DNA from: Natronolimnohabitans sp. A-GB9
Lineage (GTDB): Archaea > Halobacteriota > Halobacteria > Halobacteriales > Natrialbaceae
Direction of reading: 5' to 3'
NCBI RefSeq assembly: GCF_030848565.1
Contig: NZ_JAVDDV010000002.1
Location: 372,001 to 436,000 of the forward strand
Length of the DNA: 64,000 bases
The notes beneath the pieces were generated by a model. It was not told the origin of the DNA. It made no database searches and was given only the letters and a program-made list of their open reading frames with translations. Each line of letters begins with the position of its first letter. Within the stretch, counting starts at the first letter, position 1. The position numbers were made by a program, and so were the translations under genes. This document shows, piece after piece, positions 1 through 64,000 of this stretch.

Positions 1-1064
1 AGTGCGTTCGGAATCGCGGCGCCGACGTGGGCGCTGCCCATCGTCGCGATCGGTGAGGCAACGTTGTGCATCGCGACCGGCACGTAGTAGAGGTCCGCCA
101 GGTCGGCGATCTTCCGGGTTTCGCGCATCCCACCGACCTTGGGCATATCGGGGGCGATGATGTCGACTGCCTGCTCCTCGAGGAGACGGCGCTGGCCGTG
201 CTTTCGGTAGACGTTCTCGCCGACGGTGATCGGCGTCGTGGTGTGCTGGGAGACCTCGCGTTGCACGTCGTGGTTCTCCGGCGGGACGGGGTCCTCGAGC
301 CACCAGACGTCGTACTCCTCTAATCGCTTTGCCAGTCGCTTCGCGCTGCCGCCCGAGAACGTCCAGTGACAGTCGAAGGCGACGTCGGCCCGCGAGCCGA
401 CGCGGTCGGTGATCGCCTCGACGATCGAGGCTTTGTGTTCGATCTCGGGAGCCCGGAGGTGCCGGTTCGCGCGGTCTTTCTCGTGGCCGGAGGGGACGTC
501 GAGGTCGAACTTCAACGCGTCGTAGCCCAGTTCCTCGACGACGCGTTCGGCCTCGTCGGCACACGCGATCGGATCGGCCTCTTCTTCGGTGTGACAGTCA
601 CAGTAGACCCGGACTTCGTCACGATATTTGCCGCCCAGCAGTTGATAGGCGGGCACCTCGAGGATCTTGCCGACCAGGTCGTGGAGGGCAACCTCGATAC
701 CCGAAATGGCGGTGACAGTGACGCCGCCGATCGAGCCCTCGCCGGACATCTTCTGGACGAGGTGTTCGGTCAGGCGGTCGATATCCAGCGGATTCTCACC
801 CTGCAGGAACGGCACCATTCGTTCGATCAACTCCGGTGCGCCGGCCCCCCAGTAGGCTTCACCGGTGCCGACGATCCCGGCGTCCGTGTAGATCCGCACG
901 AGCGTCCACGGGAAGTTGCCGTCGATCATCGTCGTCTGGACGTCCGTGATCTCGATATCGCGGCCGTCGCCGCGCTCGCGCGTGATGTTCATCGTCTCGG
1001 CCGAGAGATCTCGCATCGTATACTCCGCGTTCGGATCGCGTAGCGTCGTGTAGTCGACACCCAT
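1..1064 (-). CDS. Sugar-acid dehydratase, enolase superfamily, copy 1 (partial)
   Basis: This gene runs off the left edge of the window, so about 354 N-terminal residues are visible. It is a close paralogue of the complete gene at 4542-5774 and shares its enolase-superfamily (mandelate racemase subgroup) layout: an N-terminal capping domain, then a barrel with the metal-binding Asp and two Glu. Haloarchaeal relatives include gluconate and xylonate dehydratases, which turn aldonic acids into 2-keto-3-deoxy acids. The start at 1064 (MGVDYTTL) is supported by a TATA-like box about 25 bp upstream. Bases 361-1010 are identical to 5071-5720 of the second copy, while both flanks have diverged. The Eda-type aldolase just upstream suggests use in an Entner-Doudoroff-like route. 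The exact substrate cannot be told from sequence. Confidence 0.85.
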   Translation of the reverse strand, partial: MGVDYTTLRDPNAEYTMRDLSAETMNITRERGDGRDIEITDVQTTMIDGNFPWTLVRIYTDAGIVGTGEAYWGAGAPELIERMVPFLQGENPLDIDRLTEHLVQKMSGEGSIGGVTVTAISGIEVALHDLVGKILEVPAYQLLGGKYRDEVRVYCDCHTEEEADPIACADEAERVVEELGYDALKFDLDVPSGHEKDRANRHLRAPEIEHKASIVEAITDRVGSRADVAFDCHWTFSGGSAKRLAKRLEEYDVWWLEDPVPPENHDVQREVSQHTTTPITVGENVYRKHGQRRLLEEQAVDIIAPDMPKVGGMRETRKIADLADLYYVPVAMHNVASPIATMGSAHVGAAIPNA

Positions 1065-1085
1065 ACCATAAATACTAACTCCGAA

Positions 1086-1096
1086 GATAGTAATAG
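1086..1096 (-). promoter_or_regulatory. TATA-like box of dehydratase copy 1
   Basis: On the minus strand the stretch CTATTACTATC lies 22-32 bp upstream of the ATG at 1064. This is the spacing expected for an archaeal TATA box of a leaderless mRNA. It gives copy 1 its own promoter although the aldolase gene lies upstream in the same direction. Confidence 0.4.
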
Positions 1097-1161
1097 TTTC
1101 CATCAGGACGGCATCGACGGGGGGCGACTCGCGTTCGGCGATCTCGAGATCGTGATCGAGA

Positions 1162-1809
1162 TCAGTCGCGTCGTGCTGCGTCGACTGCGTCGACGAACGC
1201 GGCGGCACGTTCCCGGACGCGGTCCATGTCGCCGGCTTCGATCGCGTCGTAGTCGACGAGCGCGCTGCCCGCGCCGACGGCGACGGCACCGGCCTCGAAA
1301 AACGACTCCACGTTGTCGGGGGAGACCCCACCGGTCGGAATCACGTCGACGTCGCCGAGCGGACCGCGGATCGCGCCGATGTGGCCCGGGCCGACGGTCG
1401 AGGCGGGGAACAGTTTGAGAACGTCCGCACCGGCCTCCATCGCCGTGACGGCTTCCGTCGGTGTCATGACTCCGGGTGCCACGAGGACGCCCTGCCGATT
1501 GCAGAGTTCGACGGTCTCGACGTTGGTATGTGGCGAGACCACGAACTCGGCGCCTGCATCGATTACCGACTGGGCCGTCGGCGCGTCGAGGACAGTTCCT
1601 GCACCCACGATCGCGTCCGATAGCTCGCGGTCGACGGCTGCGATCCGTTCGCTCGCGCGCGTCCCGTCCGCGGTGATCTCGAGCGCGTCGACGCCACCCT
1701 CGTGGATCGCTCGAGCGACGGGTACGATCAGATCTTCGTCGATCCCACGGAGCACGGCGACGACGCCGCTTTCGGCGAGGCGGTCTCTGACCGTCCGGAC
1801 GTCAGTCAT
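1162..1809 (-). CDS. eda: 2-keto-3-deoxy-(6-phospho)gluconate aldolase, class I Eda type
   Basis: This 215-residue protein has the length and layout of bacterial-type KDPG aldolases, single-domain TIM barrels that split 2-keto-3-deoxy-6-phosphogluconate into pyruvate and glyceraldehyde-3-phosphate. The Schiff-base lysine is visible at about residue 132 in the motif LKLFPAS, and the catalytic glutamate at about residue 44 in ALEIT. A phosphate-binding GG motif follows near residue 160 (PTGGVSPDN). The gene is upstream of, and codirectional with, dehydratase copy 1 (97 bp gap) and downstream of the trehalase gene. The set points to glucose or sugar-acid breakdown by a semi-phosphorylative Entner-Doudoroff route; the sugar-acid kinase is not in this window. 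Preference for the phosphorylated or free substrate is unknown. Confidence 0.85.
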   Translation of the reverse strand: MTDVRTVRDRLAESGVVAVLRGIDEDLIVPVARAIHEGGVDALEITADGTRASERIAAVDRELSDAIVGAGTVLDAPTAQSVIDAGAEFVVSPHTNVETVELCNRQGVLVAPGVMTPTEAVTAMEAGADVLKLFPASTVGPGHIGAIRGPLGDVDVIPTGGVSPDNVESFFEAGAVAVGAGSALVDYDAIEAGDMDRVRERAAAFVDAVDAARRD

Positions 1810-1959
1810 CGGCGATCCCTCCGAGCGCGTGGTCGTGATCGATCATCACGACGGGCCGTTCGCGCCCCCGCTCAAAGAAGTTTACTCGAGGGCGAAAAAC
1901 AGAACTTTCGGCGATCCGTCGAAACCGATCGACGCCACCGTGTTCGTCTACGAGGTGTC

Positions 1960-2012
1960 TACTGTCGGACAGCACTGTTCACCGATGGTTCACTGACTGC
2001 TGTCCGGCAGTA
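1960..2012. repeat. Family A fold-back element, internally deleted copy (A1)
   Basis: This 53-bp element has the terminal inverted arms TACTGTCGGACAGCA and TGCTGTCCGGCAGTA of the 108-bp family A. It keeps the adjoining GTTCACCGAT and GGTTCACTGAC segments but lacks the central hairpin. It lies 10 bp past the stop codon of trehalase. Confidence 0.75.
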
Positions 2013-2022
2013 GCAGGTATCG

Positions 2023-3558
2023 CTACGGAGTCGGCTCCTCGAGCCGTACGTCCTCGTCGCGTTGAAGCGCGACGACGACCGCGTTGGTCCATCCAAACCC
2101 GTCCTGAAGGGGGTACTCGCCGCCGCCAGCCTCGCGATCGGGATCGATCACGTCGTACTTTTCGACCAGCTTCCCGGCGTCGTCGAAGACGCGCCGGTTG
2201 AGCGTGAGCCACCGCCGCTCGATCTCGTCGGCGAGGTCATCGATCCCGTATCGGCGAAGCCCTTCGACGGCCATCCACTGCAACGGCGCCCAGCCGTTCG
2301 GCGCGTCCCACTGCTCGCCGGATCGGGTCAGCGTCGTCACGAGCCCGCCGCGCTCGAGGAACCGTTCCTCGAGTGTAGTCGCCACCGCCGTCGCCTGTTC
2401 GTCCGACGCCAGTCCGAAGTACAGCGGCGCAACCGCCGCCGACGACCACCGATCGGTCCGGCGACTCGCCGTCCAGCAGTAGTCGAAATAGAAGCCATCG
2501 TCCGGATCCCAGCAGTACTCGTCGACGGCCCGTCGACGGCGGTCGGCCGCCGCCCGATACTCGTCTGCGACTGTCGGTTTATCGTGGGCCGCGAACCACT
2601 TCGCGAGTTTCCGTTCGACGTCGTACAGCGCCGCGTTGAGGTCCACCGGAACGAGATCCGTCGTCCGGATCGACGCGAAGTCGTCTGGATCCGCGAGCCA
2701 CCGACTGCTGAAGTCCCACCCCGACTCACACGCTGCGCGGATGTGGCGGTAGAGTTCGGGTCGCTCCGTGGGCGCAACGTCGGCGGCGATTTCGCGATCT
2801 TCTCGATACGACTCCTTTCGTGGCGCGGACTCGTCGTCCCAGTATCGGTTCAGCACGTGATCTCCGATCTGGACGACACGCCGGTGAGCGGGATCGGTCC
2901 GGTCGACGTCGTCGCTGCCGTCCATCCAGAACGAGTACTCCTGCTCGAGTCGCGGCAGATACGGCGTGGCCGCGTCCACGCCGTTTCGTCGGACGAGTAT
3001 CGACACCATCCGACAGAACAGCGGTAGCTGCGACCGAGTCCGGTAGTACGTCCGATTGCCGTTCGGGACGAACCCGTATCGGTCGACGAGGCTGGCGACG
3101 TTTTCGACCATGTCGACGACGGCGTCGAACCGACCGGCCGCGGCCAACCCCTCCGCGACGAAGTAACTGTCCCAGTAGTACACTTCGCGAAATCGACCGC
3201 CGGGGACGACGTGTGGGTTCGGCAGCGAAATCAGCGTGTCGTATTCGTTCTGTTTCGTCTGTTCCCGTCTGAGATGTGACCAGAGCTGATCGATGTGTGC
3301 TTCCATCGATCGCTCGCCGTCGATCACGTGTGGCTCCGTCTCGCCGGCGACGTCGAAATGGGTCTCGACGAACGCATGAAGATCGAATCCCGGCTCGTCT
3401 CGTTCGTCCGCGAACGACCGTGCGATCCGACGCGGATCCGACAGCGGCACGCAGTCGACGAATCGCTTCGAATCCGCGAAGACGCCGTTGCGCTGGACGG
3501 CAGTAAAGAGCTCTCCCTCGAGATGAGAGTCAGCGATAGCAGTCGTTTCCGATTCCAT
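2023..3558 (-). CDS. treA: Trehalase, glycoside hydrolase family 37
   Basis: This 511-residue protein belongs to the inverting GH37 trehalases, which hydrolyse alpha,alpha-trehalose to two glucose molecules. Both family signatures are present: PGGRFREVYYWDSY near residue 119 and QWDAPNGWAP near the C-terminal end of the (alpha/alpha)6 barrel. The segment ESGWDFSSRW carries the expected catalytic Asp. No signal peptide is seen, so it is probably cytoplasmic and acts on internal trehalose, a compatible solute in some haloarchaea. The start at 3558 is preferred over an ATG at 3585 because a TATA-like box (3588-3596) then sits about 30 bp upstream. The glucose produced could feed the neighbouring dehydratase and aldolase genes. 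Confidence 0.9.
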   Translation of the reverse strand: MESETTAIADSHLEGELFTAVQRNGVFADSKRFVDCVPLSDPRRIARSFADERDEPGFDLHAFVETHFDVAGETEPHVIDGERSMEAHIDQLWSHLRREQTKQNEYDTLISLPNPHVVPGGRFREVYYWDSYFVAEGLAAAGRFDAVVDMVENVASLVDRYGFVPNGNRTYYRTRSQLPLFCRMVSILVRRNGVDAATPYLPRLEQEYSFWMDGSDDVDRTDPAHRRVVQIGDHVLNRYWDDESAPRKESYREDREIAADVAPTERPELYRHIRAACESGWDFSSRWLADPDDFASIRTTDLVPVDLNAALYDVERKLAKWFAAHDKPTVADEYRAAADRRRRAVDEYCWDPDDGFYFDYCWTASRRTDRWSSAAVAPLYFGLASDEQATAVATTLEERFLERGGLVTTLTRSGEQWDAPNGWAPLQWMAVEGLRRYGIDDLADEIERRWLTLNRRVFDDAGKLVEKYDVIDPDREAGGGEYPLQDGFGWTNAVVVALQRDEDVRLEEPTP

Positions 3559-3587
3559 ACCGTTCGTAGAAGTTCTTACAAACATAG

Positions 3588-3596
3588 TTAAAATAG
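3588..3596 (-). promoter_or_regulatory. TATA-like box of treA
   Basis: CTATTTTAA on the minus strand lies 30-38 bp before the ATG at 3558 and overlaps the alternative ATG at 3585. It therefore decides the start in favour of 3558 with a very short leader. Confidence 0.4.
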
Positions 3597-4040
3597 ATTC
3601 TGAATGTGTTTCGCGACGTTCCGCTTCGGTAGACGGTAATATGAAGGTGACAGGATTGGCCAGAAAGTGGCCGTGAGCCGACGCGAATCCCGATTCGAGT
3701 ACTCGTTCGTCTTCGAGTCGGCCGACTCGAGGAGAGGCCGGGAGTACGCTACGGCGCTATCGGAGCGCTACGGTGGGTCGTCTCGAGTCTCGAGTTTCCC
3801 GCCGTTGGATCGGCGATTTCGCCACCGACGCGCCGTCTCACAGATTCGGCTGCCCCACGTTCGTCGAAAGTCCAAATCGAATTCGATCGCTCGGACTCGA
3901 GTGATTGCAGGAGAGAATAGCACGCGTTCTTCATTCAGAAAGACGACTGAAATCGAAACAGACGATTCGGTCACTACACGTGCTAGTTTGCAACCATATT
4001 GATAATAAGATATATCTAGATAAAGGAATCAATTCAGTTT
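3597..4040. other. Intergenic region without a supported gene
   Basis: The first 350 bases are ordinary GC-rich DNA with no convincing coding frame. From about 3900 the DNA becomes AT-rich, ending in a TA-rich run near 4000-4020 that may be the promoter of the small membrane protein at 4041. Confidence 0.5.
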
Positions 4041-4262
4041 ATGGACAAAAGAATAACCGTTGGATTGTTCTTTTTGACTGTTGGTCTACTGGGAGTAATA
4101 GTGTCTCTCGCGTATGCTTTTTCAGGAGGCAATCCGTTCGAGACAGAACCCTTCAGCCGTCGGAATCCCGGTTATCTGACTTTTACGTCGCTCGGAGGAG
4201 TAGCACTCGGAGTTGCCCTCTTACTCGATATTGGATCTGTTGCAGATATCATACTCGACTGA
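4041..4262 (+). CDS. Small two-helix membrane protein, unknown function
   Basis: The 73-residue product has a positively charged start (MDKR), a hydrophobic helix at about residues 6-27, a polar loop with FETEPFSRRNPGY, and a second hydrophobic helix at about residues 48-66. No family is recognised. An AT-rich promoter-like stretch precedes it, and its base composition is lower in GC than its neighbours, which may indicate acquired DNA. It is isolated between treA and dehydratase copy 2. It could be an orphan small membrane protein; its reality rests on the start context and the clean two-helix profile. Confidence 0.5.
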   Translation: MDKRITVGLFFLTVGLLGVIVSLAYAFSGGNPFETEPFSRRNPGYLTFTSLGGVALGVALLLDIGSVADIILD

Positions 4263-4459
4263 TTTCAGTCCTGTACTTCCGGGCGTGCCCTCAACTGCTT
4301 GCCGAGATCAGCGTACATACGTTCCCTGTGCTTACTGCGAGACAGTATACCGCGAGACAGCAGTCGTACGGAGCGGTGTGCCGATATCCCGATACGACCG
4401 CAGGACGGGTCACAGTCGCGCCGGCACTGACGGACAACGATCCGCCGAGTTCGCTCCGG

Positions 4460-4544
4460 TCATACGGTCTGCTGTCGTCACGTCCCGCCCACCGCCGACC
4501 CCGCCCTGGCGATCGGCGGGCGATCGGGACAGCAGTCCGTCTCA
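4460..4544. repeat. Family B fold-back element (B1)
   Basis: An 85-bp element with outer arms TCATACGGTCTGCTGTC and GACAGCAGTCCGTCTCA and an inner pairing of CCGCCGA with TCGGCGG. The last three bases (TCA, 4542-4544) are the TGA stop codon of dehydratase copy 2. The same coincidence is seen at B3, B4 and B5. Confidence 0.7.
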
Positions 4545-5774
4545 GTCGAACAACTCCTCGCCCTCGATCATGTGCTCTTCGACGGCGTCCATGTCGAGGG
4601 TCACGCCGAGGCCAGGCGCTTCGGGAACCTCGATGTAGCCGTCTTCGATGACGTCCTCCTCGACGAGATCTCCCCACCAGTCGAGTTCGTAGGAGTGGTA
4701 CTCGACGGCGAGTGTGTTCGAGACCGCCGCGCCGACGTGAGCGCTGCCCATCGTCGCGATCGGTGAGGCAACGTTGTGCATCGCGACCGGCACGTAGTAG
4801 AGGTCCGCCAGGTCGGCGATCTTCCGCGTTTCACGCATCCCGCCGACCTTGGGCATATCGGGGGCGATGATATCGACTGCCTGCTCCTCGAGGAGGCGAC
4901 GCTGGCCGTGGGTCCGATAGACGTTCTCGCCGACAGCGATCGGTGTCGAGGTATGCTGGGAGACCTCGCGTTGCACGTCGTGGTTCTCCGGCGGGACGGG
5001 GTCCTCGAGCCACCAGACGTCGTACTCCTCTAATCGCTTTGCCAACCGTTTCGCACTGCCGCCCGAGAATGTCCAGTGACAGTCGAAGGCGACGTCGGCC
5101 CGCGAGCCGACGCGGTCGGTGATCGCCTCGACGATCGAGGCTTTGTGTTCGATCTCGGGAGCCCGGAGGTGCCGGTTCGCGCGGTCTTTCTCGTGGCCGG
5201 AGGGGACGTCGAGGTCGAACTTCAACGCGTCGTAGCCCAGTTCCTCGACGACGCGTTCGGCCTCGTCGGCACACGCGATCGGATCGGCCTCTTCTTCGGT
5301 GTGACAGTCACAGTAGACCCGGACTTCGTCACGATATTTGCCGCCCAGCAGTTGATAGGCGGGCACCTCGAGGATCTTGCCGACCAGGTCGTGGAGGGCA
5401 ACCTCGATACCCGAAATGGCGGTGACAGTGACGCCGCCGATCGAGCCCTCGCCGGACATCTTCTGGACGAGGTGTTCGGTCAGGCGGTCGATATCCAGCG
5501 GATTCTCACCCTGCAGGAACGGCACCATTCGTTCGATCAACTCCGGTGCGCCGGCCCCCCAGTAGGCTTCACCGGTGCCGACGATCCCGGCGTCCGTGTA
5601 GATCCGCACGAGCGTCCACGGGAAGTTGCCGTCGATCATCGTCGTCTGGACGTCCGTGATCTCGATATCGCGGCCGTCGCCGCGCTCGCGCGTGATGTTC
5701 ATCGTCTCGGCCGAGAGATCCCGCATCGTATACTCCGCGTTCGGGTCGCGCAGCGTCGTGTAGTCGACTCCCAT
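4542..5774 (-). CDS. Sugar-acid dehydratase, enolase superfamily, copy 2
   Basis: This is a complete 410-residue member of the enolase superfamily, mandelate racemase subgroup. Such enzymes abstract a proton next to a carboxylate; haloarchaeal relatives dehydrate gluconate or xylonate to 2-keto-3-deoxy acids. Visible catalytic features are K185 in LKFDLD, D231 in FDCHWTF, E257 in LEDPVPPENHD, E283 in VGENVY and H333 in MHNVASP, matching the Lys, three metal-ligand and His positions of the family. The start at 5774 (MGVDYTTL) is chosen because it aligns with copy 1 and a TATA-like box lies 24-32 bp upstream. Residues about 19-234 are encoded by DNA identical to copy 1. The stop codon lies within repeat B1. 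Substrate assignment (gluconate, xylonate or another aldonate) is open. Confidence 0.9.
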   Translation of the reverse strand: MGVDYTTLRDPNAEYTMRDLSAETMNITRERGDGRDIEITDVQTTMIDGNFPWTLVRIYTDAGIVGTGEAYWGAGAPELIERMVPFLQGENPLDIDRLTEHLVQKMSGEGSIGGVTVTAISGIEVALHDLVGKILEVPAYQLLGGKYRDEVRVYCDCHTEEEADPIACADEAERVVEELGYDALKFDLDVPSGHEKDRANRHLRAPEIEHKASIVEAITDRVGSRADVAFDCHWTFSGGSAKRLAKRLEEYDVWWLEDPVPPENHDVQREVSQHTSTPIAVGENVYRTHGQRRLLEEQAVDIIAPDMPKVGGMRETRKIADLADLYYVPVAMHNVASPIATMGSAHVGAAVSNTLAVEYHSYELDWWGDLVEEDVIEDGYIEVPEAPGLGVTLDMDAVEEHMIEGEELFD

Positions 5775-5797
5775 ACCCAGTCGGTCGCTCGCAGACA

Positions 5798-5806
5798 AGT
5801 AATAAC
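5798..5806 (-). promoter_or_regulatory. TATA-like box of dehydratase copy 2
   Basis: GTTATTACT on the minus strand lies 24-32 bp upstream of the ATG at 5774, which fits a leaderless transcript and supports that start. Confidence 0.45.
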
Positions 5807-5854
5807 ACGGGGCAGCGTTGGCTGGGCGAGACGCTACGGTGTTCGGATCACTGA

Positions 5855-5962
5855 TACTGCCGGACAGCACTATTCAGCGATCGGTCGCGCTACTGCGGCC
5901 GTCCCAACGGGTGACGGCCGCGAGCTCACGACCGACGTGTTACTGACTGCTGTCCGGCAGTA
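5855..5962. repeat. Family A fold-back element, full copy (A2)
   Basis: A 108-bp element bounded by TACTGCCGGACAGCA and TGCTGTCCGGCAGTA. Inside, CGATCGGTCGCG faces a complementary GCGACCG-type segment, and GCGGCCGTC pairs with GACGGCCGC around the loop CCAACGGG. It can fold into one long imperfect hairpin. It is roughly 90% identical to A4 (54715) and lies 38 bp past the stop of the aMBF1 gene. Confidence 0.8.
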
Positions 5963-6000
5963 TGACTCGGTCGTCCGGCCGAAGCAAAACGTTGCCGTCG

Positions 6001-6513
6001 TTACTCGGAGAGCTCTACGTCGAGATACTCCTCGAGGGCGTCGATCAGTCCGCCGCCGACGCCAGCCTGTGTGGCCCGTCCCTGTTCGATCGCGATGAGG
6101 TCTTTCTCGCGCGCGCCGAGTTCTTCGGCGAGTTCCTCTCGTTGCAGTCCGGCCTCCTGGCGGGCCGCTTCGAGCTTGTCACCGTAGTCGCTGACGAGAT
6201 ACGGTAGCGGATCGTCGTCGTAGTTCGTTCCCTCTTGCTCCCAGTGTTCGGAGTCGCCGTCCCAGACGGGGTTGGCCTTGGCGACGTTCTGGGCCGCCTT
6301 CTGCTTGCGGCTCGGCTCGTCGTCGCGACCCTCGTCCTGAGAGTCGCGCTGGGACTGGGTGCGCTGAGTGTCGTCGTGAGGTGCACAGTCCGGACAGACC
6401 TCGAGTTCGGCGCCGGCGACGCTGGCGAGGCGAAGCGAATCGCTTTCTGCACCGCAGAGTTCGCAATTCGTCCCGCCGCCGCCGGACGACGAACCGGTCG
6501 AATACTTAGCCAT
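6001..6513 (-). CDS. mbf1: Archaeal multiprotein bridging factor aMBF1
   Basis: This 170-residue protein starts with a glycine/serine-rich tail and a zinc ribbon (CELCGAE, then CPDC, about residues 17-41). An acidic/basic linker follows, then a C-terminal helix-turn-helix of the Cro/CI type (about residues 105-160; LEAARQEAGLQREELAEELG). This is the layout of archaeal MBF1, a conserved factor linked to transcription and ribosome binding. The start at 6513 (MAKYSTG) is preferred over an upstream ATG because the family begins MAKYxTG. The gene stands alone, with tRNA-Leu upstream and repeat A2 downstream. Confidence 0.9.
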   Translation of the reverse strand: MAKYSTGSSSGGGGTNCELCGAESDSLRLASVAGAELEVCPDCAPHDDTQRTQSQRDSQDEGRDDEPSRKQKAAQNVAKANPVWDGDSEHWEQEGTNYDDDPLPYLVSDYGDKLEAARQEAGLQREELAEELGAREKDLIAIEQGRATQAGVGGGLIDALEEYLDVELSE

Positions 6514-6657
6514 GGTATCCTTTGGCAACTGCCGCATTTCAAATCTCCGCCTTGCAGGAGGTCAGTTCCGTGTGACCTCCCCGCAGGCGCCGATAGAAAA
6601 GAAAGTGTTTTGTAATACCACTGGCTACGATTGAGTGCAGTAAGACAAAGACAGCGA

Positions 6658-6742
<85 letters not shown>

Positions 6743-6750
6743 TCGCATGC

Positions 6751-6791
6751 GCGGCGCTACGCGCCGCGGAACGTGAGGCGGCTTCGCCGCC
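6751..6791. repeat. Paired GC-rich hairpins behind tRNA-Leu
   Basis: Two perfect hairpins lie 8 bp after the tRNA: GCGGCGC-TAC-GCGCCGC (6751-6767) and GGCGGC-TTC-GCCGCC (6777-6791). A very similar pair, with the same core GGCGCTACGCGCC, is found behind the second tRNA-Gly at 51782-51823. About 40 bp further on, the motif CCCACGCA repeats the last bases of the tRNA. Confidence 0.65.
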
Positions 6792-6923
6792 GAACGCAAA
6801 CGATGCAGGTGATTTCCCTTCGCGGACATCACCCACGCATAACTTCTACAGGAAACTACACGAGATAGCGACGGCCTTCGGCAGCGGGTATTGTCGCGAG
6901 GGCCGCTGCTGGAAGTTAGATCC

Positions 6924-7020
6924 GCTATCGTACACTGCTCGAGCCGTGGGTCTTACACACACCGTTCCGATCCACATGGCCGTCGTGCGGTCGAGTGCGC
7001 ACTGACGGTCAGTAGCGACG
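6924..7020. repeat. Family C fold-back element, decayed copy (C2)
   Basis: The right half (GTGCGGTCGAGTGCGCACTG and the following GACGGTCAGTAGCGAC) aligns with the right half of C1 at 35307-35392, and the left part shares the ACACACCG segment. The copy has lost most terminal symmetry. It lies past the stop codon of the membrane protein gene at 7055-7429. Confidence 0.45.
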
Positions 7021-7054
7021 ACAGTTGCAAACGGCGTCGTGGAGACAGCAGACG

Positions 7055-7429
7055 TTAGCCGGTATACGAGAGGACGAACATCGTCCAAACCAGCATCAAG
7101 ACGCCGTATACCAGGTCACTGCCGTAGGCTGGTGGGACGAACCCCATCCAGAGAATCCCGAACGTAAGGATCCCGATGAGAAACAGGACGAGCGGGTATC
7201 CCGAACGGCGAGAGGCGAGTGCTCCCTGTTCGCTTTCGAGCGAATATCTCCAGCAGAGGACTCCGAGACAGAGGCCCGTCAGTACGAGACCTCCCGTAAC
7301 CCACGTGAACGTCGGCGTCACGATCCCGGACTGCGTCCCCCCGAACAACAACGCAAGAGAGACGACAGCGACAGCGATCACGTCGACAGCGAACTGGGCG
7401 GGATCCGAGAGTGAGAACGCGTTAGTCAT
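7055..7429 (-). CDS. Four-helix membrane protein, unknown function
   Basis: The 124-residue product has four hydrophobic segments, at about residues 10-30, 38-60, 75-97 and 103-122, joined by short polar loops, with a single charged loop (RYSLESEQGALASRR) in the middle. No family is recognised. It is divergent from the DUF420 gene at 7584, with about 150 bp between the two starts, so a shared regulatory region is possible. Function is unknown. Confidence 0.7.
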   Translation of the reverse strand: MTNAFSLSDPAQFAVDVIAVAVVSLALLFGGTQSGIVTPTFTWVTGGLVLTGLCLGVLCWRYSLESEQGALASRRSGYPLVLFLIGILTFGILWMGFVPPAYGSDLVYGVLMLVWTMFVLSYTG

Positions 7430-7583
7430 GCGTTCTTATTAATTATTCATTTGATACTTTAATGGTTTGGATCGAGACATTACACGAACAAGCAGCGCCG
7501 CCAGACGACGCTCGTGTCACGGAGACTGAATCGAGGCCACCGCGGACAGTAACCCCTTTCCTGCCACAGTCGAACCTCGAGAT

Positions 7584-8147
7584 ATGGAATACGTCTCTCG
7601 AGAGCGCGTCACCCCGCTCGCTGCCGTCCTGAGCGTCGTCTCGCTGGCAGTCGTCTTCGCCGCGGCTGGCGGGCAGATCCCACAGGAAACGGTGCCGGCC
7701 GCGCCGGAGTGGGTCCTCGATCTGATTCCCCACCTCAACGTCGCGATCAGCGCAGCGGCAATCGGGACGATTACGATCGGCTGGCGGGCGATCCGACGCG
7801 GAGACGTCGACAGACATCGCCTCGCAATGCTTGCCTCGTTCGGTCTGTTCGCGACCTTCCTCGTGTTCTACCTCTACCGGCTGATCGTGACTGGTGGGCC
7901 ACAACCGTTCCCCGGTCCGGACGCGGTTTACCAGTTCGTCTATCTGCCGATACTCGCCATCCACATCTTCCTTGCCGTCGTCTGTATTCCGCTGGTCTAC
8001 TACGCGCTGTTGCTCGGGTTTGCCTATCCCATCGACGAACTCCGAAACACCAGCCACGCCCGCTTCGGTCGCTACGCCGCGGCGCTGTGGCTGATCTCGT
8101 TCTCGCTGGGGATCGTCGTCTACGTGCTGTTGCACGTCGTCTACTGA
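7584..8147 (+). CDS. DUF420 membrane protein, probable cytochrome oxidase assembly factor
   Basis: This 187-residue protein has five membrane helices and conserved histidines in loops (PHLNVAI, DRHRLAM, HARFGRY and HVVY), the pattern of DUF420 (CtaM/YozB family). In Firmicutes, members support maturation of haem-copper oxidases. The haem-copper oxidase genes coxB and coxAC lie in the same window at 31.4-35 kb, so a role in oxidase assembly is plausible, but this is inference. It is a single gene, convergent with purF, with repeat B3 between them. Confidence 0.8.
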   Translation: MEYVSRERVTPLAAVLSVVSLAVVFAAAGGQIPQETVPAAPEWVLDLIPHLNVAISAAAIGTITIGWRAIRRGDVDRHRLAMLASFGLFATFLVFYLYRLIVTGGPQPFPGPDAVYQFVYLPILAIHIFLAVVCIPLVYYALLLGFAYPIDELRNTSHARFGRYAAALWLISFSLGIVVYVLLHVVY

Positions 8148-8213
8148 CGGCGGTAGCCAGCCTCGAGTCAGTCGTCGAAACCCGAGAGCCCGCTGATCGA
8201 GAACGCGGCGGCG

Positions 8214-8298
8214 GTATACGGATCGCTGTCGGTCAGTACTGGCACATCCGCGACCCGGTCGGAGGTGTGCCGGGAGGTCGGTACGGGGGACCGTATCA
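8214..8298. repeat. Family B fold-back element (B3)
   Basis: An 85-bp element with ends GTATACGGATCGCTGTC and GGGGACCGTATCA and an inner pairing of CTGGCACATCCG with the GGAGGTGTGCCGG segment. Its last three bases (TCA, 8296-8298) are the stop codon of purF. Confidence 0.65.
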
Positions 8299-9807
8299 GT
8301 CGTCCGCGTGGAGTGTCCGTCCCTCGAGTTCGGGTCGGCTCACGTCGCGGTCCGTCTCTTCGCCTTCGATATCGTAGGGGTACTCGCCAGTGACACAGCC
8401 AAGACAGAGATCGATCCGCTCTTTTCCGAGGACGTCGGCGACGGCGTCGGTCGAGAGATACGAGAGGCTGTCGGCGCCGATGGTATCACGGATCTCGGCG
8501 GTCGACTTATCCGAGGCGATCAGTTCTTCACGGGTAGCCATGTCGATCCCCATGTAGCAGGGGGCGACGATCTCCGGTGCACCGATCCGGACGTGAACCT
8601 CCTCGGCGCCACAGTCTTTGAGCAGTTGGACCAGTTGCATCGAAGTGGTGCCACGGACGATACTGTCGTCGATGACGGTGACGGTCTTGCCTTCGATCGT
8701 GGATTTGATCGGATTCAGTTTCAGCCGTACCGCGCGTTCGCGTTCGTCCTGGGTCGGCATGATGAACGTCCGGCCGACGTAGCGGTTTTTCATCAGTCCC
8801 TCGGCGAACTCGACGCCGTCGTCCTCGTCGGCGCGGAGTTCGCCGTCGGCGGTCGTCTCGCTTGCAGCATCGGCGTAGCCGGAGGCGAACGCCCGGCCGG
8901 AGTCGGGAACCGGCATCACGACGTCAGTCTCGACGCCGCTTTCCTCCCAGAGCTTGCGACCGAGATTTCGGCGGGCCTCGTAGACCAGTTGCTCGTCGAT
9001 AATGCTGTCCGGCCGCGCGAAGTAGACGTGTTCGAAGAAACAGTGGGCCGTGTTCTCCGTCTCGACCAGCTGGTAGGAGTCGAACCCGGCGCCGTCGTCG
9101 TCGAGGACGACGAGTTCGCCCGGCCGAACGTCACGGACGAGTTCCCCGTCGAGCGTGTCGATCGCAGCTGACTCCGAGGCGAGGATGTAGCCGTCCTCGA
9201 GTTTCCCGATACAGAGGGGACGATTCCCCTGTGGATCGCGGACACCAAGGACGGTATCGTCGTGGCTGATCGTCAACGCGTAGGAGCCGTGAATTCGACT
9301 CATCGTGTGCTTGACGGCACGCACGAGGTCTTCCTCGAGTAAGTTCCGTGCGAGGTCGTGAGCGATGACCTCGGTGTCGCCGTCGCTGGTGAAGGCATGT
9401 CCCACGGCGGCGAGTTCCTCGCGGATCTCGTCGGCGTTGACGAGGTTGCCGTTGTGGCTCAGGCCGAGCGACCCGCTCTTAAACGAGACGGAGAACGGCT
9501 GTGCACACGAGGAGTCGACCGAGCCGGCCGTCGGATACCGGACGTGGCCGATTCCCGCCGATCCGTTCAAAGTCTCGAGGTCGTCTGCGTCGAAGACGTC
9601 CCCGACGAGACCCATATCGACGTGGCTGTGTTGCTGGAAGCCATCGTGGGTGACGATCCCGGCCGACTCCTGGCCGCGGTGCTGGAGTGCATAGAGCGCG
9701 TAATACAACGGTCGTGCCGCGTCCCGACCGTCCAGTGAGACGCCGACGACGCCGCACTTTTCGGTCATTCCTGTTCGCCGGGGAGTCTCGCCCCGCCCAT
9801 CAGTCAT
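8296..9807 (-). CDS. purF: Amidophosphoribosyltransferase, [4Fe-4S] type
   Basis: PurF catalyses the first committed step of purine synthesis, converting PRPP and glutamine to phosphoribosylamine. The nucleophilic Cys lies in MTEKCGVVG after a short propeptide that must be removed. An N-terminal Ntn glutaminase domain (ALQHRGQESAG) is followed by a PRTase domain with the PRPP loop (TVIDDSIVRGTT). Four cysteines match the iron-sulfur ligands of the Bacillus enzyme: one in AHCFFEH, one in APCYMGID and two in CLGC near the C-terminus, so an oxygen-sensitive cluster is expected. A TATA box 24-31 bp above 9807 favours that ATG (503 residues) over the one at 9768 (490 residues). Confidence 0.95.
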   Translation of the reverse strand: MTDGRGETPRRTGMTEKCGVVGVSLDGRDAARPLYYALYALQHRGQESAGIVTHDGFQQHSHVDMGLVGDVFDADDLETLNGSAGIGHVRYPTAGSVDSSCAQPFSVSFKSGSLGLSHNGNLVNADEIREELAAVGHAFTSDGDTEVIAHDLARNLLEEDLVRAVKHTMSRIHGSYALTISHDDTVLGVRDPQGNRPLCIGKLEDGYILASESAAIDTLDGELVRDVRPGELVVLDDDGAGFDSYQLVETENTAHCFFEHVYFARPDSIIDEQLVYEARRNLGRKLWEESGVETDVVMPVPDSGRAFASGYADAASETTADGELRADEDDGVEFAEGLMKNRYVGRTFIMPTQDERERAVRLKLNPIKSTIEGKTVTVIDDSIVRGTTSMQLVQLLKDCGAEEVHVRIGAPEIVAPCYMGIDMATREELIASDKSTAEIRDTIGADSLSYLSTDAVADVLGKERIDLCLGCVTGEYPYDIEGEETDRDVSRPELEGRTLHADD

Positions 9808-9830
9808 GGAAGTCAGTAGGGCACCGCGGC

Positions 9831-9838
9831 GATAAAAA
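9831..9838 (-). promoter_or_regulatory. TATA box of purF
   Basis: TTTTTATC on the minus strand lies 24-31 bp upstream of the ATG at 9807. The spacing implies a leaderless mRNA starting at or next to that ATG, which would give a propeptide of 17 residues before the catalytic Cys. Confidence 0.5.
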
Positions 9839-9967
9839 TCCCCGTGTTTGTGCTTTCACTACGGTTTCCCCAACCGGTCGATATCCACGAACGTGGATAC
9901 ATACGCGACCTCGACGTCGGTGGTCGGTTGTCGCGGGCGTCTCGAGGGTGCCGTCGGTAACCGACGA

Positions 9968-10558
9968 CTACCAGTCGTCGCCGGCGTAGGGATAGGTCCA
10001 GATCGTGACCTGCAGGGTCACCGATTTGAACCACGCGTGGTACATGTTCTCGACTGTTTCCCGATCGTGATCTCCGGTCTCGAGGAAGTCCCGTATCGTC
10101 GCCGTGATCGGGTAGATGAAGGCGATCAGGTACCGCTGGTGGATGATCTCGACCGAATCGACGTCGTCCGTCTCGTTCTTTCCAGTTCGGTGGTGTCGAC
10201 GACCGATCTCGAACTGATAATCCAGCCACGCTTCGTCGTACGGCGTGTCACACGTGTCCTTGATCCACTGGCCGAAGCGCTCGCGGACGCGCTCGAGGTA
10301 TTCGTCGATCGGTTCGCCGGTCTCGGCGTCGGCGAAGTACTCGAGGAGGAAGTCGTGGTCCCCGACGAAACCGTACCAGACGTCCAGAATCTCGTCGATC
10401 TGGGGCTCGAGGAGCTCCCCGGCCTCCTGTAAGTACTCTTCGTCCTCCTCGGTGAACATGACCGACTGCTTCAGTCGATCGAACTCTGCTTCGTCGATCG
10501 GTGCCTCGGGAATGCTGTCGTCGCCGAGGTCGTACCCTGGAACCTGTTGATCACTCAT
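9968..10558 (-). CDS. Protoglobin, single-domain haem sensor or NO/O2-binding globin
   Basis: The 196-residue, all-helical protein matches archaeal protoglobins in length and layout: an N-terminal extension of about 20 residues (VPGYDLGDDSIPEAPIDEAE), then the globin fold. The likely proximal haem His is in the GRRHHRTGK segment near residue 130, after WLDYQFEIG. Protoglobins bind O2, CO and NO; their role in haloarchaea is not settled, but NO handling is possible, and this window also carries a nitric oxide synthase gene at 58139. No methyl-accepting or cyclase domain is attached. A TATA box (10593-10598) lies upstream. Confidence 0.85.
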   Translation of the reverse strand: MSDQQVPGYDLGDDSIPEAPIDEAEFDRLKQSVMFTEEDEEYLQEAGELLEPQIDEILDVWYGFVGDHDFLLEYFADAETGEPIDEYLERVRERFGQWIKDTCDTPYDEAWLDYQFEIGRRHHRTGKNETDDVDSVEIIHQRYLIAFIYPITATIRDFLETGDHDRETVENMYHAWFKSVTLQVTIWTYPYAGDDW

Positions 10559-10592
10559 CCGAATCCCCGTCGATTCCCACATCACCAAGGTG

Positions 10593-10598
10593 TATAAA
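10593..10598 (-). promoter_or_regulatory. TATA box of the protoglobin gene
   Basis: TTTATA on the minus strand lies 35-40 bp before the ATG at 10558, giving a predicted leader of about 10 nt. Confidence 0.45.
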
Positions 10599-10703
10599 TG
10601 AGGGAGGGAATAACACGCACTATCGGCCGAAGCGATCGACGGTCGTCGACGACAGGAGACCGTAGACACAGTGTTCAAGACGGTTGGCTCGAATCCGACG
10701 AGT

Positions 10704-12482
10704 ATGCGACTCGAGGAGTACTGGGGCGTCGGGCCGAAGACGCGGGAGACGTTGATCGAGGGGTTAGGACGAGAGCGCGCGATCGAGGCGATCGAGAGCG
10801 GCGACGTACGGGCGCTCGTCGACGCCGGGCTCGCGCGCGGTCGAGCAACGCGAATCCTGCGTCGGGCGACGGGTGACGATGGGATCGACGTACTGGCGAC
10901 CAGCGACGCGCGATCGGCGTACAAGGAACTGCTCGATCTCGCAGTCGACCACGCCGTCACGCGGCGGGCCGCCGACCGGATCCGGGTGCTCACACCGCTG
11001 TCGTCTCGAGCGGCTATGGAAGCCCGGTTGGACGACGTGCTCGCGGCTCGCGACGCCTGGACCGAACTCCCCGAAACCGACCGCGAGGCCGTCCTCGAGG
11101 CCTACGACCACTACGACGAGCGCGCCGAAAGCGAACACGCTGCCGTCGAGACCGCACTCGCCTTGCTCGAGGCCGACGTCGACTCGGGCCCGTTCGAATC
11201 GATCGCGGACCTCGATCGCGAACGACTCGCCGCGGCCGCCGATGCGTTGGGAGCATTTGACGATCGCGGGCGCGTACGCGCGGGCGCCGACGAGGAACTC
11301 GACCGCTTGCGGAACGCGCTCGGGACCGTCGAGGACATAGACGCCAACGCCCTGGAGTTGATCGAGGAGCTTCGCGGGGAGGGTGTCCGCGACGTCGGCC
11401 AGTTCCGCGAGGCCTTCGAAGAGCACCTTCTCGCCGAGACCGAGGTGACGGTCGATCGGGTCCGGGCGGCGATGCCGACCGACGCGACCGACGCGACGGA
11501 CTTCGTCGGCGCCACGCTGCGCACCCTTCGAAGCGATCTCGCCGACGCGATCGACGAGCGCGAGGACGCCGTCGCAAGCGACTTCGAGGCGACACTCGAG
11601 GAGACCCGCGACACCGTCGATCAGGCCGTCTCGGCGGTCGACGACATCGCGCTGTCCCTCTCGCTCGCGCGGTTCGCACTCGCCTACGACTGTACGCGGC
11701 CGGCGTTTCGGGACGAAACGAACGCCGCCGTCGCCGTCGTCGACGCGCGGAACCTTACGCTTGCCGCAGCCGACGAGGAGTCGGTCCAGCCGGTCACGTA
11801 CGCCCTCGGTGACCACGACGTCACCGGCGTTCCGACGGGCGTAAACGCCGTTCCGGGCGAGGAACACGTCTCCGTTCTCACCGGTGCCAACAGCGGCGGG
11901 AAGACGACCTTACTCGAGACGTGTTGTCAGGTCGTCCTGCTGGCGATGATGGGATTGCCCGTGCCAGCCGAGCGCGCGACGGTGACGCCAGTCGACTCGC
12001 TTGTCTTTCACCGCCGGCACGCGAGTTTCAACGCGGGCGTCCTCGAGTCGACGTTGCGCTCGATCGTGCCGCCGCTGTCGGCCGACGGCCGAACGCTGAT
12101 GTTAGTCGACGAGTTCGAGGCGATCACGGAGCCGGGGAGTGCAGCTGATCTGCTCCACGGGCTGGTGACACTCGCCGTCGAGCGCGAGGCGCTGGGCGTG
12201 TTCGTCACCCACCTCGCGGACGACCTGGAGCCGCTGCCGTCCGAGGCACGCGTCGACGGTATCTTCGCCGAAGGGCTGAACACGGACCTCGAGTTGCAGG
12301 TCGACTACCAGCCCCGCTTCGACACCGTCGGCCGATCGACACCGGAGTTCATCGTCTCTCGACTCGTCGCCAACGCCGACGATCGGAGCGAGCGGGCGGG
12401 TTTCGAGACGCTTGCGGAGGCGGTCGGCGACGAGACCGTCCAGCGAACGCTGGCCGACGCCAACTGGACGGCTGACGACTAG
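10704..12482 (+). CDS. MutS-family ATPase with N-terminal helix-hairpin-helix
   Basis: This 592-residue protein begins with a helix-hairpin-helix-like segment (EEYWGVGPKTRETLIEGLG). It continues with a long helical lever region (about residues 60-330) and ends in a MutS ATPase with Walker A GANSGGKTT (near residue 400) and Walker B LMLVDEFEA. The N-terminal mismatch-recognition domain and its Phe-X-Glu motif are absent, so it resembles the archaeal MutS2/MutS5-like group rather than MutS1. Those proteins are thought to act in recombination or branched-DNA processing. No Smr nuclease domain is attached. The start at 10704 is chosen because homology begins there. It converges with the next gene and overlaps it by 4 bp. 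Confidence 0.85.
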   Translation: MRLEEYWGVGPKTRETLIEGLGRERAIEAIESGDVRALVDAGLARGRATRILRRATGDDGIDVLATSDARSAYKELLDLAVDHAVTRRAADRIRVLTPLSSRAAMEARLDDVLAARDAWTELPETDREAVLEAYDHYDERAESEHAAVETALALLEADVDSGPFESIADLDRERLAAAADALGAFDDRGRVRAGADEELDRLRNALGTVEDIDANALELIEELRGEGVRDVGQFREAFEEHLLAETEVTVDRVRAAMPTDATDATDFVGATLRTLRSDLADAIDEREDAVASDFEATLEETRDTVDQAVSAVDDIALSLSLARFALAYDCTRPAFRDETNAAVAVVDARNLTLAAADEESVQPVTYALGDHDVTGVPTGVNAVPGEEHVSVLTGANSGGKTTLLETCCQVVLLAMMGLPVPAERATVTPVDSLVFHRRHASFNAGVLESTLRSIVPPLSADGRTLMLVDEFEAITEPGSAADLLHGLVTLAVEREALGVFVTHLADDLEPLPSEARVDGIFAEGLNTDLELQVDYQPRFDTVGRSTPEFIVSRLVANADDRSERAGFETLAEAVGDETVQRTLADANWTADD

Positions 12483-13105
12483 AAACGGCCCCCGCCGTCG
12501 GACTCGTCGTCGGATCGCTCGTCCTCGCCGGATCGGTGCCATCGCTCCGCGCCGAACCGCGAGGTCTCCGGTACGTACGCCGAATCGATCGACTCTGGCT
12601 CGCCGTAGGTGTATAGCGTTCCGTCCTCGTCCTCACAGACCCGTGCCTCGAGGTACGTCCGGGCTGCTCGCCGCGAGAGGGCGCCCATCTCGACGACGTC
12701 GGCGAGGGTCGTTTTGACGGCACGAAACCACGTCCTGATCCGGTGATCGGCGATCTCGCTCTCGACGGCGACGATCGCGCCGCGGTCGCCGTCGGTGTCG
12801 TCGTCACAGTCGTCGAGGGTATCGATCCACTCGAGCCAGCAGACGCGATAGGCGGAGACGTGGTAGTTCTCGCCCGGTGCGACGAGATACAGCGCCTCGT
12901 AGCGGCAGGGATCGAGGTGCGCTGTCAGCACGCGATTCCGATCGACCGCCGTCGCGATCAGAGCGGGATCGACGGCGCCGTCGGCAAGCGGCGTGTCGGC
13001 ACTGATCCGCTCGGCGAACGCGACGGTGTCGCCGCCCCAGTGACTGTACCGGAGATCGTATCGTCGGTCCGGTCGGCGGTAGGCGACGAGTGCTCTATGT
13101 CCCAT
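12479..13105 (-). CDS. Conserved haloarchaeal protein, DUF6735-like
   Basis: The 208-residue protein starts MGHRALVAYRRPDRRYDLRYSHWGG, a conserved opening I associate with the haloarchaeal DUF6735 group; that family name is from memory and should be checked. It ends in a disordered, acidic tail (SGEDERSDDESDGGGRF). The middle contains HLDPCRYEALYLV and YRVCWLEW. No catalytic motif or membrane segment is evident. The longer frame upstream of 13105 is basic and unlike haloarchaeal protein, so this start is preferred. It is convergent with the MutS-like gene. Function unknown. Confidence 0.75.
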   Translation of the reverse strand: MGHRALVAYRRPDRRYDLRYSHWGGDTVAFAERISADTPLADGAVDPALIATAVDRNRVLTAHLDPCRYEALYLVAPGENYHVSAYRVCWLEWIDTLDDCDDDTDGDRGAIVAVESEIADHRIRTWFRAVKTTLADVVEMGALSRRAARTYLEARVCEDEDGTLYTYGEPESIDSAYVPETSRFGAERWHRSGEDERSDDESDGGGRF

Positions 13106-13275
13106 CTGCCTCCTCGCCGGCCGAACGCGGTTCGTAGCTGGCTGTGTATTCCGATCGAAGTCGAGCGCCTGCCTGTGACTCCATCGGCGGCCGTGGCCGC
13201 TCGTCCGTACTTGAACCTGTGGCAACGAGAGGGGCAAAACGCCGAAATTCCTCCAGCCCGTATCGACACTCCCGA

Positions 13276-13929
13276 ATGGACGCAGCCTACGACGCAGTCG
13301 TCTTCGACAACGACGGCGTACTGACGACGCCGACAGAGCGCGAGGCCCTTCTCGAGGCCATCCACGACGCCTTCGCCGACGTCGGCGTGACCGACCCGCC
13401 GGCCGATCACGTCCGAACGCTGCTCGGGCCGAGCGTCGACTCGCTGCGCGAAGTCGCCGACGCCCACGACGTCGATCCGAACGACCTCTGGACGGCCCGG
13501 GAACACGCCGCCATCGAGACCCAGCTCGCGGAGATCGAAGCCGGCCGGAAACGACGCTACGACGACGTCGATGCGCTTGCCCCCCTCGAGTCCGCGACGG
13601 CGATCGTCAGTAACAACCAACACGAGACGATCGCTAACATTTTGAATCACTTCGATTTCGAGTGGGTCGACACCTGGTACGGGCGCGAACCGACGGTGAA
13701 AGGAATCGATCGCAAGAAGCCGACACCGTACTACCTCGAACTGGCCCTCGAGGAACTCGGGACCGAAAACGCCCTGTACGTCGGCGATAGCTGGGTCGAC
13801 GTCGAGGCGGCCGACGCTGCCGGTATCGACGCGGCGTTTCTCCGGCGCGACCACGTCGAGGGGGTTGGCCTCCCGGCAGCGCCGACCTACGAGATCGAAT
13901 CCCTCGAGGAACTCCCGGGGCTACTCTAG
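13276..13929 (+). CDS. HAD-superfamily hydrolase, phosphoglycolate phosphatase-like
   Basis: A 217-residue haloacid dehalogenase-like phosphatase. Motif I is DNDGVLTT at residues 10-17 (Asn replaces the usual Phe/Leu before the second Asp region), motif II is VSNN near residue 114, the motif III lysine is in DRKKPTP and motif IV is YVGDSWVDVEAA. A helical cap domain (about residues 18-85) places it with the Gph/beta-PGM type enzymes. The substrate is unknown. The gene is convergent with the SRPBCC gene, with only one base between the stops. Confidence 0.85.
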   Translation: MDAAYDAVVFDNDGVLTTPTEREALLEAIHDAFADVGVTDPPADHVRTLLGPSVDSLREVADAHDVDPNDLWTAREHAAIETQLAEIEAGRKRRYDDVDALAPLESATAIVSNNQHETIANILNHFDFEWVDTWYGREPTVKGIDRKKPTPYYLELALEELGTENALYVGDSWVDVEAADAAGIDAAFLRRDHVEGVGLPAAPTYEIESLEELPGLL

Positions 13930-13930
13930 G

Positions 13931-14377
13931 TCATGCCGTCGCGTTCGCCCGACGCTCGGCGCGTTCCATGACGGCTTCGTTCATCGCCTCGAATCCGCTC
14001 TCGAGTGCGTCCTCGTCGAACAACAGCGGAACGAGCGCGCCACGGACCGTCTCGCGGTGGAGCAGTCGCGTCCGCTCGCCACCCTCGATCGGCTCGAGGT
14101 GGAACTCGTGGTAGCCGTCGAACGCGAAGGGAACGGCCAGACGACCGAGCCAGACGAGACGACGGTTCTCCTCGACGGCGACGACCTCCGGGGAGAACGT
14201 CATCGATCGGCCGCCAGGTGGATCGATCCGCACTTGGAGCTGTTCGCCCTCGCTCGGCTCGCCCTCGACTGCTCGGACGAAGGGGTTCCACTCGGGATAG
14301 CTCTCGAACTCGAGTAACACCTCCCAGACGACGTCGGGGGGAGCGTCGATCTCCGTGAACACTTCGATCTGTCTCAT
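13931..14377 (-). CDS. SRPBCC (START-like) ligand-binding protein
   Basis: The 148-residue product begins MRQIEVFTEIDAPPDVVWEV and continues FESYPEWNPFV, the classic start of polyketide cyclase/START-like helix-grip proteins. A beta-rich middle and a long C-terminal helix (EAMNEAVMERAERRAN) complete the fold. These proteins bind hydrophobic ligands; no specific ligand can be named. The start at 14377 matches the family, and the frame extending upstream is not supported. Confidence 0.8.
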   Translation of the reverse strand: MRQIEVFTEIDAPPDVVWEVLLEFESYPEWNPFVRAVEGEPSEGEQLQVRIDPPGGRSMTFSPEVVAVEENRRLVWLGRLAVPFAFDGYHEFHLEPIEGGERTRLLHRETVRGALVPLLFDEDALESGFEAMNEAVMERAERRANATA

Positions 14378-14585
14378 GGTATTAGTTACCACTTCGAAGG
14401 CTATGCCTGTATCGTCGGTGCTGTCGGCGACGGAGACTCTCGATGGGAAGACGTCGGTCCGCCCTCGAGCGATGACCGGCCGGAGAAACGGGATGCGGCC
14501 GGTCGTCGAGCGGTTCGTACGACTCGAGGTGCGTCGCCCGAAGTCGGCCACAACGGTCCGAAGTCGGGTCAGGGTCGGGGGATCA

Positions 14586-15245
14586 CTACGCGCTGTCGTT
14601 GATTCGCCGGTTCGTCGAGTACGGTGCGTCGCCGGGTTCGCCCCGAACGAAGTGGCCGGCCGGATTGATCTCGCCGTCGCGTTCCATCGAGAGGAGTTCG
14701 ACGAACCAGGCCTCGTGTTCGATCTCTTCCTGGAGAATGCGCTGGGCCATATCGTAGGTACGGGGATCGACCCCCTCGGTCATGTCACAGACTTCCGACC
14801 ACGTCCGGATCGCACAGCGTTCGGCCTCGAGTAACACCTCGAGGATGTTCTCTGCCGTCAACTGGTCGAGTTCGAAGCCGCCCTCGTCGTCCATGGGTGT
14901 CGGGACTTCCGCGTCGGGACAGGACGCTCGGTCGGCGAAATCACGAATGTCGTTCGGCAGCGCACCGCCGAGTTCGTACACGCGCGGTGCGACCAACTCG
15001 AAGTGGGCCCGGTCCTCGAGGCGGGCGTCCTCGGTGATCTCTTTGTAATCCTCGTGACCGGCCAGGTGCATCCGCAGGTTCGTGTAGTAGTAGTACGTCG
15101 TGAACTCGGCACCGATAGCGTCGATCAACTTCTCGCGAAGGTCCTCGGGTTCGAGACCGCGTTCTCTGAGAACTTCCATTCCGACTCGCTCACTTGTATC
15201 GCCTGCATCGACGTCACCGGCCGCGTGGGGTTTATCCTCGGACAT
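14586..15245 (-). CDS. Dps-like ferritin (DPSL / thioferritin type)
   Basis: The 219-residue protein contains a four-helix ferritin-like core with carboxylate/His ligand motifs: AEFTTYYYY near residue 46, LEDRAHFE near 76-83, EAERC near 140 and EEIEHEAW near 173-180. Two cysteines, C144 and C153, sit beside the predicted ferroxidase site, as in DPSL proteins of archaea, which use peroxide to oxidise and store iron and protect DNA. An acidic N-terminal tail of about 30 residues precedes the core. The start at 15245 is the second ATG; the first (15263) adds six residues. The gene is monocistronic. A role in oxidative stress defence is likely. Confidence 0.85.
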
Positions 15246-15495
15246 CGCACCCGGAACTGCCACAACGTGCTACTTAGATGTTTGCTAACAATCCTCTAAT
15301 TTTATTCATTAGATATTGAAGTGAAAGTGGAACGTAACTACTGTAAGAGAGACTGGTTTCGACGACGACACGTAGCCGCGACGGACGAGCGCGCCGGTCT
15401 CATATCAGGGACCACGCGACCGCGAGCCGAGTCCGGTTGCGTCGGGAAACGGTGCCGACCGGCAGTATGAAGGCCCGGACCCCGAACACTGGGGT

Positions 15496-16527
15496 ATGGA
15501 ACGAACGGGCACGATCCTCCGTGGTCGCGAGTTCGAACCCGTCGAGGGACGAGTCGTGATCGACGACGACGGCCGAATCGAGGCCATCGAGGAGACGACA
15601 GTCGACGGCTCGGATATCATCCTCCCGGCGTTCGTCAACGCCCACACCCACATCGGCGACTCGATCGCGAAGGAAGCCGGCGGCGGCCTCTCGCTCGAGG
15701 AACTGGTCGCGCCGCCGGACGGACTGAAACACCGGCTGCTTCGGCAGGCGTCGTCGGACGAACTCGCTGGCGCCATGCGTCGGTCGCTGCAGTTCATGCA
15801 GCGGTCGGGGACCGCCGCCTGTCTCGACTTCCGGGAGGGCGACGTCTCCGGCGTCGAGACGCTCGAACGCGCCGCCGACGGGCTCGACATCGACGCGCTC
15901 GCCTTCGCCCGAGGCTCGGTCGATGCGATGCAGGCGGGAGACGGATTCGGTGCGAGCGGTGCCAACGACGCCGAGTTCGGCGACGAGCGGGAAGCGACGC
16001 GCAACGCAGGCAAACCCTTCGGCATCCACGCGGGCGAAGTCGACGCGAGCGACATCCACCCTGCACTGGATCTCGAGCCGGAGTTTCTCGTCCATGTCGT
16101 CCATCCCGAACCCGACCACCTCGAGCGCATCGCCGAGCAGGCGGTCCCGGTCGTCGTCTGTCCCCGTTCGAACCTCGTGACCGACGTCGGACTCTCACCG
16201 TACGCCGAGCTGAACGAGCGGACGACGCTCGCACTCGGGACGGACAACGTGATGCTCAACTCGCCGTCGATGTTCCGCGAGATGGAGTTTCTCGCCAAAC
16301 TCTCCGAGCTCTCGGCTCGAGAGATCCTCCGGGCGGCGACGGTAAACGGGGCCGAACTCGCCGGCCTCGAGTACGGTCTCGTCGAACCCGGGCGGGAGGC
16401 TCGACTCCTGGTCCTGGACGGCAACTCACATAATCTCGCGGGCGCGCGGGATCCGGTCCGGGCCGTGGTCCGCCGAGCCGGCGTCGACGACGTTCGCGAG
16501 GTCGTCTTCGGCGCCGAACGCGAGTAG
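15496..16527 (+). CDS. Amidohydrolase-family metal-dependent deaminase or hydrolase
   Basis: The 343-residue protein has the amidohydrolase metal-site motifs in order: NAHTHIGDS (HxH, near residue 50), GIHAGE (near 176), a His in VVHPEPDH and the catalytic Asp in LGTDNVM (near 250). An N-terminal beta strand segment (GRVVIDDDGRIEAIEE) and a C-terminal one (LVEPGREARLLVLD) form the composite beta-sandwich. It is shorter than SsnA/TrzA-type deaminases and lacks part of the barrel insertions. The substrate is unknown; a nucleobase or related amine is possible. Confidence 0.8.
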   Translation: MERTGTILRGREFEPVEGRVVIDDDGRIEAIEETTVDGSDIILPAFVNAHTHIGDSIAKEAGGGLSLEELVAPPDGLKHRLLRQASSDELAGAMRRSLQFMQRSGTAACLDFREGDVSGVETLERAADGLDIDALAFARGSVDAMQAGDGFGASGANDAEFGDEREATRNAGKPFGIHAGEVDASDIHPALDLEPEFLVHVVHPEPDHLERIAEQAVPVVVCPRSNLVTDVGLSPYAELNERTTLALGTDNVMLNSPSMFREMEFLAKLSELSAREILRAATVNGAELAGLEYGLVEPGREARLLVLDGNSHNLAGARDPVRAVVRRAGVDDVREVVFGAERE

Positions 16528-16620
16528 ACAGCGTGTCGTTCCGTGACGGCGCCACCGCTACCGTCCGTCGGCTCGACTTCTGTCCGACAGTATGACCGTC
16601 CGTTCAGTCCACGATAACGC

Positions 16621-16628
16621 TATTATAC
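16621..16628 (+). promoter_or_regulatory. TATA box of the uspA-like gene
   Basis: TATTATAC lies 29-36 bp upstream of the ATG at 16657, in an AT-rich stretch that stands out from its surroundings. Confidence 0.5.
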
Positions 16629-16656
16629 TCGACTATGCTATGGTAATACATATCAT

Positions 16657-17133
16657 ATGTACGACTGCATTCTCGTCCCGACCGACGGCTCGCCGGAGGT
16701 GGAATACGCACTCGAGTACGCGTTCGATCTGGCCCGAACCCACGACGCGACGGTACGAGCGCTCTACGTCGTCAGCGTCGCCGGCTACGGAAACATGCCG
16801 ATGGAAGCCGCTCTGGAGGGCGTCAGTGGTGCGCTCCGGGCGAGGGGAAACGATGCCGTCGATCGGGCAGCGCAACTCGCGCCGGCCGACGTCGACGTCG
16901 AGACGGTCGTCCTCGAGGGGTCGCCCAGTCGCGTCATCGTCGAGCAGGCCCAGCCAGGTGAGTGTGATCTCGTCGTCATGGGGACCCACGGCCGCGCCGG
17001 ACTCAACCGCCTCCTGTTGGGCAGCGTGACCGAGTGTGTCGTCCGTCGTGCGCCGGTTCCGGTGTTGACGGTCAACGTCGATTCGGACGAGGACGTCGAC
17101 CAGGAGAAGCGCCGACCGGTCGCCGTCGAGTGA
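16657..17133 (+). CDS. Universal stress protein, UspA family
   Basis: A single 158-residue Usp domain. It begins MYDCILVPTDGSP (nucleotide-binding Asp near residue 10) and carries the ATP-binding motif G-x2-G-x9-GS (GTHGRAGLNRLLLGSVT, near residues 108-124), followed by VVRRAPVPVLTV. The motif suggests the ATP-binding subgroup. A short charged tail follows. Haloarchaea encode many such proteins with broad stress roles. Repeat A3 lies 9 bp past the stop codon. Confidence 0.92.
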   Translation: MYDCILVPTDGSPEVEYALEYAFDLARTHDATVRALYVVSVAGYGNMPMEAALEGVSGALRARGNDAVDRAAQLAPADVDVETVVLEGSPSRVIVEQAQPGECDLVVMGTHGRAGLNRLLLGSVTECVVRRAPVPVLTVNVDSDEDVDQEKRRPVAVE

Positions 17134-17142
17134 TCGGCTTCA

Positions 17143-17182
17143 TACTGTCGGACAGCACGACAGTGACTGCTGTCCGACAGTA
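17143..17182. repeat. Family A fold-back element, minimal copy (A3)
   Basis: A 40-bp copy made of the two arms TACTGTCGGACAGCA and TGCTGTCCGACAGTA with only 10 bp between them. It occupies the space between the convergent uspA-like and birA genes and could act on both 3' ends. Confidence 0.75.
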
Positions 17183-17184
17183 TA

Positions 17185-18123
17185 TCAGACCGGTCGGAGG
17201 TGTTCGCAGTCGCCCGCCGAAACCGTCTCGCTGCCGTCGTCAGTCTCGACGACGAGCGCGCCCGACTCGGTGACGTCGACCGCTTCGCCGACGACCTCGC
17301 CTGCAGGGCGGTCGACCCTGACACGCTGGCCGAGCGTCAACGCTAGATCGCGCCAGGCCGGGACGACCGACTCGAGATCGTTTCGATACTCGTCGAACTC
17401 CTCGAGTAGCCGCTGGACGAACCGCCGTCGATCCACGTCACCGGCTTCCTCGCGGATGCTCGTTGCTCCCTCGGGGAGCGTGTCGGCGTCGATGTTCGCG
17501 TTGACGCCGATACCGACGGCGATCCACTCGACGCGATCCGTCTGTCCTTCCATCTCGGTCAGGATCCCCGCGAGCTTTCGGTAGTCACCGTCGTTCCCGT
17601 CCGGAACGACGACGTCGTTGGGCCACTTGATCCGGGCATCGACGCCGGCCTCGCGGGCTGTCGCTGCCGTCGCGACCGAGGCTGCGAGCGTGTACAGCGG
17701 TGCCTGTGCGGGCGGGATCGACGGCCTGGTGACGACGCTCACCCAGACGCCGCCCGACGGCGCCGTCCACGCCCGCTCGAGGCGACCGCGGCCACCGACC
17801 TGTTCGTCCGCCAACACGGCGACGTCCGAAGCACCCTCCGACGCGAGTTCGCGCGCGCGATCGTTCGTGCTTTCGATCGAATCGTGATACTCGACGGTAA
17901 ATGGCGCCTCGAGTTCGTACTCGATGGCCGCGCCGTTGTACGCCGTGACGGCGACCAGTTCGTATCCGTCCGGACCGCTCTCGATCTCGAACCCCTCGTC
18001 GCGCAAGCCGTCGATGTGTTTCCAGACGGCCGCCCGCGAGATGTCGAGTGACTCCGCCAGCGCCGGTCCCGAGACCGGACCGTCCGAAAGCGCCTCGAGG
18101 ATCGATCGTCGCGTCTCGTTCAT
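17185..18123 (-). CDS. birA: Biotin--[acetyl-CoA-carboxylase] ligase / repressor
   Basis: The 312-residue protein has an N-terminal winged helix-turn-helix (about residues 1-55; RRSILEALSDGPVSG, SRAAVWKHIDGL), a biotin ligase catalytic core with the biotin-adenylate loop GGRGRLERAW, the KWPNDV motif and a small C-terminal SH3-like domain. This is the bifunctional BirA layout: it biotinylates a carboxylase carrier protein and can repress transcription. The start at 18123 aligns with the HTH; an ATG at 18153 would add ten residues. It converges with uspA. Confidence 0.9.
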   Translation of the reverse strand: MNETRRSILEALSDGPVSGPALAESLDISRAAVWKHIDGLRDEGFEIESGPDGYELVAVTAYNGAAIEYELEAPFTVEYHDSIESTNDRARELASEGASDVAVLADEQVGGRGRLERAWTAPSGGVWVSVVTRPSIPPAQAPLYTLAASVATAATAREAGVDARIKWPNDVVVPDGNDGDYRKLAGILTEMEGQTDRVEWIAVGIGVNANIDADTLPEGATSIREEAGDVDRRRFVQRLLEEFDEYRNDLESVVPAWRDLALTLGQRVRVDRPAGEVVGEAVDVTESGALVVETDDGSETVSAGDCEHLRPV

Positions 18124-18281
18124 GCCCTCGAGAGGGGGATACTCGTACTTCAATCGGCGGGTTCGGATCCGACGAGCGGCCGCCGACCCCGTCGAACCGT
18201 TCGGTTCGTTGGTCGATCCGTAGGCTTTTGTCGCTCGTTCACGGAGCTACGAATAGGGCGTGCGGCACGCTACCAATAGCC

Positions 18282-18452
18282 ATGAAAATCGGACGGATCT
18301 GCACGACCTGTCAACGTCGAATCGACGAGACAGAACTCGTGATCTGTGAGACGTGTGGGCGTGAGGTACACGAACCGTGTGAGGAGTACCGAACGAGCTT
18401 CGAGTGTCGCCGTTGTGGGGACGAGATCGAAATCGGTGCGGTCGAGTTCTGA
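18282..18452 (+). CDS. Small double zinc-finger protein
   Basis: A 56-residue protein with eight cysteines and a His arranged as CTTC, CETCGREVHEPC and CRRCG, a compact FYVE/RING- or PHD-like treble of zinc ligands. Haloarchaea encode many such tiny zinc proteins of unknown role. The start codon at 18282 is preceded by a purine-poor leader. It sits between birA and tyrS and is convergent with tyrS. Confidence 0.7.
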   Translation: MKIGRICTTCQRRIDETELVICETCGREVHEPCEEYRTSFECRRCGDEIEIGAVEF

Positions 18453-18512
18453 AGTGGAACAGTTCGGTCCGACTCGGACGACGAAGGCAGGCGGTCGAAA
18501 CGACCCGCTCGC

Positions 18513-18596
18513 TCGGATGGACTGCTGTCCGTCAGTTCCGGTACAGCCGTGACCGTGACGGGCCACAGCGGGACGTGACGACAGAAGACCGTCTCA
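18513..18596. repeat. Family B fold-back element (B5)
   Basis: An 84-bp copy with left arm TCGGATGGACTGCTGTC and right end GACGACAGAAGACCGTCTCA. The inner part differs from the other copies. The terminal TCA (18594-18596) is the stop codon of tyrS. Confidence 0.6.
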
Positions 18597-19574
18597 GTCG
18601 CGAATCTCGCGCAGTTTCTCGCGACCGGGTTCGATCAGTTCGTCGAGGTACGTCGCCAGCGTGCTCTTTGCGTCTGCGGGGTGGAGTTCGCCGGACTCGA
18701 GATCCTCGGCGAGGCTCTCGTAGCTCTCGTACGTCAGGTCGCCGCCGTACTTCTCGGGGCGTTCGACCACGATCTCCTCGAATCGCGGGAAGACGTGGTA
18801 CTCGAACAGTTCGAGGACGGGATTCTCGAGGTCGCCTTCGGGATCGCGGGTTGGCGGACAGAACGCTGAGTTGACCTTCTCCTCGACGTCCTCGGTCGCA
18901 TCCTCCATCGAGATCGTCACGCCCTCGCTCGAGGACATCTTCCCTTCGCCGCTGGTAAGATCGGCGACGATCGGGGTGTGGAGACAGGGCGGCGAGTCGT
19001 AGCCGAGTTCGGGCAGTTCCTCGCGGGCGAGCATGTGGACCTTGCGCTGGTCTAGCCCGCCGACGGCCAGATCGAGATCGAGGTATTCGATGTCCAGGGC
19101 CTGCATCAACGGGTAGACGAGGTGGCTTACCTTCGCCGTCTCGCCGCTCTGGAGTTCGGCCATCGCTCGCTGGGCGCGGTTCATCGTCGTCGAGAGCTCG
19201 AGTTCGTGTAGATCGAGCGTGTAGTCGTCGTCGAGCTGGAACTCCGAGCCGTAGACGAACTCGGTCGACTCCTCGTCGAGGCCGTAGGCGATGAACTGGG
19301 CTTTCATCTGTTCGGCCGTCTCGCGGATCTCCTCGAAGGTCCCCTTTCCGTTTAAGTAGGCGTGGACGTCGGCCAGCAGGACGACGACCTCCATGCCGGC
19401 CTCCTGGAGGTCGATGAGTTTGTTCGCCGTCAGCAGGTGACCCAGATGAAGCACGCCGGAGGGCTCGTAGCCGACGTAGGCGCGCTTGCCTTCGGGATCG
19501 GCTGCTAGATCGCGCACCTCCTCGTCGGTGACGACCTCCTCGGCGTTTCGCGTAATCAGGTCGTAGGTGTCCAT
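18594..19574 (-). CDS. tyrS: Tyrosyl-tRNA synthetase
   Basis: The 326-residue class I synthetase shows the HIGH-type motif HLGH (in PSGVLHLGHLLTANK, near residue 43) and KMSSS (in GEGKMSSSEG). The tyrosine-binding YxGYEPSG context is also present. Its length matches the compact archaeal TyrRS, which lacks the bacterial S4-like C-terminal domain. The ATG at 19574 is chosen because a TATA box lies 23-30 bp upstream and family homology starts there. It is divergent from the arginase-family gene. Confidence 0.95.
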   Translation of the reverse strand: MDTYDLITRNAEEVVTDEEVRDLAADPEGKRAYVGYEPSGVLHLGHLLTANKLIDLQEAGMEVVVLLADVHAYLNGKGTFEEIRETAEQMKAQFIAYGLDEESTEFVYGSEFQLDDDYTLDLHELELSTTMNRAQRAMAELQSGETAKVSHLVYPLMQALDIEYLDLDLAVGGLDQRKVHMLAREELPELGYDSPPCLHTPIVADLTSGEGKMSSSEGVTISMEDATEDVEEKVNSAFCPPTRDPEGDLENPVLELFEYHVFPRFEEIVVERPEKYGGDLTYESYESLAEDLESGELHPADAKSTLATYLDELIEPGREKLREIRD

Positions 19575-19596
19575 ATGTGGAGGGTACCGGAGGAAG

Positions 19597-19604
19597 AATT
19601 TATA
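19597..19604 (-). promoter_or_regulatory. TATA box of tyrS
   Basis: TATAAATT on the minus strand lies 23-30 bp upstream of the tyrS ATG at 19574, implying a leaderless mRNA. Confidence 0.55.
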
Positions 19605-19694
19605 CCCGGTGATAGACCGGCGACTCGAGACGGGCGTTGGCGCCACCACTTTGCCGATCGCCACGATAAAACCGCGCCACGTCCCATATCGAGT

Positions 19695-20615
19695 ATGGGG
19701 ACGACTGTCAGGATCATCGGCGCGCCGATGGACTACGGGACGAACCGTCGCGGCGTCGACATGGGACCGTCGGCGATCCGGTATGCGGAACTGGCCGACC
19801 GACTCGAGCAGGCAGGCGTCGAGCCGATCGACGCGGGCGATCTCTCGATCCCCCACGCGGAGGAACGCGATCCCGACAGCGACCAGCCGACGCGGGGTGA
19901 CGCGAAGTTCCTCCGGGAGGTCGCCGACGTCAGCATCCGGCTGAGCGATCGGGTCGCGGAGACGCTTGCCGACGGCGAGTTCCCGCTCGTGCTCGGCGGC
20001 GACCACTCCGTCGCCATCGGCTCGATGCACGGCTCGGCTCGCGAGGCCGATCTCGGTGCGATCTGGTTCGACGCCCACGCGGACCTGAACACGCCCGCGA
20101 CCTCCCCAAGCGGGAACGTCCACGGGATGCCGCTGGCCGCCGTCCTCGGGCGGGGAGCCTTCGACGACATGGAGTGGGCAAACGTCCCCCGCGTTCGCGA
20201 GGACGCGATCGCGTACGTCGGCCTCCGGAGCATCGACGAACGCGAGCGAGAACTGGTCCGCGACAGCGACCTGACGGCGTTTACGATGTCCGACATCGAC
20301 GAACGTGGCATGACGGCGGTCGTCGAGGACGCCCTCGCGATCGCGACCGACGGCACCGACGGTGTCCACGTGAGTCTCGACTTGGACTGGGTCGATCCCA
20401 AGACCGCACCCGGGGTCGGCACGCCCGTCCGTGGCGGCGTCACCTACCGAGAGGCACACACTGCACTCGAGACCGTCTCCGAGTACCACGAACGAGACGA
20501 CGTCGTGCGATCGATGGACGTCGTCGAGGTAAATCCCATTCTGGACGAGGGAAACGAGACGGCGACGATCGCGGCCGAACTCACCGCGAGCGCGTTCGGC
20601 AAGCGGATCCTCTGA
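19695..20615 (+). CDS. rocF: Arginase/agmatinase-family ureohydrolase, probably arginase
   Basis: The 306-residue enzyme carries the three binuclear Mn-site motifs of ureohydrolases: GGDHSVAIGS (near residue 98), WFDAHADLN (near 122) and SLDLDWVDP (near 223). The short length and the NRRGVDMGPSAIRYA opening resemble bacterial and haloarchaeal arginases, which split arginine to ornithine and urea. Agmatinase activity cannot be excluded by sequence. The TGA stop codon is also the first three bases of repeat B4. Confidence 0.85.
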   Translation: MGTTVRIIGAPMDYGTNRRGVDMGPSAIRYAELADRLEQAGVEPIDAGDLSIPHAEERDPDSDQPTRGDAKFLREVADVSIRLSDRVAETLADGEFPLVLGGDHSVAIGSMHGSAREADLGAIWFDAHADLNTPATSPSGNVHGMPLAAVLGRGAFDDMEWANVPRVREDAIAYVGLRSIDERERELVRDSDLTAFTMSDIDERGMTAVVEDALAIATDGTDGVHVSLDLDWVDPKTAPGVGTPVRGGVTYREAHTALETVSEYHERDDVVRSMDVVEVNPILDEGNETATIAAELTASAFGKRIL

Positions 20616-20697
20616 TACGGACTACTGTACGTCGGTACCGTCGCAACCGCGACCCGGGCTGCGGTTGCGCCGGAAATCGGTACAGCAATCCGTATGA
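20613..20697. repeat. Family B fold-back element (B4)
   Basis: An 85-bp copy running from TGATACGGACTACTGTAC to GTACAGCAATCCGTATGA, with an inner stem CGCAACCGC/GCGGTTGCG. Its first three bases (TGA) are the stop codon of the plus-strand arginase gene. The inner stem sequence differs from B1 and B2 but keeps its pairing. Confidence 0.7.
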
Positions 20698-20889
20698 GTC
20701 CTCGATCCGACACACTCCCGGAGCGACCGCGATCCCGTCTTCGCTTCCTGAAATAGTTACGATCGTCGTTACGACCGGCCGTTCTGTCCGCGCTCGACCG
20801 TAGACACCGGCTACGTGTTGCGTGATACCAACTACCACGTTCGTGAACGTTCCAACACCTTTGTATCGGAGGATTTCGGAATAGTACAT

Positions 20890-22059
20890 ATGACTGAGAA
20901 CGTCGTCGTACTCGGAGCCGGTTATGCCGGTGCTGGTGCGATCAACAAACTCCAGTCGGAGCTCGGGGGTAACGCACGGCTGACCTGGATTGCCGACGTC
21001 GACTATCACCTCGTTCTCCACGAAGCTCACCGCGTTATCCGTGATCCCGACGCCCGATCGGACATCACGTTCCCCATCGACCAGATCGCCGACCCGTCAA
21101 CCCGGTTTATCAAAGACGAGGTCGTCGGGCTCGACGTCGACGAGCAGGTCGTCGAACTCGCCGACAACGACGACGTTGATTACGACTACGTCCTCGTTGC
21201 ACTGGGTAGCCAGACCGCCTACTACGGCATTCCCGGCCTCGAGGAACACTCGCTGACGCTGAAGAGCTTAGACGATGCCCTCGAGATCCACGAGGCCGTC
21301 AAGGAGGCCAGCCAGGACGCGACTCGCGGCGAGCCCGCACAGGTCGTCATCGGCGGTGCCGGCCTCTCGGGCATCCAGACTGCCGGCGAGATCGCCGAGT
21401 TCCGCGACAATCATCGCGCCCCCATCGAGATCCACCTCGTCGAAGCGCTCGAGGAGATCTTCCCCGGTAACGATCCCGAGATTCAACAGGCCCTGCGTGA
21501 CTTACTCGAGGACGCCGGCGTCCGGATCCACACGGACGATCCGATCACCGAGGCGACGGACGACCACATCGAGTTCGACGAGGGTGAGCCTCTCGAACAC
21601 GACGTTCTCGTCTGGACCGGCGGCATCACGGGCCGCGATGCCCTAGACGACGCCGAAATCGAGAAAGAACACAACCGCGTCAACGTCGAGGCGAACTTCC
21701 AGACCTCCGACGAGCGCGTCTTCGCCGTCGGCGACTCGGCAATTATCGACCAGGGTGACCAGCCCGCACCGCCGACCGCCCAGGCAGCCTGGCAGGCCGC
21801 GGAGGTCGTCGGCGAGAACATTTCCCGTGCGATCGAGAACCGCCCGCTGAAAACCTGGGAACACGAGGACAAAGGGACCGTCGTCTCCGTCGGCGAGAAG
21901 GCCGTCGCCCACGAGATCAAGCCGGCCTTCGGTCTCTCCCTGCCCGTCGACACCTTCAGCGGCGTCCCGGCCAAGAACTTGAAGAAGATGATCGCTGCCC
22001 GCTGGATCGCGGACATCACCTCCTGGAACGAAGCCCGCAAGTCCTGGCCGTCGCTGTAG
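20890..22059 (+). CDS. ndh: Type II NADH dehydrogenase-like FAD oxidoreductase
   Basis: The 389-residue protein has two Rossmann dinucleotide folds. The FAD site is VVVLGAGYAGAGA at the N-terminus, and the NAD(P)H site is VVIGGAGLSGIQTAGEIAE near residue 155. A second FAD contact, VFAVGDSAI, lies near residue 280. This fits non-proton-pumping NDH-2 and related haloarchaeal dehydrogenases, which pass electrons from NADH to membrane quinone. The C-terminal amphipathic region (PAKNLKKMIAARWIADITSW) may bind the membrane surface. Sulfide:quinone reductase is less likely because no paired redox cysteines are seen. Confidence 0.88.
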   Translation: MTENVVVLGAGYAGAGAINKLQSELGGNARLTWIADVDYHLVLHEAHRVIRDPDARSDITFPIDQIADPSTRFIKDEVVGLDVDEQVVELADNDDVDYDYVLVALGSQTAYYGIPGLEEHSLTLKSLDDALEIHEAVKEASQDATRGEPAQVVIGGAGLSGIQTAGEIAEFRDNHRAPIEIHLVEALEEIFPGNDPEIQQALRDLLEDAGVRIHTDDPITEATDDHIEFDEGEPLEHDVLVWTGGITGRDALDDAEIEKEHNRVNVEANFQTSDERVFAVGDSAIIDQGDQPAPPTAQAAWQAAEVVGENISRAIENRPLKTWEHEDKGTVVSVGEKAVAHEIKPAFGLSLPVDTFSGVPAKNLKKMIAARWIADITSWNEARKSWPSL

Positions 22060-22180
22060 GCCACCCCCGGTTGCGTTCCGAACACCGTTTTTCGCTGTGT
22101 ACCGTCTTTCGTCTACGGAGTCCCCGCGGCGAGACGACCTTCCGGTACCTACTCGAGAGCAAGCACACCGCCGTTCCGGG

Positions 22181-22786
22181 TCAGTACTCGGATTCGTCGT
22201 CACCGATTTCGGCTTCGTCGGTGTTATCGGATTCGTCGACATCGTCAGCGTCGGCACTCGAGCCCATCGGCTCGGCCGGAACACCGGCGACGGTCGTTCC
22301 GGGCGGGACGTCCTGCGTGACAAGCGAGTTCGCGGCGACGCGAGCCTCCGCGCCGATCTCGACGCCCGGAAGGACGATGGCGCCGGCGCCGATCATCGCT
22401 CGCTCGCCGATCACCACTTCGCCCGTTCGGTACTCGTCCTGGAGGAACTCGTGACAGAGGATCGTCGCGTCGTAGCCGATGATCGCCTCTGCCTCGACGG
22501 TGATCAGGTCCGGCCAGAAAACGTCCGGCGTCGCCTCCAGCCCCCAGGAGACGCCGGGGCCGACGGTGGCGCCGAGCCGTCGCAACAGCCAGCGTTTGAG
22601 CCGCAAACTCGGCGAGATCCGGATCAGCCAGACGACGACGTAGGAGAGGGCGACACGGAGCGGGTGACGGGCGCGGGGCCAGTCGGCGAGGGAGTTTCCC
22701 GGTCCCGGCGTCGGGTGGTGGCGGACGCGGTCGTGACGGGACGCTGTCTCGTCGGTCACTATCGGCGATAGGTTCTCTCGGTACAT
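22181..22786 (-). CDS. Left-handed beta-helix (hexapeptide) acyltransferase
   Basis: The 201-residue protein has a hydrophobic N-terminal segment (VALSYVVVWLIRISPSLRLKRWLLRRLG) followed by hexapeptide repeats such as VVIGERAMIGAGAIVLPGVEIGAEARVAANSLV and the terminal VPPGTTVAGVPAEPM. This is the fold of O-acetyltransferases that modify sugars. An acidic tail follows. It resembles the maltose/galactoside acetyltransferase type. The acceptor is unknown; no glycosylation genes flank it. Confidence 0.82.
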   Translation of the reverse strand: MYRENLSPIVTDETASRHDRVRHHPTPGPGNSLADWPRARHPLRVALSYVVVWLIRISPSLRLKRWLLRRLGATVGPGVSWGLEATPDVFWPDLITVEAEAIIGYDATILCHEFLQDEYRTGEVVIGERAMIGAGAIVLPGVEIGAEARVAANSLVTQDVPPGTTVAGVPAEPMGSSADADDVDESDNTDEAEIGDDESEY

Positions 22787-22956
22787 GAAACCGATCGGTC
22801 GAACGCGTCGACGGGAGACGACGATCGAGCCAACACCTCGACGAGAGTCTGCTTCCGACCGCCCTTCGGAGACTGTTCGAACTCGAGTCCGATCGACAAC
22901 TACCCCACTAGTTAGGCTACAGCGTTGTTACGACTCCAAGAGCTAGGTCGGCTATC

Positions 22957-23310
22957 ATGCCTGGTCATCCAGACGGACTCCAGCGGGAACCCGTCTACTC
23001 GTTGCTCGACGACGTCGTTCGCGAACACCTCCTTTGGTACCTCTCTGTCGTCGACCGCACGACGACGAGGGAGTTCGCCGAGCGAGTCGTCACCTGGCAA
23101 CGGGAAACGGCAGTCGACCTCGGAGTGAAGACACCCCGTTCGGTCATCATCCAACTCGTCCACAATCACCTGCCGCGGCTCGACGAGTACGACGTCGTCG
23201 ACTACGACCGCTCGAGGAACACGGTCACATCCGGAGCGAACTTCGATGCCCTCGAGCCGTACGTCTCCGACCTCGAGCTCCCCGTCGATCCGGAATCGGC
23301 CGATTGCTGA
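22957..23310 (+). CDS. Winged-helix-like haloarchaeal protein, DUF7344 type
   Basis: The 117-residue protein contains REHLLWYLSVVDRTTTREFAERVV and ends RLDEYDVVDYDRSRNTVTSGANFDALEPYV. This matches the haloarchaeal small winged-helix group I know as DUF7344 (name from memory). Such proteins are probably DNA-binding transcription regulators. The gene is convergent with the Nmad3-like gene, and a 15-bp palindrome lies between them. Confidence 0.72.
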   Translation: MPGHPDGLQREPVYSLLDDVVREHLLWYLSVVDRTTTREFAERVVTWQRETAVDLGVKTPRSVIIQLVHNHLPRLDEYDVVDYDRSRNTVTSGANFDALEPYVSDLELPVDPESADC

Positions 23311-23334
23311 CCGCGACTGGTCAGAAGACGGGTA

Positions 23335-23349
23335 TACTGCCCGGTAGTA
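23335..23349. repeat. Relic of family A arms
   Basis: The perfect small palindrome TACTGCCCGGTAGTA lies between convergent genes. It keeps the TACTGCC end of family A and may be a remnant reduced to its tips. A similar TACTGCCGGCCGACAGT occurs at 60121. Confidence 0.35.
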
Positions 23350-24162
23350 TTACGCTTCGACGACGGCGTCGCTGCTGTTTCGGTCGCCCGGAACGCCGAC
23401 GCGGTCGCGGAACGCGTCACTGGCGATGCCACACCGATAGGCCGGTTTGTACATCATGTTCTCGCCGCCGGCACGGACGTCCCACTCGGTCGCGATCGCT
23501 TCTCGGAGGTAGTACTGTGGCCGTTCGTTACCCGGCTTGACGTAGTAGTCACTCAGACGGATCGGATGTCGGTCGAACAGGCCACCGGGCTCGCGGCCGT
23601 CGACGAGGACGACCGGCTTCTCGAGGTACAGCTGGCCATCGTGGGCGCGTTTCGCGTGGGCGTTGTCAGCGTGGACGGCGAGCAGTTCCTCGCGTTCCGC
23701 CTGCGGCATCTCGGGGGTGACGACGTCGACCCGGTCGACCGTGAAGTACCCGATCAGATATCGGTGGGCCCGCTCGCCGCCGGGCCGGCGCAGCCCGGCG
23801 TAGAAGCCGACGACGTCGCCTGGCTCGAGCGCGCGGAGCCGCGAGACGTAGCCGCTGGTCCGGTGCTCGCCGTAGGTCAGCGCCGCAAAGTTCGGGTCGC
23901 GGTGCAGCGGCCACGAGGCGAGATCCTCGCCGGTGAGACGACACTCGTCGTCACCGATCGGCTGGGGGGTGATTCGGTTCGTGAGATCGGCCGCGGTGCC
24001 GTCGGCCGCACGGAGATTCCACGAACCGAGCGTTTCCGACTCGTCGGTCTCGGAAGTCTTCTCCGGGATCGGGACGTACTCGAACCGTCCGTCGTCGTAC
24101 AGCGGCGCGAGCGTTCCCAGGTTCGTACTGTCGGCACCGACTCCGGCGAGGACGACCGTCAT
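23350..24162 (-). CDS. Possible Nmad3-domain protein (nucleotide-modification associated)
   Basis: The 270-residue protein begins MTVVLAGVGADSTNLGTLAPLYDDGRFEYVPIPE and goes on with LASWPLHRDPNFAALTYGEH. These features resemble, from memory, the Nmad3 family, predicted from comparative genomics to act near modified nucleotides in phages and prokaryotes. A central GDVVGFYAGLR and LYLEKPVVLVDGR segment suggests a mixed alpha/beta enzyme. No signal peptide or membrane segment is seen. Neighbours give no functional hint; it is a stand-alone gene with a TATA-like box about 25 bp upstream of 24162. Function is unproven in any archaeon, to my knowledge. Confidence 0.55.
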   Translation of the reverse strand: MTVVLAGVGADSTNLGTLAPLYDDGRFEYVPIPEKTSETDESETLGSWNLRAADGTAADLTNRITPQPIGDDECRLTGEDLASWPLHRDPNFAALTYGEHRTSGYVSRLRALEPGDVVGFYAGLRRPGGERAHRYLIGYFTVDRVDVVTPEMPQAEREELLAVHADNAHAKRAHDGQLYLEKPVVLVDGREPGGLFDRHPIRLSDYYVKPGNERPQYYLREAIATEWDVRAGGENMMYKPAYRCGIASDAFRDRVGVPGDRNSSDAVVEA

Positions 24163-24187
24163 TACGCGGCTCTTAGAGCCGACGGCC

Positions 24188-24196
24188 CTAAAGCCG
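24188..24196 (-). promoter_or_regulatory. TATA-like box of the Nmad3-like gene
   Basis: GCTTTAGGG on the minus strand lies about 26-34 bp upstream of the ATG at 24162. It is a weak match. Confidence 0.3.
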
Positions 24197-24555
24197 CTGA
24201 TCTCGAGCCGCCACCGATCGTCGACGGACGGACCGCGGCTTCATCCCTCCGTCTCTGGGTGTGGCCACACGCGACCTTCTTCAAGGCCGACGGTCGGCTT
24301 AGACACCACCCACAATTGTTGGCGAACAATCATAACCGACAGAGTTAATAGGGGATCCATTGTCCGAACGAATGATCCCGGGAAGGGACTACGGTCTCCG
24401 GGATCGTTCGAGTGGAGTGGCCCATCACAACGCTGGTCAGATCGTGCACGATGGGTGCTTCACCCTTTTGCGTGGATTCGATGTTGCGTGCAGTACCATC
24501 TCGAGCCGTGCGTCGAGTTTCCGGCTCCGCTGGGTTGGACACCCACTCGAGTCAT
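24197..24555. other. Intergenic region without a supported gene
   Basis: No coding frame here looks real. An AT-rich patch at about 24315-24350 (CACAATTGTTGGCGAACAATC) includes a small inverted repeat ATTGTT/AACAAT. The region leads into the degenerate tRNA-trailer array downstream of tRNA-Pro. Confidence 0.4.
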
Positions 24556-24559
24556 AGCA

Positions 24560-24819
24560 GTCGCTGTGCTCCTTCGTTAGCTGCGACACAAAATATGGAA
24601 CCACGGTCGCAGCAAAGCTGCTCCCTGATCCCACGTCTTCGTCTCACGGCACAGCAGTCGCTTCGCTCCCTCGTTTGTTACGTCGAAGAAGTGGGACCGC
24701 CGAGAATTGAACAGATGCAAGACGCTTCGACTCGCTCGCGCTCGTCGACTGCGACTTGCGTGCTCAATTCTCGGCTCGTTCCAGAGTTCTGTCGCTCACG
24801 AGTTTGTTGCGACAAAATA
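24560..24819 (-). repeat. Array of degenerate tRNA-Pro trailer modules
   Basis: Read on the minus strand after tRNA-Pro, three related modules occur: TTTTGTCGCAACAAACTCGT with GAGCGACAG, then GACGTAACAAACGAGGGAGC with GAAGCGACT, then GTCGCAGCTAACGAAGGAGC with ACAGCGACT. The second follows a 21-bp exact copy of the tRNA-Pro 3' end (24692-24712) and the third a rough copy (ACCGTGGTTCCAT). The first module is nearly the same as the sequence behind both tRNA-Gly genes. Confidence 0.6.
24692..24712 (-). repeat. Detached copy of the tRNA-Pro 3' end
   Basis: These 21 bp are identical to 24820-24840, the T arm and acceptor 3' strand of tRNA-Pro. No 5' half of a tRNA accompanies them. This is what is left at attR after integration of an element at a tRNA gene, or a decoy attachment site. 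Confidence 0.7.
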
Positions 24820-24890
24820 TGGGACCGCCGAGAATTGAACTCGGGTCCTACGGACCCCATCCGCAGAGGATACCACTACCCCACGGTCCC
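24820..24890 (-). tRNA. tRNA-Pro (GGG)
   Basis: A 71-nt cloverleaf on the minus strand: acceptor GGGACCG/CGGTCCC, D arm GGGTAGTGGTATCC, anticodon stem TGCGG/CCGTA with loop ATGGGGT and anticodon GGG, T arm CGAGTTCAATTCTCG, discriminator A at 24820. CCA is not encoded. Confidence 0.93.
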
Positions 24891-24990
24891 GCATGTAGAC
24901 CCATGGCCGTCTGCCGTTTAAGGGTGTCGTTTCGAACGCAGTCTGGGACGTGATCGCGTACCGTCTTCCCATCTCGAGTCGATCCCAGAC

Positions 24991-25911
24991 TCACACCAGA
25001 ACACGCTCGAGATCGACGGCGACGCCGCTGTCGGCGTCGACATCCCCGACGAATTCGCCGAGACACACGGCCGCCCCGTCGGGCGTGTAGCAGGCGACCA
25101 GGTCGCCCTCGGCAACGCCGTCGTCGACCTCGAGGACGCCCGGCGCGTACACCGGGGCTCCGTTTGCGACCTCGCGCGCTGCGTTGTCGGCGATCACGAC
25201 GCTGGGGATCCCCTCCAGGATTCGTTCGGCGGGGTCGACGACCTCGTAGAGGAGTTCGGGATCGTCGTCCTCGCGCCAGAACGCCAACGCGTCGAGGAAG
25301 TCGTAGGCCGAGTGGAGATCCCGGTCGTCGAACGGCGACGTCGCTGTCCGGCGTAAGTGACCCATGTGACCGCCGGTGCCAAGCGCCAGTCCGAGGTCGT
25401 GACAGAGTTTGCGAACGTAGGTGCCACTCTCACACCGGATCCGCAACAGCGCCTTGCGGTCGTCGGTCTCGAGCACCTCCAAATCGTAAATCTCGCGTAC
25501 GCGGAGGCGACGCGAGACGGCACTCTTTCGCGGGGGCTTCTGGTAGATCGGCCCCTCGAACTCGGTGACGATCGACTCGACGTCGCCGGGAACCGGGGCG
25601 TGACACTCGAGAACAGCGACGTACTCCTTGGGGCCCTCGAGGAAGACCTGGGCGAGCCGGGTCGCCTCGCCGAGCATGACGGGGAGACAGCCGGTCACCT
25701 TGGGATCGAGGGTCCCGGCGTGGGCCGCCTGCTCGATCGTCGCGTCCGCACCGCGTTCGGCGAGCGTCTCGTCGACGGCGTCACGCAGCCACCCGCTAAC
25801 CTGGTGGGAAGACGGCCCTGGTGGCTTGTCGAGGTTGACGACGCCGAACGTGAGCAGTTCTTCCGGAGTACGTTCGTCGGGCGGGCCACGGAGGCGAGAG
25901 CGTTCGGCCAT
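24991..25911 (-). CDS. truB: tRNA/rRNA pseudouridine synthase, TruB/Cbf5 family
   Basis: The 306-residue protein shows the TruB/Cbf5 catalytic motif HAGTLDPKVTGCLPV with the nucleophilic Asp at about residue 69. It also has the family segments VNLDKPPGPSSHQV, CESGTYVRKLCHDLG and YQKPPRKSAV, and a C-terminal PUA RNA-binding domain (NGAPVYAPGV to the end). In archaea this protein is Cbf5, the catalytic subunit of H/ACA-guided pseudouridylation, and also modifies tRNA U55. It lies 4 bp downstream of cmk, part of the conserved adk-DUF106-cmk-cbf5 order. Confidence 0.93.
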   Translation of the reverse strand: MAERSRLRGPPDERTPEELLTFGVVNLDKPPGPSSHQVSGWLRDAVDETLAERGADATIEQAAHAGTLDPKVTGCLPVMLGEATRLAQVFLEGPKEYVAVLECHAPVPGDVESIVTEFEGPIYQKPPRKSAVSRRLRVREIYDLEVLETDDRKALLRIRCESGTYVRKLCHDLGLALGTGGHMGHLRRTATSPFDDRDLHSAYDFLDALAFWREDDDPELLYEVVDPAERILEGIPSVVIADNAAREVANGAPVYAPGVLEVDDGVAEGDLVACYTPDGAAVCLGEFVGDVDADSGVAVDLERVLV

Positions 25912-25915
25912 GGCC

Positions 25916-26491
25916 TCAGAACTCGTACTCGGTGTCGACGCGGGCCTGTCCCTCGTCGCCTGCTGCCTCGTAGCGTTCGACGGCGGTGACGAACATATCC
26001 AACACGGCCTCGGGCTCCCAGCGGGCCGTGTTCACCGAGAGATCGTAAATCGTCAGATCGCGGATGTCGATGCCGTAATACTCCTGGTAGCGCTTGGCCT
26101 CGCTTGCCTCCCGGGCTTTCGTCTCCTCGGTCGCCCGTTCGGGATCTTTCCCTTCGCGCTCGGCGATGCGCTGGCCGCGAACTCGTGGTGGGGCATCTAA
26201 CCAGAACCGGAAGTCAGCCTGGTCGCCGGCCAGCCAGCCCGCGAGTCGAGACTCGAGGACGAGGTCGTCCTCTTCGCAGGCGATCTCGCGCAGCCGACGA
26301 TCGAGGTCGCGATCGATCTGGTCGTTCTCCTCGGCGAGTTTGTTGAACTCGAGGGGTGTGTAGCCACGCTCCTCGGCGAGTTCACGGAAGATGTCACCGC
26401 CGCTGACGTGCTCTAAGTCGAACCGCTCGGCGAGCAACTCCGCTGTCGTACTCTTCCCGCTACCCGGCGGGCCGGAGACGGTGAGTAACAT
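25916..26491 (-). CDS. cmk: Archaeal (d)CMP kinase
   Basis: The 191-residue kinase has the P-loop [10 protein letters not shown] at residues 7-16, a substrate-binding [11 protein letters not shown] segment and the lid-like region [16 protein letters not shown]. It phosphorylates CMP and dCMP. Its length matches the short archaeal Cmk rather than the longer bacterial enzyme. A TATA-like stretch (CATTTTAGCG, minus strand, 26512-26521) lies about 25 bp upstream, giving cmk-truB its own promoter. Confidence 0.92.
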
Positions 26492-26650
26492 ATCTGTTCT
26501 GCGCGGTGGCCGCTAAAATGGGTTTTGAATCGTTCGATACACGCATGGCGCGCATTCGGCGCAGTCGCTCGACGCTGTCGTATTCGAGGACGGAAATCGG
26601 AGACCGGAAACCGAAGATCGGAACCGAAGTCGGTGACGTCGCCGGCTGAT

Positions 26651-27604
26651 TCAGGCCGCCGACGGCGTCATGTCGATGTTCAGCGCCTTGCGAAGCAGCT
26701 GGGTAAAGCCCATCGAGCACAGGAAGTACCAGACGATCCAGGCCGGCATCGGACCGAGCAGTCCCGAATTCCAGGTCGTCTCACCGGCGATCGGCATGAC
26801 GATCGTCGCTTCGGCACCCTCGAGGCCGACACCGTGGACCTTCCAGTACATCCAGAGGAACAGCGGGATGGTAAACAGCATGATCCAGACCATCGGTCGG
26901 AGCTGTTCTTTGAACATCCCGAGGTTCTCGGCCATGGCCTCCATCTGCTCCTCGCGGACCTCCTCGAGTTCGTTCTCGAGGCGTTCGATTTCGGCTTCGC
27001 TGGCGCCGCGTTCCTCGGCTTCTTTCTTGCGGTCGCGGACGTCTTGCTGTTTCTCCTGCATGGCCTTCATCCGCTGCTGGTATTTGCCCATGATCTCGGG
27101 GTTCATCAGGTTCGCCTGCAGCAGCGTCGAGTACAGGCCAGTCAGCAGGGCGACCGAGAGGATAACGGCATAGAAGGGCAACGTAGCGTCCAGCGGCGCG
27201 AGCGCGAGGTCGATCGTACTCCCGACCGTCGCCTGGACGGGATCGAACCAGTAGCCGAACATCAACAGCAGCGATCCGACGCCGGCTAGTTTGTCCCACT
27301 GGGACCACTGGGTCTCTTCGTCGTCGAGATCGACGTCGGCGTCATAGCTCCCGCCGTCGACGTCACCGTCGAGCGCCTCGTCGAAGGCCTCGCGGTCGGC
27401 GATCTCGAACCCTTCGTCGCCGTCGACTAGTACTCCTTTCTCGATTAGTCGGCCCCATTGTCCGCTCGTCAGATCGTCGCGGACGTCGGCCCACTCGACC
27501 TCGCCGTCGTTCTCGTCGGCCGCCTCGCGAATGGCCTCGAGAGCATCGGACATGGAAGAATCCTCGCGGACGAGGTCGTTGATTTTCTCCGCTGTACGCG
27601 TCAT
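26651..27604 (-). CDS. DUF106 membrane protein, Oxa1/EMC3-superfamily insertase
   Basis: The 317-residue protein has a soluble acidic N-terminal part (about residues 1-105), then three membrane helices (about 112-130, 143-165 and 245-265, with a further C-terminal hydrophobic stretch). A cytosolic coiled coil (KQQDVRDRKKEAEERG...EELEEVREEQMEAM) lies between helices. This is the Ylp1/DUF106 layout, the archaeal branch of the YidC/Oxa1/EMC3 family that inserts membrane proteins. In archaea it lies beside secY and adk, which fits co-translational membrane insertion. Here adk is separated from it by an AT-rich insertion. Confidence 0.88.
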   Translation of the reverse strand: MTRTAEKINDLVREDSSMSDALEAIREAADENDGEVEWADVRDDLTSGQWGRLIEKGVLVDGDEGFEIADREAFDEALDGDVDGGSYDADVDLDDEETQWSQWDKLAGVGSLLLMFGYWFDPVQATVGSTIDLALAPLDATLPFYAVILSVALLTGLYSTLLQANLMNPEIMGKYQQRMKAMQEKQQDVRDRKKEAEERGASEAEIERLENELEEVREEQMEAMAENLGMFKEQLRPMVWIMLFTIPLFLWMYWKVHGVGLEGAEATIVMPIAGETTWNSGLLGPMPAWIVWYFLCSMGFTQLLRKALNIDMTPSAA

Positions 27605-27843
27605 CTGTCTTGGGCTAGGGTACGTTCGGTATACAAGTGTTTATCTTCCGTTCCCTTGCGACTGCTCGGCCGTTGCCTGCGGTAGTCGATATCACTGTCG
27701 CCGAAGCTGCTACTCGTTATTGTTTATTTCCAACTATAATATCGACATATTTGGCGCCCACAGCTACGAGGGCGCCATATGAAGGGGCATGATCTATTGG
27801 AATTACCGATTGTATTATTATCCTGACTCTCAAGAACAAAGAC

Positions 27844-29364
27844 ATGGGCACATCACGTGGAAGTGTGGCAACTCCTGTCACACGTTCCTCGAGTCGGGGG
27901 CAGTCGACGGTACTGGGTATCGTTTTGTTGATCGGGATAGTTGCCGCAGGCAGTATTGGTATTCTTCTCATTGCTGGTGATATGATTAGTAATTCACAAC
28001 AGCAGTCTGAGCAGGAACAAGTTGAGCAAACATTCGTCGAATTAAGTAAAACAATGTCTGCAGCAGCAACTGATGATACTGCTAACAAAATGCGGTTCAA
28101 TGCTGGCGACCACGGTGCGATTGTGAAAACAGAAGCTGGCCATATTAATATAACTGGAGACAATTTTGACGAGCCAATAGACGTTACTGTGGGTGCCATT
28201 GAATATCAAGGAGAAGATGGGACAGCAATTGCGTACCAAGCAGGCGGTGTGTTTCGTGGGACTGGTAACGAAACACAGATTGTTTCGGCACCTCCACTTG
28301 ATTATGATGTAGGGACAAGCACACTTACGTTCCCGATTATCGAAGTCGAAAACGAGGGACAGATTGACTCTGGTGACGTGTCAATTTCACACTCTAATAC
28401 AACAACTTATCAGTCTGCAACCTATGCAGAACAGAGTACTATTACGGTAAATATTACGAGCGAGTATTGTGTAGGTTGGGAAAATTACTTTGAGCAGGAA
28501 ACTCGCAACACTGAGGGACAAGTAATCCAGGAAACATGTAATGAAGGAACCGACAATTCTGTAGAGGCTAAACTAGGCCGGTTTGATATTAGCGATGGGA
28601 CATTCGAAGACGGAATTGTCACTGGTGAAGCTAATATTGAGGGCGGCGGACAACATGCAAATCTTGACCTTTCAGAAAGCGATCAGATCTATCCACAACT
28701 AGATAGTGAAATCGGCACAATGGTGGATGATGCAAAGGATGATAATGAAATAACAAATCTTACAAATGTTTCGGAAGAACCAGTGCCAGAAGGAAAATAT
28801 TTCGCAAAAGAAGTCGTTGGTGAAGAATACACATTCGATGTATCGGAGGGGAATACCACTTTGATAGTTGAAGGTGATATTGGTGATAGTAGTCTCGCAG
28901 TTGAGGGTACAGATAACAACACAAATTCCCTTCAAATTTTCTCAGAAGGAGATCTTTATTATAACTCTGGTCATAATAGTATTTGCGCAACAGATTGCTC
29001 TGAACCCATAAACTCCCAAGCACTCCAAATATACGGGACGTCGGAAATGCACGTCGGCATGGATGGGGGTAATTCAGATTTTGAAGGAGTAATTTACGCT
29101 CCAGCTGGGGGAAATGAATTCAAAGAAGGATATGAAAGTGACGAGATCGACAGTTGTGGTAGTCAACTTTGTCTTCAAGCAGCTGGTGACCTTCATGGAT
29201 CTGTTGTTGTTTCCTCAGCCACTGTTAAATCTGCTGCACCGGAGGGAATGTATGATCCAGAACTTGAGAACTTTTCCCCAACGATTAATCCAGACAGTTA
29301 TGTCTTTCCACCACATCTCACATATCTCAACATTGCTGAATACAAAGTTGACATAGAGGATTAA
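27844..29364 (+). CDS. AT-rich, pilin-like secreted surface protein (DUF7289 type)
   Basis: This 506-residue protein starts with a class III-like type IV pilin signal (SSSRGQSTVLGIVLLIGIVAAGSIGILLIAGD): a basic stretch and then one hydrophobic helix. A long acidic extracellular part follows, with many N-x-S/T sites (NIT, NTT, NET, NVS, NNT) and paired cysteines (ICATDCSE, CGSQLC). I associate it with haloarchaeal DUF7289 proteins (name from memory). Its base composition is far lower in GC than any neighbour, with AT-rich flanks from about 27700 to 29490, which suggests horizontal acquisition. It lies in reverse orientation between adk and DUF106, breaking the usual operon. Its function may be surface attachment, but this is inferred. 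Confidence 0.8.
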   Translation: MGTSRGSVATPVTRSSSRGQSTVLGIVLLIGIVAAGSIGILLIAGDMISNSQQQSEQEQVEQTFVELSKTMSAAATDDTANKMRFNAGDHGAIVKTEAGHINITGDNFDEPIDVTVGAIEYQGEDGTAIAYQAGGVFRGTGNETQIVSAPPLDYDVGTSTLTFPIIEVENEGQIDSGDVSISHSNTTTYQSATYAEQSTITVNITSEYCVGWENYFEQETRNTEGQVIQETCNEGTDNSVEAKLGRFDISDGTFEDGIVTGEANIEGGGQHANLDLSESDQIYPQLDSEIGTMVDDAKDDNEITNLTNVSEEPVPEGKYFAKEVVGEEYTFDVSEGNTTLIVEGDIGDSSLAVEGTDNNTNSLQIFSEGDLYYNSGHNSICATDCSEPINSQALQIYGTSEMHVGMDGGNSDFEGVIYAPAGGNEFKEGYESDEIDSCGSQLCLQAAGDLHGSVVVSSATVKSAAPEGMYDPELENFSPTINPDSYVFPPHLTYLNIAEYKVDIED

Positions 29365-29498
29365 AAAACCATCATAGTATTTCCGTAAGTCCCTCTTCCA
29401 TTTACTATTCGGAACAAAACTCAGATCGAACTATCTGGACTTGATTGATGTATCTGTTCATTTTATATTATGAAAAATTTATCGAATTCTAACGTGCT

Positions 29499-30134
29499 TT
29501 AGCTGGCGTCTTCGATCGTCGTCTTCACGTTCTCCCAGACCTCGTCGGGTGCTTGCTCGCCGTCGACGCGCTCGAGCGTGCCCTCTTCCTCGTAGTACTC
29601 GATGACCGGTTCGGTGTTCTCACGGAAGACGCGCAGTCGTTCCTTGACGGTCTCCTCGGTGTCGTCGTCGCGTTGCTCGAGTCGCTCTTCGACTTCGGGG
29701 TCTTCCGGCGGGTTGTACTCGACGTGGTAGATGTCGCCCGTCTCGGGGTCGAGTCGGCGACCCGTGAGTCGGTGGATCAGTTCGTCTTCGCTGACGTCGA
29801 GGTAGAGCGCGGCGTCTAAGTCGGTCATGTCCTCGAGTTCTTCGGCCTGCTCTAAGTTGCGCGGGTAGCCGTCGAGGACGAAGCCGTCGGCCTGGGAGAG
29901 GGCCTCGTCGACGATGGCGTTGACGACCTCGTCGGGGACGAGTTCGCCCTGGTCCATATACTCCCGTGGCGTATCGTACTCCGTGTCCATATCGGAGATG
30001 TCCATGTCCTTGTTCGCACGGAGTGCGTCGCCGGTGGTGATGTGGTCGACGTCGAACTCCTCGGTGATCTTTGCGCTCTGTGTCCCCTTTCCTGCCCCGG
30101 GTGCACCCAGGATCAGAATTCGTGGCTGTGCCAT
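29499..30134 (-). CDS. adk: Adenylate kinase
   Basis: The 211-residue enzyme shows the P-loop GAPGAGKGTQS at residues 9-19, the AMP-binding THITTGDALR region and the DGYPRN motif near residue 88. A lid segment (TGRRLDPETGDIYHVEYNPP) lacks zinc-binding cysteines. It equilibrates ATP, AMP and ADP. This is the long, bacterial-type Adk also found next to secY in archaea. The start at 30134 (MAQPRILI) matches the family, and a TATA box lies about 25 bp upstream. Confidence 0.95.
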   Translation of the reverse strand: MAQPRILILGAPGAGKGTQSAKITEEFDVDHITTGDALRANKDMDISDMDTEYDTPREYMDQGELVPDEVVNAIVDEALSQADGFVLDGYPRNLEQAEELEDMTDLDAALYLDVSEDELIHRLTGRRLDPETGDIYHVEYNPPEDPEVEERLEQRDDDTEETVKERLRVFRENTEPVIEYYEEEGTLERVDGEQAPDEVWENVKTTIEDAS

Positions 30135-30154
30135 ATGCGGGCGTTCACCGGCGT

Positions 30155-30172
30155 CACATAAAGGTTTAAAGA
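30155..30172. promoter_or_regulatory. Overlapping divergent TATA boxes for adk and the 30194 gene
   Basis: The stretch from 30155 to 30172 contains TTTAAA and, for the minus strand, TTTATG, at 24-30 bp from both ATGs (30134 on the minus strand and 30194 on the plus strand). The two genes are 59 bp apart, so the promoters must overlap and may compete. Confidence 0.45.
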
Positions 30173-30193
30173 AATGGTCACATCCGTTCCGGT

Positions 30194-30643
30194 ATGACGC
30201 GATTCGACGCGGCTGATCCGACGGAGCGGCGAAAACTGTACGTCGATGCCATCCAGGCACACCGCAAGCGGGGAAGCGGCTTTCTGACGCTCGAGGTCGA
30301 TGAGGCTTCCCTCTCCGATCTCGACGACGCTGACGAGGGGGACGACGCTGCCGATGGGCCCGCCAGTCCCGACCCCGATCTCGGCGTCCCCTGGCTCCAG
30401 TTCGGCGACGGCACGATCAACCTCGATTGCACCGACGACGAACTCGAGACGCTCAAGACACTCCTCGGCGAGTTTCCGGCGTTTAAAATCGACGCGATCC
30501 ATCGCCCCGAGGAGGCCGAAGGGGTCAACGTCCGCGTGAGTGCGAAAGCCGATCCCAACAGGATCGCCCAGTGTCTCGACGCGATCTTTCAGCGCGTCTA
30601 CGGCCTCCCCGAGGACGTCCGCGTCTGGATCGTCGAACTCTAG
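30194..30643 (+). CDS. Conserved haloarchaeal acidic protein, unknown function
   Basis: The 149-residue protein begins MTRFDAADPTERRKLYVDAIQAHRKRGSGFLTLEVDEAS, contains a strongly acidic linker (about residues 37-60) and ends in a compact alpha/beta part with PEEAEGVNVRVSAKADPNRIAQCLDAIFQRVYGLPEDVRVWIVEL. No catalytic motif or family is certain. It reads like a small haloarchaeal conserved protein. It is divergent from adk and converges with the amphi-Trp gene. Confidence 0.7.
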   Translation: MTRFDAADPTERRKLYVDAIQAHRKRGSGFLTLEVDEASLSDLDDADEGDDAADGPASPDPDLGVPWLQFGDGTINLDCTDDELETLKTLLGEFPAFKIDAIHRPEEAEGVNVRVSAKADPNRIAQCLDAIFQRVYGLPEDVRVWIVEL

Positions 30644-30726
30644 TGGTGTTCACGCCTGCGCTGTTGGGTCGAACCATGCCGTGGGTCGGTTCGATCCAGC
30701 AGTCGACGGGTGGAACGGTACTCCTC

Positions 30727-31020
30727 CTACTCGATCTTGAGGTTGCCGTCGCCGTCGGCCTGCTCCTCGCCTTCGTCCCACTCGAGTTCGAACTCGAGTC
30801 CGAGTTCGCCGGGGCCGTCGGGCGCCGAACTCGAGGTCTCTCGTTCGGCTTTGATCTCGAAGGTCGGTCGGGCTGGTGGCGTCATCGTCACCGACTCGCC
30901 GCCGGCCTCGAGTCCGATCGGGTCGCCGGCCTCGAGGCTGTCGGCAACGGAACGGAGGTACTCGGCGATATCGGCGCGGTCCATCTGCCGTTCGAACTTG
31001 AAGAGGACTTCTTCCGGCAT
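30727..31020 (-). CDS. Amphi-Trp domain protein
   Basis: The 97-residue protein opens MPEEVLFKFERQMDRADIAEYLRSVADSLEAGDPIGLEAGGESVTM and continues with beta strands (PTFEIKAERE, GLEFELEWDEG), matching the small amphi-Trp domain described in haloarchaea and some bacteria. Function is unknown. The start at 31020 is the family start; the longer upstream frame is not supported. Confidence 0.8.
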   Translation of the reverse strand: MPEEVLFKFERQMDRADIAEYLRSVADSLEAGDPIGLEAGGESVTMTPPARPTFEIKAERETSSSAPDGPGELGLEFELEWDEGEEQADGDGNLKIE

Positions 31021-31448
31021 AGGTGACCTTCGGGGTGAACGATATAGAGCGTTCCGGCGCGGTACGGTGGAAGCGAAATCATTCGGACCACTCGGTACTC
31101 GATGTGAGACACCCGCGCGCGTGAGCGCGCACCACCCCATCGAATGTCGGTGCTTCGCATAACCGCCGGACGGCAGTCGTTCACTACCCGAACATATTCG
31201 TTTTGAGGCCGTCAACTTCCGCTAATCTGTTTCAAACCGAACACGAAATCCGATACACAACGATAGAAAAAAGAGCCTCGACTCTAACCTAATGTTGAGG
31301 GACTGAGAGGTGATAGCACGGTGGCACATCGAGGAAACGACTCGATTCGCCGTACTGCCGGCCGACGAGAGGAATCAGTTGGCTCGTTTCCAAATAGATA
31401 AGTGTCCCGGGCTATCATCCTCCGCAGTATAATCGGTATTCAAACGAG
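31021..31448. other. Intergenic region upstream of coxB
   Basis: No gene is supported. At about 31365 a fragment GTACTGCCGGCCGA resembles a family A tip. An AT-rich patch (AAATAGATAAG, 31392-31402) may be the TATA region of the cox operon. Confidence 0.35.
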
Positions 31449-32486
31449 GTGAACACAATTTACAGCGCAATTACAACCCTGACGCCGTTGCAGCAATCTC
31501 GCGTTGACGTGTTCGAGAGCATCTTCCTGGTGTTTCTCGGACTCGGTACGCTTGTCGGCGTCGTCGTCGTCGCGTACACCTTGTACAACGCGTACAAGTA
31601 TCGCGATGCCGGCGAGCCGAAAGACGACGAGTCGCTGCCAACGCTCGGGGAACTACCGACAGGTGGAAAGGGTGGAAAGAAACTGTTCTTGTCGTTCGGC
31701 ATCAGCGCCGTCATCGTCATTTCGCTGGTCGTCTGGACGTACGGGATGCTCCTGTACGTCGAGGACCCAGAGGACGAGTTCGACGAGGAGCCAGTCGAGA
31801 TCGAAGTCGTCGGTGACGGCTTCGCCTGGCACTTCGAGTACGAGAACGGCGTCCAGGCCACTAATACGATGAACGTCCCGGCAGATCAGCCGGTCGCAAT
31901 CGAGGTGACGTCTGGTGACGTCTGGCACTCCTTCGGGATCTCGGACTTACGTGTGAAAGCGGACGCGATCCCGGGTGAGTACGACGAGACGTGGTTCATG
32001 GCCGAAGAGGCCGGTGAAGAACACCGTATCGAGTGTTTCGAGCTCTGTGGTGACGGCCACAGCGCCATGGACGGCACTGCCGAAGTCATGGAACAAGACC
32101 AGTTCCACGACTGGCTCGACAGCCAACTGGCGCTCGACGTCACGCTCGAGACCGAAGACGAGGAAGCGGTCACGAACGTCACCGACGAGTTCGACGTCGA
32201 ACTCGTCCACGTCGAGGACGGTACCGAGTACACGTTCGACGGGGCCGACTTCGACGAAGAGGGAACGCTCGCACTCGACGAGGAACTCGAGCAGGGCGGT
32301 GAGTTCGAACTGACGATCACGTTCGAAGACACCGTCACGTACGAGGACGAGGAAACGGACACGATCGAAGACACCATCTCCGTCACGGGTCCATCGAGTG
32401 AAACCTACACGATCGACCTCGATGCAGCGGACGACAACGATGAAAACGACGATGCGGAAACTGACGAAGGAGGTGACGACGAATGA
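31449..32486 (+). CDS. coxB: Cytochrome c oxidase subunit II
   Basis: The 345-residue protein has two N-terminal membrane helices (about residues 27-48 and 77-98) and a periplasm-facing cupredoxin domain. The binuclear CuA site is visible as ECFELCGDGHSAM (two Cys, His and Met near residues 196-207), plus a His in DVWHSFG near 160. A C-terminal acidic extension of about 115 residues follows (TNVTDEFDVELVHVEDGTEYTFDGADF and on), which is not part of standard subunit II and may be an added beta domain. The start codon is GTG at 31449. Its last codons overlap coxAC by 4 bp (ATGA), so translation is coupled. Confidence 0.95.
   Translation: MNTIYSAITTLTPLQQSRVDVFESIFLVFLGLGTLVGVVVVAYTLYNAYKYRDAGEPKDDESLPTLGELPTGGKGGKKLFLSFGISAVIVISLVVWTYGMLLYVEDPEDEFDEEPVEIEVVGDGFAWHFEYENGVQATNTMNVPADQPVAIEVTSGDVWHSFGISDLRVKADAIPGEYDETWFMAEEAGEEHRIECFELCGDGHSAMDGTAEVMEQDQFHDWLDSQLALDVTLETEDEEAVTNVTDEFDVELVHVEDGTEYTFDGADFDEEGTLALDEELEQGGEFELTITFEDTVTYEDEETDTIEDTISVTGPSSETYTIDLDAADDNDENDDAETDEGGDDE
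32469..32476 (+). promoter_or_regulatory. Shine-Dalgarno site of coxAC
   Basis: GGAGGTGA, a perfect complement to the CACCTCC-type 16S rRNA tail, ends 6 bp before the coxAC ATG at 32483, inside the coxB reading frame. It is the clearest ribosome-binding site seen in the window and fits an internal operon gene. Confidence 0.7.
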
Positions 32487-34954
32487 GTGACCTTCCGCCG
32501 ATGACGTCGGTCAAGCGGTGGCTGGTCACGACCAACCACAAGGACGTCGGGATTCTCTACCTCTCGACGGCCCTGTTTTTCCTCCTGTTCGGTGGGATTC
32601 TCGCCCTCCTGTTCCGGGCCCACCTGTGGGAAGCCGGCGGGACGGGACTGCTGACGGACAACGAGTTCAACCAGGCCGTCTCGGCCCACGGGCTGTTGAT
32701 GGTGTTCTGGTTCCTCTCGCCGATCGCATCCGGGTTCGCGAACTATCTCATCCCACTCCAGATCGGAGCGGATGACCTCGCGTTCCCGCGACTGAACGCG
32801 TTGAGTTACTGGTTCTACCTGTTCTCGGGGATCCTGCTCGCCCTGTCGTTCTTCCAGGGTGGGCACTTCGCCGGCGGGTGGACCATGTACGCGCCGCTGA
32901 ACGTGCCGACGTACACACCGGCGATGGAGGCGACGACCGGTGGCAACGCGACGATCCTCGCGTTGATGTTGTTCATCTTCTCGATTACGATCGGGACGGT
33001 CAACTTCCTCGTTACTATCCACCGCTCGCGTGCGGAAGGCCTCGGCCTCTGGAACATGCCGATGTTCACCTGGTCGTGGCTGCTGACCGTCTGGATGATG
33101 CTGTTTGCGTTCGCGGCACTGCTCGCTGCGATCCTGTTGCTGTCGATCGACAGGCTCTTCCTGACACAGTACTTCGCGACTGATCAAGGATCGGGTCTGC
33201 TGTGGGCACACCTGTTCTGGTTCTTCGGCCATCCAGAGGTGTACATCGTCTTCTTCCCCGCCCTGGGGATCATGTTCGAGACGTTCCAGACGTTTACGGG
33301 ACGTCGTCTGGTCGGCCGGAAGTGGGTCATCATCGCGATGGTCCTGGTGACAGTCCAGTCCTTCCTGGTCTGGATGCACCACATGTTCCTGACGACGATC
33401 AACTTAGAGATCAAGACGCTGATGATGGCGACGACCATCGGGATCTCGTTACCGTTCGACCTGATGGTCTTCGCGTTGATCTACACGATGGTCAAAGGAC
33501 GGGTTCGGTTCACGACGCCGTTCCTGTTCAGCCTCGGTGCGCTCGTCTTGTTCATCCTGGGCGGGATCACCGGAGTGTTCCTGGGTGCGGTCGTGCTCGA
33601 CTACGAGTTCCGTGGCACCTACTGGGTTGTCGCCCACTTCCACTACGTGATGGTCTCGGGGGTCACTGCCCTGATCGGCGGCCTCTACTACTGGTGGCCG
33701 AAGATCTCCGGAAAGATGTACTCCGAGACGCTCGGGAAACTCAACTTCGCCGTCTACTTCATCGGCTTCAACCTGCTGTACTTCCCGCTGTTCCTCGCCT
33801 GGGAGACCCCACGCCGTGTCTTCCACTTCAGTGAGAGCATGGAGATCTACCACCAGGTCGCGACCGTCGGGGCCTTCATCCTCGGTGCGTCGTTCCTGAT
33901 CATGTTCTACACGTTCGCCAAAAGCTGGGTCTCCGGTCCCGAAGCACCGGACAACCCGTGGGAGTACTCCCGCACTGCCGAGTGGTCGATCACTTCGCCG
34001 CCGCCACTCGAGAACTGGGACGGTCGTCCCACCTACGCTAGTGGCCGCCTCGAGTTCGTCGACGACTCGAAGGCAGCGACTGACGGCGGTGTTGCCACCA
34101 GCGAAGCGGCTACCACCGCACACGAGGAAGAACACGCTGACCACGCCAGCATCTGGCCGTTCGGTATCGGTGTTGGTATGTTCGTCTTCTTCCTCGGTCT
34201 GACGGGGCTGACGCCCTATATGGTCGAGTTCGCAGAGGGAACTGGCTCGCCACCGGAAGGCATCGTCGGGACTGCCAACGATCCGAACATCATGTATCCG
34301 ATCATCACGGTCGCCGGACTGGCGATTCTCGGATACACGCTGTTCAAGTTCGGTGTCGAGGAGTTCAACGCCCCCGAGATGGCGATCGCCGAACGCTGGC
34401 CGTTCGAGGGCGTCGGCAACACGAAGTTCGGTGTCTGGGTCTTCCTGGCGTCGGACGTCATGGTCTTCGGTGCAGCCATCGGGGCGTTCGTCTTCATGCG
34501 CCTGCACATGGGCTGGGGCAACTGGGAGACCGTTCCCTTCGCCTCCTGGCCAGGCCTGCTCAACACCTACGTGTTGCTCACCTCGAGCTTCACGGTGATC
34601 CTCGCGCTCGTCTTCGCCGAGCGCCAGAACAAGAAGGGGCTGCTCGGCGCGCTCGGTGCGACGCTCCTGCTCGGCCTGACGTTCATGGGCGTCAAGGCCT
34701 ACGAGTACAGCGTGAAGTTCGCCGAAGGTGACTGGTGGTGGAGCGGCATCGAATACTCCATCTACTTCGTCACGACCGGCTTGCACGCACTGCACGTGAT
34801 CCTCGGCCTGCTGATCGCGATCTTTATGATCTACCGGGTTATCAGCGTCGACGCCTACCTCGAGGATCACCGCCCAGTGGAGTTCTTCGGACTCTACTGG
34901 CACTTCGTCGACATCGTCTGGGTCTTCCTCTTCCCGCTGTTCTACCTGATGTAG
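32483..34954 (+). CDS. coxAC: Fused haem-copper oxidase subunits I and III
   Basis: The 823-residue protein joins subunit I (about residues 1-500, 12 predicted helices) to subunit III (about 553-823, seven helices) through a charged linker (DSKAATDGGVATSEAATTAHEEEHADH). Copper-B and haem ligands are present: HPEVY near residue 249 (His-Tyr cross-link and the E of the proton path), HH near 298, and HFHYV near 386. A TNHKDVGILYL start and HGLLMVFWFL (haem a His) are also seen. Where K-channel Lys is usual (IPTGVKVF in aa3 enzymes) this protein reads LPFDLMVF, so that Lys is missing. It forms a translationally coupled operon with coxB and is a terminal oxidase for aerobic respiration. Confidence 0.93.
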   Translation: MSDLPPMTSVKRWLVTTNHKDVGILYLSTALFFLLFGGILALLFRAHLWEAGGTGLLTDNEFNQAVSAHGLLMVFWFLSPIASGFANYLIPLQIGADDLAFPRLNALSYWFYLFSGILLALSFFQGGHFAGGWTMYAPLNVPTYTPAMEATTGGNATILALMLFIFSITIGTVNFLVTIHRSRAEGLGLWNMPMFTWSWLLTVWMMLFAFAALLAAILLLSIDRLFLTQYFATDQGSGLLWAHLFWFFGHPEVYIVFFPALGIMFETFQTFTGRRLVGRKWVIIAMVLVTVQSFLVWMHHMFLTTINLEIKTLMMATTIGISLPFDLMVFALIYTMVKGRVRFTTPFLFSLGALVLFILGGITGVFLGAVVLDYEFRGTYWVVAHFHYVMVSGVTALIGGLYYWWPKISGKMYSETLGKLNFAVYFIGFNLLYFPLFLAWETPRRVFHFSESMEIYHQVATVGAFILGASFLIMFYTFAKSWVSGPEAPDNPWEYSRTAEWSITSPPPLENWDGRPTYASGRLEFVDDSKAATDGGVATSEAATTAHEEEHADHASIWPFGIGVGMFVFFLGLTGLTPYMVEFAEGTGSPPEGIVGTANDPNIMYPIITVAGLAILGYTLFKFGVEEFNAPEMAIAERWPFEGVGNTKFGVWVFLASDVMVFGAAIGAFVFMRLHMGWGNWETVPFASWPGLLNTYVLLTSSFTVILALVFAERQNKKGLLGALGATLLLGLTFMGVKAYEYSVKFAEGDWWWSGIEYSIYFVTTGLHALHVILGLLIAIFMIYRVISVDAYLEDHRPVEFFGLYWHFVDIVWVFLFPLFYLM

Positions 34955-35306
34955 CGGTTCCCCGCTACACCAGTTCGCGTTCGAATTTTTTGGAATCCAG
35001 TCGGAGCAGGCTACAGAGCGAAGCTCTCACGCTCGAGTGACTACGACGACGGGCCGATACCGACGGACGTGTCGCCGTTTCTATGAGAGACTGGTACGCG
35101 TAGCGAGGAGCTGTCATCCGGTTCTCGTCGTTTTATACGAGTCGTAGCGAGCGTTCAGCTCGTCGTGTTCCAAGGCCATCGTCCGTTGTGCCGAAGAAGT
35201 TCGAGAGCCCAGGTCGAGCCCGAGCCATCACGACGACTCGAGGCCAGTACTGGACCGCCAGACGACATCAGAGACCGAGGATCGTGACCGGTGTGGGACG
35301 AGACAG
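34955..35306. other. Intergenic region downstream of coxAC
   Basis: No gene is supported. The first bases after the stop hold a short T-rich stretch (GAATTTTTTGGAA) that may be part of a terminator. The rest is ordinary GC-rich DNA. Confidence 0.4.
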
Positions 35307-35392
35307 CTATAGTAACAACTGAAACTGTTTGCACACCGATCGCACAGGCCTCATGCGGTCTGGTGTGCACTGACTTTCAGTGGCTACTATAG
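35307..35392. repeat. Family C fold-back element (C1)
   Basis: An 86-bp near-palindrome from CTATAGTAACAACTGAAA to TTTCAGTGGCTACTATAG. The outer arms pair over about 18 bp with few mismatches, and GCACACCGATCGCA in the left half faces TGCGGTCTGGTGTGC in the right. It lies between coxAC and the subunit IV gene. A decayed relative lies at 6924-7020. Confidence 0.65.
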
Positions 35393-35533
35393 ATCGATAG
35401 CCGACAGCCACATCGCTGACGTGGACTGACTTTCGTCTCGTTTTCGATACAGCATCGATATCGGCTACTCTCGAGACTCCACTCGGCAGTCAGTCCAGAC
35501 CGTCACTCGAGGCGAACGGATCGTATCAGGAAG

Positions 35534-35540
35534 CTATAAG
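35534..35540 (+). promoter_or_regulatory. TATA box of the subunit IV gene
   Basis: CTATAAG lies 26-32 bp upstream of the ATG at 35566, so this gene has its own promoter apart from coxB-coxAC. Confidence 0.5.
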
Positions 35541-35565
35541 TGGACGTCTTCCACATTCTATAGCA

Positions 35566-35832
35566 ATGGCTGACGTTCGGACATACTCCATCATATACGT
35601 CGTGCTGTTGGTGTTAGGGACCGCCAAGTTCGTGTTCTTCGAACTCGACCAGGTGTTTACGGAGCAGATGGCGATCACCGGGACTGTAATCTTGGCAGTC
35701 ATCAAGTCACTGCTCATCGCTGGCTACTACCAGCACCTTCGGGAGGAACCACGTTCGATCACCTACATGATGATCGTCGCGGTGTTCATGGTCTTCCTGC
35801 TGACCGTCGCAGCAGGCTACTCGATCCAGTAA
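35566..35832 (+). CDS. Cytochrome oxidase subunit IV-like protein
   Basis: The 88-residue protein has three membrane helices (about residues 7-27, 38-56 and 64-85) with the loop YYQHLREEPRSITYMM, the pattern of the prokaryotic COX4/CtaF family. It is an accessory subunit of haem-copper oxidases. It lies 611 bp downstream of coxAC with its own TATA box, in the same direction, and is probably part of the same complex. Confidence 0.85.
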   Translation: MADVRTYSIIYVVLLVLGTAKFVFFELDQVFTEQMAITGTVILAVIKSLLIAGYYQHLREEPRSITYMMIVAVFMVFLLTVAAGYSIQ

Positions 35833-36367
35833 TCCGGTTCCGTTCATCCAATCGACGATCGGCGTCTCGTACGTCCACTTTCGGTTCTAGTCCCATTTTC
35901 TCTCGAGTCAGAGCGCTCGAGCCATGCGAATCGATAACCGAGACAGTCGTGTGAGCTGCCCGATCCTACTCGCTCGCTTGCGCTTGCTCCTCGAGGGTAT
36001 CGTGCACGGTTGGCACCTCAATTTAGCGTGGCTGCCAAACAACGACGATACCTGTTCTAGTGGCGTCCCCAGCCTGCAGTGACAGGAATATCCGATAGCG
36101 GCCGGCTGTGTGTACGCATCACTCGACGCTGGGGACGGTACTAGACCGGCATCTCGATCTAACTGTGGGCAGTCGTAGCTGCACTGGCACTGGCCGACAG
36201 CAGCCAGTGTGGGGTCGTCGTAGAGACACTCAATCGACTGTCGAAACGACCTCGAGAAACGAGTTCTGTCTACCTGCCGTATATCGAGAGGATATCGGTG
36301 TCGTCCTGCGATCGGTGTACAGCGACGACTCTCGAACGGAAAGACGAGAAAATGGAAGACGGAGGCG
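35833..36367. other. Intergenic region before secY 3' end
   Basis: No coding frame is convincing and no repeat family was recognised. It separates the convergent subunit IV gene and the secY end of the ribosomal super-operon. Confidence 0.4.
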
Positions 36368-37834
36368 TTATTCGCGCCCGAACATATCGCGCATCATCGG
36401 GTGCATCTCCATCATCTGCTCTTCGGCGATTTCCTCGTAGAGCTTGTACGTGATGGAGACGGCCAGTAGCAGGCCAGTGCCGGAGACCGCCCCGATGGTG
36501 CCGAGCATGTTCGCCCAGACGGCCAGCAGGCCGACCAGGGCGCCACCGATGACGGTCACCTGCGGGATGTACCGTTCCATGACCTTCTCGATGACGCCGA
36601 CGTTCTGTCGGAATCCGGGGATCTGCATCCCGGAGTTTTGGATCTGGCGGGCAGTGGCTTTGGGGCCCATGTTGGTGGTCTCGACCCAGAAGATGGCGAA
36701 GATCGCACCACCGACGACCATGAACGTCAGGTCGATGGAGATGCGGATCAGCACCTGCCAGGCCGCTTGACCGACGTCTGCCGTCCACCACATCCAGTCG
36801 CCGGGCGAGTAGATCGGCGCGGTGTAGTAGAAGAACCCGCCCACTGGTTCGCCGCCGGAGTAATCTCCGAGCCATGCAGGCATGCCGGCCCACTGGCTGT
36901 TCAGGATCTGACCCATGAACTGGATGTTGGCCTGCAGCGCGCGGACGAGGATCATCGGCAGGACGCTCGCGTAGATGAGCTTCACGGGGAAGCGGCCACG
37001 AGCACCCTTCACGCGGGCGTGGCTGAGCGGGATCTCGACGCGGACGGACTCCGCGTAGACGACGATCGCGAAGATCAGGACCGTCGTCACCAGCGCGATG
37101 AGTTGTCCGCCACCTTCGCTGACCAGCAGCGTCGAAAGGCCGTCTGCCGAAACCAGCGAGCCGACCTCGATCTGCCCGGTCAGGATCATATACCAGTTGT
37201 AGAAGAACCCGCCTTCTCTGGGCTGGACGAACCCGGAGACGAGCCGCTGGCTGACGCTGGCGATGATGAACAGACCGATCCCGCTGCCGATCCCCCACTT
37301 ACTGACGACCTCGTCCATGTAGAGGATGAGGATCCCGCCAACGAAGATCTGGGAGAACATCAACAGCTGGACTTCCGTCTGTCCGAAGGTGAGCCCGCCA
37401 AGCGTCAGAGACGGCTGGGCTGGCAGGAAGCCGCCGGCGAACACCATCGGGAGCGCAGTCAGCGCCGTCATGACGATGACGAGCAGCTTCTGCAGCCCCT
37501 GATAGAGCACCTGGTCTCGAGGGTCGTCGGTGTCGAGACCGAGCAAGTTCGCACCGCCGAGCAACTGCAAGACGATGCTCGCAGTGACGATCGGGCCGAT
37601 ACCGACCTGCATCAGCGACCCGTGCTCCCCGGCGAGGATCGCACGGAATTCGCCGAAGAAGTCGGATGCCTCTCCGACCTGCAGACCGAGCAGCGCGATG
37701 TTCGTCAGGAAGAAGTACAACACGAGGATGCCGGCAGTCCACGCCAGCTTGCGCTTGAAGGGGACGTGCCCCTCCGGCCGGCGCACTGCGGGCATCCGCG
37801 TCAAGACCGGTTCGGCGGCTTCCTTCCATCCCAT
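36368..37834 (-). CDS. secY: Protein translocase subunit SecY
   Basis: The 488-residue protein has ten predicted membrane helices and begins MGWKEAAEPVLTRMPAVRRPEGHVPFKRKLAWTAGI, as in archaeal SecY. It forms the protein-conducting channel in the membrane with SecE and Sec-beta. The plug and lateral-gate helices show no visible defect. It is the last gene of the minus-strand ribosomal cluster. In most archaea adk follows directly, but here about 6 kb with the cox genes lies between. Confidence 0.95.
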   Translation of the reverse strand: MGWKEAAEPVLTRMPAVRRPEGHVPFKRKLAWTAGILVLYFFLTNIALLGLQVGEASDFFGEFRAILAGEHGSLMQVGIGPIVTASIVLQLLGGANLLGLDTDDPRDQVLYQGLQKLLVIVMTALTALPMVFAGGFLPAQPSLTLGGLTFGQTEVQLLMFSQIFVGGILILYMDEVVSKWGIGSGIGLFIIASVSQRLVSGFVQPREGGFFYNWYMILTGQIEVGSLVSADGLSTLLVSEGGGQLIALVTTVLIFAIVVYAESVRVEIPLSHARVKGARGRFPVKLIYASVLPMILVRALQANIQFMGQILNSQWAGMPAWLGDYSGGEPVGGFFYYTAPIYSPGDWMWWTADVGQAAWQVLIRISIDLTFMVVGGAIFAIFWVETTNMGPKATARQIQNSGMQIPGFRQNVGVIEKVMERYIPQVTVIGGALVGLLAVWANMLGTIGAVSGTGLLLAVSITYKLYEEIAEEQMMEMHPMMRDMFGRE

Positions 37835-37837
37835 ACG

Positions 37838-38338
37838 TTAGTCCTCGTTCTGTTCGGTGTCGTCTTCGGCTTCGTCCTCGGCTTCCTGAGCTTCCTGTGC
37901 GCGCTCGGAGAGCAGCGCTTTACCGCCGGCAGCCTCGAGTTTCTCTTCGGCGCCGTCGGAGAAGGCGTCCGCCGTGATCTCGAGTGCGTTGCGGACCTGC
38001 CCCGAGCCAAGCACTTTCACTTTGTCGACTTCGTGACCGTCTTCGACGATGTCGCGAGCGTCGATCGCGTAGCCGTCGTCGGTCTCTTCGGCGTCGCCCT
38101 CCGCGACGTAGAGGATCGCGTCCTCGTCGAGTTTCTGGACGTCGATCTCCGCGACTTCCTCGCGGATGTCGTGGGGACGCTTGAAGCCGTGTTTGCCCTT
38201 CGGTTCGTAGTTGTGGAACTCGTGTTTGCTACGTCCGGCACGGCCGCGGCCACCGCGGTGGCCAGCACCGCGACGGTTCTTGTGGGAGCCGCCGCTGTGC
38301 GTTCGCGAACCGCGCTGACGTCGTTTTTTGCTCGTCAT
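37838..38338 (-). CDS. rpl15: Ribosomal protein uL15
   Basis: The 166-residue protein begins MTSKKRRQRGSRTHSGGSHKNRRGAGHRGGRGRAG, the RNA-binding tail of archaeal uL15, followed by the uL15 fold and a long acidic C-terminal tail (EAQEAEDEAEDDTEQNED), which is usual in haloarchaea. It lies 3 bp upstream of secY and helps form the large subunit core. Confidence 0.95.
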   Translation of the reverse strand: MTSKKRRQRGSRTHSGGSHKNRRGAGHRGGRGRAGRSKHEFHNYEPKGKHGFKRPHDIREEVAEIDVQKLDEDAILYVAEGDAEETDDGYAIDARDIVEDGHEVDKVKVLGSGQVRNALEITADAFSDGAEEKLEAAGGKALLSERAQEAQEAEDEAEDDTEQNED

Positions 38339-38340
38339 GG

Positions 38341-38808
38341 TTATCGCATCGATTCTAGCAGGTCGTTAATCTGCGCCGTTGTATGCTTTCCGAGTTGGCC
38401 GCCCTCGGCGGTCGGCTTCTTGATTCCGTCGTGGCCACCGCGCGGTGGGTGGAGACGGAGCGTCGGCGACAGTCCTTCGTCGCGAAGCGTCGTCTCTTCG
38501 GCGAGCAGTGCCTCGGCGAGTGCACCGAAGTCGTCGTACTCGGTGTTCTCGGCGAGCCACTCCTCGTCGACGTCCGACTGGTCGCCCTCGAGGGGTTCGG
38601 CACGCTTTGCAAGCAGCGTCTCGAGTACGTCGGCGTTCGGTTCGCCGTGAGCGACGTAGTCGTTGACCTTCGTGATCATCCCCTCGTAGGTGTCGGTTTC
38701 GGGGACGAGCGCACAGTGGTTGACGCTGTGGATGTTGAGCATCTCCAGGGTATCCTGGACGTCTTCCTGCCGGTTCACCTCACCGCGTACTTGCACGACT
38801 GCACGCAT
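38341..38808 (-). CDS. rpl30: Ribosomal protein uL30
   Basis: The 155-residue protein has the archaeal uL30 domain at its start ([37 protein letters not shown]) and the longer archaeal/eukaryotic-type C-terminal part ending LGKHTTAQINDLLESMR. Its stop is 2 bp from rpl15. The stop codon of rps5 overlaps its start. Confidence 0.95.
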   Translation of the reverse strand: MRAVVQVRGEVNRQEDVQDTLEMLNIHSVNHCALVPETDTYEGMITKVNDYVAHGEPNADVLETLLAKRAEPLEGDQSDVDEEWLAENTEYDDFGALAEALLAEETTLRDEGLSPTLRLHPPRGGHDGIKKPTAEGGQLGKHTTAQINDLLESMR

Positions 38809-39464
38809 TACTCAGTCACCTCGGCTTCCTCTCGGGTGGCTCGAGACCGTGGATGTCGCGACTGAGAGGCGTTCTCGAGTGCGTTGAACGTCGCCTTCGC
38901 GAGATTGACGGTCGTCCGCGTGTTGCCGTGGCTCTTGGTCCAGGCGTTCTCGATGCCGGCCAGTTCGAGCACCGCGCGAACGGTGTCACTGGCGGCGAGT
39001 CCCAGCCCTTCGGGGGCGGGGATGACCTCGACCTCGACGGAGCCGGCCTTGCCGGTCGTCTTGCGGGTCAGCGAGTGGGGCCGCTCCGAACGGTCCTCCC
39101 ACGAACCGGAGCCACGCGGCACCTTGATCATGTTCAGCTTCGCGATACCGATCGCCTTCTGGATGGCGGAGCCAACCTGGTCGTCCCGGCCTTCCGCGTA
39201 GCCGACGTAGCCGTCGCGGTTGCCCACGACGACCACACAGCGGAACTTCACGCGGCGTCCGGAGTCGGTCATACGCTGGACCATGTTGATGTCCAGCACT
39301 TCGTCGTCCAGTCCGGGGAGGAGTTGGTCGACGATTTCGGGTTCCTTCAGCGGCAGTCCCGAGTTGAGGGCGTCGTCCATCGTGTCGATTTCGCCCTCCT
39401 GGACCTTCCGGCCGAGACGGGTGACCGGCTGCCATCCGTCGTCGTTGTAGTCGTTTGCGCTCAT
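38808..39464 (-). CDS. rps5: Ribosomal protein uS5
   Basis: The 218-residue protein shows the S5 double-stranded RNA-binding domain ([19 protein letters not shown]) and the C-terminal domain ([36 protein letters not shown]). It acts in decoding accuracy in the small subunit. It overlaps rpl18 by 4 bp and rpl30 by 1 bp. Confidence 0.95.
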
Positions 39465-40009
39465 TCGAGAATCGCCTCTCGTACCTCGTCGAAGTGTTCT
39501 GGTAGGTCCGTTGCGTCGAACTCACCGCTGTACAGCGGCTCGTCGAGTTGCTCGGCGTACTCGGCGATGTGTTCGCCGCGGGTACGCGACCAGTCAGCGA
39601 GCACGCTGTCGTTGTGCGGGATCTCGAGACCGGCGTCGATCGCACCCTCCTGGACGGCGAACACCTTGTTGCCCGGCGTGGCCGTGTTGAGACCGATGTC
39701 GAGAACTGCTTCCTCGACGCCGGCCTCGACGGCTCGCGTCCCGGCCAGCAGGCCGGTCAGGTACGCCGCAGAGATGTTGCTCGTGGGGGCTTCCCAGCCG
39801 TACTCCTCGAGATCGCTCGAGTGTGCGCTTGCAAGCGTCTCGTCGCCCTGTGGTCCGGGGGTGATCAGCTGCGCCGTAGTATGCTTGTTGCTCTTGCGAG
39901 CGACGAGGCGGGGCTTGCCCGATTTCAGCAGGCGCAACCTCTGGTGGTAGTCCGTCCGGACCTCGCGGCGACGACGCATCGGCACCTTGTATCGTGGTCC
40001 TGTCGCCAT
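39461..40009 (-). CDS. rpl18: Ribosomal protein uL18
   Basis: The 182-residue protein starts [48 protein letters not shown], the archaeal uL18 5S-rRNA-binding signature. It forms part of the 5S RNA particle. It overlaps rps5 by 4 bp and shares one base with the rpl19e stop. Confidence 0.95.
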
Positions 40010-40458
40010 TATTGGTCACCGTAGTTGTCGTCAATGTAGTTCAACAGGTACCGGACGCTACGGAACTCCCCACCGCCAGCTTTCTTGTAGAGCTCGCGGT
40101 ACTGCTGGGGCGTGAGTTCGCCCTTGTCGCGGAGTTCACGCAGCTTCCGTCGCTGTGCGCGAATCTTGTTCTGCCACTCTTCCTTTTCGTTCTGGCGTGC
40201 GCCCTTCTTGCCGCGGCGCTTGCCTGGTCCCTTCCGGTGACCGTAGGCACGCTTTTTGTTGCGCTCGCGTGCGCGGCCACGGGAGTTCCCTTTGGCGTCT
40301 TCGGCCTGAATGCGACCGTCCTCGACGAGTTCACGGATCTCGTCGCGGGTGATCGCTTCGGCGATGTCGGCCTGGGCGTCGGGGTCGAGCCAGACGCGGT
40401 TCTCGCCGACGTCCAAGACGTCGGCTGCGAGTCGCTTCTGTGCGGAGAGATCAGTCAT
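40009..40458 (-). CDS. rpl19e: Ribosomal protein eL19
   Basis: The 149-residue protein starts [45 protein letters not shown] and has the basic middle ([24 protein letters not shown]) of eL19, a protein found only in archaea and eukaryotes. It overlaps rpl32e by 8 bp. Confidence 0.95.
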
Positions 40459-41164
40459 TGGATTCCACCTCGACTTCCTCGTAGGTCGGGTTCAGAACGC
40501 GGATACCCTCCTCTTCGGCGACCTCTTCGATCCGTTCACGCTTGCGCGCGCCGACGGCGGAGGCGATCCGGACCGCCTCGCGATCGCCGTCGACACCCTC
40601 GAGGTCGTCGGTGTTCTCGACGTAGACCTCTTCGAAGCCGCTGGGGTGTTTGCCCCGGACTTCTTCGGGCGTGCGGAAGCCAGCCGACACCTTCGGACCC
40701 TTGCCCTTGATGCCGCGGCGCTGCTTGGACAGCGTTCCGCGTGGACGGCGCCAGGATTCGGGCGTCCGCTTTTTCTTGTGGTAGTCCTGTCGGTTGAACT
40801 GCGGTTTGCCCTCGCTTTTGCGCCGCTCGAGGAGTCGTTCTTCCTCCTCGGTGAGGTCGGGCGTCTTGTCGACGAGCCCGCGAGGCTGCAGTTCGGTCTC
40901 GACGTCTTCGTCCGGTTTCGCTTCTTCCTCGACGCCTTCGTCTTCGATCTCGGCCTCGGTCTCTTCGGTGACCTCGAGATCGCCGACGTCGGCCTTGATA
41001 CGAGCCGCGAGCGCGTTACCGACGCCCTCGGCCTCGGCCAGTTCGTCCTGGTCGGCCTCTTTGACGTCCTCGATGGACTCGAAACCGGCCTCTCGCAGGG
41101 CCTCGGCCTTGCTCTCGCCGACGCCGCTGATGTCCTCGAGTTCCTGGGGTTGTTCGTCTGCCAT
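40451..41164 (-). CDS. rpl32e: Ribosomal protein eL32
   Basis: The 237-residue protein is about 100 residues longer than usual. It begins with a helix-hairpin-helix-like domain ([23 protein letters not shown]) and an acidic linker, then the normal eL32 core ([29 protein letters not shown]). Such N-terminal additions are known in haloarchaeal L32e. It overlaps rpl19e. Confidence 0.93.
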
Positions 41165-41167
41165 CTA

Positions 41168-41701
41168 TCAGGCACCTCCAGTCGCGGGTTTCTCGGTGAT
41201 GTAGACTCCGTCCTGGAAGACGCGGGTGTCCTTGCCGCTGACGCGTGTCAGCTGCTCGATGTCGGCTGCCGTCTGACCGACGTCCTCCTTGTCCGGACCG
41301 GAGAGGACGACGACCTCGTCGTCGACGGAGACTTCGGTGTCACCATGGATGTTCGTACGTCGCTCTGCCTTTTCGCCGAGGAAGTTCTCGATGACGACTT
41401 CGTCGCCTTCCGCGCGGACCTGCATCGGGAAGTGAGAGTAGAAGACTTCCATCTTGTACTCCCAGCCCTCGGTCACGCCGTGGAAAGCGTTGGTGAGGTG
41501 GCTCTCGAACGTGCCAACGGTCGCGTTCGTCTTCGCGTCCTCGTTGTCACTTTCGATTACCACGCTGTCGTCCTCAACCTCGACGGTCACGTCGGGATAC
41601 CAGAGGCGGCGGGTGACGCTGCCTTCCGGACCGTCGACGGTCACGTCAAGGTGGTCTTTCTCGACGGTTACGTTGTCAGGGATGTCCAGTTCGACTCGCA
41701 T
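41168..41701 (-). CDS. rpl6: Ribosomal protein uL6
   Basis: The 177-residue protein begins MRVELDIPDNVTVEKDHLDVTVDGPEGSVTRRLWYPDV and contains FYSHFPMQVRAEGDEVVIENFLGEK, two related uL6 domains that bind 23S rRNA near the factor-binding site. The ATG at 41701 is chosen because homology begins there. It is 3 bp upstream of rpl32e. Confidence 0.95.
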   Translation of the reverse strand: MRVELDIPDNVTVEKDHLDVTVDGPEGSVTRRLWYPDVTVEVEDDSVVIESDNEDAKTNATVGTFESHLTNAFHGVTEGWEYKMEVFYSHFPMQVRAEGDEVVIENFLGEKAERRTNIHGDTEVSVDDEVVVLSGPDKEDVGQTAADIEQLTRVSGKDTRVFQDGVYITEKPATGGA

Positions 41702-41703
41702 TG

Positions 41704-42096
41704 TTAGTAGACGTATGCGATCACCTGGCCACCGATCCCCTGCTGGCGCGCCTCGTAGTGGCTCATGATGCCACTGCTCGTCGTGACGACGAGCGCACCG
41801 AAGTCCCGAGCGGGGAGATAGCGCTTCTCCCACTTCTCGAACTCATCGGCACTGACGCTGTAGCGGGGCTTGACGGGGCCACACTCGTTGATCGCTCCTT
41901 TCAGTTCGACCTCGAACTGACCGGCTTTGCCGTCGTCGACGAACTCGAAGCCGTCGATGTACCCGCGGTCGTAGAAGACCTCGAGTACGCTGCCGATCTC
42001 GTTCGAGGCGGGCGTTACCTCGTGGCTCAGTTTCCCGACGCTCTCGGCGTTGTCGAGCCCCGAGAGCGCGTTGCTGAGTGGATCGTTTCCTGTCAT
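41704..42096 (-). CDS. rps8: Ribosomal protein uS8
   Basis: The 130-residue protein starts [46 protein letters not shown] and ends [30 protein letters not shown], the uS8 RNA-binding signature. It binds the 16S central domain. The start at 42096 fits the family and the 1-bp gap to rps14. Confidence 0.95.
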
Positions 42097-42097
42097 G

Positions 42098-42292
42098 TTA
42101 TCGGTACTTCTTGAATCCCATATCGCGGGCGATCTCACGGAAGCACTGGCGACAGAGGTTGATGTCGTATTTGCCGACGAGACCCTGCTTGCGGCCACAG
42201 CGCTGGCACTCCTCGATCTGGCCGGTACGCTTTGCCGCGTGCTCTCCCGTGCGCTCGCTTTCTACGTCGCTTTCGGTTTCGCTTTCACTCAT
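42098..42292 (-). CDS. rps14: Ribosomal protein uS14, zinc type
   Basis: The 64-residue protein has an acidic N-terminal tail and the zinc motif CQRC-x-CRQC typical of archaeal uS14 ([36 protein letters not shown]). It overlaps the rpl5 stop by 8 bp. Confidence 0.95.
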
Positions 42293-42821
42293 CGTCTGCC
42301 TCCTCGACGGTCACGTCGAAGTTGGCCTCGAGGAACCCGATAGCGTCCTCGGGCGTGAGGCGGTGTTTCGACGGGATCGAGCGGGTGGCTTTGTCGCGTT
42401 TCGCGACGCGATAGCCCGGACGCACCAGGTTGACGGTGACGTCCAGCCCGTAGATCCCGACGTTCGGGTCGTACTCCTGGCTTGGGAACTCGGTGTGTTC
42501 CTCGACGCCGAAGCTGAAGTTGCCCGTATCGTCGAACTGGGTTGCCGAAATATCGGCAAGCGGGAGGGCCTTCTCGAGGAAGTCGTACGCGTCTTCGCCC
42601 CGAAGGGTAACCTTCGCACCGATCGGATCTCCCTGGCGGATACCGAAATCGGGTTCGGTACGTTTGGCCTGGGTACGGACGCTTTCCTGTTCGGTGACCT
42701 CCTCGATGATGTCCTCGGCCTTGCCGAGTTCGCGACCACCCTGACCGACGCCCATGTGGACGACGACCTTCTCGACGCGCGGTTCGCGCATCTCGTGGAA
42801 GTCGGCTTCAGCCTCGCTCAT
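42285..42821 (-). CDS. rpl5: Ribosomal protein uL5
   Basis: The 178-residue protein begins [43 protein letters not shown], an archaeal uL5 that binds 5S rRNA and contacts the P-site tRNA. It overlaps rps4e by 4 bp and rps14 by 8 bp. Confidence 0.95.
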
Positions 42822-43519
42822 TCGTCATCACCCGTGAAGTTCTCGTCGATCACGACGACGTACTCTTCGACGGTCTCGAAGCCACCGTCGTCGGTGTCGA
42901 CGCCGACGGTGTTCGAGCCACTGCCCGGCGTGACGTCGATCGCGTCGATCTCGCCGATCTTGCCACCGTGGTTGCCACGGATAGCCGTCACGAGCGCGCC
43001 CTCTTCGTAGGGGAAGTGGGCGACAATCGATTTGTCGTCGTTGTCGATGACGATCGAGTCGTTCGTCTCGTACCCGCTGTCGTCGTCGATGAGGACGTTC
43101 GTGCCGTCGTGTAGCGTGAGCTGCGTCTGGCCGCCGGGGACCTGCTGTTTGCCCTCGATCTTGCCCAGTCGGCTCTGGGCAGCGTCCTCGTCGATCTCGG
43201 TCAGCGCGAGCCGACCGCCCTCGTCGGGGAAGACGCGGTAGTACTCCCCTCGACCGGGGAACGCGAGGATGTCGAAGATACCGATCGGGCGCTTCTCGTC
43301 GTTGATCGCTTGTCCGTTGACGAGGATCGCGTCCTCGGAAAGCGCGTATCGGGCTTCCTTCTTCGAGTCGACGTAGCCGAGCACGTCCCGCAGCAGGACG
43401 ACGAGGGGAACACCCTCCTCACCGTGCGGGCCGGCACCGGCCTTGACCGTGAACGTGTCGGTCTTGCGCTCGACCGGCCAGGACTTCGGTACTGAGAGTC
43501 GTTTCTGGTGTTTCGTCAT
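42818..43519 (-). CDS. rps4e: Ribosomal protein eS4
   Basis: The 233-residue protein begins [33 protein letters not shown], an archaeal/eukaryotic eS4. It contains an S4-like RNA-binding region ([28 protein letters not shown]) and a KOW-like C-terminal part. It overlaps rpl24 by 4 bp. Confidence 0.95.
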
Positions 43520-43887
43520 TCGCTATCACCTTCGTCGCTGTCGCCTTCGAGGCGAGCCTCGCGACGCTCGTCCTCTAAGTCGAGCTCCGTGATGCGGACG
43601 TTCGATGGGTCGAGCGGTCGCGGCACTTCCTCGCCGTCGGCCGTCTCGACGGTGACGTCTTCGACGTGGATGACGCCGTCCTCGAGGATGGCACGAACGA
43701 CTTCGCCTTCCTCGCCGGCGTGGTCGCCACGCATGATCTCGACGGTGTCGCCCGCGTTGACGCGGGTCCGACGGGTGTCGTACTCCTCGCGGAGCTCGTC
43801 GGACAGCGTCGCGTGGAGCTGTTTCTGCCGCTTGTGTAGCGGCGCTCGCTCCGTCTGCGTTCGCTGTTTGTGTGGTTGCTTGCTCAT
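43516..43887 (-). CDS. rpl24: Ribosomal protein uL24
   Basis: The 123-residue protein begins [64 protein letters not shown], with the KOW motif of uL24, an early assembly protein of the large subunit. It is 4 bp downstream of rpl14. Confidence 0.95.
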
Positions 43888-43891
43888 GGTT

Positions 43892-44290
43892 CTATACGAT
43901 CATCGTCGCCGTAGAGGCGATCGCTCCGAATCGTTCTGCGACCTCGCGGGCGATCGGTCCTTTGATCTCCGTCCCGCGGGGCTCCTCGTTCTCGTCGATG
44001 ATGACCGCCGCGTTGTCCTCGAACTTCAGGCGCGTACCGTCGGGCCGGCGGATCGATTTCCGCTGGCGGACGACGACGGCCTCGAGGACCTGGCGACGCA
44101 TCTCGGGGGTCCCTTTCGTGACCGAGACGGTCACCTTGTCACCGATCCCCGCCTTCGGCTGGCGGTTCTTGGTGCCCTGGTAGCCCGAGACGCTGAGGAT
44201 CTTCAGCTCACGCGCGCCGGTGTTGTCGGCACACGTGACCAGCGAGCCCTTCTTTAGGCCCTGGGTGACGTCGGCTTTCATCGCCTCCAT
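43892..44290 (-). CDS. rpl14: Ribosomal protein uL14
   Basis: The 132-residue protein ([34 protein letters not shown]) is a standard uL14 with the CADNTGA motif. The ATG at 44290 is preferred over a GTG one codon upstream (44293). It overlaps the S17 stop by one base (TGATG), favouring translational coupling. Confidence 0.95.
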
Positions 44291-44727
44291 CACTGATCAC
44301 CCTCTTCTTCGGCCGCAGTGAGGTCCTCGTCGGAGAGCTCCGGCTCAGGCTCTGCCTGACCCGTGAGCTCGGCGACGTCCTCTGCGGTGGCTTCTTCGGT
44401 TACTTCGACGACCACGTGCGATTTGGTCTTCGACAGTGGTCGGGTCTCTGCGATCTTGACCGTGTCACCGACCGAGAGCGGCTCGAGCACGCCCGGCACG
44501 TGGGCCGGAATGCGCGAGCGTCGTTTCATGTAGCGGTCGTATTTCGGAACCGCTACGTCGTACTCTCGCTCGACGACTACGGTCTTGTCCATGTCCGTCG
44601 AGACGACCTGCCCTTCGAGGATCTGCCCTCGAACGGGAAGCTCGCCGTAGAACGGACACTTCTCGTAGTCGTATTCCTCCGGGTTTTCCGGTTCCGGAGG
44701 GGTTTCAACGTCTAGTCCTATTGCCAT
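44290..44727 (-). CDS. rps17: Ribosomal protein uS17
   Basis: The 145-residue protein begins [52 protein letters not shown], an archaeal-type uS17 with an extended acidic C-terminal tail. It binds the 5' domain of 16S rRNA. Its start overlaps the rnp1 stop by 10 bp. Confidence 0.95.
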
Positions 44728-45227
44728 GGTGAATCACCGTTCGTTTCAGTTCGTCGGGCGGGTCGTGAGAGCAGCCGCGATCCATCGACCGTAACGTAGG
44801 CCACGTCCTCGCCAGCGGCGTGACAGCGATCCCGTGTGGAATCGTCGCCACGACAGTTGGCGGTATCTCCGCCAACTCGGTCCTCCTGACCGTTTCCGGC
44901 CGCGGAGGGTTTGGTGTCGGCCAGTTTGGACGCGGTCCCCGACTCCTTGGCGGAGTCGGCGGCGTCATCTGTGATCGCGAACTCGAACGTCGAGCCCGAT
45001 TTCGGCACCATCACCACCCGAGACTCGCCGTCGTCACGCTCGGCGGTCACACCGCCTCGCCAACGTTCCGCCTCCGGCGGAACGCAAACCTCTATCGAGA
45101 GCGTGTTGGTCGTCTCGATGACGACCCGCCCTTCGAGGCCCTCCCGCGAGGGGTCGTCGCTCTCGACGACCCGGACGGGAAGCCCGTTGAGTTCGTGTCG
45201 TGGCAGAGTTTCGGGTGTCAGTGCCAT
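44718..45227 (-). CDS. rnp1: RNase P protein component 1 (Rpp29/Pop4)
   Basis: The 169-residue protein opens with the archaeal Rpp29 fold ([40 protein letters not shown]) and closes with the usual [17 protein letters not shown]. Between them is a low-complexity, polar insert (about residues 80-140) that includes two extra cysteines ([12 protein letters not shown]). RNase P matures tRNA 5' ends. It lies between rpl29 and rps17, the standard archaeal place. Confidence 0.88.
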
Positions 45228-45234
45228 TTGTGTG

Positions 45235-45456
45235 TTATGCTTCGTCTTCGTCTTCGAGGTCGCCCTCTTCGCGCTGGATCGTCTTGATCCGCGCGATGGT
45301 GCGACTCAGTTCGCCGATACGGCCCGGGTTCTCCGGGGCCCCACCGGCGGCCAGGACGGACTTCTGGTTGAGCAGTTCCGTCTCGAGTTCCTCGAGTTCT
45401 TCCTGCCGTTCGGCAGGCGTCATGTCGCGGATTTCTTCGACGTGGAGAATAGCCAT
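45235..45456 (-). CDS. rpl29: Ribosomal protein uL29
   Basis: The 73-residue protein begins [47 protein letters not shown], two helices typical of uL29, near the polypeptide exit. It overlaps rps3 by one base. Confidence 0.95.
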
Positions 45457-46397
45457 CAGGCGTCACCTCCTTCGTCTCCGTCTTCGTCTTCCTCGTCCAT
45501 CTCAGCCATCAGCTCTTCGGCTTCGGCCTCGACGTCTTCCTCGAGTTCGTCTAGGTCCTCTTCGATCGGCGACTCGTCGGGAATCTCGACTTCTTCCTCG
45601 TCTTCGCCGGCGACCTCTTCCTCGATGACTTCCTCGACGGCCTCTTCGTCGACTTCGGGCTCGGGCTCGACGGCGTCCTCGGCAGGTGCCTCGGCACCTT
45701 CCGCGGTTGCCTCGGCCTCCTGGGGTTCGCCTTCGAGCAGTTCCTCGACGCCCTCGGCCTCGTTGGCCTCGACGGCCTCGGGGACGAGTTCTTCGGGATC
45801 GACGTCCTCCTGGATCTCGAAGTCGTCGGGGAGTTCGGCACCCGGCGGGATGATCTTGACGTCGACGCCGATGGTACCGAGTTTCATCACTGCGACGCCC
45901 TGACCGTGGTCGACGACCTCTTCGGCGGGTTCGCCGTTGTGTTTGATGTAGCCACGGTTGAACTTCTCGACGCGCGATCGAGCGCCGGTGACCTTCCCGG
46001 AGAGGACGATCTCGGCGCCGAGTGCGCCGGCTTCCATGATCCGGTCGATCGTCGTGTGACCGGCTTTCCGGAAGTACCAGCCACGCTCGAGTGCGTTGGC
46101 CAGTCGATCGGCGACGATCCGTGCGTTGAGGTCGGGTTCCTCGACCTCCTGGACGTCGATCTGTGGGTCCTCGAGGTCGAACTGCTCCTCGAGAGCCGTC
46201 GTGATCTTTCGGATGTTCTCGCCGCCTTTACCGATGACCATCCCCGGCTTCTCGGCCTTGAGGACGATCTGGGTGCCCATCGGCGTCTTGGCGACGTCCA
46301 TACCACCGTAGCCTGCGCGGCCGAGCTCTTCCTGGAAGAACTCGTCGATCTGGGACCGCTGCAGGCCGTTTTCGATGAATTGTTGTTCGTCAGCCAT
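45456..46397 (-). CDS. rps3: Ribosomal protein uS3 with long acidic tail
   Basis: The 313-residue protein has an N-terminal KH domain ([14 protein letters not shown]) and the S3 C-terminal domain ([18 protein letters not shown]), then a very acidic tail of about 110 residues (from [13 protein letters not shown] onward) that is mostly Glu. Long acidic tails of this kind are known in haloarchaeal S3. It overlaps rpl22 by one base. Confidence 0.95.
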
Positions 46398-46876
46398 TAG
46401 TTTTCACCCTCCTCGTCCTCGTCGACTTCTTCGACGATGATTTCGACGTCGACCTCCGGCGTGTTCCACGCCGATGCACGCCCCATCGCGCGGGGCTTGC
46501 GGCCGACCGACTCGCCGACCTTGTGGGCGGCGACGTGGACGATTTCCATCGACGCGCCGTCGAATCCCTGGTTGTCGGCGTTGGCCTCGACGTTCTCGAG
46601 CAGGTCGAGGAACTCCCCCGAGACCTTCTCGGGGTACTTGCCGGCGTCCCAGCCGTCGATATCCGAGCGGTGGCCGGCGCCCGTGTTGTGGGACTTGAAC
46701 GGAACCGACTGCTCTTCGTCGATGACGTCCTGGAGGTACGCCTGGGCCTCCTCGACGGTACGACCCTTGATCGCGCGTGCGACCTCCTTGCTGTGCTTGT
46801 GGCTCATGTGACGCTCCCGGAGCATCGCTTTCGCGGTCGTGTCCGGATCCGCGTCGACTGAGTAGTTGATTCCCAT
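46397..46876 (-). CDS. rpl22: Ribosomal protein uL22
   Basis: The 159-residue protein begins [44 protein letters not shown], the archaeal uL22 that lines the exit tunnel. The conserved Arg/Gly region [17 protein letters not shown] is present. It overlaps rps3 by one base. Confidence 0.95.
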
Positions 46877-46883
46877 GCGTGAA

Positions 46884-47306
46884 TCACTTCAGTGGGACGA
46901 ACTTCGAGGAGCGAGTCGCGCCGATACCTGCCTGTCCGTGCTCGACGGACGTGCGGGTCAGCTGGAACTCGCCGAGATAGTGTCCGATCATCTCGGGTTC
47001 GATACGGACGCGCTCGAACGACTGGCCGGTGTAGACCTCGAAGGTCAGTCCGACGAACTCCGGCAGGATCGGCATATCCCGCAGATGCGTTCGGATCGGC
47101 GCGTTCGCAGTCTCCTCTTCGTCTTTCTCGCGGGCCTCCTCGAGCAGCTTCTGCTTCTCGACGGAGAGACCGCGTTCGATACTTCGCCGCTGGCGAGCGG
47201 GTAGCAGTTCCGCGACTTCCTCGAGCTCCATGTCCTGCAGCTCGTCGAGCGTGTGGCCGCGGTAGGTGAACTCACCTTCACGGCCGGTTCTGTACTCCTG
47301 ACTCAT
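46884..47306 (-). CDS. rps19: Ribosomal protein uS19
   Basis: The 140-residue protein begins [47 protein letters not shown] and includes the S19 motif of conserved GHYLGEF, binding 16S rRNA helices near the A site. It overlaps rpl2 by 4 bp. Confidence 0.95.
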
Positions 47307-48025
47307 TTGTTTCCACCTCGGCCGGTACGACGCGAGGAGATGTCACCCACCTTCCGTCCCGGCGGGGCGTCCCGCGAGACGGACTTGGGTTTGCCGGGGT
47401 GCTGTCGGCCGCCGCCACCGAAGGGGTGGTCGACGGCGTTCATCGCGACACCGCGGACGCGGGGCCACTTGCCACCACGGGCTTTCATTTTGTGGTGTTT
47501 GTTCCCTGCCTTGACCATCGGCTTCTCCGTGCGACCGCCACCGGCGACGACGCCGATGGTGGCACGACACTGCGGGTCGAGGCGCTTGACTTCACCGCTT
47601 GGCAGCTGAACGACCGCGGCGTTGCGGTCGTGAGTGATCAGGTCCGCGTTGACACCGGAGGCACGGGCGAACTTACCGCCGTCGCCCGGGTTGGCCTCGA
47701 TGTTACAGACCGGAACCCCTTCCGGAATTTCAGCAAGCGGCAGCGTGTTGCCCGGCTTGATCTCGGCCGAGACGCCGACCTGGATCTCTTCGCCGACGCT
47801 GACGCCTTCGGGTGCGAGGACGAGACGCTGTTCGCCGTCCTCGAACTCGATGGCCGCGACAGGTGCCGATCGGGCCGGGTCGTGTTCGATGTCGACGACC
47901 GTCCCGCGGACGACGTCGTCGTCCTCGGCCTTTTTGTGGTCGAGCTTCGCTTTGTATCGGTGCGACGGGGCACGGAACGTGGAGGTCCCGCGTCCGCGTC
48001 GTTGTCCGAGAATGCGTCGTCCCAT
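47303..48025 (-). CDS. rpl2: Ribosomal protein uL2
   Basis: The 240-residue protein starts [39 protein letters not shown] and has the conserved [21 protein letters not shown] segment, with the His needed for peptidyl transfer function. It is 2 bp from rpl23. Confidence 0.96.
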
Positions 48026-48027
48026 CG

Positions 48028-48282
48028 TTAGAACACCCCGATTCGCGAGGCGACTTCCTGTGCGTCGTCGTCCTCGGAGAGTTTGACGACTGCTTTCTTC
48101 TTGCCGTTCATCGTGACCTGTGTGTTGATGTCGTCGACCGTGACCTCGAAGCGCTCTTCGACGACGTCACTGATCTCCGGCTTGGTGGCGTCGGGGTTGA
48201 CGACGAACTGGAGCTTGTTCTCGAAGTCCATGTCGTTCATCGCCTTCTCCGTGACCAGCGGGTGTTCGATGATCGAACTCAT
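48028..48282 (-). CDS. rpl23: Ribosomal protein uL23
   Basis: The 84-residue protein begins MSSIIEHPLVTEKAMNDMDFENKLQFVVNPDATKPEI, uL23, which sits at the tunnel exit and binds signal recognition particle. It overlaps rpl4 by 4 bp. Confidence 0.95.
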   Translation of the reverse strand: MSSIIEHPLVTEKAMNDMDFENKLQFVVNPDATKPEISDVVEERFEVTVDDINTQVTMNGKKKAVVKLSEDDDAQEVASRIGVF

Positions 48283-49031
48283 CGGTCTGCCACCTCCTCG
48301 AGTGCGCTTTCGGTCCAGACGGTCAGTCGACCCGGCTGTGCGCCGGGTGCGAGTTCTTCTGCGTTGACCTCCGCAGCGGTCGTCACGTCGGCTCCAGCGA
48401 GGTTCCGGGCCGCACGGGACGGACCGGACTCGCTCGAGGTGACGAACAGGATCGACTTGGGCTCTTGGTACTTCCGACCGCGGGTCTTTCCGCGACCCGA
48501 GCGGACGTTGCGGCCCTCGTCGGCGCGTTCGATGTCTTCGTCGAGACCAGCGGCCTCGAGGAAGGAGACGACTTCCTTCGTCTTCTTCAGCTCCTCGAAC
48601 TCGTCGGAGACGACGACCGGAAGCTCGGCGTCGTCGTCGAACGCGTGTCCGCGCTCAGCGACGAGTTCGGCATCGGTTGTCGCGGCGATGGCGCTGCGGA
48701 TTGCCAGTTTCTTCTCTTTCGTGTTGATCGATTCGGACCAGTCCTTCTCGGCCTTTGGCGGGTGGGCCTTTCGTCCCTTGACGGTCTGGGGAACGCGTCG
48801 ACCGCGTCCCTCCTGTCGTGGAACGTGGGCCATCCCGCGGCCGCTGCCGAACGATTCGGCCGGCGTACGGAGGCCGGCGAACTCGTCGGCACCGTAGTCC
48901 TGTTTCCGGTTTGCCTGGGCGACGCGAACGGCGCGGGCGATCAGGTCCGGGCGGTACTGGGTCTCGAAGACCGCCGGGAGCGTAACCGAGCCCGCGTCGT
49001 CGCCGTCCAGGTCTCGTACTGTTGCGTCCAT
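48279..49031 (-). CDS. rpl4: Ribosomal protein uL4
   Basis: The 250-residue protein begins MDATVRDLDGDDAGSVTLPAVFETQYRPDLIARAVRVAQANRKQDYG, an archaeal uL4 with the tunnel loop (GRGMAHVPRQEGRGRRVPQTVKGRKAHPP). It is 3 bp from rpl3. Confidence 0.95.
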   Translation of the reverse strand: MDATVRDLDGDDAGSVTLPAVFETQYRPDLIARAVRVAQANRKQDYGADEFAGLRTPAESFGSGRGMAHVPRQEGRGRRVPQTVKGRKAHPPKAEKDWSESINTKEKKLAIRSAIAATTDAELVAERGHAFDDDAELPVVVSDEFEELKKTKEVVSFLEAAGLDEDIERADEGRNVRSGRGKTRGRKYQEPKSILFVTSSESGPSRAARNLAGADVTTAAEVNAEELAPGAQPGRLTVWTESALEEVADR

Positions 49032-49034
49032 GAT

Positions 49035-50054
49035 TTATCCCTGGTTAGATGCGGTGGAGACGTAGCGCACCTCGGGATCGAGGCGCGGCTGGTCTCCGGG
49101 TCGGATCGCCGGGCGGAAGCGCACGAGACGCTTCTCCGGCCCGGGGAGCGAGCCCTTGATCAGCGCGTGCGGTCCGTCGACTTCGCCGTAGTTGACGAAG
49201 CCGCCGTCGACCGTCGCGTCGGCGCCGTCGCCGATGTCGACGAGGCGCTTGTTCAGTTCCGTCCGCTGGTGGTAGCCGGTCTGGCCCTGCTGTGGGACCG
49301 TCGACCGGACACGGGACGGGTTCCAGGGACCGAGGTTCCCGATGCGGCGGCGCCAGCCCTGCCGGGCGTGTTTGCCCTTGCGTTTCTGGACGCCCCAGCG
49401 TTTGACGGGGCCCTGGGTCCCTTTCCCTTTCGTGACGCCGCTTGCGTCGACGTACTCGCCAGCGCGGAACACGTCGTTCATGACGTGTTCGCCGCCGTCC
49501 TCGAGCAGTTCGAGGGCGAAGTCGACGCGTTCCTCGACGGAACCGCCGCCGACGCGCGTCTCCATCACGTCCGGTTTCTTCTTGGGGACCGAGGGAACCT
49601 CGGACGGAACCGTATGCGTGATGACGCGGACGTCGTCGACGCGTCCCTCCGAGAGGAGGCCGCGAAGCTCGTCTTCGGCGGCGTTGGCGTCGTAGTCGTC
49701 ACCGGGGAGGTCGAGGGTCCGATCGAGTTCGGGGACGAACTCGTCGGTCCAGACCTCGGTAACCGGCTGCTTTCCGTACGGCGTGTCTTCGTACGCACGC
49801 AGGGCGACGGCGCGCATTGGCGGCGTCTCCACGATCGTCACGGGGACGGTCTGTTCCATCCCCTCGGTCGGCGAGTTTGCTTGATCGTCGACCATGACGA
49901 CGTGGGTCATGCCGGCCTTGTAGCCCGCGAAACCCTGGAGCGTCGGCTGTCCTTCGTCGTCCGGCCACGAGTTGAAGCGTGGGACCTCGCTGGTCGCACG
50001 CTTTCGTGGGCCGAACCCGAGTGAGCCTTTGCGTGGTGAATTTGCTTGTGGCAT
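49035..50054 (-). CDS. rpl3: Ribosomal protein uL3
   Basis: The 339-residue protein begins MPQANSPRKGSLGFGPRKRATSEVPRFNSWPDDEGQPTLQGFAGYKAGMTHVVMVDDQ, archaeal uL3. The basic tip (GVQKRKGKHARQGWRRRIGNLGPWNPSRVR) reaches the peptidyl transferase centre. It is the first ribosomal protein gene and lies 4 bp from the SPOUT gene. Confidence 0.96.
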   Translation of the reverse strand: MPQANSPRKGSLGFGPRKRATSEVPRFNSWPDDEGQPTLQGFAGYKAGMTHVVMVDDQANSPTEGMEQTVPVTIVETPPMRAVALRAYEDTPYGKQPVTEVWTDEFVPELDRTLDLPGDDYDANAAEDELRGLLSEGRVDDVRVITHTVPSEVPSVPKKKPDVMETRVGGGSVEERVDFALELLEDGGEHVMNDVFRAGEYVDASGVTKGKGTQGPVKRWGVQKRKGKHARQGWRRRIGNLGPWNPSRVRSTVPQQGQTGYHQRTELNKRLVDIGDGADATVDGGFVNYGEVDGPHALIKGSLPGPEKRLVRFRPAIRPGDQPRLDPEVRYVSTASNQG

Positions 50055-50058
50055 TCTA

Positions 50059-50931
50059 TCACTCTCTCAGTGAGAGGGGAGCGAGAGTAGCGAACAGAGC
50101 CTCTTCCGTTCGCACGACCTCACTCCCTTGGTTCGGAACCGTGTTCAGCCAGAGGTCGAACCCCGGATCGGCATCGGTTGTGGGTTCGACTCCGTCATCC
50201 GCATCGTCCCCATACTGGGCGGCGACAGCGGATGCCTCGATTCCGAGGATATCCGGCAGCCCTCGCTCGGGCGCGCCGAATGCGACGGTCATCCCGTCGT
50301 CGACACGTCCGGCCAGCGTCTCGAGTCGCCCGACGGTGAGTTCCTCACCGTACCGGGACGACGCGATACAGACGCCGGCGTCCTCACGGCCGAGTGCTGC
50401 GGAGAGGTCCGTCCGCTCGATCGACAGCCCTGGAAGGGGCTCGTCGACGAGCTTGGCCCGGACCGGTCGTCGCGAAGAGATCCTGACGGTCACGCGCTCT
50501 CCCGCTTCGACCTCCATATCCGGAGGCGTGTTGAGGGAGATCGGGTGTTGCAGTCCGCAATTGACCCGGACGCGCCCTTCAGGTCCGACCTCGGTCACGA
50601 TCCCTTGTCTTGACGACCCCGAACCGTTCGATTCGGAGCCGGTCTGTGACACGGCACGGAGCGGCGGCAAGACACCCGCGTACTCCAGTTCGTCCCGCAT
50701 CCCCCACACCTCGTTTCGGAGGTACGGCGGCGTTGCGGCGTACCGCAAGACGGTGTGTACGAACCCGCCGTCGAATCGCCCTGTTTCGCCGTCCGGATCG
50801 GGGAAGACGATCAGGCGATCGGCCCGGAAGATCGTCGCCGCGCGGGCGACGTATCCGAGTTTGCGAGTTGCCTCGCGTTTGTCCTCGGCTTCACGGGTGA
50901 GCGACGACGGCACGAGTACGCTGACGGTCAT
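50059..50931 (-). CDS. SPOUT-superfamily RNA methyltransferase (DUF171/C9orf114-like)
   Basis: The 290-residue protein starts MTVSVLVPSSLTREAEDKREATRKLGYVARAATIFRADRLIVFPD and ends with GMTVAFGAPERGLPDILGIEA and LWLNTVPNQGSEVVRTEEALFATLAPL, a trefoil-knot cofactor-binding core of SPOUT methyltransferases. An OB-like middle domain (PEGRVRVNCGLQHPISLNT) is inserted. Homologues sit just upstream of rpl3 in many archaea and are predicted to methylate rRNA. It is the probable first gene of the operon. Confidence 0.85.
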   Translation of the reverse strand: MTVSVLVPSSLTREAEDKREATRKLGYVARAATIFRADRLIVFPDPDGETGRFDGGFVHTVLRYAATPPYLRNEVWGMRDELEYAGVLPPLRAVSQTGSESNGSGSSRQGIVTEVGPEGRVRVNCGLQHPISLNTPPDMEVEAGERVTVRISSRRPVRAKLVDEPLPGLSIERTDLSAALGREDAGVCIASSRYGEELTVGRLETLAGRVDDGMTVAFGAPERGLPDILGIEASAVAAQYGDDADDGVEPTTDADPGFDLWLNTVPNQGSEVVRTEEALFATLAPLSLRE

Positions 50932-51234
50932 GCCGAGACGCTTCGGCGCCGCGTCACTAGACTGTAGCGATGTCTTGCGGTCAAGGTCTTAAAAGGATAG
51001 CGGATTCGATCCCGGCTGTGACTCGCTCTCGGGTGAGAATTCGACACATACAGGTCACGGCGAGTGGCCGTCATCGAGGGTGATACTTTTCCCCACACGC
51101 TCGATCCGATCGGGCGAATACGCTGTCCGATGGGACGGCCGCTCGAGCACTCCTCGGCCGGCCGAATCGGCAATTGCGCGTGACTCGAGCGTGTGATACG
51201 ACGTCCATTGCCACAGCTGATTCGGTTCGCAACC

Positions 51235-51240
51235 CTTATA
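51235..51240 (+). promoter_or_regulatory. TATA-like box of tRNA-Gly copy 1
   Basis: CTTATA lies 34-39 bp before the tRNA start at 51274, as expected for an archaeal tRNA promoter with a short leader. Confidence 0.4.
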
Positions 51241-51273
51241 CACCTCTCCCGAGTTAGATGTAACTGCAACAGG

Positions 51274-51344
51274 GCGCTGGTAGTGTAGTGGTATCACGTG
51301 ACCTTGCCATGGTCACAACCTGGGTTCAAATCCCAGCCAGCGCA
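51274..51344 (+). tRNA. tRNA-Gly (GCC), copy 1
   Basis: A 71-nt cloverleaf: acceptor GCGCTGG/CCAGCGC, D arm TAGTGTAGTGGTATCA, anticodon arm TGACC-TTGCCAT-GGTCA with anticodon GCC, T arm CTGGGTTCAAATCCCAG, discriminator A. An identical gene lies at 51681-51751. Confidence 0.95.
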
Positions 51345-51349
51345 TTTCT
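51323..51349 (+). repeat. 27-bp direct repeat (tRNA-Gly copy 1 end)
   Basis: The T arm, acceptor 3' strand and the next five bases (TTTCT) recur exactly at 51443-51469, 51730-51756 and 51900-51926. Two of the four lie in whole tRNA genes, two stand alone. They could be attachment-site copies. Confidence 0.7.
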
Positions 51350-51442
51350 GTCGCGAACAAACCCGTGAGCGACAGCAATCGTTCTTTGATTTGAATCAGG
51401 GTAGCCGCAGCGCCGAACGGAGTGGGGCGACCGTCTACCCGT

Positions 51443-51469
51443 GGTTCAAATCCCAGCCAGCGCATTTCT
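51443..51469 (+). repeat. Detached tRNA-Gly 3' end, copy 1
   Basis: Exact 27-bp copy of the tRNA-Gly 3' end without a 5' half. It lies 120 bp after the matching part of tRNA-Gly copy 1 and is followed by TTTCTCTGAATCC, as in its twin at 51900. Confidence 0.75.
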
Positions 51470-51632
51470 CTGAATCCAACTCCACGAGCGATCGCGTACG
51501 TTCTGCTGTGATTAAGTGTCGCGAGTACGCAGTGGATTTTTTCCGGCCAGAGCCGAGGATGACGAACGAGCGGATCGGACTCGAGTCGCCCATAGAAATT
51601 TAGTAAGTATCGTGACACTCCTACTTTCGACA

Positions 51633-51640
51633 TTTATAAG
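51633..51640 (+). promoter_or_regulatory. TATA box of tRNA-Gly copy 2
   Basis: TTTATAAG lies 41-48 bp before the tRNA start at 51681. Confidence 0.45.
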
Positions 51641-51680
51641 TATCCGTGGCACCTCGATCGAAGTGTACTCGCAATCGAAC

Positions 51681-51751
51681 GCGCTGGTAGTGTAGTGGTA
51701 TCACGTGACCTTGCCATGGTCACAACCTGGGTTCAAATCCCAGCCAGCGCA
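51681..51751 (+). tRNA. tRNA-Gly (GCC), copy 2
   Basis: Identical to tRNA-Gly copy 1. The two genes start 407 bp apart and both are followed by the same trailer module, so they arose by a tandem duplication that included the downstream sequence. Confidence 0.95.
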
Positions 51752-51781
51752 TTTCTGTCGCGAACAAACCCGTGAGCGTTG

Positions 51782-51823
51782 CGTGGCGCTACGCGCCACG
51801 AAAGTTGCGAACGGCGAAGCCGT
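51782..51823. repeat. Paired hairpins in the tRNA-Gly copy 2 trailer
   Basis: CGTGGCGC-TAC-GCGCCACG and ACGGC-GAA-GCCGT lie within about 50 bp that are absent from the copy 1 trailer. They resemble the hairpins behind tRNA-Leu (6751-6791). This looks like an insertion of a small repeat unit into the copy 2 module. Confidence 0.6.
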
Positions 51824-51899
51824 GAGCGACGGAAATCGTTCTCGGATTTGAATTAGGGTAGCCGCAGCGCCGAACGGAGTGAGGCGACCGTCTACCCGT

Positions 51900-51926
51900 G
51901 GTTCAAATCCCAGCCAGCGCATTTCT
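51900..51926 (+). repeat. Detached tRNA-Gly 3' end, copy 2
   Basis: A second exact 27-bp copy of the tRNA-Gly 3' end, 170 bp after the matching part of tRNA-Gly copy 2. The extra 50 bp compared with copy 1 is the hairpin insertion. Confidence 0.75.
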
Positions 51927-51986
51927 CTGAATCCAACTCCACGAGCGATCGCGTACGAAGTGTCGCGAGTACGTAGTATCGACCGT

Positions 51987-52244
51987 ATGCGAGAGAGTTG
52001 GATCCGACTCGAGTGCGTCGACTGCGAGAAGCAGTGGGACGCCGCGCCTGCCGACTTGCCGTCGCCGGGCAACCAGTATACCTGCGAGCACTGCGGGGCA
52101 CAACGACCCGTCTCGGAGTTCGCCCGGACCCAGCGCAGCCTGGATATCCTCGAGGATGATCAGCGTCCGCGTTCAGTTCGAACCGCGTTATGTTCGCCGA
52201 GAATGATCGATTACTCGATCGTATTTCCGTGTCGTAACGCGTGA
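51987..52244 (+). CDS. Small zinc-ribbon protein, DUF7836-like
   Basis: The 85-residue protein begins MRESWIRLECVDCEKQWDAAPADLPSPGNQYTCEHCGAQRPVSEFARTQRSLDILEDD. Four cysteines (CVDC and CEHC) form a zinc ribbon. I recall this as a common haloarchaeal family (DUF7836). The C-terminal part beyond ILEDD is longer than I expect and may be non-homologous read-through sequence. The start at 51987 is where homology begins. Function unknown. Confidence 0.7.
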   Translation: MRESWIRLECVDCEKQWDAAPADLPSPGNQYTCEHCGAQRPVSEFARTQRSLDILEDDQRPRSVRTALCSPRMIDYSIVFPCRNA

Positions 52245-52432
52245 TTAGCACTCGAGTCGCTCGCGAATCGGGCTCGTTCGACAACGTTCATGAACGATAA
52301 TCCGCAATTGGGACCCACTCGAGTCCTGCGGTTTCGACGGCGTACGCCTAACGTTTCGTGACTAATTGGACGTTCCCACTGTCCACAGGCGGATTCAGTC
52401 ACGCTCGTCGATCGATATCGGCTGCGATTGGC

Positions 52433-52440
52433 TTTTATAC
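52433..52440 (+). promoter_or_regulatory. TATA box of the HalOD1 gene
   Basis: TTTTATAC lies 46-53 bp upstream of the ATG at 52486, giving a leader of about 20 nt. Confidence 0.45.
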
Positions 52441-52485
52441 CGCGAGTAACTACGAATCAATAGACGATTGAACCGCTGATCTCCT

Positions 52486-52839
52486 ATGCAAACTGAACTT
52501 CCAGCCACGGACGGCCCCGACGGACTGCAGTACGATCAGACCAACGACCGCTACGTCTTCGCTCACGACCCCGACGGTACCGCGACGATCACGACGACCA
52601 TCGTCCACGCGCTCGCGTCGATCGCCGATACCGACGTCTCGCAGGGTGAGTTCTCCCTCTACGACAGCGTCGATCCCGACGCCCTCGACCGTCTCTTCAG
52701 AAAGAAAGCCGACGGGACCGAACGCACGGGTGGACACGTCGCCTTCACTGCCCTCGAGCACGAGGTGTACGTCTACGCCAACGGCGACGTCATCATCTAC
52801 CCGCCGTCGGAGGCGTCGCGTCCGGGTCGAGCCGACTGA
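52486..52839 (+). CDS. Haloarchaeal output domain 1 (HalOD1) protein
   Basis: The 117-residue protein has the HalOD1 layout: DGLQYDQTNDRYVFAHD near the start, then TTTIVHALASIADTDVSQGEFSLYDSVDPDALDRLF and a closing beta pair (HVAFTALEHEVYVYANGDVIIYP). These domains often occur alone or after sensor domains in haloarchaeal signalling. The partner is unknown. No sensor gene is adjacent. Confidence 0.82.
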   Translation: MQTELPATDGPDGLQYDQTNDRYVFAHDPDGTATITTTIVHALASIADTDVSQGEFSLYDSVDPDALDRLFRKKADGTERTGGHVAFTALEHEVYVYANGDVIIYPPSEASRPGRAD

Positions 52840-53030
52840 TACCGTCGGTCGACGGTCCGCTGTCGCCGCTGCGGTTGGGTTCTTCGTTTTTCGACACTCG
52901 AGAGCGATAGCGATGGCGACAGCGACAGCGACGGGTCGACGGTCGCCCGATCGGCCCCACCGTCGCGTCGGCGTACCGATGAACGGACGGGATAGATGGC
53001 ATTTAGGATGTACGCGCCGATGGCTCTCCT

Positions 53031-53345
53031 ATGACAGTCGTCGCACTGTTGAGCGTCGCACCGGTGATCGAGGACAGCATGTCCGGCGAGGTCGCGAAGG
53101 CCGTCGATGCCCTCGAGGGCTACGACGTCGAGTACGAGACCAATCCCATGGGAACGGTGATCGAGGCCGAGGAGATCGGGGAACTGTTCACGGCCGCGCA
53201 GGCTGCCCACGAAGCGGTCGACGCCGACCGTGTGAGCACTGTTCTGAAGATCGACGACAAACGCAGTCGCGAGGGCTCCGCCGACGAGAAAGTCGAGGCC
53301 GTCGAGGAACACCTCGGACGGGCGGCGACGAACAGCGAGGAGTAG
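53031..53345 (+). CDS. Thiamine-binding protein, MTH1187 family
   Basis: The 104-residue protein begins MTVVALLSVAPVIEDSMSGEVAKAVDALEGYDVEYETNPMGTVIEAE, the ferredoxin-like fold of MTH1187/YkoF proteins that bind thiamine or related compounds. It forms dimers or tetramers in relatives. It stands alone here, upstream of a small copper-chaperone-like gene. Confidence 0.82.
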   Translation: MTVVALLSVAPVIEDSMSGEVAKAVDALEGYDVEYETNPMGTVIEAEEIGELFTAAQAAHEAVDADRVSTVLKIDDKRSREGSADEKVEAVEEHLGRAATNSEE

Positions 53346-53496
53346 TGCCCGAAGACTGCGAGGGCGTTTCGTCGCAGCAGCGGTACCGAGTAGACGCCCG
53401 GGTCGACAGTCCTGCCGCCGCTTTCCCGTCGACGGGCGACGCGGGGTTGTAGTCGAGAGCGGAAGACACTAGCCGTCCGGCGACCGAGCCACCGAT

Positions 53497-53706
53497 ATGG
53501 AACAGACGACGCTCGACGTCGACGGAATGGCCTGTGACGGTTGTGAAGCGAACGTGATCGACGCGCTCGAGGCCCTCGAGGGGGTCTCGTCGGCGACGGC
53601 CGACCACGAGGCCGGTACGGTTCGCGTCGAACACGACGAGGTGACCGTCGACGAGAACACACTCGGCGGGACGATCGAGGACGCCGGCTACGAGGTCGTC
53701 GCCTGA
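53497..53706 (+). CDS. Heavy-metal-associated domain protein, copper chaperone-like
   Basis: The 69-residue protein begins MEQTTLDVDGMACDGCEANVIDALEALEGV, with the GMxCxxC metal-binding motif of CopZ/Atx1-like chaperones (Cys near residues 13 and 16). The single domain fits a soluble copper carrier. It could serve copper delivery to the CuA/CuB oxidase in the same window, but no copper ATPase is adjacent, so this is only a suggestion. Confidence 0.88.
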   Translation: MEQTTLDVDGMACDGCEANVIDALEALEGVSSATADHEAGTVRVEHDEVTVDENTLGGTIEDAGYEVVA

Positions 53707-53781
53707 TCGCCGACGGCGACGACGCAGGCGGGCGGCCACGAACTGACAAACTGTTTTAGCGCGGAGCGTGAACCGACCGGT

Positions 53782-54714
53782 ATGGAGAGTCTCAACCGGA
53801 TGGCGATCGAGTTGGTCGACGAGGCCCTCGAGTACGCCGAGGAGTTGAACATCGGCGGTTACGACCTCGCTAACGAGGCGACGGTACTCGACTTCGGCCT
53901 CGAGTTCGACGGCGGCATCGAAGCCGGACTGTTGTTGACCGAGATTCAGACCGCGGGAATGGCGACGCCGAGTCACCAGCTCGGCGAACTCGGCGACGCA
54001 CCGATACCGTTTATCGAACTGACGACGGACCAGCCGGCGCTCTCGCTGCTGTGCTCGCAGAAGGCAGGCTGGGAGCTGACGACCGAGGACTTCGAGGGGC
54101 TGGGGAGCGGGCCCGCACGCGCACTGGTCGCTCAGGAGGAGGAGTTCCACCGCGTCGGTTACACGGACGCGTTCGACCTGACGGCACTGGCCGTCGAGAC
54201 CGACCAGGAACCGACCGCCGCCGCGGCCGAACAGGTCGCCGAGCTCGCGGAGGTCGAGACCAGCAGTGTCTTCCTGCTTTCCTATCCATCCGCGAGCCTC
54301 GTTGGGAGCGTCACCAACGCCGCCCGCGCGGCCGAACTCGCGACCTTCCGGCTTTCGGAACTGGGATACGATCCCTTGGACATCGTCTCGGCGACCGGTC
54401 GAGCACCCGTCGCGCCCGTCGCCGCCGACGAGGAAACCGCGATCGCCCGAACGAACGACGCCATCGCCTACGGCGGAACGGCTCATCTCACGGTTCGTGA
54501 GGACGCCGACGTCTTCGACGACGTTCCGTCGACCGCCGCCGAGGCACACGGCCGCCCGTTCGGGGAGATCTTCGACGACCTCGAGTGGGAGTTCTCGGAG
54601 GTTCCGTCGGATCTCTTCGCACCCGCGAAGGTCACCATCGACGTAATCGGCGGGCCGACGTACGTCCATGGCGAGACCGACGAGGAACTGCTCGTCGACT
54701 CCTTCGAACTCTAA
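53782..54714 (+). CDS. mch: Methenyltetrahydromethanopterin cyclohydrolase
   Basis: The 310-residue protein matches Mch throughout: MESLNRMAIELVDEALEYAEELNIGGYDLANEATVLDFG, AGLLLTEIQTAGMATPSHQL and FEGLGSGPARAL. It interconverts methenyl- and formyl-tetrahydro(methano)pterin in one-carbon metabolism, here probably with a folate- or pterin-type carrier since haloarchaea are not methanogens. The TAA stop is followed at once by repeat A4. Its length is normal for the family. Confidence 0.92.
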   Translation: MESLNRMAIELVDEALEYAEELNIGGYDLANEATVLDFGLEFDGGIEAGLLLTEIQTAGMATPSHQLGELGDAPIPFIELTTDQPALSLLCSQKAGWELTTEDFEGLGSGPARALVAQEEEFHRVGYTDAFDLTALAVETDQEPTAAAAEQVAELAEVETSSVFLLSYPSASLVGSVTNAARAAELATFRLSELGYDPLDIVSATGRAPVAPVAADEETAIARTNDAIAYGGTAHLTVREDADVFDDVPSTAAEAHGRPFGEIFDDLEWEFSEVPSDLFAPAKVTIDVIGGPTYVHGETDEELLVDSFEL

Positions 54715-54822
54715 TACTGCCGGACAGAACGATTCACCGATCGGTCGCGCGACTGTGGCCGTCCCAACGGGTGACGGCCGCGAGTTCGCGACCGACGGGT
54801 CACTGACTGCTGTCCGGCAGTA
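54715..54822. repeat. Family A fold-back element, full copy (A4)
   Basis: A 108-bp copy with arms TACTGCCGGACAGAA and TGCTGTCCGGCAGTA, and an inner hairpin around CCAACGGG. It starts on the base after the mch stop codon and is about 90% identical to A2. Confidence 0.8.
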
Positions 54823-54953
54823 TAACCGTTCGATTCAAACCGGTCCTCGAACCGTCCGACGATCCCGCGGCCGTCGAACCGATCCTCGCGGCCGTTCCCG
54901 GGACGGCTGGCACCGGCGATCGGTTTTAGTTCCGGTCGATCGTAGCCGAAGCC

Positions 54954-55667
54954 ATGGCTGGAATCGACCCCGACTCCGGTACCGGATCGGCGGCCGTCGT
55001 CGACACGGTCTGTTTCGATCTCGACGATACGCTGTGTCGGTACAGTCAACCCGGAGACGTCGTCCTCGACCGGGCGTTCGAGCGTGTCGGCGCCGACGAG
55101 CCATGGGGAATCGAAGACTACTACGGCCGCTATCGCGACTACCTCGAGGAGAGTGACGACGCCGCCGACCTCCGCCGGCGGTGTTTCGCAGACCTCGCCG
55201 TCGACGCCGGTTACGACCGCGATACCGGTCGTGCTGTCGCCGAAGCCTACGGCGAGTTTCGCGACCGGGAGGCCGTCGAACTCGTCCCGGGCGCGCGTGA
55301 TGTCGTCGAGACGCTGGCCGGCGAGTACCGTCTCGGGCTGGTCACCAACGGCGCACCCGACATGCAACGAACGAAACTCGAGGCGGTGGCCTTAGACGAT
55401 TATTTCGAGACGGTCGTCTGTGCCGGGTACGAGACGGCCGCGAAACCAGCCGCCGAGCCGTTCGAACGGGCACTCGAGGCGCTCGAAGCGACGCCCGACC
55501 GAGCGGTCTACGTCGGCAACTCGCTGGCCGCAGACGTCGCCGGCGCTCGAGCGGCCGGACTCGAGTCGGTCTGGGTGCCCCACACCGAGGACGTTCCCGT
55601 ACGACCCGAGCCAACGCCGACGTATCGCCTCGAGCGGCTCTCAGAACTGGCGACGCCGCCGTGGTGA
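54954..55667 (+). CDS. HAD-superfamily hydrolase, subfamily IA
   Basis: The 237-residue protein has motif I DLDDTLCRY near residue 22, motif II VTNG near residue 128, motif III Lys in AAKPAAEPF near residue 163 and motif IV VYVGNSLAADVAGA near residue 183. A cap domain lies between motifs I and II. It resembles small phosphatases such as YjjG or phosphoglycolate phosphatases. The substrate is unknown. It converges with the GTPBP1-like gene, with repeat B2 between. Confidence 0.85.
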   Translation: MAGIDPDSGTGSAAVVDTVCFDLDDTLCRYSQPGDVVLDRAFERVGADEPWGIEDYYGRYRDYLEESDDAADLRRRCFADLAVDAGYDRDTGRAVAEAYGEFRDREAVELVPGARDVVETLAGEYRLGLVTNGAPDMQRTKLEAVALDDYFETVVCAGYETAAKPAAEPFERALEALEATPDRAVYVGNSLAADVAGARAAGLESVWVPHTEDVPVRPEPTPTYRLERLSELATPPW

Positions 55668-55689
55668 CGGGACGTCCCCTCACGGGCGC

Positions 55690-55774
55690 TCATACGGACT
55701 GCTGTACCGATCTCCCGCCGATCGCCGCCCCCATCCTGGCGATCGGCGGTCAGTGACGACAGGAGACCGTATCA
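55690..55774. repeat. Family B fold-back element (B2)
   Basis: An 85-bp copy with arms TCATACGGACTGCTGT and ACAGGAGACCGTATCA and a perfect inner 12-bp stem CCGCCGATCGCC/GGCGATCGGCGG. It lies between two convergent genes, 22 bp after one stop and 11 bp before the other. Unlike the other four copies its ends are not stop codons in use. Confidence 0.75.
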
Positions 55775-55785
55775 GGCGGTCCGGA

Positions 55786-57435
55786 TCACTCCATCGGGTG
55801 GACGTCGGTCACCGTTCCGACGCCCTTACTGCGGCCCTCGCGGAAGACGAACTTCTGGCCCTCCTCGACGAGGTACGGACGGAACTTGAACCGAACCGTG
55901 GTCTTACCGGTGTCACCCGGAAGGAGACGGCCGTTTTTCGGGTAGAAGGCCGCGGCCTCGCCGATCGTCTCGAGGTGGACGACGGGTTCGTAGCCGTCGC
56001 CGATCCGGGTGGGGTGGTTGAGAACCATCACTTCGGCTTCGAACTCCCGGACGGGGTCGGGATCGGCGTCGCGTGGCAACAGGACCATCCCGCGGTCGAT
56101 GGCGCTTTCTTTGACGCCTTTGAGCGCGATACCGACGATTCGGCCGGCCTGGGCCTCGTCGACACGGTGGTAGTGCATCTCGATCGAGCGGACTTCGACC
56201 TCCCGGAACCGGCCGTCGGGCATCGGCCCGAGCAGGAGTTCGTCGCCGGCCTCGACCTCGCCGGACATGACGGTTCCGGAGGCGACTGCACCGACGCCGG
56301 TCACCGAGTAGCTCCGGTCGACGTACATCCGGAACTCGCCGGTATCCTGGGACGTCTTGGGGAGCCGATCGAACAGCTCGTCTAACGTCTCGAGGCCGTC
56401 CATCGTGATCGCGCTCGTCTCGACGATCGGGACGACCCGTTCGCTGATCTCTTCGACGGCGGCGTCGACGCCGTGGCGGGAGACCCGCAGCGGCGACTTG
56501 TCGACCTCGCGCAGGAGGCGTTCGACCTCGCGTTCGACGTCCTCGATGCGCTCCTCGTCGACGATATCGGTCTTGGTGATCGCGACGATCGTCGGGAGGT
56601 CCGTCGCCAGCAAGACGCCGAGGTGTTCTCGAGTGGTGCGTGTCGGTCCGTCGTCAGCGGCGACGACCAACAGTCCGTAGTCGAGTTTCTGGCCGACGAG
56701 CCCTCGAATGGTGGTTCGGAGCCACGGCTCGTGACCGACCGTGTCGACGAAGGAGACGAGACGGTCGGCCTCCTCGACGACTTCCGCGCGGTCTGTCTTG
56801 CGGTTCGGATTCCGGACCCGGACCGGGCCCTCCTCGTCGAAACCGTAGACGGCATACGACAGGTCCGCCGACAGCCCGCGTTCGACCTCGTGGGGCTGGA
56901 CGTCAAGATACGCCCGCGTGGCGCCGTCGCCGTCGTCGGGCGTGCCCGTGACGAGCGAGCCGACGAGCGTGCTCTTTCCGTGGTCGACGTGGCCCGCCGT
57001 CCCGACGACGACGTGTTCGTCGTCCGTCTCGAGGACGCCCCCCTCACGGATCGTCGCGACGCCGACCAGCCCGGACGTCTCCGACGATCGGTCGCCGCCG
57101 GATTCACTCGAGCGCGAAACACCGTCTACGCTCCACGTCTGGACCTCGTCGATGTGTGCGTCTGCCTCTTCGGCGAGCAAGGAGAGAACGTCCATCGTCT
57201 CGGAGAACGTGTCGGGGTCGACGCCAGCGAGTCCGCCGTCGTCGGTCACGCCGACGACGTAGGTCGCCTCGCCGTCCCCGGAGAGCAGTCGGTGACGCAG
57301 TTGCGCGGCCAGGCTCTCCCGGCGTCCACCCTCGAGGTGGACGTCTCGTGACAGGCGTTCCTTGAATTCGACGTTGCCACCGTCCTGTTCGCCACGGTCC
57401 AGGGCTCGCTCGAGGAGAGCCCGGTCACGGCTCAT
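55786..57435 (-). CDS. GTPBP1-like translational GTPase
   Basis: The 549-residue protein has an N-terminal extension (about residues 1-150; GNVEFKERLSRDVHLEGGRRES, YVVGVTDDGGLAGV), then a GTPase with G1 GTAGHVDHGKST (near 160), G3 DTVGHE and G4 TKTD, then two beta-barrel domains. This is the layout of archaeal relatives of GTPBP1/2 within the EF-Tu/EF1A superfamily. A role in ribosome or mRNA quality control is likely by analogy. The start at 57435 is preferred because it fits family starts; an ATG at 57462 would add nine residues. Confidence 0.85.
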   Translation of the reverse strand: MSRDRALLERALDRGEQDGGNVEFKERLSRDVHLEGGRRESLAAQLRHRLLSGDGEATYVVGVTDDGGLAGVDPDTFSETMDVLSLLAEEADAHIDEVQTWSVDGVSRSSESGGDRSSETSGLVGVATIREGGVLETDDEHVVVGTAGHVDHGKSTLVGSLVTGTPDDGDGATRAYLDVQPHEVERGLSADLSYAVYGFDEEGPVRVRNPNRKTDRAEVVEEADRLVSFVDTVGHEPWLRTTIRGLVGQKLDYGLLVVAADDGPTRTTREHLGVLLATDLPTIVAITKTDIVDEERIEDVEREVERLLREVDKSPLRVSRHGVDAAVEEISERVVPIVETSAITMDGLETLDELFDRLPKTSQDTGEFRMYVDRSYSVTGVGAVASGTVMSGEVEAGDELLLGPMPDGRFREVEVRSIEMHYHRVDEAQAGRIVGIALKGVKESAIDRGMVLLPRDADPDPVREFEAEVMVLNHPTRIGDGYEPVVHLETIGEAAAFYPKNGRLLPGDTGKTTVRFKFRPYLVEEGQKFVFREGRSKGVGTVTDVHPME

Positions 57436-57616
57436 ACAGTCCGGTAGCGGCTCACACGGCAAAAGCCTTCTCGTATGTTGTTAACACGTGCCACGAAAAT
57501 GTCCGGCGTTCGGAACTCACTCGAGCCAGTAGTACACGGTCTCTCGACCGGAACGGCGGTCGACAACGCCGGCATTCCGGGGGCGGTTTCAAGACGCTCG
57601 AGTGCCTATTTCGAGT

Positions 57617-57796
57617 ATGAGCGTCAGCGGTCTCTGTCAGATCTGTGAGTCACAACCCGCACAACACCGGTGTCCGAACTGCGGGACGCTCGCCTGTGAC
57701 GACCACTTCGAGGAGTCACGCGGGATCTGTGTCGACTGTGCCACACAGGCGGATCCGAGCCGACAGTCCGAGGACGTGGACATCCATCGATTCTAA
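57617..57796 (+). CDS. Small HIT-type zinc-finger protein
   Basis: The 59-residue protein MSVSGLCQICESQPAQHRCPNCGTLACDDHF has seven cysteines and two His arranged like a zf-HIT or B-box treble clef (CQIC, CPNCGTLAC, CVDC). It is followed 2 bp on by the next small gene, so the two may form one transcript. Function unknown. Confidence 0.75.
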   Translation: MSVSGLCQICESQPAQHRCPNCGTLACDDHFEESRGICVDCATQADPSRQSEDVDIHRF

Positions 57797-57798
57797 CC

Positions 57799-58053
57799 GT
57801 GACCTCGATCCGCGACGTCCTCGGCGAGACGCTGGCTATCGGTGAACGGTTCGACCTCGTCCTCGAGGAGCGCGACGGCGTCCTCGTTGCCGACCATCCA
57901 AACGACGCGTGTCCGATGGACGTCGCCGTCGTCGAGGGACTGGATCGACTCGAGGAGCGACCGCCAACCGACCCGGTCACGGTCGAGATCGTCGATCGAA
58001 TCGACGACGGGTACGTGACGGGACGCGTGGTCGAAGATTCTCGGGCCACTTGA
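57799..58053 (+). CDS. Small acidic conserved protein, unknown function
   Basis: The 84-residue protein starts with GTG at 57799 and reads MTSIRDVLGETLAIGERFDLVLEERDGVLVADHPNDACPMDVAVVEGLDRLEERPPTDPV. It has no clear motif. It follows the HIT zinc-finger gene by 2 bp and is upstream of the nitric oxide synthase gene by 85 bp. It is probably a haloarchaeal family (recalled as DUF7126, not certain). Confidence 0.65.
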   Translation: MTSIRDVLGETLAIGERFDLVLEERDGVLVADHPNDACPMDVAVVEGLDRLEERPPTDPVTVEIVDRIDDGYVTGRVVEDSRAT

Positions 58054-58138
58054 TCCAGGCACGTCACTGTTTTCGGTACGTTCTTCGAATCGTGGAACGA
58101 CCGATGTCCCTAAACCGATCCGGTCCTCCGATCCCGGC

Positions 58139-59248
58139 ATGCACGCGCCCGTGCCGGAGTACGACCCCGAGAGACTACTTGCAGACGCCGAGACGTTCAT
58201 CCGGCAGTGTTACACGGAACTCGACCGCGAAGACGAAATCGAGGGACGGATCGCCGAGATCGAGTCCGAAATCGAGGAGACGGGCCACTACGAACACACT
58301 GCCGCGGAACTCGAGCACGGCGCACGGATGGCCTGGCGCAACAGCAACCGCTGTATCGGACGACTGTTCTGGGAGTCCCTGAACGTCCGCGACGCCCGCG
58401 ACCGCTCGAGTGCTGAAGGTGTCTACGAGGAGTTGTGTGAACACCTCGAGTACGCCACCAACGGCGGGGACATCCGGCCGACGATCACGCTTTTCGAGCC
58501 GATGGTCCGTGGCGACCAGCAGGTCCGAATCTGGAACTACCAGCTGATCCGCTATGCCGGCTACGAGACGGACGACGGCGTCGTCGGCGATCCGGACTCA
58601 CTCGAGTTTACCGAGTACTGCCAATCGAAAGGCTGGGAGGGCGAAGGCACTGACTACGACGTCCTTCCGCTCGTGATCGAGACGACCGAGGAGGAGCCCG
58701 AACTGTTCGAGGTACCCGAGGAACTGGTTCTCGAGGTACCCATCACTCACCCCGACTACGCCTGGTTCGACGAACTCGGACTACAGTGGTACGCCGTCCC
58801 CGTCGTCTCGAACATGCGCCTCGAGATCGGCGGACTCCAGTACACCGCCGCCCCGTTCAACGGCTGGTATATGGCGACCGAGATCGCGGCGCGCAACTTC
58901 GGCGACGAGGATCGCTACGACGTGCTCCCGGAAGTCGCCGATCGGCTCGGCCTGAACACGAACCGGAACCGCAACCTCTGGAAGGACGAGGCGCTGGTCG
59001 AGTTGAACCGGGCGGTGTTGCACTCCTTCGAACGCGACGGGGTGAAAATCGTCGACCACCACACGGCGGCCGAGCAGTTCGAGGCGTTCGAACGCCGCGA
59101 GGAGGCCGCGGGCCGGGACGTGACGGGCGACCGATCCTGGCTTCTCCCGCCGATGTCGTCGTCGACGACCCATATCTTCCACAAGAAGTACGACAACGAG
59201 ATCAACACGCCCAATTTCTTCTACCGGCCGGCGCCCTACGAGAAATGA
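58139..59248 (+). CDS. nos: Nitric oxide synthase, oxygenase domain only
   Basis: The 369-residue protein is a bacterial-type NOS oxygenase. The haem-thiolate Cys is C72 in WRNSNRCIGRLFW, the arginine-binding Glu is E248 in NGWYMATEIAARN and the pterin-contact Trp is about W334 in DRSWLLPPMSSSTTHIFHKKYD. No flavin reductase domain is present, so it must borrow electrons from another protein. It oxidises L-arginine to NO and citrulline. NOS in archaea is rare, with a published case in Natronomonas as I recall. It stands alone between a small protein gene and pyrF. Arginase (19695) and protoglobin (9968) in the same window are possible functional partners, though they are not adjacent. Confidence 0.95.
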   Translation: MHAPVPEYDPERLLADAETFIRQCYTELDREDEIEGRIAEIESEIEETGHYEHTAAELEHGARMAWRNSNRCIGRLFWESLNVRDARDRSSAEGVYEELCEHLEYATNGGDIRPTITLFEPMVRGDQQVRIWNYQLIRYAGYETDDGVVGDPDSLEFTEYCQSKGWEGEGTDYDVLPLVIETTEEEPELFEVPEELVLEVPITHPDYAWFDELGLQWYAVPVVSNMRLEIGGLQYTAAPFNGWYMATEIAARNFGDEDRYDVLPEVADRLGLNTNRNRNLWKDEALVELNRAVLHSFERDGVKIVDHHTAAEQFEAFERREEAAGRDVTGDRSWLLPPMSSSTTHIFHKKYDNEINTPNFFYRPAPYEK

Positions 59249-59281
59249 AACGATAGTAACCGCTGACCGTCGTGGAAGACG

Positions 59282-60082
59282 TCACTCGCGGTACTGATTC
59301 AGCCGCTTTTTAAGCCGCTTTGCGGCCTCGCCCGATGCTTTTGCGAACTCCTCGCCGCGGTCCTCGCCGGCGAAAATGATCCCGCGCGAGGAGTTGACCA
59401 GGCCGACGCCGTCGGCGAGGCCGTACTCGACGGCGGCCTCGGCGTCACCACCCTGTGCGCCCACGCCGGGCACGAGGAAGGGCAGATCGGGTACCTGCTC
59501 GCGCAGTTGCTCGAGTTCTTCGGGTTTCGTCGCACCGACGACGAGCCCCACGTTGTCGTGTTCGTTCCACAGGTCGGCCAGTGCGGCCACGCGCTCGTAG
59601 AGCGGTTCGCCGGTCTCGAGTTCCAGATCCTGCAGATCCGCACCGCCGGGGTTAGAGGTCCGACAGAGGACGAAGACGCCCGACGCCTCGTCGTCTAGGA
59701 ACGGTTGCAGCGAGTCTCGGCCCATGTAGGGGTTGACCGTGATGGCGTCGACCGTCTCGAGCATCTGTGCGTACTGTCGGGTCGTGTTCCCAATGTCGGC
59801 TCGCTTGGCGTCGAGCAGAACAGGGACGTCCTTGCCGTGGGCGTAGGCGATCGTCTCCTCTAAGGCCCGCCAGCCGTCGGGATCCTCGTAGAAGGCGGCG
59901 TTCGGTTTGTAGACGGCGGCGTGTTCGTGCGTGGCGTCGATGATCCGGCGGTTGAAGGCCCACCGCGGGAGGTCGTGATCCGCGAGGTGGTCGGGAAGCC
60001 GCGATGGATCGGGATCGAGACCGACGCTGACGATGCTGTCGACCGTCCGAATGCGGTCGTGCAGCCGATCGAAGAAGTTCAT
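59282..60082 (-). CDS. pyrF: Orotidine-5'-phosphate decarboxylase
   Basis: The 266-residue enzyme contains the catalytic LLDAKRADIGNT motif near residue 91 and SSRGIIFAGE near the C-terminus, a TIM-barrel that converts OMP to UMP. It matches the longer PyrF type 2. It is convergent with nos. The 5' side holds a small palindrome, TACTGCCGGCCGACAGT, at 60121. Confidence 0.94.
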   Translation of the reverse strand: MNFFDRLHDRIRTVDSIVSVGLDPDPSRLPDHLADHDLPRWAFNRRIIDATHEHAAVYKPNAAFYEDPDGWRALEETIAYAHGKDVPVLLDAKRADIGNTTRQYAQMLETVDAITVNPYMGRDSLQPFLDDEASGVFVLCRTSNPGGADLQDLELETGEPLYERVAALADLWNEHDNVGLVVGATKPEELEQLREQVPDLPFLVPGVGAQGGDAEAAVEYGLADGVGLVNSSRGIIFAGEDRGEEFAKASGEAAKRLKKRLNQYRE

Positions 60083-60463
60083 GCCTCGGAGTGGGCCCCC
60101 GCCGGTCGAAAAAGTTGCTATACTGCCGGCCGACAGTCACACCGTTTCAGCGGGCAATCGATCCCGACGAACGACGGTTCGTGCCCGCTCGAGTATGCAC
60201 TCAACCGGTCTCTAATGGCCGTGTTCCGGGTCCGATCGTGCGTCAAACGCGGTGGCGACCCGGGCGGCGAGCGGACCGGTCATCCGAAGTCGGTCTTCGA
60301 TCGGTCAGTTCGAACCGATTACCGTTCCCAAAGGAGGCGGTACGAACGGCGTAACCGGGCGAATTCTCGGCGTTCGTGTTTCGAAAGCCGGCGAATGCGA
60401 ACGGTTCTCGGCCCAAATACTTTAGACGGTAGTTACTTCGCCCCGATGATCGATGCCCACACT
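60083..60463. other. Intergenic region
   Basis: Only a family A-like tip (TACTGCCGGCCGACAGT at 60121) and an AT-rich promoter-like stretch near 60415 (AAATACTTTA) were seen. No coding frame looks real before 60464. Confidence 0.4.
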
Positions 60464-60757
60464 ATGGCAATTCGTACGAACGGATCAGAAAACTCACAAC
60501 TCGGCCGGCTTCGGAACCGAATTCGGTCGACACTGTTCGGCAGCGACGAGGGGACGGACGACGACGCTGCCGGCGAGGAGACGACCCACGACGAACCGGA
60601 CGACCACGCTGATCCGAACCCACAGGCCCCCGGCAATCTCTTTCAGTGTTCGACCTGCGGAACCGTCTACATCGACGCCGAGAAACGCGTCTGTTCTGAG
60701 TGTGACGACGACGTCGAGCAGGTGCGATCGACCCTCGAGTCCCAGCCTTCCCGGTAG
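60464..60757 (+). CDS. Small acidic zinc-ribbon protein
   Basis: The 97-residue protein has an N-terminal basic/helical part (LGRLRNRIRSTLFG), a very acidic linker and a C-terminal zinc ribbon (FQCSTCGTVYIDAEKRVCSECDDDVEQV; two CxxC motifs). Function is unknown. The start at 60464 is chosen since the acidic family-like segment begins soon after; an in-frame ATG at 60446 is possible. Confidence 0.65.
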   Translation: MAIRTNGSENSQLGRLRNRIRSTLFGSDEGTDDDAAGEETTHDEPDDHADPNPQAPGNLFQCSTCGTVYIDAEKRVCSECDDDVEQVRSTLESQPSR

Positions 60758-60922
60758 TTTCTCCCAACCGTCTCGACCGTCGGTGGTGCCCGATCAGACC
60801 GGGCTGTCCTTCTTGGCGAGGCCGAAAGCGGTACACGGCCACGCCGGAACTGACTGCAGTTGTTGGTCTCGGACGGAGCGCCGTCGGTCACTCCCGGTCA
60901 TGCGTGCTGGATCGCGGTCGTG

Positions 60923-61030
60923 TACTGTCGGACAGCAGTCAGTGACCCGGCGGTCGCGAATTCACGGCCGTCACCGTCGGCAACGGCCACAGTCGTGCGA
61001 CCGACGGTGACTCGTGCTGTTCGACAGTAT
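60923..61030. repeat. Family A fold-back element, full copy, reversed (A5)
   Basis: A 108-bp copy whose reverse complement aligns with A2 and A4 along its whole length, including GGTCGC, the GACGGCC-type inner stem and the terminal arms. It has a slightly imperfect right arm. It lies between two convergent gene ends. Confidence 0.72.
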
Positions 61031-61056
61031 GACAGTAACCGATACAGCGGGCCGCG

Positions 61057-61476
61057 TCAGGCCTCGAGTACTTCGATTAGGTTCGACTCCGGATCGCGAA
61101 GGAACAGGATCGAGGTGCCGCTTTCGGTCGTCCGCGGCTCGCTGATCGTCGGCACGTCGTCGGGTAGCTCCGCGTAGAAGGCCTCGAGATCGTCGACCGA
61201 GAGGCCGACGTGTGCTGCGCCGGGCTGGTTGAGACCGGCGGCCGGCGAGCCCCGGGCCTCGGGGTCGTATTCGACGAGTTCGATCCGGATCCCGTCGGCC
61301 TCGAGGTGGGCGAACTCGCCGCGAGCGTCCCCGACGCCGACGGCGTCGGAGAAGGCCTCGCCGCCGACGCTGAATCGGTCCGCGACCTCGAGTCCGAGGA
61401 CGTCCCGGTAGAACGGGAGCGTCTCCTCGAGGTCACTGACGGTGATACCGACGTGGTGAGCGCTGAGTGAGCTCAT
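61057..61476 (-). CDS. VOC-superfamily (glyoxalase/dioxygenase-like) protein
   Basis: The 139-residue protein begins HHVGITVSDLEETLPFYRDVLGLEV and has a second paired motif AAHVGLSVDDLEAFYAEL and FLRDPESNLIEVLE, the two beta-alpha-beta-beta-beta units of the VOC fold. Metal ligands may be His near 7 and 88 and Glu near 135. It could be a glyoxalase, fosfomycin-resistance-like or methylmalonyl-CoA epimerase-like enzyme; no call is possible. Confidence 0.85.
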   Translation of the reverse strand: MSSLSAHHVGITVSDLEETLPFYRDVLGLEVADRFSVGGEAFSDAVGVGDARGEFAHLEADGIRIELVEYDPEARGSPAAGLNQPGAAHVGLSVDDLEAFYAELPDDVPTISEPRTTESGTSILFLRDPESNLIEVLEA

Positions 61477-61548
61477 CGAGTGGATCGTACGAGGCTGGGG
61501 GAAAAACGCTTCCCCATTGCCGCTCGACCGCGTGTGCTGGCGGACGTA

Positions 61549-63414
61549 TTACGAGCCGTCGATCTCGAGCGACCAGTCGCCGTCGGCCTCGATGTCGATC
61601 CAGCAGACGCCGGCGGCAGCGTAAGAACGCGAGGCGTCGAATCCGCCGCGCTGGTTGACGAGTTGCTCCCAGCTGCCGTCGGCACCGACGCCGTCGACGA
61701 CGAACGAGCCGTCGCCGTCGTGAGTCACGGCGAGGCTGAGATCGTCGTCGGTCCAGAGCGGACCGACGAACGCCGATCCCGTCCCCGACGTCTCGAGTGG
61801 TGGTTCCTCGAAGTCGTCGGCGTGAACTGCGGGCTGTTCGAGGTCGACCGACCACGGGCCGTCGGCGTCGACCTCGAGGCGGTACGTTCCCGCGTCGACG
61901 ACGAGCATCGACTCACCGTCGCCGTCGGCTTCGGTAACCAGCGCCTCGTCGTCACGGTCGCCGTCGGTCGGCACTACCGACGCGGCAAACGCCGCATCGC
62001 CGTCGTGGGTGAACTCTCCGACGACGATCCCCTCGGCGAGATCGAACGGTTCGGTGTCGGTTTCTCCCGTTCCCTCGAGGGCGTGTGCTTCGCCAGCCTC
62101 GAAGATCACGCCGTCCGGCTTCGAGCCGGAGCCGTCGGGGAGTCCGTGGTTGGCCCCTTCCATCCCGTCGACGAGGTCGGAGGGCGTAATCACGTCGAGG
62201 CCGCGGTGTTCGAGGTGATCGAGCAGGTGTTCGAAGTCCTCAAGCGCCATTACGCTGCCCTCAGGCTCCGCTTCGTCAACGATCGGCGGGATGCGAATAA
62301 CGGTGAGCTGACGGTACTGATCACAGAGGTTGATGTGTCGGCGAACGCCGTTGTGAAGCGCAGGTCCCCAGATCACCGGAATCGTGTGAGTTCCAGTCGG
62401 GGGTGTGCCGACCGGACAGCTCCCGAACAGAAAGCCCGTCTCGTGGTGCTCGCGGACGATCTCGTGTGTCGTCGGCGTCATCTGCCGCCAGGATGGGGCA
62501 AAGAAGTGCCGCGAGCCGTCTTCGAAGCCCTGGTCCGCGAGCGAGTCCCGGACACTCTCGACGACCGTCCGCTGTCGCCGTTCGGGCTGGTCGACGAGAT
62601 CGGGCTCCCCGCGGGGATAGGCACAGACGTCCCAGCCGCGGTCACGGAGCTCGCGTAACTCGTCGAACTCCATTCGGTCCCCGCTGCCGACGCGGCCGGG
62701 ATCGACCGGAACCGCGCCGGTCCAGCCCCGTTCCTCGAGTCTGTCCGCGGCGATCTCGTAGTGAGAGTCGTGGCCGTCGTAGAACGCGAGGATCGCCGTC
62801 CCGTTGTCGACCGCCTCGGTTCGGCGGAGGTCGTCGACCAGCACGCGGGGCGGTTCGTCCTCGGTTCCGACCGCGACCACGTTCAGTTGGGTCACGTTCG
62901 AGAGGTCCGGTTCGCCCTCTGGTTTGTGTTCGTAGCCACAGTCGAGGCGGAACCAGCCGTCGTACTCGTCGGGGATCGGCCGAACGGTGTTCAGCCGCTC
63001 GTCACGGGTCGGGGCGAGGAACTCGACGACGATCCGCGTCGCGGACTCGGGGTTGATCGCAAGCGACGTATCCCACCCCTCGAGATCGAGCCCCTCCGGA
63101 ACGTCGAGGCTCATTCTCGCCTCGACCTCGTCGCCTTCGAGCAGCGCCGCCTGTGACCCGGTTCGAGCCTCGTCGGGCGCAGCCTCGATTTGTCCGTTGT
63201 AACTCCGCCATCGATCGAGTTCCTCGAAGTCGGAGAGTACCTCGCCGATCCCGATCGCAGGCCACTGCGAGTCGGCACCGGCCCTGCCCGCTGTCCCGTT
63301 CGCCCCGTCGTCGGGATCGGTCTCGTCGTCGAGGAATCCAAGACAGCCAGCGAGCGCGGTCGATCCCGCAGCGAGTGCCCCCAGTGCGTGTCGTCTCGAC
63401 AGCTCGTGCTCCAT
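61549..63414 (-). CDS. Tat-exported lipoprotein with polysaccharide-deacetylase-like domain
   Basis: The 621-residue protein has a twin-arginine signal and lipobox (ELSRRHALGALAAGSTALAGCLG), so it is probably exported by Tat and anchored by a lipid. The mature part begins with a carbohydrate-binding-like beta domain (about residues 55-200). A NodB-like deacetylase fold follows (AILAFYDGHDSHYEIAADRLEERGW and FFAPSWRQMT; about 210-400), with an Asp-His pair in GHDSHY. Acidic beta domains close the protein. It probably modifies or binds cell-surface polysaccharide. Metal-site residues are only partly clear, so activity is uncertain. Confidence 0.75.
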   Translation of the reverse strand: MEHELSRRHALGALAAGSTALAGCLGFLDDETDPDDGANGTAGRAGADSQWPAIGIGEVLSDFEELDRWRSYNGQIEAAPDEARTGSQAALLEGDEVEARMSLDVPEGLDLEGWDTSLAINPESATRIVVEFLAPTRDERLNTVRPIPDEYDGWFRLDCGYEHKPEGEPDLSNVTQLNVVAVGTEDEPPRVLVDDLRRTEAVDNGTAILAFYDGHDSHYEIAADRLEERGWTGAVPVDPGRVGSGDRMEFDELRELRDRGWDVCAYPRGEPDLVDQPERRQRTVVESVRDSLADQGFEDGSRHFFAPSWRQMTPTTHEIVREHHETGFLFGSCPVGTPPTGTHTIPVIWGPALHNGVRRHINLCDQYRQLTVIRIPPIVDEAEPEGSVMALEDFEHLLDHLEHRGLDVITPSDLVDGMEGANHGLPDGSGSKPDGVIFEAGEAHALEGTGETDTEPFDLAEGIVVGEFTHDGDAAFAASVVPTDGDRDDEALVTEADGDGESMLVVDAGTYRLEVDADGPWSVDLEQPAVHADDFEEPPLETSGTGSAFVGPLWTDDDLSLAVTHDGDGSFVVDGVGADGSWEQLVNQRGGFDASRSYAAAGVCWIDIEADGDWSLEIDGS

Positions 63415-63687
63415 GGGTATCGTCAGTTCTCGAGGCGGCCCATTTGGTGATGGACCTCTTAAGAGCGATCCGATCGGGCGAACGATCGATCGACGCGTAC
63501 ACGCCTCGAGATCGCGTTTACCGTCGTGTTAAACACGGTTCTCGAGCGGGAAACGGTCGGGAACCGCGTGGAGAGAACCGCTCGCTCGATCTCACACCGG
63601 AAACGGGCAGCGACGCCGGCGACGCCTCGCGTGGGGTTTTACTCGATATTAATAATCACCCCTCGACGTCCACGCTCGACTATCAGA

Positions 63688-64000
63688 ATGACACGTGACG
63701 CTGCGGGAGGACGAACGAAGTCGAAGACAGACGGGAACCGGATGGACGCGTTGCTCGTCGGGATCGACGCCGGCTGTCTCTCGGTGTTCGATCGGTTATC
63801 GGAGGAGAACGTCATCCCGAATCTGCAGTCGCTGCTCGATGCGGGCACCGCCGCACCGCTCGAGTCACAGATCCCGCCGTGGACGCCGAGCGCGTGGCCA
63901 TCGCTGTACACTGGTGTCAACCCCGGCAAACACGGCGTCTACGGCTTTACCGGGTTCGACGGCTACGACTTCCACGTCGTGAAAGGCGACGACGTCGAGG
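63688..64000 (+). CDS. Alkaline-phosphatase-superfamily protein, type I phosphodiesterase-like (partial)
   Basis: The gene runs off the right edge. The visible part reads MTRDAAGGRTKSKTDGNRMDALLVGIDAGCLSVFDRLSEENVIPNLQSLLDAG and then IPPWTPSAWPSLYTGVNPGKHGVYGFTG. The metal-binding Asp in GIDAG and the nucleophile in PPWTPSAWPS (Thr or Ser) match nucleotide pyrophosphatase/phosphodiesterase-type alkaline phosphatases. An ATG at 63742 is an alternative start that trims the basic leader. It begins next to the deacetylase-like lipoprotein, divergently, and could open a surface-glycan cluster that continues to the right. Confidence 0.75.
   Translation, partial: MTRDAAGGRTKSKTDGNRMDALLVGIDAGCLSVFDRLSEENVIPNLQSLLDAGTAAPLESQIPPWTPSAWPSLYTGVNPGKHGVYGFTGFDGYDFHVVKGDDVE

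Follow-up and report, generated by a model that had tools for sequence, protein, structure and literature searches.

An identical 650-bp tract in two haloarchaeal dehydratase genes points to recent gene conversion between old paralogues

The window analyzed here, a 64,000-nucleotide stretch of the Natronolimnohabitans sp. A-GB9 genome, contains two dehydratase genes, the only copies in that genome, that share a long block of identical sequence and differ on either side of it. How did such a block arise inside two diverged homologues, and what does it reveal about the history of the pair? The original prediction, made from the window alone, was gene conversion between paralogues. We compared the two copies with each other and with their counterparts across the family.

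By sequence, both ORFs are enolase-superfamily, mandelate racemase-type sugar-acid dehydratases. Copy 2 matches PF02746 and PF13378 (the N-terminal capping domain and the barrel domain), both above cut-offs. Among mandelate-racemase-type dehydratases with solved structures, it aligns best with 2qq6, whose acidic residues line up with D231, E257 and E283, the three barrel-strand metal ligands. No NCBIfam equivalog cut-off was reached (the best matches were galactonate dehydratase, 218 vs 311 bits, and gluconate/galactonate dehydratase, 212 vs 750), and the family models thus do not settle the substrate. The likeliest role is probably gluconate dehydratase of the semi-phosphorylative Entner-Doudoroff pathway, which is predicted from gene context because KDPG aldolase is a neighbor in the window and glucose dehydrogenase is one in relatives. 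The glucose dehydrogenase of the window genome lies on the same contig, ~67 kb away (G000:C12:304659-305747). Copy 1 runs off the start of the window, and its remaining portion was recovered from the contig.

Table 1 Features of the two dehydratase loci, in window positions.
Feature	Position	Strand	Remarks
Copy 1, A-site dehydratase ORF, visible part	1-1064	-	Remaining ~170 bases precede window position 1 (L003:5826-7064); KdgA and HtrA/Spt5 are syntenic
Copy 1, unconverted part inside the window	1-360	-	ORF bases 705 onward; identity to copy 2, 93%; contains the A/B-distinct stretch, 105-296 (ORF bases 769-960)
Identical tract, copy 1	361-1010		ORF bases 55-704, codons 19-235
Predicted TrmB-type operator	1077-1092	-	TACT-N7-GAGTT, 28 bp upstream of the copy 1 start
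KDPG/KHG aldolase (kdgA/eda-like)	1162-1809	-	Upstream neighbor of copy 1
Trehalase	2023-3585	-	Between the two copies
Copy 2, B-site dehydratase ORF	4542-5774	-	410 aa; synteny with PurF and HVO_2718-like regulator
Copy 2, unconverted 3' part	4542-5070	-	A/B-distinct stretch at 4815-5006
Identical tract, copy 2	5071-5720		Ungapped comparison
Altered element corresponding to the operator	5786-5801	-	TACTTGTCTGCGAGCG, upstream of copy 2; fails the operator pattern
HVO_2718-like regulator	6001-6537	-	Marker of the conserved B site

An ungapped comparison of the two copies at an offset of 4710 gave zero mismatches over 650 bp, exactly as predicted, and positions 360 and 1011 are the first to differ on either side. 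Many differences had also been claimed within 30 bp of each border; this holds on the left, where there are five (335, 336, 339, 345 and 360), but not on the right, where the number is a modest two (1011 and 1035, followed by 1041 and 1059). The codons covered agree with the residues of about 19-234 originally given, and they include the catalytic residues D231 and H233 and leave E257, E283 and H333 outside. Coding sequence flanking the tract is ~92% identical between the copies, and the ~580 ORF sites outside it hold 46 differences in 43 codons, 33 of them synonymous. Homology between the copies is essentially the ORF itself, beginning three bases before the ATG and stopping at the stop codon. 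From window base 1068 onward the two copies are unrelated.

Chance is excluded as the source of this identity. When site-specific rates taken from relatives were used as a null, the longest identical run had a median of 109 bp and reached at most 337 bp in 100,000 trials, and the analytic probability of zero differences across the tract stretch was 4e-15. Fourfold sites supported the claim that the exchange was recent: none of 113 differ between the copies inside the tract, compared with 14 of 81 downstream and with 38 of 109 between the A copy of the window and that of its sister species. The tract is thus a sharp-bordered identical block, synonymous sites included, inside diverged homologues.

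A search of 125 genomes of the family revealed that the two genes occupy two conserved sites. KDPG aldolase and glucose dehydrogenase genes usually come before the A-site gene (copy 1), and genes for an HtrA-like protease and Spt5 come after it; the B-site gene (copy 2) has PurF and an HVO_2718-like regulator in front of it. Both copies were present at these sites in 19 genomes. In 17 of these, one contig carries both, separated by 3.7-17.8 kb; G085 has them on separate contigs and G081 has them ~2 Mb apart. In many of the other family genomes a single copy is present, at either the A or the B site. Both sites are syntenic across genera in the 19 two-copy genomes, which places the duplication before speciation. 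These results provide good support for the conclusion that the two ORFs are old paralogues at two conserved sites.

Despite this synteny, copies often cluster by genome. In a maximum-likelihood tree of the full ORF (53 rows), the site label switched between A and B 12 times, at least eight of them on well-supported branches, and none of the bootstrap trees recovered A or B as one clade. The window pair was joined with 100% bootstrap support, as was the sister-species pair, and a single clade of all A copies was rejected for ORF bases 61-660 (p-AU 8e-8). Over ORF bases 61-360, the paralogue in the same genome was nearer than every orthologue from the same site for 18 of 38 copies. The proposed check, comparing both copies in relatives, also came out as expected of conversion, with other two-copy genomes showing identity blocks of their own. 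The blocks measure 650 bp in the window, 176 bp in G083 (from ORF base 304), 158 bp in G018 (from 983), 119 bp in G082 and 1128 bp in G081 (from 25), and the longest identical run anywhere in comparisons between genomes was 162 bp. G081, a closed single-contig genome, shows near-complete homogenization of the ORFs (L115 and L116): its promoters and first 24 ORF bases differ and the remaining ORFs are nearly identical. Conversion there appears to have run from B to A, because the A copy carries B-type residues. In several lineages, then, paralogues within a genome are more alike than syntenic orthologues. The trees and identity blocks together make a well-supported case that the window tract is one of many conversion events and that the pair evolves in concert across the family.

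We considered three other sources of the identity. Because the window genome is a draft of 72 contigs, paralogue collapse must be weighed, in which a short-read assembler merges similar paralogues into one consensus over the stretch they share. The pair does trouble assemblers, as the sister-species draft breaks inside both paralogues, leaving 89-bp duplications with a single N joining each. In the window, however, a segment with 15 differences between exact matches of 86 bp (31-116) and 91 bp (244-334) was not collapsed; moreover, the contig is 474 kb long and the window contains no N. Collapse is improbable for the window tract, and it is unlikely as a general cause because closed G081 has the 1128-bp identical run with its copies 2 Mb apart.

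A recent duplication, in which this lineage produced one copy from the other and the ends later diverged or were replaced, would account for the window paralogues resembling each other more closely than they resemble any orthologue. It fails to explain the identity, because the sites are syntenic across genera and yet the copies often group by genome. Promoters and neighbors also differ by site, and the contrast in fourfold differences between the tract and the sequence downstream does not fit one single date. Synteny and two divergence dates within one gene thus led us to reject this explanation, which we consider very improbable. The encoded protein is conserved across the family, as would be expected if strong purifying selection on protein or mRNA held the stretch identical with no exchange. 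Between the A copies of the window and the sister species, however, 80 of the 650 bases of the tract stretch differ, over a third of its fourfold sites among them, and in relatives the mean divergence of this stretch equals that of the 3' part (ratio 0.97). Synonymous divergence between species contradicts such selection, to which we attach a negligible probability. We conclude that gene conversion, with a probability of roughly 90%, recently copied up to 650 bp of one old paralogue onto the other, as the latest of many such events.

We also tried the idea of a shared insertion spread by conversion, raised by 30-aa tandem duplications in both sister-species copies (L023) and one of 28 aa in L034. 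These duplications are assembly joins, because in each an exact repeat of 89 or 83 bp is joined by a single N, and the idea was rejected. Contig-joining errors of this kind in public drafts (L023:410-1729, L023:4080-5405 and L034:6001-7320) could be mistaken for real insertions. A separate match in the family member G033 (C1:2713318-2714598) is ~50 bases longer than the usual 1230, a hint of a small insertion in that dehydratase.

The direction of transfer in the window genome leans from A to B without reaching statistical significance. After rate correction, the tract matched the 3' part of the A copy (difference -0.0006) more closely than that of the B copy (-0.014), with both 95% intervals including zero. 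Residue 218, a single site, also speaks for transfer from A to B: Ile occurs there in 16 of 25 A copies and in two of 28 B copies, one of the two being the B copy of the window. In the mechanism we propose, the A copy would have been the donor, and copying would proceed by ectopic (non-allelic) homologous recombination between the paralogues. The likely route is strand-invasion repair, possibly aided by haloarchaeal polyploidy; efficient gene conversion is documented in haloarchaea (PMC8223754). Conversion stays within the ORFs, mostly at ORF bases ~61-660 and the last ~150 bases, and paralogue identity is mostly retained in the promoters, the first ~24-54 bases and the stretch at ~769-960.

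This uneven pattern emerged from the ratio of paralogue to A-A orthologue divergence across the 19 pairs, which was 1.0 in the first 60 ORF bases, 0.54-0.82 at bases 61-600, 0.87-1.25 at 601-1080 and 0.66-0.77 past base 1080. Segment trees gave a similar picture. ORF bases 61-660 required 15 label changes, no better than shuffled labels (13.1), and bases 661-1080 required nine; bases 769-960, around the metal ligand Glu283, required five, below all 500 shuffles, although this segment was picked after viewing the profile and its statistics are partly post hoc. Even this segment has been converted at times, because a single A clade was rejected there as well (p-AU 0.002). At residue 280, Thr is found in the A copies of 18 of the 19 genomes and Ala in the B copies of 15; the two are paired in 14 genomes, G081 has Ala in both copies, and single-copy genes mostly retain Thr. 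Arg317 is replaced in B only in 14 of the 19. These comparisons lend support to the claim that the C-terminal metal-site part stays distinct, in that an A/B signal is kept at ORF bases ~769-960 in relatives. A consistent A/B difference at the C-terminus itself (FDEA vs FD) was rejected, since lengths in other genomes do not track site class. Persistence of the distinct stretch may reflect either selection or a local bar to recombination; in our proposed mechanism, selection would be the reason.

Gene conversion and concerted evolution are already known, and the dehydratase pair adds another instance. Its closest archaeal parallel is mtrA-1/mtrA-2 of methanogens, paralogues in conserved synteny in which one part of the gene is repeatedly homogenized by conversion and another stays distinct (PMC4632066). 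The dehydratase pair is likewise syntenic, with one part converted repeatedly and one kept distinct. The two systems differ in pathway and lineage; furthermore, the distinct part of mtrA is a different transmembrane domain gained by fusion, whereas the dehydratases are homologous over the whole ORF and their distinct stretch is internal, near a metal ligand. A survey of long-lasting recurrent concerted evolution in prokaryotes listed 26 genes, seven of them archaeal and all of these from methanogens (PMC6053082); the words haloarchaea and dehydratase are absent from its text. The dehydratase pair matches the definition used there (syntenic orthologues, with within-genome paralogues more alike, in several species). 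In Haloferax volcanii, intermolecular gene conversion equalizes chromosome copies in an allelic process whose tracts are often several kb (PMC8223754). That process is also homologous gene conversion in a haloarchaeon, but the dehydratase exchange is between paralogues, with identity blocks that range from ~100 bp to 1.1 kb and stay within the ORF. In the open-licence PubMed Central papers searched, we found no report of gene conversion or concerted evolution for this dehydratase. Few archaeal cases are documented in which a protein-coding pair evolves in concert throughout a family, and our results add a haloarchaeal central-metabolism enzyme with events of differing age and length in 19 genomes, one of them between sites 2 Mb apart. 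For questions of tract length, distance and selection, the pair serves as a natural experiment, and differences between the two enzymes may lie in the parts that escape conversion. Unless synteny is taken into account, orthologue trees of this dehydratase will mislead.

The promoters differ in a putative regulatory site. In Halobacterium, the TrmB site is TACTN7-8GAGTA (PMC4158304). We scored the pattern TACT-N7-8-[GA]AGT, which is close to that site, and found a predicted operator ~28 bp upstream of the start in 16 of 19 A copies and in 20 of 20 single-copy B-site genes; none of the B copies of the 19 pairs carries it (0/19; A and B copies in L098-L116). Its chance occurrence is 0.25% per 45-bp window, and the Fisher p for its distribution, 9e-8, overstates the evidence because the pattern was loosened after the sequences were viewed and the rows are related. 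The unconverted parts suggest divergent roles for the A and B enzymes. A tentative reading, to which we give somewhat less than even odds, is that split roles resist homogenization: A would keep the ancestral TrmB-type operator, B would have lost it and have a distinct stretch at the third metal ligand, and selection would purge conversions there while the rest of the gene is copied again and again. If so, conversion maps the part of the enzyme that matters for the A/B difference.

As a further observation, relative L106 (2604-13191) has several genes separating its B copy from the aldolase: one for a TrmB-family regulator, sugar ABC transporter genes including the ATPase, and one of alpha-amylase type. 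The window genome has no close relative of this regulator (best 31%), and in the window the trehalase occupies the interval where L106 has these regulator, transporter and amylase-type genes.

Follow-up and report, generated by a model that had tools for sequence, protein, structure and literature searches.

The window analysed here, a stretch of 64,000 nucleotides of contig NZ_JAVDDV010000002.1 from the haloarchaeon Natronolimnohabitans sp. A-GB9 (Natrialbaceae), contains a stand-alone nitric oxide synthase (NOS) oxygenase gene at positions 58139-59248 of the forward strand. The reading frame comprises 369 open codons, from ATG to TGA, and the opposite strand is interrupted by stops. The profile PF02898 matches residues 11-367 of the 369-amino-acid product with an E-value of 3.9e-171 and a score of 569 bits (curated cut-off, 22.7); the alignment spans profile positions 3-361, i.e., 359 of 362. 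The best relatives in PDB are the NOS of Geobacillus and Bacillus subtilis (2flq and 1m7v; E-values down to 7.8e-149). These E-values place the NOS assignment far beyond chance; none of the NCBIfam models matches the protein. No other PF02898 match is found in the genome (4.30 Mb, 72 contigs). The earlier note had described a NOS oxygenase free of a reductase domain and of an adjoining reductase, and both descriptions hold: the PF02898 match is full-length, the protein consists of this single domain, and the downstream gene, on the opposite strand, encodes orotidine 5'-phosphate (OMP) decarboxylase. Judged from the sequence, two characteristics of bacterial type I NOS are present, namely, an oxygenase domain alone and the lack of the N-terminal zinc-binding Cys-X4-Cys hook (the first Cys does not occur before residue 24, and the domain match starts from residue 11). 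The fused diflavin reductase of the mammalian-type NOS is absent.

The gene order in this part of the window is Mch, HAD, GTPase, a small cysteine-rich ORF, u84, NOS and OMP decarboxylase. The immediate edges of the NOS site are u84, a conserved 84-amino-acid protein without a Pfam match (57799-58053, forward strand), and the OMP decarboxylase gene (OMPdc; 59282-60082, reverse strand, PF00215). Synteny and profile matches also identify two conserved parts of the site further upstream, an EF-Tu-like GTPase with an uncertain start (55786-57462, reverse strand, PF00009) and Mch, methenyl-tetrahydromethanopterin/tetrahydrofolate cyclohydrolase (53782-54714, forward strand, PF02289, E-value 1.1e-114). 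Inspection by eye shows that the ORF just upstream of u84 (57617-57796) encodes a zinc-finger-like protein of 59 amino acids. Elsewhere in the window, two tRNA-Gly genes, both with the GCC anticodon, lie about 340 bp apart (51274-51344 and 51681-51751), and positions 28001-30000, with a GC content of 0.468 compared to about 0.63 elsewhere and a gene for a protein with DUF7289/DUF7305 domains (GC3 of 0.33), are possibly foreign DNA.

A TATA-like TAAA word (58111-58114, forward strand) starts 28 nucleotides before the NOS start codon. With three loci of uncertain start (L015, L016 and L021) left out of the count, 14 of the remaining 21 haloarchaeal NOS genes have a TWWA word that starts at -31 to -22; over 2000 shuffles this number averaged 1.8 and never exceeded 7. 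This pattern suggests that NOS has its own promoter and a nearly leaderless transcript wherever the gene sits.

The window protein was aligned with 23 further haloarchaeal NOS and with 9 bacterial ones encoded on plasmids (33 rows). All 24 haloarchaeal rows share Trp66, Cys72, Glu248, Arg252 and Trp334, and the haem-thiolate Cys72 and the stacking Trp66 are invariant throughout (33 of 33). Alignment with the PDB entries 2flq and 1m7v equates Glu248 with E248 and E243, Arg252 with R252 and R247, and Trp334 with W334 and W329, respectively. We take Cys72 to be the haem ligand, Trp66 its stacking partner, Glu248 the residue that binds the arginine guanidinium, and Arg252 and Trp334 parts of the pterin site. 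The pterin motif W-x-W is less uniform: its first Trp, presumably equivalent to Trp455 of iNOS, is replaced by Arg332 in the window protein and 13 other haloarchaeal proteins (14 of 24), and is kept in all 11 bacterial rows (9 of 9 plasmid-borne proteins and both Bacillota NOS from PDB). Thus, the haem Cys, Arg-binding Glu and pterin Trp named in the earlier note are found as Cys72, Glu248 and Trp334, and the full alignment, which the note had proposed as a check for loss of cofactor-binding residues, shows the key residues in 24 of 24 haloarchaeal rows but one pterin-site Trp replaced.

The replacement does not occur alone. Arg332 is always paired with Leu336, Trp332 is paired with Ile or Val336, and residue 341 co-varies in 23 of the 24 proteins. 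When these columns are left out of the tree, the Arg/Trp swap requires 5 changes on it, 2 of which are forced by starred branches. A mosaic origin of the Arg332 module was considered and rejected, because windowed identities along the window protein do not clearly set off any foreign block. With Arg332 in place of a Trp, pterin binding or coupling may differ. In mammalian NOS, loss of a particular Trp leads to uncoupling (passages of PMC3795282); we take its counterpart to be Trp334, which is retained here.

A further difference concerns the gate for NO release, which we place at column 223 by the numbering of the Geobacillus and Bacillus proteins (I223 and I218, respectively), in agreement with the PDB alignment. 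The window protein has Val223, as part of a haloarchaeal majority (Val in 22 of 24 rows); the plasmid-borne bacterial proteins are divided (4 Val, 5 Ile), and both PDB Bacillota NOS have Ile. In the accounts given in passages of PMC9500659, bacterial NOS have a conserved Ile at the gate, and the Val of mammalian NOS is tied to efficient NO release. The Ile gate is a tendency of bacterial type I NOS rather than a strict definition, and Val223 departs from it.

NOS is patchily distributed among haloarchaea. It is present, always as a single copy, in 24 of 391 genomes of the class Halobacteria, which represent 16 of 86 genera, and in 3 of 196 genomes of a phylum-wide draw, all three already among the 24. 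The rarity in archaea stated in the earlier note is therefore borne out as a matter of frequency but not of novelty, because the NOS of Natronomonas pharaonis has been in print since 2020 (Orsini et al., cited in passages of PMC9500659 and PMC9311577). The literature search, which covered open-licence papers, found no second archaeal NOS study. Given the published archaeal NOS, the window gene is a solid but ordinary find. The closest haloarchaeal relatives are up to 80.7% identical to the window protein; two genomes carry NOS on Natribaculum-type plasmids of 636,809 and 861,699 bases, and the Natribaculum luteum copy is annotated in RefSeq as "nitric oxide synthase oxygenase". Three contigs of the IMG/VR viral collection (L122, L123 and L124) encode NOS homologues with 46-53% identity, which may be true virus genes or mis-binned host DNA.

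Within the family Natrialbaceae, the chromosomal site itself can be compared between genomes. OMPdc is present in 110 of 111 genomes of the family, and NOS adjoins u84 in six loci, the window and L028-L032, in one of which (L029) OMPdc is located elsewhere. The OMPdc regions of 20 further genomes of the family, including a genome of the same genus (G378), contain no NOS (0 of 20). Fifteen of these genomes lack NOS genome-wide, 3 have it elsewhere, and 2 (G555 and G559) were checked in the site region only. In 16 of the 20 regions u84 is retained, at 9-1635 bp from OMPdc (at most 357 bp in 14). A tree built from three proteins that flank the site, with 23 rows (three of the 26 regions, with OMPdc only, were left out), places filled sites both deep (genera g21 and g4) and in derived positions (g1 and g9), and site occupancy on it requires 5 changes, at least 3 of them forced by starred branches. 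The simplest reading is that NOS is an old resident of one gap in the family that has been repeatedly lost as a single gene; G378 and the g9 genomes G085 and G321 would be such losses. Repeated loss of this one gene implies that NOS is dispensable. Repeated gain of NOS at the same gap is a lesser possibility, given that on the flank tree the filled sites group together no more than randomly assigned labels do (204 of 500 label shuffles are as low).

The comparison of archaeal and bacterial NOS phylogeny suggested in the earlier note gives a single haloarchaeal grouping within the available sample. In a tree of 35 proteins, the 24 haloarchaeal NOS form a single clade (support 97/96), with the Geobacillus and B. 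subtilis proteins as its sister (99/96). The bacterial side comprises 11 rows, 9 of them from plasmids, and six are on long branches, so that a Bacillota donor is provisional. A contig scan with the window protein as the lone query yielded a single weak match from Thermoleophilia (31%), and the bacterial sampling accordingly rests on plasmid records and the two PDB entries. The haloarchaeal families f1 (Natrialbaceae) and f3 are scattered on the tree, with 5 changes each, implying that NOS either moved between families or was lost very often. The sampled haloarchaeal NOS would descend from one bacterial-type gene, with Bacillota as the nearest sampled relatives, and would have moved between haloarchaeal families.

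Outside the Natrialbaceae site, almost no neighbour of NOS recurs in three or more loci; the exceptions are a few clusters whose position varies and those common to three Natribaculum-type loci. A Pfam scan covered 30 of the 34 nearest-neighbour proteins in 17 loci outside the site (neighbours in L027 and L059 were omitted as near-copies of those in L026). A peroxidase (L038) and a peroxiredoxin (L036) each appear once, too few to carry meaning. A conserved operon partner was rejected on these grounds. Among bacterial plasmids, two alphaproteobacterial loci (L057:1403-5141 and L058:1280-4107) have a radical SAM gene directly before NOS and a glycosyltransferase gene close by, an arrangement that looks like an NO-using biosynthetic cluster, and in a Nostoc plasmid (L050:4873-10516) NOS has an SDR oxidoreductase on either side, accompanied by a desaturase and an aminotransferase, which also looks like a biosynthetic cluster.

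The arginase and protoglobin that the earlier note had seen in the window are present as family members, an arginase-family gene at 19707-20594 (match bounds, forward strand; PF00491, E-value 2.0e-76) and a protoglobin-family gene at 9983-10495 (match bounds, reverse strand; PF11563, E-value 1.2e-34). The family PF00491 includes agmatinases and other relatives, which leaves the label "arginase" unsettled. The proposed links of the two genes to NOS through substrate competition and NO binding find no backing. The genes are 37 and 48 kb, respectively, from NOS, for each a further copy exists on a different contig, and both families are represented in control genomes that gave no match in the NOS search, e.g., those of Haloferax volcanii and Escherichia coli. 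They were rejected as NOS partners on account of distance, second copies and the lack of a shared neighbourhood.

As regards the electron donor, the genome encodes no FNR-type domain (PF00175) and no flavodoxin domain (PF00258) above the cut-off, with one sub-threshold PF00258 match. The search for a reductase with a matching distribution, a check proposed in the earlier note, was run for these two families in 48 genomes chosen by hand, 24 with NOS and 24 without it (14 of the latter from Natrialbaceae). It produced no match: PF00258 is found above the cut-off in 3 of the 24 NOS genomes compared to 8 of the 24 others, and PF00175 in 7 and 5, respectively. Neither being enriched in the NOS genomes, a dedicated flavodoxin/FNR partner was rejected. 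The absence of both domains from the genome leaves ferredoxins or other reductases, and we infer that the donor is a ferredoxin. As for the pterin, PF00809 pterin-binding domains are present in 48 of 48 genomes, tetrahydrofolate is the haloarchaeal C1 carrier (passages of PMC8305020), and bacterial NOS take tetrahydrofolate in place of BH4 (passages of PMC9500659). The H. volcanii homologue of Mch is predicted to act on tetrahydrofolate (passages of PMC8305020); since Mch neighbours the site in genomes with and without NOS, no functional link is claimed.

A cofactor of a different kind was also considered, given the distribution of PTPS-A, a second PTPS paralogue that is present in 234 of the 391 genomes. 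A dedicated biopterin-like cofactor of NOS, with PTPS-A taking part in its synthesis, is compatible with the presence of this gene in 19 of 24 NOS genomes compared to 215 of 367 genomes without NOS, and with genus g9, where both genes are present in G052, G167 and G363 and both absent in G085 and G321. We nevertheless consider this very unlikely: the association, strong in the 48 hand-picked genomes, weakens class-wide (Fisher p = 0.053 in the 391 genomes, with kinship ignored), only 3 independent pairs are available (p at best 0.25; two of the 23 flank-tree rows, G357 and G559, were left out of this test), five NOS genomes have no PTPS-A, and the paralogue lacks the catalytic Cys, with the ExxxHSH motif present. 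Production of NO for a dedicated partner enzyme in a nitration or natural-product pathway deserves equally little credence. Some bacterial NOS provide a precedent, TxtD acting for TxtE (passages of PMC9500659), but no neighbour recurs outside the housekeeping site, and the scanned nearest neighbours (30 of 34, 17 loci outside the site) include no P450, globin, flavodoxin or FNR domains. In the genome of the window, PTPS-A lies in a conserved haloarchaeal operon (L084:6865-10431, contig C1). The other genes there encode a methyltransferase-like protein, a zinc-type dehydrogenase and a group 1 glycosyltransferase, and each of them is found again in 20-24 of 29 loci; the operon perhaps makes a glycosylated pterin-like product.

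Other alternatives concern the gene itself. The absence of NOS from the same-genus genome G378 could point to a recent, isolated horizontal transfer into this strain or to a contaminating bacterial contig, but such an origin is exceedingly improbable. A further 5 genomes, from 3 other genera, have NOS at this very site, which refutes the strong form of this explanation; the GC3 of NOS (0.84) and its acidic composition are like those of the neighbouring genes; the contig has haloarchaeal synteny and a SecY gene; and the nearest relatives of the protein are the haloarchaeal NOS mentioned above. A decaying or non-catalytic NOS-like protein retained for another role could account for Arg332 in place of the pterin-site Trp and for the frequent loss of the gene; it is improbable in view of the identity of the catalytic residues in all 24 haloarchaeal proteins, the lack of internal stops in all 24 matches, and dN/dS values well below 1 (0.09-0.28 in five NOS pairs). 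The NOS gene is under purifying selection. Somewhat less improbable, although still unlikely, is that the haloarchaeal NOS are functional variants tuned unlike Bacillus NOS, with a different pterin, faster NO release and a ferredoxin donor. A four-residue module at the pterin/dimer end, Arg332-Leu336-Met/Asn339-Ser341, would here replace Trp-Ile-Val-Pro, having switched several times, and might suit a different, perhaps negatively charged pterin, e.g., a phospho- or sulfopterin of haloarchaea or folylpolyglutamate. In combination with a gate Val like that of mammals, the module would make NO release faster, and the donor would be a ferredoxin, not a flavoprotein.

Compared to the known systems, the window protein is closest in kind to the N. 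pharaonis NOS, which is likewise stand-alone, bacterial-like and haloarchaeal but belongs to another haloarchaeal family and another gene neighbourhood. The NOS at L011 (genome G099), which we take to be the N. pharaonis protein, is 68% identical to it. The Natribaculum plasmid NOS (WP_246975338.1, NZ_CP095398) is 78% identical and is encoded on a megaplasmid beside a P-type ATPase, whereas the window gene occupies a chromosomal site. With the B. subtilis and Geobacillus NOS the window protein shares the domain, a similar length, the haem, substrate and main pterin residues and the reductase-less state, but it differs at the gate (Val223 for Ile), at residue 134 (Tyr for His) and at residue 332 (Arg for Trp), the last being coupled to changes at 336, 339 and 341. 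It shares the oxygenase domain and the Val at the gate position with mammalian NOS and, unlike these, has neither the reductase domain nor the N-terminal Cys-X4-Cys.

Taken together, this haloarchaeon of the family Natrialbaceae has a NOS oxygenase of the bacterial type that is intact and ordinary, one of a kind already known. Very probably, it is a functional type I enzyme, an old resident of one gap that has been repeatedly lost and is dispensable. By analogy with its family, the protein would dimerise and bind haem through Cys72; Glu248 would hold L-arginine, with a reduced pterin next to it that stacks on Trp334, and arginine would be converted via N-hydroxy-arginine to citrulline and NO. 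The genome and the literature point to tetrahydrofolate as the probable pterin, and general carriers would supply the electrons, the likeliest being [2Fe-2S] ferredoxins of the halobacterial type, with no diflavin reductase involved. Its use can be guessed at: a protective role under stress has been proposed for bacterial NOS, and the same may hold here. In the haloarchaea, NOS is a patchy yet long-established gene rather than an oddity of a single species. Close relatives with and without NOS at the same chromosomal gap constitute a natural experiment, and the Val gate, the Trp-to-Arg swap and the FNR-less genome yield three predictions, on the NO release rate, the cofactor and the electron donor.
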